This document shows positions 1-10,979 of a stretch of DNA of 10,979 nucleotides, in pieces. The notes under the pieces are model-generated. The model saw only the letters and a list, made by a program, of their open reading frames with translations, had not been told where the DNA came from and did no database searches. The translations under genes were made by a program, and so were the position numbers. Within the stretch, counting starts at the first letter, position 1, and each line of letters starts with the position of its first letter. Location: positions 1 to 10,979 of the forward strand of contig JAHFHC010000027.1 in the NCBI GenBank assembly GCA_023247085.1. The letters are read 5' to 3'. This DNA is from Microcaldota archaeon (GTDB lineage Archaea; Micrarchaeota; Micrarchaeia; Norongarragalinales; UBA8480).

Positions 1-180
1 AATCCAAGTGGATTCGAATGTTTGTTTTGGTGACGTGAAGCTGTTAAGTAGGAAACAATTTGGTTATAGAGAAGCCACCAAAAGTAAAATTCTTAGAAGT
101 TAAAAGATTTCTTTGGAGAGATATACTATGCAAATAGTTGTTTTGAAAAAAAATCTTCTTTTAAGTTCATACTAGTTTTT
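1..180 (+). other. 23S rRNA upstream leader, no gene recognised
   Basis: No coding region and no 16S rRNA 3' end or spacer tRNA can be seen directly upstream of the 23S gene. Two foldable elements are visible. One is a perfect small hairpin at 1-14 (AATCC, loop AAGT, GGATT). The other is an 8-bp pairing of 25-32 (TTTTGGTG) with 76-83 (CACCAAAA), enclosing 43 nt. These could be the tail of an upstream RNA or transcript, or part of an unlinked rRNA leader. No box C/D or tRNA signature could be confirmed. An archaeal 23S without an adjacent 16S is compatible with DPANN-like unlinked rRNA genes, but the window edge prevents certainty. Confidence 0.4.
113..128 (+). promoter_or_regulatory. possible archaeal TATA/BRE promoter of the 23S transcript
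   Basis: The run GGAGAGATATACTA holds a TATA-like core (ATATACTA, 121-128) preceded by a purine-rich BRE-like stretch. An archaeal TATA box lies about 25 nt before the start site, so transcription would begin near 150. That would include the processing-stem arm starting at 182. The element is weak and was judged by eye; a promoter outside the window would serve equally well. Confidence 0.3.
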
Positions 181-181
181 G

Positions 182-210
182 GCGAAAAAAAATAAGTGCT
201 ACTTGTTTTT
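182..210 (+). other. 5' arm of the pre-23S rRNA processing stem
   Basis: This arm is the near-perfect reverse complement of 4760-4788, just past the 3' end of the gene. GCG (182-184) pairs with CGC (4786-4788). A run of A (186-192) pairs with a run of T (4779-4785). TAAGTGCTACTT (193-204) pairs with AAGTAGCGCTTA (4767-4778) with one G-U pair. The T-run 206-210 can continue against the A-run 4760-4764. Stems that enclose the whole rRNA are the standard archaeal precursor structure, usually carrying a BHB cut by the splicing endonuclease. I did not find a clean 3-4-3 BHB inside this one. Confidence 0.85.
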
Positions 211-2161
211 CGACGCCATTTAGTGAATGGTTAGGCTTGAGTAGCGATGAAAGACGCGGCAAGCTGCGAAAAGCCACGGGTAGCCGCATGCAGGCATTGA
301 ACCGTGGGTATCTGAATAGATCCGAAAGGATTGCGTACTTCCTGAATTGAAATATCTTAGTAGGGAGAGGAAAATAAATCAAATCGAGATTCTGTTATTA
401 GTGCGAACGAAAGCAGAATAGTGCAAACTGAATTCGCCCCGCAAGGAGGCGTAGATGTGGTGTTTGGCCTCGTTTTTAACACTCAAATATCTTAGCTGAA
501 GAGAACTGGAAAGTTCCGTGCTACAAGGTGATAGCCCTGTAAGCGTAGGTGTTTGAGGTGTACGAGTGTCCCGAGTAGCGTTTCCTGGTTTGGAAGCGCG
601 AACGCGCGAGTATTAACTTGCAACGCTAAATATAACTCAAGACCGATAGTGAATTAAGTACCGAGAGGGAAAACTGAAAAGAACCCCGAAAGGGGAGTTC
701 AAAGTGCCTGAAACTAAATGGTAACAATAAGGCGCGGCGTGAAAGGATCTCCGCAAGGAGAACCAGCGTTGCGCCCTACTTCTCGAAGCAAGAGCCAAGG
801 AGTTCACGAGAGTGGCGAGTACTATACGTAGGGAAACCAACGTCTCCGCAACACCTGCAAAGGTGCCAGGGAGAGGGTCTTAACCGGCCATTAGTCACTA
901 TTGTGAGACCTGAAGCCCATGCGATCTATGCCCGAGTAAGACGAAGCCGACCTACAGGTTGGTGGAGGTCTGCAACCGTTTCTGGTTTATCCGATCGGGT
1001 GACTCGGGTTTAGGGATGAAAGTTCATTCGAGCTGGGCATTAGCAGGTTCCTTCCGAAGTGTCCCGCAGGACAGCCTCGTTGGAGCCGAACACTAGGTAG
1101 AGCGACCGATCAGAAGGAAAGGGGAGTAAAATCCTCACCGTCTTGTCGAACTCCGAAGCTAGCGTTGGCATAGAAGACGAGAGTTGGGATGTACGAGGTA
1201 AGCGCGTACTCCTGGAGGGGAACGACCCCTACTACAGTTAAGGTCCCAAAGACTGGCTAAGTGTAAACAAAAGGTGTTTTGATTCTCAGACAGTGGAGAG
1301 GTAGGCTCAGAAGCAGCCATCCTTTAAACAACGCGTAACAGCGGATCCATCAAGAATCGAAGCGCTGCAAACTATCGGGACTAAAGCCAGTTACCGATAC
1401 TGTGGAACTACAGCGACAACTGTAGATTTGGTAGGAGGGCGTACTGTTCGGGCCGAAGCTCGTTCGTGAGGACGAGTGGACTGAATAGTAATGAATATCT
1501 TGGTATTAGTAGCATCAATTTGGAGCGAGAATCTCCAACGTCGGAAGGGCACGGGTTTCTTGGCAACGCTAGTCGACCAAGAGTAAGCCGATCCTAACGC
1601 TACACGTAACGGTGATTTAAAGCGGAAAGGGAAACACGTTAATATTCGTGTGCCGTACAGCAGCATGTGGCAACACTAGCTTGTATTAGACGCTTGCGGA
1701 TAAGTTTAGCGCATTGATTCCTTAGTGCGTTTAACCAGCATAGGACAGAGAAGTCTTGTTATGAGGAGCATCTGTTCAAGATGGGAAAAATAAACTTAAT
1801 CCATGAGCCCCTGAAAACAATACAAGAAGCGCGCTGTGCGATCGTACCTAGAACCAGTACAGGTGCCCCTGGCAGAGAAAGCCAAGACGTGGCAGGAAAA
1901 CCAAAGCAAGGGAACTCGGCAAGCTAGCCCCGTAACTTCGGGAGAAGGGGTGCCTACATTTTTTTCTGAGATTATATCAAAGATGGACTTGTAGGTCGCA
2001 GTAACAAGGGGACGTCGACTGTTTATCAAAAACACAGCTCTCCGCAAGATGGAAACGTTTTGTACGGAGGGTGACGCCTGCTCACTGGCAGTATCTGAAG
2101 TTGGGTTTCAACCCAGCGAAGGACTGCTAAAGAGCGGGTCTAACTCTGAGACTCTTAAGGT

Positions 2162-2870
2162 AAAATTACGATTTGCCTTATCAAAATCGGGCTATATGCT
2201 GGAAAATCTGGAGTATCTCAAACTATCACTGGCAATGACGTGTTGCACTTTGTTTAAAAAGCAAAGATCAGATACGTAGCTGTGATAACAATGTTATGAG
2301 CGCAGACAATCAGCAGGAAAGACTAGATGCAGAGTGGATTGTTGGATTCGTCGACGGAGAAGGATGTTTTCATGTAAGCTTAAACAAGCTAGAGAAAATG
2401 TCCACCGGTTGGACGGTTCTTCCTGAATTTAGAGTGGTGCAGCATCAACGTGATGAGCAAGTGCTTTACAGAATCAAAAAATATTTTGGTTTTGGAATAG
2501 TAACCGTTAATCATGGTGATCGAAAAGAATTTCGAGTACGTGGTTTGAAAAATTTGAATTTAATCGTTCAATTTTTTAAACAGTATCCATTGCAAACTTC
2601 CAAACAAAAAAATTTGGAAAAATTTGCAGAAGTTTTATCGATCATAGACGCAAAGCAACACCTAACAAAGGAAGGACTTGATAAAATCGCTGAAATAATT
2701 TCAACGATGAATCGGAAACCAATTCCACAGTATTTAGAATCCTCAGAGACTATACGCCTGACAGCTGAAAAAAAGCTGAAGATATAGTCCGACCTGCATA
2801 GCGATATGCAGAAGCCAACAGAAATGTTTTGGCTCCGCGAGTTTTTTTAAAATCGCGAGTAACAAACGTG
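2162..2870 (+). mobile_element. group I intron at 23S position 1931, with endonuclease gene
   Basis: The intron is 709 nt, starts after a U and ends in G, as group I introns do. P1 is exact: exon TTAAGGT (2155-2161) against intron GCCTTA (2175-2180), with the U-G wobble at the splice site. P10 is ATTACG (2165-2170) with 3'-exon CGTAAT (2873-2878). P3 is TCGGGC (2187-2192) with GCCTGA (2756-2761). P4 is TGCTGG (2197-2202) with TCAGCA (2310-2315). P5 includes GTATCT (2213-2218) with AGATAC (2270-2275). P6 is AGGA (2315-2318) with TCCT (2740-2743). P7 is GACTATA (2748-2754) with TATAGTC (2783-2789). P8 is CAGCT (2762-2766) with AGCTG (2774-2778). P9-type hairpins lie at 2794-2811, 2813-2834 and 2836-2857. 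The S box AAGATATAGTCC is textbook. The endonuclease gene sits in the P6 loop. Group I introns occupy the same site in Thermotoga 23S, and archaeal group I introns have been described. Confidence 0.93.
2296..2787 (+). CDS. LAGLIDADG homing endonuclease (one motif), encoded in the group I intron
   Basis: This 163-residue protein has one LAGLIDADG motif near its N-terminus, WIVGFVDGEGCF (residues 14-25), with the expected catalytic acid at E22 followed by a beta-strand-like stretch. One-motif enzymes of this size (I-CreI also has 163 residues) act as homodimers. They cut intron-less copies of the gene so that the intron is copied in, and some also help the intron fold (maturase). The frame starts at ATG 2296, inside the ribozyme core between the P4 strands. 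Its first codons encode the 3' strand of P4 and the 5' strand of P6. Its last 13 or so codons encode P6', P7, P3' and P8, and the TAG stop lies inside the S box. No Shine-Dalgarno sequence is seen. The frame is intact, so the enzyme may be active. The target would be the joined exon sequence around 2150-2161/2871-2885. Confidence 0.9.
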   Translation: MSADNQQERLDAEWIVGFVDGEGCFHVSLNKLEKMSTGWTVLPEFRVVQHQRDEQVLYRIKKYFGFGIVTVNHGDRKEFRVRGLKNLNLIVQFFKQYPLQTSKQKNLEKFAEVLSIIDAKQHLTKEGLDKIAEIISTMNRKPIPQYLESSETIRLTAEKKLKI

Positions 2871-3388
2871 AGCGTAATACCTCGCCGCTTAATTGGCGGC
2901 TCGCATGAATGGCGTAACGAGCGTCCCACTGTCCCTGCTTTGGACCTGGTGAACTTACTACCCGGTGTACATGCCGGGAACTTCTAGGGGGAAACGAAGA
3001 CCCCATGGAGCTTAACTATAGCCTGTAGTTGATTCACGGTTGAAGCTGCAAAGCGTAAACAGGAGCCGTTATGCCGTACCTTCTGGGGTGCGGATAGGCG
3101 AAAGTGTGACACTGTTCTGTTTTGACTGCGAGTCTTACTTCTCCTTGTTTGGAGAAAGACAACTACAGGTGGATAGTTTGACTGGGGCGGTACGCCTTCG
3201 AAAAAATAACAAAGGCGCCTAATGGTCAGCTCAAGCGGGTTAGAAATCCGCTGTAGAGGGTTAAAGACAAATGCTGGCCTGACTGTGTTCTTAACAAAAT
3301 GGAACGCAGACACGAAAGTGGGGCTTAACGAACAAAGGTATCTCCGTTAATGGGAGTCCTTTCTGACAGACAAGCTACCCTGGGGGTA

Positions 3389-4073
3389 ATTTCGTTTTCA
3401 ATCCGTAAAATCATCGGCAACGACGTGTTGCTCAAAACTTTAAATGCTGTGCTTGCTTTGCAACTATATGAATCCAGATTTCGCTTATTTACTAGGCGCA
3501 TTTGGCGATGGTTGCTTATACATAAATAAAGCAAGAGGCGAGTACTGCATTGAGTACGAGCAAAAAGTAGCAGTTTGGCTTACTAACTCAATTTTGCCTA
3601 GATTTCAAAAAGTCTACGGTAAAAGTCCACGAGTTAAACAACGCAAAGCAAAAGGCGAACTTTATCGAATACGCGTATATTCCAAGCAAGCTTTTTTTGA
3701 AATAAAAGAAGCTATGCAAAATCTATCCATTCTCTTGCAAGAAGATCTCCAAGTGAAAGCATTTTTCATAAGGGGATTTTTTGACGCAGAGGGAAGTGTT
3801 CCAGCCAGAAGGCCAGGAACATCTCGTATAGAATTGAAATATACCAAAAAGATACGTCGAAACTTGCGCTAATAGCGCAGATGCTCGAAGACGACTTTGG
3901 AATAGTTTCTAATAAATTAACTAATTCCAGAAACGTTGGCCAATTGAACATACGCACTGTGCAAAACATTGCACGTTTTCGTAGTCGCATTGGTTCAGAG
4001 CATCCAGCAAAATTCAAAGCTTTAAATGAATTGTTTTAATATGCTGGTGATGGATTGAAACTGAGAACCTTAT
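3389..4073 (+). mobile_element. BHB (archaeal-type) intron between 23S A2450 and A2451
   Basis: The 685-nt intron shows a canonical 3-4-3 bulge-helix-bulge. Outer exon helix: CCTG (3379-3382) with CAGG (4075-4078). Central helix: GGGG (3383-3386) with CCTT (4068-4071), including two G-U pairs. Bulges: TAA (3387-3389) and ATA (4072-4074). Cleavage after the second base of each bulge joins GGGGGTA to ACAGG, which restores the conserved peptidyl-transferase sequence. The inner helix starts with TTT (3390-3392) against GAA (4065-4067). After a small irregular loop it continues as a perfect 9-bp stem, TTTCAATCC (3396-3404) with GGATTGAAA (4052-4060). Such introns are removed by the archaeal tRNA splicing endonuclease and joined by RtcB ligase (established for the class). 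No group I core or terminal G is present. The intron carries a broken LAGLIDADG gene. Confidence 0.9.
3444..4039 (+). pseudogene. I-DmoI-like LAGLIDADG homing endonuclease (two motifs), frameshifted
   Basis: The first frame (3444-3872) contains motif 1, YLLGAFGDGCLYI (residues 15-27, acid D22), and motif 2, FIRGFFDAEGSV (residues 108-119, acid E116). These positions closely match the D21/E117 pair of I-DmoI from an archaeal 23S intron. After about residue 126 the frame leaves the family pattern and stops early. The rest of the second domain continues in the -1 frame from about 3830 to the TAA at 4037-4039, beginning RIEIYQKD and ending KALNELF. Together the parts give about 198 residues, the size of a full enzyme. 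A single missing base between about 3800 and 3832 explains this. No slippery heptamer is seen, so programmed frameshifting is unlikely; sequencing error remains possible. The start could be 3444 or 3468 (MNPDFAYLLG). The enzyme is probably inactive, as expected of an intron that is fixed in its host. Confidence 0.87.
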
Positions 4074-4100
4074 ACAGGCTCGTCGCGCCCGAGAGTTCAT
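4074..4100 (+). other. 27-nt micro-exon of 23S rRNA (E. coli 2451-2477)
   Basis: This exon runs from the peptidyl-transferase adenosine A2451 to U2477, including the 5' strand of helix 89 (CGCGCC, 4084-4089, which pairs with GGCGCG, 4355-4360, after intron 3). Its length equals the E. coli interval exactly. It is flanked on both sides by BHB introns, so both must be removed and ligated correctly to rebuild the catalytic centre. Confidence 0.88.
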
Positions 4101-4348
4101 TTTTCATGAACGATCGGGGAAACCACGAGTTCAAGTCTTCGTTTCTTCTTTTCGAAAAGTTGCACTAGTTGCAACTACTAAAAGTGGTTTTCTCTAGTGT
4201 TAACTTTAGGAGGAGTAGAAACGCAGAACTTGAACCTAATATAATCGTGGTATCTTCGTTCGTCTCCAAAAAACTCGGAATCGTAAAAATTCTGCAGTTT
4301 ATTTGGGAAAAAAAGCATCGTAAAAAATGCTTTTTTTTGATAGAATAT
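4101..4348 (+). mobile_element. ORF-less BHB intron after 23S position 2477
   Basis: The 248-nt intron interrupts helix 89. A 3-4-3 BHB can be drawn. The central helix is exon GTTC (4095-4098) with intron GAAT (4343-4346), one G-U. The bulges are ATT (4099-4101) and ATA (4347-4349), cut after the second base, giving GAGTTCAT joined to ATCGACGG exactly as in other 23S genes. The outer side has AG (4093-4094) with TC (4350-4351), then tandem G-A mismatches, then the helix 89 stem. Inside is a long rod: ACCACGA (4122-4128) with TCGTGGT (4245-4251), GTTCAAG (4129-4135) with CTTGAAC (4229-4235), and CGTTTCT (4140-4146) with AGAAACG (4217-4223). It is capped by the hairpin 4158-4164/4170-4176. An 11-bp hairpin (4308-4318 with 4327-4337) ends in a run of eight T. 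No plausible protein is encoded. Confidence 0.82.
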
Positions 4349-4759
4349 ATCGACGGCGCGGTTTGGTACATCGCTATCGGCTCGACTTATCCTGGTGGTG
4401 CAGGAGCCACCAAGGGTTGGGTTGTTCATCCATTAAAAAGTCACGTTAGTTGGGTTCAGAACGTCGCGAGACAGTTCGGTGGCATCTCCTAGAAGTGCAT
4501 TGCTGGCTGAGGGTAAGACTCCCTAAGTACGAGAGGAACGGGGAATCGGCGCCGCTAGTTAAGCTGTTGTCAAAAGGATTCAAATGGCACGCAGCATAGC
4601 CACGCGCTCTTCGAATAAGTCCTGAAAGCATCTAAGGACGAAGTCGGTCCCAAAACGAGCCAGCTTAGACCGCCCATAGCAGATGGGTTTGATAGAACTG
4701 AAGTGTAAACCAGGAGCTTCGGCGACTGGCGAGCTAACAGTAACTAAAGGTCAAATCTA

Positions 4760-4788
4760 AAAAACTAAGTAGCGCTTATTTTTTTCGC
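4760..4788 (+). other. 3' arm of the pre-23S processing stem
   Basis: This arm pairs with 182-210 as described for the 5' arm. It contains a run of seven T (4779-4785), followed by further T-rich sequence (4791-4794). Archaeal RNA polymerase stops at such runs, so the arm could also lie at or just before the transcript end. The cut that frees the mature 3' end must lie between about 4753 and 4788. Confidence 0.82.
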
Positions 4789-5011
4789 TATTTTGCTAAT
4801 AACAAGTGGCTTTTCACCATAACTCAAAATTGTTTCAAACTTAACAGCTCGTTAACACCCAAAAAAAGTGTCGGCTTTCTAAAACCTATTTTTTTAGATT
4901 TTATAAAAAGTTAGTTAGCGCGAGCTCTGTCGTGTAGTTAGCCGTTCGTGGATTGCAGCTGCGATTTTCTGGTGCCTCCTAATATTTAAAATTTATGGTA
5001 AAATGTAGGCA
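4789..5011. other. convergent spacer between 23S rRNA and the Nudix gene
   Basis: The spacer separates the plus-strand rRNA from the minus-strand Nudix gene. It holds no recognisable gene, 5S rRNA or complete tRNA. A stretch at about 4918-4970 looks faintly like a tRNA D-arm but lacks a T-arm. The A/T-rich runs in the middle look like terminators for both directions: A7 at 4861-4867 (T7 on the minus strand) between ACAC and GTGT, and the hairpin at 4878-4898. Confidence 0.6.
4878..4898. terminator. possible hairpin/oligo-T terminator in the convergent spacer
   Basis: TCTAAAA (4878-4884) pairs with TTTTAGA (4892-4898) around a T-rich loop, and more T follows (4899-4902). The symmetric A/T composition could end transcription from either side: the rRNA from the left and the Nudix transcript from the right. 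Archaeal termination depends mainly on the T-run, so the hairpin may be incidental. Confidence 0.4.
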
Positions 5012-5584
5012 CTAGGTTTTGTGCTTTTCTAAATATTTTTCCGCCATTAGCAGCGCAGCGATTGACGTAGCGTATTGTAATTTGCGTTTTTTAATTAACG
5101 CTGGAACGTCTTTAAATTTTGTGCGTATTACTTTCAACTCTTCAGGCTCATCGCCTTGAAGTTTGCTTGGAACCAAGTTTGTACCTAAGTAAATTTCAGT
5201 AGAGTGAGTTGAGTAACCTGGCGCAGTTTCAACTGTGCCCAAGTGCACTAATTTTTTTGGTAAATATCCTATTTCTTCTTGGCACTCGCGCTTCGCTGCT
5301 TGTAAAGCTGTTTCGCCTTTGTCAACTAATCCAGTTGGGCACATGACTTCGCGTTTGTTTACGCCAGTGCAATAGAGTTCAATTAATAAAATTCTTCCAT
5401 TTTTATCAACTGGCACTATAACTACGCTTCTTCTACCGTTGCCAGTTGCAGAGTCCATGTACTCGTGCTTTACTTTTTTTCCATTTGGAAACTGCAAACC
5501 TATTGAATGGATGGAAAACACTTTTCCCTTTGCGACGATTTTGTGGTTTAGGATATTTACCATGTGCGTATAAGAATAACCCAT
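5012..5584 (-). CDS. Nudix hydrolase, probable ADP-ribose/ADP-sugar pyrophosphatase
   Basis: This 190-residue soluble protein has a complete Nudix box at residues 85-107: G85, E91 and the R99-E100-x-x-E103-E104-x-G106 core, which binds the metal ions and catalyses pyrophosphate cleavage. The segment TAPGYSTHSTEIYL (120-133) downstream, and the LQGDEPEEL stretch (142-150), resemble ADP-ribose pyrophosphatases and NudE-type ADP-compound hydrolases. The likely reaction is nucleoside-diphosphate-X to nucleoside monophosphate plus phospho-X, in the cytoplasm. Such enzymes clear ADP-ribose and related dinucleotides; the exact substrate is inference. The start at 5584 (MGYSYTH) has no Shine-Dalgarno sequence, and M8 at 5563 is an equally good alternative. 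The gene lies 74 nt downstream of scpA, with no obvious functional link. Confidence 0.9.
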   Translation of the reverse strand: MGYSYTHMVNILNHKIVAKGKVFSIHSIGLQFPNGKKVKHEYMDSATGNGRRSVVIVPVDKNGRILLIELYCTGVNKREVMCPTGLVDKGETALQAAKRECQEEIGYLPKKLVHLGTVETAPGYSTHSTEIYLGTNLVPSKLQGDEPEELKVIRTKFKDVPALIKKRKLQYATSIAALLMAEKYLEKHKT

Positions 5585-5624
5585 TTGTGTTTATCTTGTT
5601 ACCGTTGTATTTGCTACACTATGA

Positions 5625-5640
5625 GTATTAAAGAAATAAA
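5625..5640 (-). promoter_or_regulatory. weak TATA-like element upstream of the Nudix gene
   Basis: On the minus strand the 74-nt gap after scpA contains TTTATTTCTTTAATAC, an A/T-rich TATA-like stretch 40-55 nt before the ATG at 5584. It would give a short leader. The match is poor, and co-transcription with scpA is equally possible. Confidence 0.25.
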
Positions 5641-5658
5641 GATTAGCGTCTAAATTAG

Positions 5659-6369
5659 TTACAATATTTTTATTTTGATTTCGCCGTATGTTTGTTCTTG
5701 CCAAATGTCTGCTTTTCTTTCTTGCACTAGATGTAGTAGTGGCATTAGCCTGCTTGCAACGTGGCCGTTTTTGTCTTTGTTTAGCGAATTAGGGTCAAGT
5801 AATAAAGAAAATGCAAGTACTCCGTCTTTATCTTTTAATTCATTTGCCAATAAGTATAGTTTTTTTATTAATTCATGCAAGTCTTCTTTTGGCAATTGAA
5901 GTTCAAGTATTTTTGGTGCAATTGTAAGTAGTTGCTGTGTGGTTGTTGAACTGATTACGTCGTCAACTGCTTTGACTAATTCTTCTAGTGTAACTTTGCG
6001 TGAACGTGCATTGTTCGTGCGTAGTATTAATTGTGGAATTTCTTCTGGGATTAATTCGCGCGGCATAGGCTCTTCTAGTTGAAAGTCCTCTTCAAATTTA
6101 TCTTCAAGTGACAGCGCATCGGCTTTAAAACGTAAGAGTAAACTAGTTGCGAGTATGACATTAGCTGGTAAACGTAAGTCAACTGCTGCAAGTTCTTTTA
6201 CTTTTTGTAAGTACTTATCTGCAATTACGCCGATGTCTAAGTCCCAGGGGTTCATTTGGTTTGAATTTACTAAGTCAAGTAATACTTCGCGCCACGTTGG
6301 TTCTAAAACTAGTGTTTCCAAATCTAAATTAGAGGAGGTTACTTGTAATTGGGTGGTCTCGTCTTCCAT
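5659..6369 (-). CDS. scpA: ScpA, kleisin subunit of the SMC chromosome condensation complex
   Basis: This 236-residue protein matches the archaeal and bacterial ScpA family. The N-terminal domain, which binds the SMC neck, includes the hallmark NPWDLDI (residues 40-46) and the helical segment ILATSLLLRFKADAL (72-86). An acidic linker follows (about 88-112). The C-terminal winged helix carries LMPLLHLVQ (208-216) and a QEQTYGEIKI ending (224-233) and would contact the SMC head. ScpA bridges an SMC dimer into a ring that compacts and helps segregate the chromosome. No smc or scpB gene is in the window. The ATG at 6369 fits the family N-terminus; no strong Shine-Dalgarno sequence is seen. The 73-nt gap upstream holds a good TATA box, so the gene probably has its own promoter. 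Confidence 0.92.
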   Translation of the reverse strand: MEDETTQLQVTSSNLDLETLVLEPTWREVLLDLVNSNQMNPWDLDIGVIADKYLQKVKELAAVDLRLPANVILATSLLLRFKADALSLEDKFEEDFQLEEPMPRELIPEEIPQLILRTNNARSRKVTLEELVKAVDDVISSTTTQQLLTIAPKILELQLPKEDLHELIKKLYLLANELKDKDGVLAFSLLLDPNSLNKDKNGHVASRLMPLLHLVQERKADIWQEQTYGEIKIKIL

Positions 6370-6423
6370 CTTTTAAATTCTCTCAGTGGGGGGCGCCAAT
6401 AGGCAAAATACTTACTTTTTCGG

Positions 6424-6434
6424 TATATATAAAA
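6424..6434 (-). promoter_or_regulatory. TATA box of scpA
   Basis: On the minus strand the sequence reads TTTTATATATA, a strong archaeal TATA match. It starts about nine bases after the stop codon of the large secreted-protein gene. A start site about 25 nt on would lie near 6403, leaving a leader of roughly 30-35 nt before the scpA ATG at 6369. This argues for separate transcription of scpA. Confidence 0.65.
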
Positions 6435-6442
6435 CCTTTAGT

Positions 6443-9400
6443 TTATTGCTTCGGCCTTTTTTGTTTTTTTATCCTAATTGCTGTGACTGCGGCAATCGTT
6501 GCGAGAATTGCGAGTATCAGTGCGGGTAATTCAGTTGGCCATCCGGGTAGTGATGCAAATCCATTTGACCCGCTTATGCGTTTGTTGGTTGGTAGCAGTA
6601 AATTGCTGCCCGGGTTTCCCATGAAGTTTCCATTTGAGTCTCGGCTAAGCCGTTCGCCGTCAGTTGCAAACCGTGGATTCATTGCCAGGTCTTGTCCATT
6701 TAACCCATATAATTGACCGGTTTGAGGGTCGTATACTAGTATTCCGCCTGTTCCTTTTGCTTTTAGCAGTTCTTCAAGTCCTTTTAATTCATCTGGTCCG
6801 CTGTATGATAATTGTGGTTGGCCATTTTCTCCCATACCGATGTTGAATTTGAAGTCGCCTTTGTCAGTTGGTATAACGATGTCGTTTCCTTCGCGGCGCA
6901 GTGGGCCAGTGATTGGATAATCGTGTATTTCGCCGGTTTGTTTGTCAATCACTCTTAATATGGGGTTACCGTTCGCATCTTTAGTGATCATAAATTGTTT
7001 TGTAGGCGTGTCTAAAATGTGCATTCCGCTGCAACCTTGAATTGCGTCAAGTGCAGATTGTAATTCCGCAGCTGCTGCATCTCCTACTCCGGCGTGTCCT
7101 TCTACGCGTGTTATTTTTATTCCAGGTAAACCGTCCGAGCAATCATTGCGCTGTACTGGCGCAGTGCCGAATCCTTGAATTAAACCTGCGTCAACTTGTG
7201 CTAAAGTGTGTATGAATATTTGTACTTCGCCATTTGCCAAATAGTTTATTTTTCCACGTTCAGTTAAAATTGAACGTAGTTCGCCAGCATTCGCTGCTTC
7301 TGGAGAATCCGAGTGAATATATCCTTGCAATGTTACTCTCCCGTCGCTTGTTACGTCAATTGCAGCTGCTTGCTTGTAATTTTCTTCTTGAGAAGAAGTA
7401 GCTTTTTGCATTACTTCGTTGCCTGGGCTGCGTAGTTCAAATTCATCCTTAACTGCGGAATTGCGGCTAAATATAATTACGCCGTTGCTGAAGTCAAGCG
7501 AACCATCAGTGGTATATACTTGTGTCACTCGGCCGAGTACGCTGGTCAAATCACTTCCAATTTGCCTGCCAGTTGCATATTGTATTTGACTGCGGATACA
7601 ACTTGCGCCAGCACATGTTGCACCAGCTGCTAGTGTTATGCTTTGCTTTGCATCCATCTCTAAAACGTTTCCAGCACAACCCGCAAACGAGGCAGTTACG
7701 TATTTATTCGGAATTAATGTAAGCGCTAAATTGTTCATTTGCTTGTGGTTTAGTGAACGGTCGCTATTTGCTATTTGAGTGCATACTCCCGTTTTTTTAT
7801 CGCATAGCCTAACGCCGTCCTTATCAAATTCAGCTGCTTTGTTATCCGAGTCAAGCACTTTTCTCAATGGACACATGTTCGGCTGCTGGCTTGTAGCAGC
7901 AAAATCAGTTGGAATCCATTCTCTAGTTGCATCTTTGAGTTGCAAGTAATAAATTTTATCAACAACTAAATGCGAAGCTTGATTTTCCAATTCTCCGCGT
8001 AAATTAACATATTCGCGTAATCTAGTTGTGTCAACAGGTTGGCCAACTCCGCTTATTGCCTTGCCTAAATTTAAGTTGCTTAAAACGTCATTTGAACTAA
8101 CTGACTTTAATTTTTCAGTTAATTCTCCGCTAGTTTTGTGCTTCAAGCTTTGATATGCTAAAATGGTGTAATGGTCGTCCTTGCAATTAGATGCGTATTG
8201 AAGTGCTTCTGAAGCAAAGTGACCTTGCACTAGCGTAGTTGGAGAAAGCGCGCCACTGATTAACGTTACTGTCTTTTCTAACTTAGGCCAATAACCTATT
8301 TTTCTCATAATTGTCACTGCACTTGTAGTTGCCCCTTTTTTCACTTCGAATACGGTTTTAGCTATGGGCAGCCACCCTACTAATTGATTTGCAGCTGTTG
8401 CAGCAATGTATTTGTTAATGTTGCTATCGACAACTTTTGGATCACATTTTTCATCTGGTTTAGTCTGAGCCGGATTAATAGCTTCTCTAATATAAAAGTC
8501 ATAAACTACTAGTCGAACTGCGGTTAGTGACGCGTCGCTTAACCCACTTAATTTCCACGAAATAAGTGGCGCTATTAAATTAAGTGCAGCATAAAACCCT
8601 TGGAATTCTTTACGCGCTTTTATTTTAAGTGACCAACTTGCATCTTTCACTTCAATTGGCAACCGGGCATATTCGTCTTTAGAACTAAGTTGCTCGGCTA
8701 TCAGTATGTCTGATTTTCCTTTCCAACTAGATTCGATTTTTGTTTGTCCATTTTGTGTTCTAAAACTAGTTATTGAATTAGCTCCGGTTCCAGGCGCTCC
8801 TTCAAGTGGTTGGTTAGCAATCCATAAGTTACCAACTTGATACGCTGCGCTTGGAATGCCCTCATCAGTAAAATCAGATAAAGCATCAGTAACCGTTCCT
8901 GCAGAAACCCAGTCAGTTGCCCGCCTGAATTCACCGATTAAATCATTGTTATTGGCAAAAACCGTTATGTAATTATCTGCATATTGCTTTTGGCTTATGC
9001 GCTGGAAAGTAATAGCATCGGTGATTTCAAATACAAATCGCCCTGGCCCAAGCCAACCCATTCCTAATACTAGCCGGTACCAAACCTCTCCTGTACGCGC
9101 AGCCAGTAGTTTTTTGATTTTATTCAAGTCAGCCGTGTACTCTTGCCCTGCAAGTTCGTTCAATGTTTTCGTTGAATCAATTTCAAGCCGGCTTCTAACT
9201 TGTGCTTTTGTAACCTCTGCAGACTCTAATGCATCAAATCCTCCAGTAGTTTTTGTAAAGTCAGCTTCGTATTTTCTATAAATGCTGCTTACATCAGCAG
9301 CAGGCGCAGCAGTTGTTGGTATCTCGCTCCTTACTTTTTCAATTGCCGCATAACGTGATGCAAATTCCGACGAACTTGTTTTTAGCGCAGGTATATCTGC

Positions 9401-10495
9401 GATTGTAAGGTGGTGTGCACTTCCAGCTGGGGTGAATTCTTCAAGCAACCCGTTTTCTATTTTTGTTAAACTACTTTCCAATTGAGATTTGCTTATAGTG
9501 GGTGCGCTTCCAAGCCCGTATATCTCTCTTTTTAGAGGCGTGCTAGTAACACGGCTAAATGTAATTGAGTCTGGAGCAAATTGTTGTTTTCTTGTTTCAA
9601 TTTCTTTTAACTTCTCTTGCGCGCTTGTTAATGTACCGACTTTTCCAAAGAAGAAACCCATTTGGGCAACTGTCAACCACGTGTCTAGACTAACCCATGT
9701 TTTTAACCGCTTTACTGTTTCTTCATACTGCTTTGGCAAAACTAATGTAGATGCGCCTTGCAAGTCTAAGTCATTAACCGCATCAGTTGAACCTATTCCG
9801 TTTTGAACCCCTTTTAAATTTGGCGCGCCGCTATACGCAACGGTTACATCTTTAGAAAGCGAACCGACGTATGAAACTTTTCCGGTTATGTGTTGGCTAT
9901 CAAGCAAACAAGCGGCATTTGGATTATCTGGTGCAGTTGAATCTTGAAGTGCAGAAAGTGGAATCTCTCCACCTGCGTTTGTACGAAGTTTATAGCCCTC
10001 AAAAGCAGGATTTTCTTCACTTGGCGAACCCTTTAATTGCGAAAGTAAATCAGCCACGCCAGCGTCATTCTTAAAACGTTTAGCAATATCGCGCGCTTCA
10101 GCATCAGTTATACGGTCAGTTGGCTTTTTGTTCAAATACGCGGCAGCGGCTTTTTTCTGTTCTTCATCAAAACCCATTAACGTAGTTGCAGTATCTAGCG
10201 GGTATACTCCTTCTGTTTTACTGCCGATGAATATATTGTTAACCACTTGAGATGGCTTGTTTTGAATCTCTTCATTGCCACTTAACCCATTTACTTGGTC
10301 GCCCCTAAAGCCCTGAACTTGTTGCCAGAAGAACATCGTTTGTTCAGGCGTCATTTCATTTAATTCACAAATGCCGCGAACATCAAACGGCGAGCTTGGC
10401 GTAGCTGTATTGGTTAAAGCAAATGTAAATGGCGCAAATAATTCAACTACAAACGCCATTAGTAAGAAAATGCTGGTTTTACGTCGGTAATCCAT
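6443..10495 (-). CDS. very large secreted, C-terminally anchored protein of unknown function
   Basis: I do not recognise this 1350-residue protein. Residues 1-26 form a signal peptide: a charged start (DYRRK), a hydrophobic core (SIFLLMAFVVELFAPF) and a likely cut after TFA. The C-terminus carries LPGWP (1316-1320), one hydrophobic helix (about 1323-1340) and a basic tail (RIKKQKRPKQ). The bulk would therefore face outward, held by a single membrane anchor. Residues 30-650 look mainly alpha-helical and polar, with charged helices such as that near 295-305. Hydrophobic or amphipathic stretches occur near 475-490 and 630-650. About a dozen cysteines are spread along the chain and denser at 680-960 and 1118-1160 (for example CDKKTGVC near 898-905 and CAGASC near 957-962), suggesting disulfides. 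The 1160-1310 part is rich in D-x-N/G-x-G turns and beta strands (DANGNPILRVIDKQTGEIHDY). A surface, adhesion or envelope role is only inference. The ATG at 10495 is fixed by the signal peptide. Confidence 0.9.
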   Translation of the reverse strand: MDYRRKTSIFLLMAFVVELFAPFTFALTNTATPSSPFDVRGICELNEMTPEQTMFFWQQVQGFRGDQVNGLSGNEEIQNKPSQVVNNIFIGSKTEGVYPLDTATTLMGFDEEQKKAAAAYLNKKPTDRITDAEARDIAKRFKNDAGVADLLSQLKGSPSEENPAFEGYKLRTNAGGEIPLSALQDSTAPDNPNAACLLDSQHITGKVSYVGSLSKDVTVAYSGAPNLKGVQNGIGSTDAVNDLDLQGASTLVLPKQYEETVKRLKTWVSLDTWLTVAQMGFFFGKVGTLTSAQEKLKEIETRKQQFAPDSITFSRVTSTPLKREIYGLGSAPTISKSQLESSLTKIENGLLEEFTPAGSAHHLTIADIPALKTSSSEFASRYAAIEKVRSEIPTTAAPAADVSSIYRKYEADFTKTTGGFDALESAEVTKAQVRSRLEIDSTKTLNELAGQEYTADLNKIKKLLAARTGEVWYRLVLGMGWLGPGRFVFEITDAITFQRISQKQYADNYITVFANNNDLIGEFRRATDWVSAGTVTDALSDFTDEGIPSAAYQVGNLWIANQPLEGAPGTGANSITSFRTQNGQTKIESSWKGKSDILIAEQLSSKDEYARLPIEVKDASWSLKIKARKEFQGFYAALNLIAPLISWKLSGLSDASLTAVRLVVYDFYIREAINPAQTKPDEKCDPKVVDSNINKYIAATAANQLVGWLPIAKTVFEVKKGATTSAVTIMRKIGYWPKLEKTVTLISGALSPTTLVQGHFASEALQYASNCKDDHYTILAYQSLKHKTSGELTEKLKSVSSNDVLSNLNLGKAISGVGQPVDTTRLREYVNLRGELENQASHLVVDKIYYLQLKDATREWIPTDFAATSQQPNMCPLRKVLDSDNKAAEFDKDGVRLCDKKTGVCTQIANSDRSLNHKQMNNLALTLIPNKYVTASFAGCAGNVLEMDAKQSITLAAGATCAGASCIRSQIQYATGRQIGSDLTSVLGRVTQVYTTDGSLDFSNGVIIFSRNSAVKDEFELRSPGNEVMQKATSSQEENYKQAAAIDVTSDGRVTLQGYIHSDSPEAANAGELRSILTERGKINYLANGEVQIFIHTLAQVDAGLIQGFGTAPVQRNDCSDGLPGIKITRVEGHAGVGDAAAAELQSALDAIQGCSGMHILDTPTKQFMITKDANGNPILRVIDKQTGEIHDYPITGPLRREGNDIVIPTDKGDFKFNIGMGENGQPQLSYSGPDELKGLEELLKAKGTGGILVYDPQTGQLYGLNGQDLAMNPRFATDGERLSRDSNGNFMGNPGSNLLLPTNKRISGSNGFASLPGWPTELPALILAILATIAAVTAIRIKKQKRPKQ

Positions 10496-10530
10496 AGTAG
10501 TTCTTCAACTAAATAACAAGGCGTTTTTGC

Positions 10531-10540
10531 TTTTTAAACC
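10531..10540 (-). promoter_or_regulatory. probable TATA box of the large secreted-protein gene
   Basis: On the minus strand GGTTTAAAAA lies about 40 nt before the ATG at 10495, in a 111-nt gap. The expected start site would leave a leader of roughly 15 nt. The match is good for an archaeal TATA, but the assignment is by eye. Confidence 0.45.
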
Positions 10541-10606
10541 AAAGGGACGCACAAAAGCAAGGCGAAAAATCAGCGTAGCGCAATACACTTGACGGCGTTA
10601 TCCAGT

Positions 10607-10882
10607 TCAAGGTGTTGAAAAAACTTGTGGTAAAGTATAGCCAAGGTAAAATTCAATTATAACAACTGTAACTAATGTTGCTAGAAAAGTGCAAATCAAC
10701 ATCCATAGTATCTTTGGCGTTTTAGCGTGCCTTTTTTCTAAATAGTCATACACAAACGAAAATACAACTACAAGCGGAAATGCAAGTAGGCTCACAATCA
10801 AAGAGAAGAGCAAAACGAACCACGCTTGAGTTAAGAATGCCGAAACGTCCACCATAATAGTTGTCTTACGCTTTTCCAACAT
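10607..10882 (-). CDS. small two-helix membrane protein of unknown function
   Basis: This 91-residue protein begins with a basic N-terminus (LEKRK). A first hydrophobic helix covers about residues 19-45 and a second about 58-82, separated by a basic loop (LEKRHAKTPK, 48-57). By the positive-inside rule the N-terminus would be outside or shielded and the basic loop cytoplasmic; the basic N-terminus makes the topology ambiguous. A stop codon directly before ATG 10882 excludes a longer form; M10 is a possible later start. No family is recognised. It lies upstream of the giant secreted protein on the same strand, so a link to envelope function is possible but unproven. Confidence 0.7.
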   Translation of the reverse strand: MLEKRKTTIMVDVSAFLTQAWFVLLFSLIVSLLAFPLVVVFSFVYDYLEKRHAKTPKILWMLICTFLATLVTVVIIEFYLGYTLPQVFSTP

Positions 10883-10903
10883 TTAAACTAACCGCTTTTT
10901 GTT

Positions 10904-10911
10904 ACCTCCTC
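10904..10911 (-). promoter_or_regulatory. Shine-Dalgarno-like GAGGAGGT at unusual spacing
   Basis: On the minus strand GAGGAGGT is a perfect anti-16S match, but it ends 21 nt before the only usable ATG (10882), much farther than the normal 5-10 nt. No ATG, GTG or TTG lies at a normal distance. It may be fortuitous, or act through a folded leader. The rest of 10883-10979 shows only A/T-rich promoter-like sequence. Confidence 0.35.
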
Positions 10912-10979
10912 TTTTCCCGCGAGTCTTCGCTACTCTTTTATTGCACTTCTGTATTGTAACTATCGGTATACTGTATGCT

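Follow-up and report, generated by a model that had tools for sequence, protein, structure and literature searches.

A group I intron and two bulge-helix-bulge introns in a single archaeal 23S rRNA gene, with two predicted routes of splicing

The large subunit (LSU) rRNA gene carried by the 10,979-nt stretch of DNA analyzed here (the window) contains three large insertions, at 2162-2870 (L1931, E. coli numbering), 3389-4073 (L2450/2451) and 4101-4348 (L2477), and we put at roughly 93% the probability that its precursor loses them by two unrelated routes, group I self-splicing for intron 1 and EndA/RtcB processing for introns 2 and 3. According to this model, intron 1 would fold as a group I ribozyme and excise itself via two guanosine-started transesterifications, and the intact LAGLIDADG endonuclease encoded in its P6 loop would spread the intron to L1931 sites that lack it. 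At L2450 (intron 2) and L2477 (intron 3), in turn, bulge-helix-bulge (BHB) junctions would form, to be cut by the host EndA, with RtcB ligating the exons. A first-pass annotation of this DNA had claimed that the two intron classes coexist in one 23S gene, and the comparative tests of core and junctions described below bear that claim out, splicing itself being predicted.

The window corresponds to contig C2 of an archaeal metagenome-assembled genome (892,562 bases, 36 contigs, 92% complete), in which a single LSU rRNA gene was found, that of the window itself, in an assembly fragmented enough for a further copy to be missing. The archaeal LSU model RF02540 matches positions 199-4766 with 2098 bits, the exons aligning across the entire model. 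The insertions were placed by aligning the gene with the E. coli 23S gene rrlB and with L023, an LSU from the same order that lacks introns and was preferred to L016, which carries an insertion of its own near 2472. Excision restores the consensus at each of the three joins (slash), CUUAAGGU/AGCGUAAU for intron 1 (L1931), GGGGGUA/ACAGGCUCG for intron 2 (L2450/2451) and GAGAGUUCAU/AUCGACGG for intron 3 (L2477), and the rRNA sequence regained at all of them is universally conserved. The resulting organization of the gene is as follows.

199-2161, plus strand: LSU rRNA exon 1, 5' end to U1931 (RF02540; alignment to the intronless LSU and E. coli rrlB)
2162-2870, plus strand: intron 1, predicted group I, L1931, 709 nt, terminal G (RF00028; 11-sequence homologous core; homologues without a homing endonuclease gene, HEG, above the Rfam cut-off)
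2871-3388, plus strand: LSU rRNA exon 2, A1932 to A2450 (RF02540; LSU alignment)
3389-4073, plus strand: intron 2, predicted BHB, between A2450 and A2451, 685 nt (exon join; BHB test with homologues L061, L065, L015 and L029)
4074-4100, plus strand: LSU rRNA exon 3, just 27 nt, from A2451 into the H89 loop (LSU alignment; BHB test)
4101-4348, plus strand: intron 3, predicted BHB, L2477, 248 nt, without HEG, strongly self-structured (BHB test with eight homologues; fold z-score -10.6)
4349-4766, plus strand: LSU rRNA exon 4 (RF02540; LSU alignment)

By eye, an inverted repeat flanks the LSU gene at about 180-205 and 4764-4786 (GCGAAAAAAAAUAAGUGCUACUU with AAGUAGCGCUUAUUUUUUUCGC), which is likely the pre-23S processing stem. 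Elsewhere in the window, the minus strand encodes a NUDIX hydrolase and an ScpA-like segregation protein (5012-6369), as well as a 1350-aa protein (6443-10495) that has no Pfam match and is likely a surface protein, with an N-terminal signal-like segment and a C-terminal hydrophobic one.

The assignment of intron 1 to group I is supported by its predicted structure, from which self-splicing is also predicted. The elements of this intron are listed below.

2156-2180, plus strand: P1, 5' exon UAAGGU (2156-2161) with internal guide sequence GCCUUA (2175-2180), U.G pair at the 5' splice site (sequence; paired in 11 of 11 homologues)
2165-2170 with 2873-2878, plus strand: possible P10, AUUACG with 3' exon CGUAAU (by eye only)
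2187-2327, plus strand: 5' half of the core, with P3 5' (2187-2192), P4 5' (2197-2201), P5 (2207-2210/2303-2306), P4 3' (2311-2315) and P6 5' (2323-2327) (covariation counts)
2733-2811, plus strand: 3' half of the core, with P6 3' (2733-2737), P7 5' (2748-2754), P3 3' (2756-2761), P8 (2762-2766/2774-2778), P7 3' (2783-2789) and P9 (2794-2799/2806-2811) (covariation counts; RF00028 alignment)
2296-2787, plus strand: LAGLIDADG homing endonuclease gene, intact, single-motif, 163 aa, in P6 (PF00961, E 4.7e-28; I-PanMI in the PDB, 1.5e-48)

The core elements named in the first-pass annotation (P1 with its U.G pair, P3, P4, P6, P7, P8 and the terminal G) are all present, P3 pairing UCGGGC with GCCUGA and P7 GACUAUA with UAUAGUC, and P5 and P9 are present too. 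In an alignment of 11 L1931 cores, two of them bacterial, from which the endonuclease gene had been removed, 95.2% of the cells of this structure were paired, compared to 82.1% in shuffled alignments and 32-39% in slid controls, and 28 of its 53 pairs had changed on both sides, a result reached by none of 500 shuffles. P1 and P3 to P9 were each paired in 97-100% of cells (P3, P4 and P5 100%, P6 98%, P7 97%), with covariation in P3, P5, P6 and P7, and P9.1 was weak (56%). The final base is G in 14 of 15 L1931 introns, that of the window included. The group I model of Rfam (RF00028), proposed earlier as a check, does match intron 1 at 2626-2811 with an E-value of 4.6e-8, but its 38.1 bits lie under the gathering score of 50, plausibly because the 163-aa LAGLIDADG gene splits P6; the HEG-less L1931 homologues L017 and L061 exceed the cut-off with 53.4 and 74.3 bits.

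The endonuclease frame of intron 1 runs from an ATG inside the core (2296) into P8, where it terminates at 2787, and part of the sequence therefore serves both the protein and the ribozyme. The predicted protein shows the LAGLIDADG motif WIVGFVDGEG with the acidic residue, and is 71-74% identical to those of same-order L1931 introns, 54-67% to those of other archaea and 42-44% to three bacterial L1931 proteins. Group I introns with LAGLIDADG_1 genes occur in the 23S genes of CPR bacteria, 1931 being among their sites (PMC11270868); intron 1 resembles them in position, in carrying a LAGLIDADG gene and in this protein relatedness, whereas the CPR introns have bacterial hosts and are not accompanied by BHB introns. 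Within the same order, L1931 introns are found without an endonuclease gene (L017, L022, L061) or with one (L027, L031), and within the family their presence is patchy (present in L022, absent from L024 and L064).

For introns 2 and 3, the junctions were scored for a 4-bp helix H between the 5' exon and the end of the intron, flanked by 3-nt bulges cut after the second base, at the one or two registers to which the exon join restricts the cut sites. The candidate junction elements, and the gene within intron 2, are given below with the predicted cuts marked by a slash.

3379-3389, plus strand: intron 2 BHB, 5' side, with h CCUG (3379-3382), H GGGG (3383-3386) and bulge UA/A (3387-3389) (BHB test)
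4068-4078, plus strand: intron 2 BHB, 3' side, with H CCUU (4068-4071), bulge AU/A (4072-4074) and h CAGG (4075-4078) (BHB test)
3444-4039, plus strand: intron 2 LAGLIDADG_3 homing endonuclease gene, frameshifted (PF14528, E 6.6e-6 in the first frame and 5.4e-3 in the second)
4095-4101, plus strand: intron 3 BHB, 5' side, with H GUUC (4095-4098) and bulge AU/U (4099-4101) (BHB test)
4343-4349, plus strand: intron 3 BHB, 3' side, with H GAAU (4343-4346) and bulge AU/A (4347-4349) (BHB test)

Both introns have four of four H pairs at the register defined by the join. For a single sequence at one fixed register, such a match has a chance probability of about 5% for intron 2 and 2% for intron 3; a chance origin is nevertheless untenable for the two introns because the helix is kept across homologues. 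At L2450, 18 of 20 H pairs were conserved with the homologues L061, L065, L015 and L029, with the best score at the exact register and a mean of 11.5/20 in offset controls. At L2477, nine introns gave 33 of 36 pairs, again best at the exact register (U2477/A2478), and sliding the register lowered the count to 13-21; offset controls, run with introns over 80 nt, averaged 14.2/32. As the 5' strand of H at L2477 is constant exon, the ends of the introns (GAAU, GAAC, GGAC and others) track the exon. The earlier description of introns 2 and 3 as carrying 3-4-3 BHB motifs with consensus exon joins thus stands up to comparison with homologues, and their assignment as BHB introns is supported, with cleavage predicted from structure. 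The remaining weak Rfam matches (miRNA and snoRNA families) had E-values above 1 and were rejected as chance.

The junction of intron 3 is poorer than that of intron 2: its outer helix has 2 bp beside the bulge, followed by the H89 stem, its inner helix h' contains two U-U mismatches, and the minimum-energy, unconstrained fold of the region lacks the BHB. An RtcB gene is present on contig C19 of the genome (PF01139, E 2.0e-172) and an EndA gene on contig C26 (PF01974 and PF02778, around 3967-5039 of G000:C26), the latter having a three-unit, epsilon2-like architecture and being interrupted where the scaffold contains a stretch of N. Both halves of the predicted EndA match the epsilon2-type endonuclease of Ca. 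Micrarchaeum acidiphilum ARMAN-2 (4fz2; E 3.7e-82 and 8.5e-43), from which it differs in that its gene is broken by the N run; on this basis the host may belong to a Micrarchaeum-like lineage. Epsilon2-type splicing endonucleases are described as tolerating varied and non-canonical BHB forms (PMC12397907), and the imperfect junction of intron 3 fits the tolerance of such an enzyme for non-canonical bulges. Intron 3, which has no ORF, is predicted to fold as a long hairpin of very high stability (-92.8 kcal/mol, z -10.6), and once excised it could possibly persist as a stable circular RNA.

The endonuclease gene of intron 2 shows a net 2-nt insertion near 3819-3820 with respect to its intact homologue in L065, and the gene is also open in L061; the frameshift may also be a sequencing or assembly error. 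Introns at L2450 without an endonuclease gene are 98 and 114 nt long (L015 and L029). A decayed gene in intron 2 together with these HEG-free forms would fit the known cycle in which homing genes are gained, decay and are lost. The full trio of insertions (L1931 group I, L2450 and L2477) recurs, among the genomes sampled, in the independent genome G015 (L061).

Other explanations for the insertions were weighed against this evidence. That intron 1 could be a BHB intron with a LAGLIDADG gene, like most archaeal rRNA introns, is suggested by its archaeal host and by the occurrence of such genes in both classes, but we regard it as scarcely credible: the BHB helix is absent from L1931, where the test applied to 15 homologues returned 16 of 60 pairs, below the 37.5% expected by chance; the group I core covaries; and bacterial L1931 introns share the core and a related endonuclease without having BHB machinery. 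The same low score indicates that the BHB test discriminates between the intron classes. The converse possibility, that introns 2 and 3 belong not to the BHB class but to group I in a degenerate form, draws on their nearness to L2449, a known group I intron site in eukaryotes, and on the LAGLIDADG protein encoded by intron 2. It appears highly improbable, given that neither intron has a terminal G or an RF00028 match even at E up to 10, and that homologues keep their BHB helix at precisely the register of the join. Moreover, a group I join after U2449 would leave UACAGG in place of the conserved AACAGG, so only cuts at A2450 or A2451 restore the rRNA.

On the other hand, the insertions might not be spliced at all, either being retained in the mature rRNA or leaving it fragmented in the manner of intervening sequences, without ligation. 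Organisms with small genomes may have odd rRNAs, but an insertion between A2450 and A2451 would break up the peptidyl transferase center, the three joins give the exact consensus, the splice structures are conserved and RtcB is present, so that we consider this very unlikely. Finally, a genome in 36 contigs that is 92% complete leaves some room for the gene being a pseudogene or an assembly chimera, with a working LSU elsewhere. We give this almost no weight, as the single LSU found aligns to the whole archaeal model with 2098 bits and the independent genome G015 has insertions at all three of these sites. The reading that we retain is that intron 1 splices itself as a group I ribozyme, whereas introns 2 and 3 depend on EndA for cleavage and on RtcB for ligation, each step being predicted.

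Regarding known systems, Nawrocki, Jones and Eddy reported in 2018 39 archaeal group I introns, many of them at LSU/1931 and Micrarchaeota included, of which 21 carry LAGLIDADG genes and some share a gene with BHB introns (PMC6125680). The first-pass annotation, which itself mentioned earlier reports of archaeal group I introns, also alongside BHB introns, was right in what it observed and in how it interpreted it, but it overstated the case in calling such coexistence rare, as that survey and same-order relatives already show it. Intron 1 occupies the same site as the published archaeal introns at LSU/1931, whose subtype is IB4, and adds a further genome to them. Introns 2 and 3 resemble other archaeal rRNA introns processed by EndA and RtcB in their 3-4-3 motif and, in one of them, a LAGLIDADG_3 gene, and differ in their sites, L2450 in the peptidyl transferase center and L2477 in the H89 loop; no report of BHB introns at either site was found in the literature searched, whose coverage leaves out most older work. 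The three-intron LSU is thus a sound further example of a coexistence that was itself published in 2018. What the case adds is a well-supported comparative example of two unrelated splicing systems for one rRNA, together with the host EndA and RtcB genes and a relative bearing the same trio, and the long-standing proposal of a group I ancestry for BHB introns becomes testable by same-site comparison across one order. More tentatively, at slightly less than even odds, the LSU of this order may be a meeting ground in which mobile group I and BHB introns spread alongside each other, the latter at uncatalogued sites (A2450/A2451, the H89 loop and the sarcin-ricin loop, whose 5-nt exon would force the order of splicing), with a catalytic core built post-transcriptionally from pieces of 5 to 27 nt.

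Several relatives carry further insertions. In four LSU genes (L017, L020, L031 and L058) the sarcin-ricin loop (L2658-L2663) is interrupted twice, by neighboring BHB-type insertions of 129-167 nt and 46-52 nt that are separated by an exon of only 5 nt, GAGAG. The 4-bp helix of the second intron (CGAG/CTCG) has 4/4 pairs after the first has been spliced and 3/4 in the unspliced form, and its completion only upon removal of the first would imply an obligate splicing order; L032 and L062 have the first of these introns only. About 18 insertions of 43-359 nt were counted in L062 (G009:C63), far above any relative, several of which have similar first bases, resembling AATGACYTYTTTCT, and may thus represent an intron family present in repeated copies. 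At least 10 large insertions each were found in the LSU genes L060 (G047:C29) and L063 (G013:C21), including one of 776 nt near L1936 in the former and one of 704 nt near L2252 in the latter.

What the first reader, a model, noticed from the sequence alone, without database searches (positions are those of the whole stretch)
6443..10495. 1350-residue surface protein of unrecognised family
It has a signal peptide, about a dozen cysteines, a turn-rich beta region and a single C-terminal helix with a basic tail. It takes up over a third of the window in what looks like a small genome, so it must matter to the cell. It may be an envelope or cell-contact protein.
Basis: partly seen in the sequence, partly recalled or inferred. 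Interest (0 to 1): 0.6.

Follow-up and report, generated by a model that had tools for sequence, protein, structure and literature searches.

The report
Giant pilus-linked archaeal surface protein
A very large exported, membrane-anchored protein, found in essentially every genome of one order of tiny archaea (Micrarchaeota) and in none of their sampled relatives, sits beside an equally order-specific set of type IV pilus genes and is probably an envelope part of that pilus machine.

Summary
The ORF is real and lies on the MINUS strand (6443-10495). It is 1350 aa with an N-terminal export signal, 12 cysteines, one C-terminal membrane helix and a basic tail. It matches nothing in Pfam, NCBIfam (beyond noise), PHROGs or PDB sequences, nor in phages or plasmids. 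Purifying selection is strong (dN/dS 0.06-0.09).

It is no orphan. A profile finds it in 28 of 29 genomes of its Micrarchaeota order and in 0 of 272 other genomes of the class. In at least 11 genomes from five families it is encoded next to a type IV pilus locus: secretion ATPase, TadC-like platform, pilin-like proteins. Two of those pilin-like families have the same order-only distribution. In the window's genome that locus is on another contig; both contigs end where the usual junction would lie.

Best reading: a membrane-anchored, disulphide-stabilised accessory of a lineage-specific pilus, probably an envelope scaffold or collar. It resembles the large C-terminally anchored 'S-layer-like' proteins reported in Thermoproteales pilus loci. 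The ectodomain avoids N-glycosylation sequons (0 against 9.5 expected). Pilus linkage is well supported; the collar role is inference. AlphaFold2 failed (pLDDT 31-32), so the fold is unknown.

The parts
6443..10495 (-). The finding: 1350-aa exported, C-terminally anchored protein; order-specific family
   Evidence: ORF; orthologues in 28/29 order genomes, 0/272 others in the class; dN/dS 0.06-0.09; no known family
10418..10495 (-). N-terminal signal peptide, residues 1-26 (MDYRRKTSIFLLMAFVVELFAPFTFA)
   Evidence: Hydrophobic peak residues 9-27, KD 2.29; a similar N-terminal peak in every orthologue of alignment A1; Ala-X-Ala-like end in alignment A1
6476..6532 (-). C-terminal transmembrane helix, residues 1322-1340
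   Evidence: KD 2.19, family mean 2.24
6536..6550 (-). Conserved LP[S/A/G]WP-like motif just before the TM helix (residues 1316-1320, LPGWP here)
   Evidence: P12, P15 and R36 of the C-terminal alignment are at least 90% conserved; motif not found in other proteins of these genomes
6446..6475 (-). Basic tail, residues 1341-1350 (RIKKQKRPKQ)
   Evidence: Sequence
6443..7873 (-). Conserved C-terminal portion, residues 875-1350; cysteines 875, 940, 961, 966
   Evidence: C875 in 18/18, C961 in 17/18, C940 and C966 in 15/18 orthologues; both 940 and 966 absent in the same three aligned sequences
10607..10882 (-). 91-aa membrane protein, conserved upstream neighbour of the giant gene (CL2)
   Evidence: Homologue found at 10 of 16 loci compared, upstream of the giant gene on its strand; no Pfam match above cut-off

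Best explanation
An exported, type I membrane-anchored accessory component of an order-specific type IV pilus (T4P) system. SHOWN by sequence: export signal, one strong C-terminal TM helix with a basic tail, conserved cysteines, single copy, purifying selection, gene adjacency to the T4P locus in at least 11 genomes, and the same phylogenetic distribution as two pilin-like families of that locus. INFERRED: the protein is exported by Sec, disulphide-stabilised outside, and held by its C-terminal helix. INFERRED and less certain: it stands beside the T4P ATPase/TadC platform and acts as an envelope-side scaffold, collar or stator through which the filament is assembled and anchored, by analogy with the large C-terminally anchored 'S-layer-like' proteins of Thermoproteales T4P loci.
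For: Distribution: 28/29 genomes of the order and 0 of 272 others in the class; pilin-like families CL5 and CL6 have the same profile (27/29 each; outside the order two borderline hits for CL5, none for CL6). Adjacency: coordinates put the gene (or its N-terminal fragment at a contig end) within about 4 kb of CL5 in G003, G004, G007, G008, G009, G013, G014, G017, G022, G024 and G027 (families f1-f5). Locus content: T2SSE ATPase (PF00437 3.5e-19; 1.3e-17 in G000), T2SSF/TadC-like protein (weak, 1e-4), class-III-signal pilin-like proteins; prepilin peptidase PF01478 in the own genome. In G000 the locus is at C20:39240-51663 and its contig ends inside CL3, while the window contig ends 97 bases beyond CL2, as expected if the usual CL3-CL2-giant order is cut by a contig break. 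Purifying selection. Precedent: Makarova, Koonin and Albers 2016, PMC4858521.
Against: Not adjacent to the pilus locus in G010, G026, G012 and G015, so linkage is common but not obligatory. Adjacency in the window's own genome is not proved. A shared order-only profile could reflect one ancestral gain without shared function. No homologue of any characterised T4P accessory part was detected, and no usable structure was obtained. Two genomes outside the order carry related ATPases (G142, G127) without a recognisable giant beside them (hhalign against the nearest large protein, probability 0.3%).
Confidence: 0.6

Rival explanations
1. Pilus- or surface-borne adhesin that makes the contact with a partner cell; the pilus locus is its presentation device.
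For: Large exported protein by T4P genes; in the T4P loci of methanococci and relatives two large DUF2341 proteins were proposed as tip adhesins (PMC4858521); the best-studied Micrarchaeota attach to hosts (PMC5498576, PMC8975820).
Against: Very low dN/dS along the whole length (0.02-0.17 in windows); no recognisable adhesion domain such as PKD, laminin-G or DUF2341; a permanent C-terminal membrane anchor suits a fixed base component better than a tip.
Confidence: 0.2
2. General S-layer or envelope protein of the order, linked to the pilus locus only by history.
For: Size, export signal, C-terminal anchor, one copy per genome, universal in the order. A Micrarchaeon has an S-layer (PMC8975820).
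Against: Co-occurrence and adjacency with pilin-like genes in five families. N-glycosylation sequons are avoided: 77 against 192 expected over 19 orthologues, 0 against 9.5 in this protein; apparent cytoplasmic ORFs give 0.75 of expectation and some other giant exported proteins 2.4-2.5 times expectation. Archaeal S-layer proteins are commonly glycosylated (general knowledge).
Confidence: 0.12
3. Not exclusive with the above: substrate of an archaeosortase-like enzyme; the LPxWP-TM-basic tail is a dedicated sorting signal exchanged for a lipid or other anchor.
For: Tripartite C-terminus; one TIGR04178 exosortase/archaeosortase-family gene in the own genome (40 bits against cut-off 23), 4 kb from the pilus ATPase, and one near the locus in G014.
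Against: The motif occurs only in this protein, not in a set of substrates; the sortase is not next to the locus in several other genomes; a simple membrane anchor explains the same features.
Confidence: 0.2

Closest known systems
Large C-terminally TM-anchored 'S-layer-like' proteins of Thermoproteales T4P loci (e.g. arCOG05471; Makarova et al. 2016, PMC4858521)
   Same: Encoded in T4P loci, exported, single C-terminal TM helix, conserved cysteines; other components of the locus also cysteine-rich
   Different: Different lineage; sequence homology to arCOG05471 could not be tested here; whether those proteins avoid N-glycosylation sequons was not examined
Archaeal type IV pilus systems (secretion ATPase + TadC + class III signal pilins)
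   Same: ATPase, platform-like protein, class-III-signal pilin-like proteins and a prepilin peptidase are all present
   Different: CL4-CL7 have no significant family match; CL5 and CL6, the two tested across the class, are confined to this order; the giant protein is an added component
PEF/PGF-CTERM archaeosortase substrates
   Same: Short motif, TM helix, basic residues at the extreme C-terminus; an archaeosortase-family gene exists in the genome
   Different: Motif is LP[S/A/G]WP-like and occurs in a single protein per genome; no known CTERM model matched

Membership tests
Archaeal type IV pilus system (the locus) | T2SSE/VirB11-type secretion ATPase | tested here: met
   PF00437 3.5e-19 in G007 and 1.3e-17 in the own genome
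Archaeal type IV pilus system (the locus) | TadC/T2SSF platform protein | tested here: inconclusive
   PF00482 at 1.1e-4 and 1.5e-4, just under the curated cut-off; multi-TM, follows the ATPase gene
Archaeal type IV pilus system (the locus) | Pilins with class III signal peptide | tested here: inconclusive
   Several ORFs begin with a [K/R]-[G/S/A]-Q motif followed by a hydrophobic helix; no Pfam pilin model matched
Archaeal type IV pilus system (the locus) | Prepilin peptidase in the genome | tested here: met
   PF01478 above cut-off at G000:C35:3244-3600
T4P-associated large C-terminally anchored S-layer-like protein | Encoded in or beside a T4P locus | tested here: met
   11 genomes in five families; contigs broken in the own genome
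T4P-associated large C-terminally anchored S-layer-like protein | Export signal, single C-terminal TM helix, conserved cysteines | tested here: met
T4P-associated large C-terminally anchored S-layer-like protein | Sequence or fold homology to arCOG05471 | not testable with these tools
   arCOG models not held; AlphaFold2 pLDDT 31-32
S-layer glycoprotein | N-glycosylated ectodomain | tested here: not met
   By sequence only: 0 sequons against 9.5 expected in the window protein; family 77 against 192
S-layer glycoprotein | Forms the main surface lattice | not testable with these tools
   Needs imaging or proteomics
Archaeosortase CTERM substrate | Tripartite C-terminal motif-TM-basic signal | tested here: met
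Archaeosortase CTERM substrate | Signal shared by several proteins, or a cognate sortase always beside a single target | tested here: not met
   Motif unique to this family; sortase location variable

The most novel reading that the evidence does not exclude
A lineage-specific pilus machine of one Micrarchaeota order in which an unglycosylated giant membrane-anchored protein forms a gate or collar in the envelope, so that the pilus can reach a partner cell: an order-specific attachment or exchange device.
Probability: 0.15. Interest if true: 0.75.

Novelty: new variant of a known kind. Interest (0 to 1): 0.45.

Why it matters
It turns an anonymous giant ORF into a testable component of a pilus system in a group of archaea for which host contact is a central open question, and it gives candidate marker gene families for that order. 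It also shows a split within one order between exported giants enriched in N-glycosylation sequons and one that avoids them.

Tried and rejected
Pfam, NCBIfam, PHROGs, PDB sequences, phages and plasmids: no match; the FlgF hit in NCBIfam (E 0.0035, 17 bits against cut-off 421) is noise. Viral contigs: no relative in four scans. Orthologues fetched through the genome search were not handed to the structure predictor because its stated rule does not list them. Large protein beside a related ATPase in G127: not detectably homologous. A wider CTERM protein set: none. Simple phage or plasmid origin: no support. Zero sequons as a general composition effect: the reversed motif is at expectation, though apparent cytoplasmic ORFs are also mildly depleted (0.75) and so is the ATPase (5 against 12.6), so the effect is real but partly background.

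Full report
Observation. The ORF at 6443-10495 is intact on the minus strand, 1350 aa. It starts with a signal-like hydrophobic segment, has 12 cysteines and ends with a transmembrane helix and basic tail. The window is the whole of contig C2 of a 0.89 Mb, 92% complete genome, with an archaeal 23S rRNA gene at 199-4766. The only named relatives found are two contigs of 'Candidatus Micrarchaeota archaeon isolate nzgw34', 93-94% identical. Against them dN/dS is 0.086 over residues 1-685 and 0.056 over 770-1349, between 0.02 and 0.17 in every 150-codon window. It is therefore a real protein under strong purifying selection.

Known families. Nothing significant in Pfam, NCBIfam, PHROGs or PDB sequences (for PDB and Pfam also with the 19-member set), and nothing in phage or plasmid records. 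AlphaFold2 could be run only with the window protein and one close relative and failed on both segments (pLDDT 32.3 and 31.2), so nothing is claimed about the fold.

Distribution. A profile of 19 orthologues (A1; 23-44% identity to the window protein) finds the protein in 28 of 29 genomes of the order; the one without is a 61%-complete assembly. It is absent from the other 272 genomes of the class, and the phylum search returned 301 genomes with the same result. It is single copy wherever it lies on one contig, 1249-1791 aa. An LP[S/A/G]WP-like motif precedes the membrane helix. C43, C196, C684, C771 and C875 are in all 18 full-length rows; C961 in 17; C940 and C966 in 15, missing in the same three sequences, which suggests that these two pair.

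Neighbourhood. All-against-all comparison of 16 loci showed that, of the window's neighbours, only the one upstream is conserved. Reading toward the giant gene, the order elsewhere is: secretion ATPase; TadC-like platform; short class-III-signal proteins (RGQAFETMMLVIS); CL13; CL7 (cysteine-rich, pilin-like start); CL4; CL5; CL6; CL3 on the opposite strand (membrane segments plus a zinc-ribbon-like end); CL2 (window 10607-10882); giant gene. The ATPase matches PF00437 at 3.5e-19 in G007 and 1.3e-17 in the own genome, the platform PF00482 at about 1e-4. A prepilin peptidase is present in the own genome. CL5 and CL6 profiles hit 27 of 29 order genomes each; outside the order only two borderline CL5 hits at E about 8e-4 appear. 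From coordinates the gene, or its N-terminal part at a contig end, lies within about 4 kb of CL5 in eleven genomes: G003, G004, G007, G008, G009, G013, G014, G017, G022, G024, G027, spread over five families. In G010, G026, G012 and G015 it is elsewhere. Downstream neighbours here (scpA, NUDIX) are ordinary and not part of the conserved set.

Own genome. The pilus locus is on C20:39240-51663; CL3 runs off the end of that contig, and the window contig ends 97 bases past CL2. This fits a contig break inside the usual arrangement but is not proof.

Glycosylation. The window protein has no N-x-S/T sequon where shuffles give 9.5; in twelve of the 18 full-length proteins at most 2.4% of shuffles have so few, while the reversed motif is at expectation. 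The six that are not depleted in this way are L033, L039, L007, L042, L043 and L045. Pooled over 19 rows: 77 against 192. Fifty-two apparently cytoplasmic ORFs from these loci give 0.75 of expectation, so part of the effect is background; the four ATPases, which are close homologues, give 5 against 12.6. Other giant exported proteins in G010 and G026 carry 115 sequons against 45-48 expected, although a large exported protein in G014 is also depleted. Sequon avoidance suggests that the ectodomain is exposed to an oligosaccharyl transferase and kept unglycosylated, which is unlike a typical S-layer glycoprotein. Whether AglB is present in each genome was not tested.

C-terminus. The motif, helix and basic end look like a CTERM sorting signal, and one TIGR04178 archaeosortase-family gene lies 4 kb from the pilus ATPase in the own genome. 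No other protein in these genomes has the motif, so a plain membrane anchor remains the simpler reading.

Interpretation. Makarova, Koonin and Albers (PMC4858521) describe exported proteins with a single C-terminal TM domain and conserved cysteines in Thermoproteales T4P loci, some of them large, which they call probably S-layer-like; Makarova et al. (PMC6393860) note that DPANN T4P loci contain unrecognisable components. The giant protein matches that kind in location and architecture. I therefore commit to an accessory, envelope-side component of an order-specific T4P system (0.6). The collar or stator role is inference by analogy; adhesin (0.2) and general envelope protein (0.12) are the main rivals.

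Limits. Orthology rests on profile searches; the order is unnamed in these tools. Neighbour functions other than the ATPase rest on weak matches or signal-peptide appearance. Adjacency counts use draft assemblies.

Noticed in passing
window 199-4766 (+); ORFs 2296-2787 and 3444-3872: Archaeal 23S rRNA spans 4568 bases for a 2987-position model, with two LAGLIDADG ORFs inside (PF00961 4.7e-28 and PF14528 6.6e-6), so it very likely carries introns.
   Followed up: partly
L092 4741-8517 (own genome, contig C20): The pilus secretion ATPase gene of the window's genome is interrupted by an intein (PF14890 1.1e-23, LAGLIDADG_3 3.4e-15); ATPase ORFs of similar extra length occur in G013, G015 and G017.
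   Followed up: partly
L092 278-844 (own genome, contig C20): Exosortase/archaeosortase-family gene (TIGR04178, 40 bits) near the pilus ATPase; class-wide search shows 27 of 29 order genomes have one or two.
   Followed up: partly
L080 1020-7808, L081 2215-8085: Other giant exported proteins in G010 and G026 have about 2.5 times the expected number of N-glycosylation sequons, opposite to the finding.
   Followed up: partly
L158 5745-12275: 2176-aa protein with export signal, late TM helix and C-terminal zinc ribbon a few kb from a related pilus ATPase in another order (G127); not detectably homologous to the finding.
   Followed up: partly
window 10530-10539 (-): GTTTAAAAAG stretch about 40 bases before the giant gene's ATG, a possible archaeal TATA box.
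   Followed up: no
window 5659-6369 (-) and 5012-5584 (-): ScpA-family (PF02616) and NUDIX (PF00293) proteins downstream on the same strand; ordinary.
   Followed up: no
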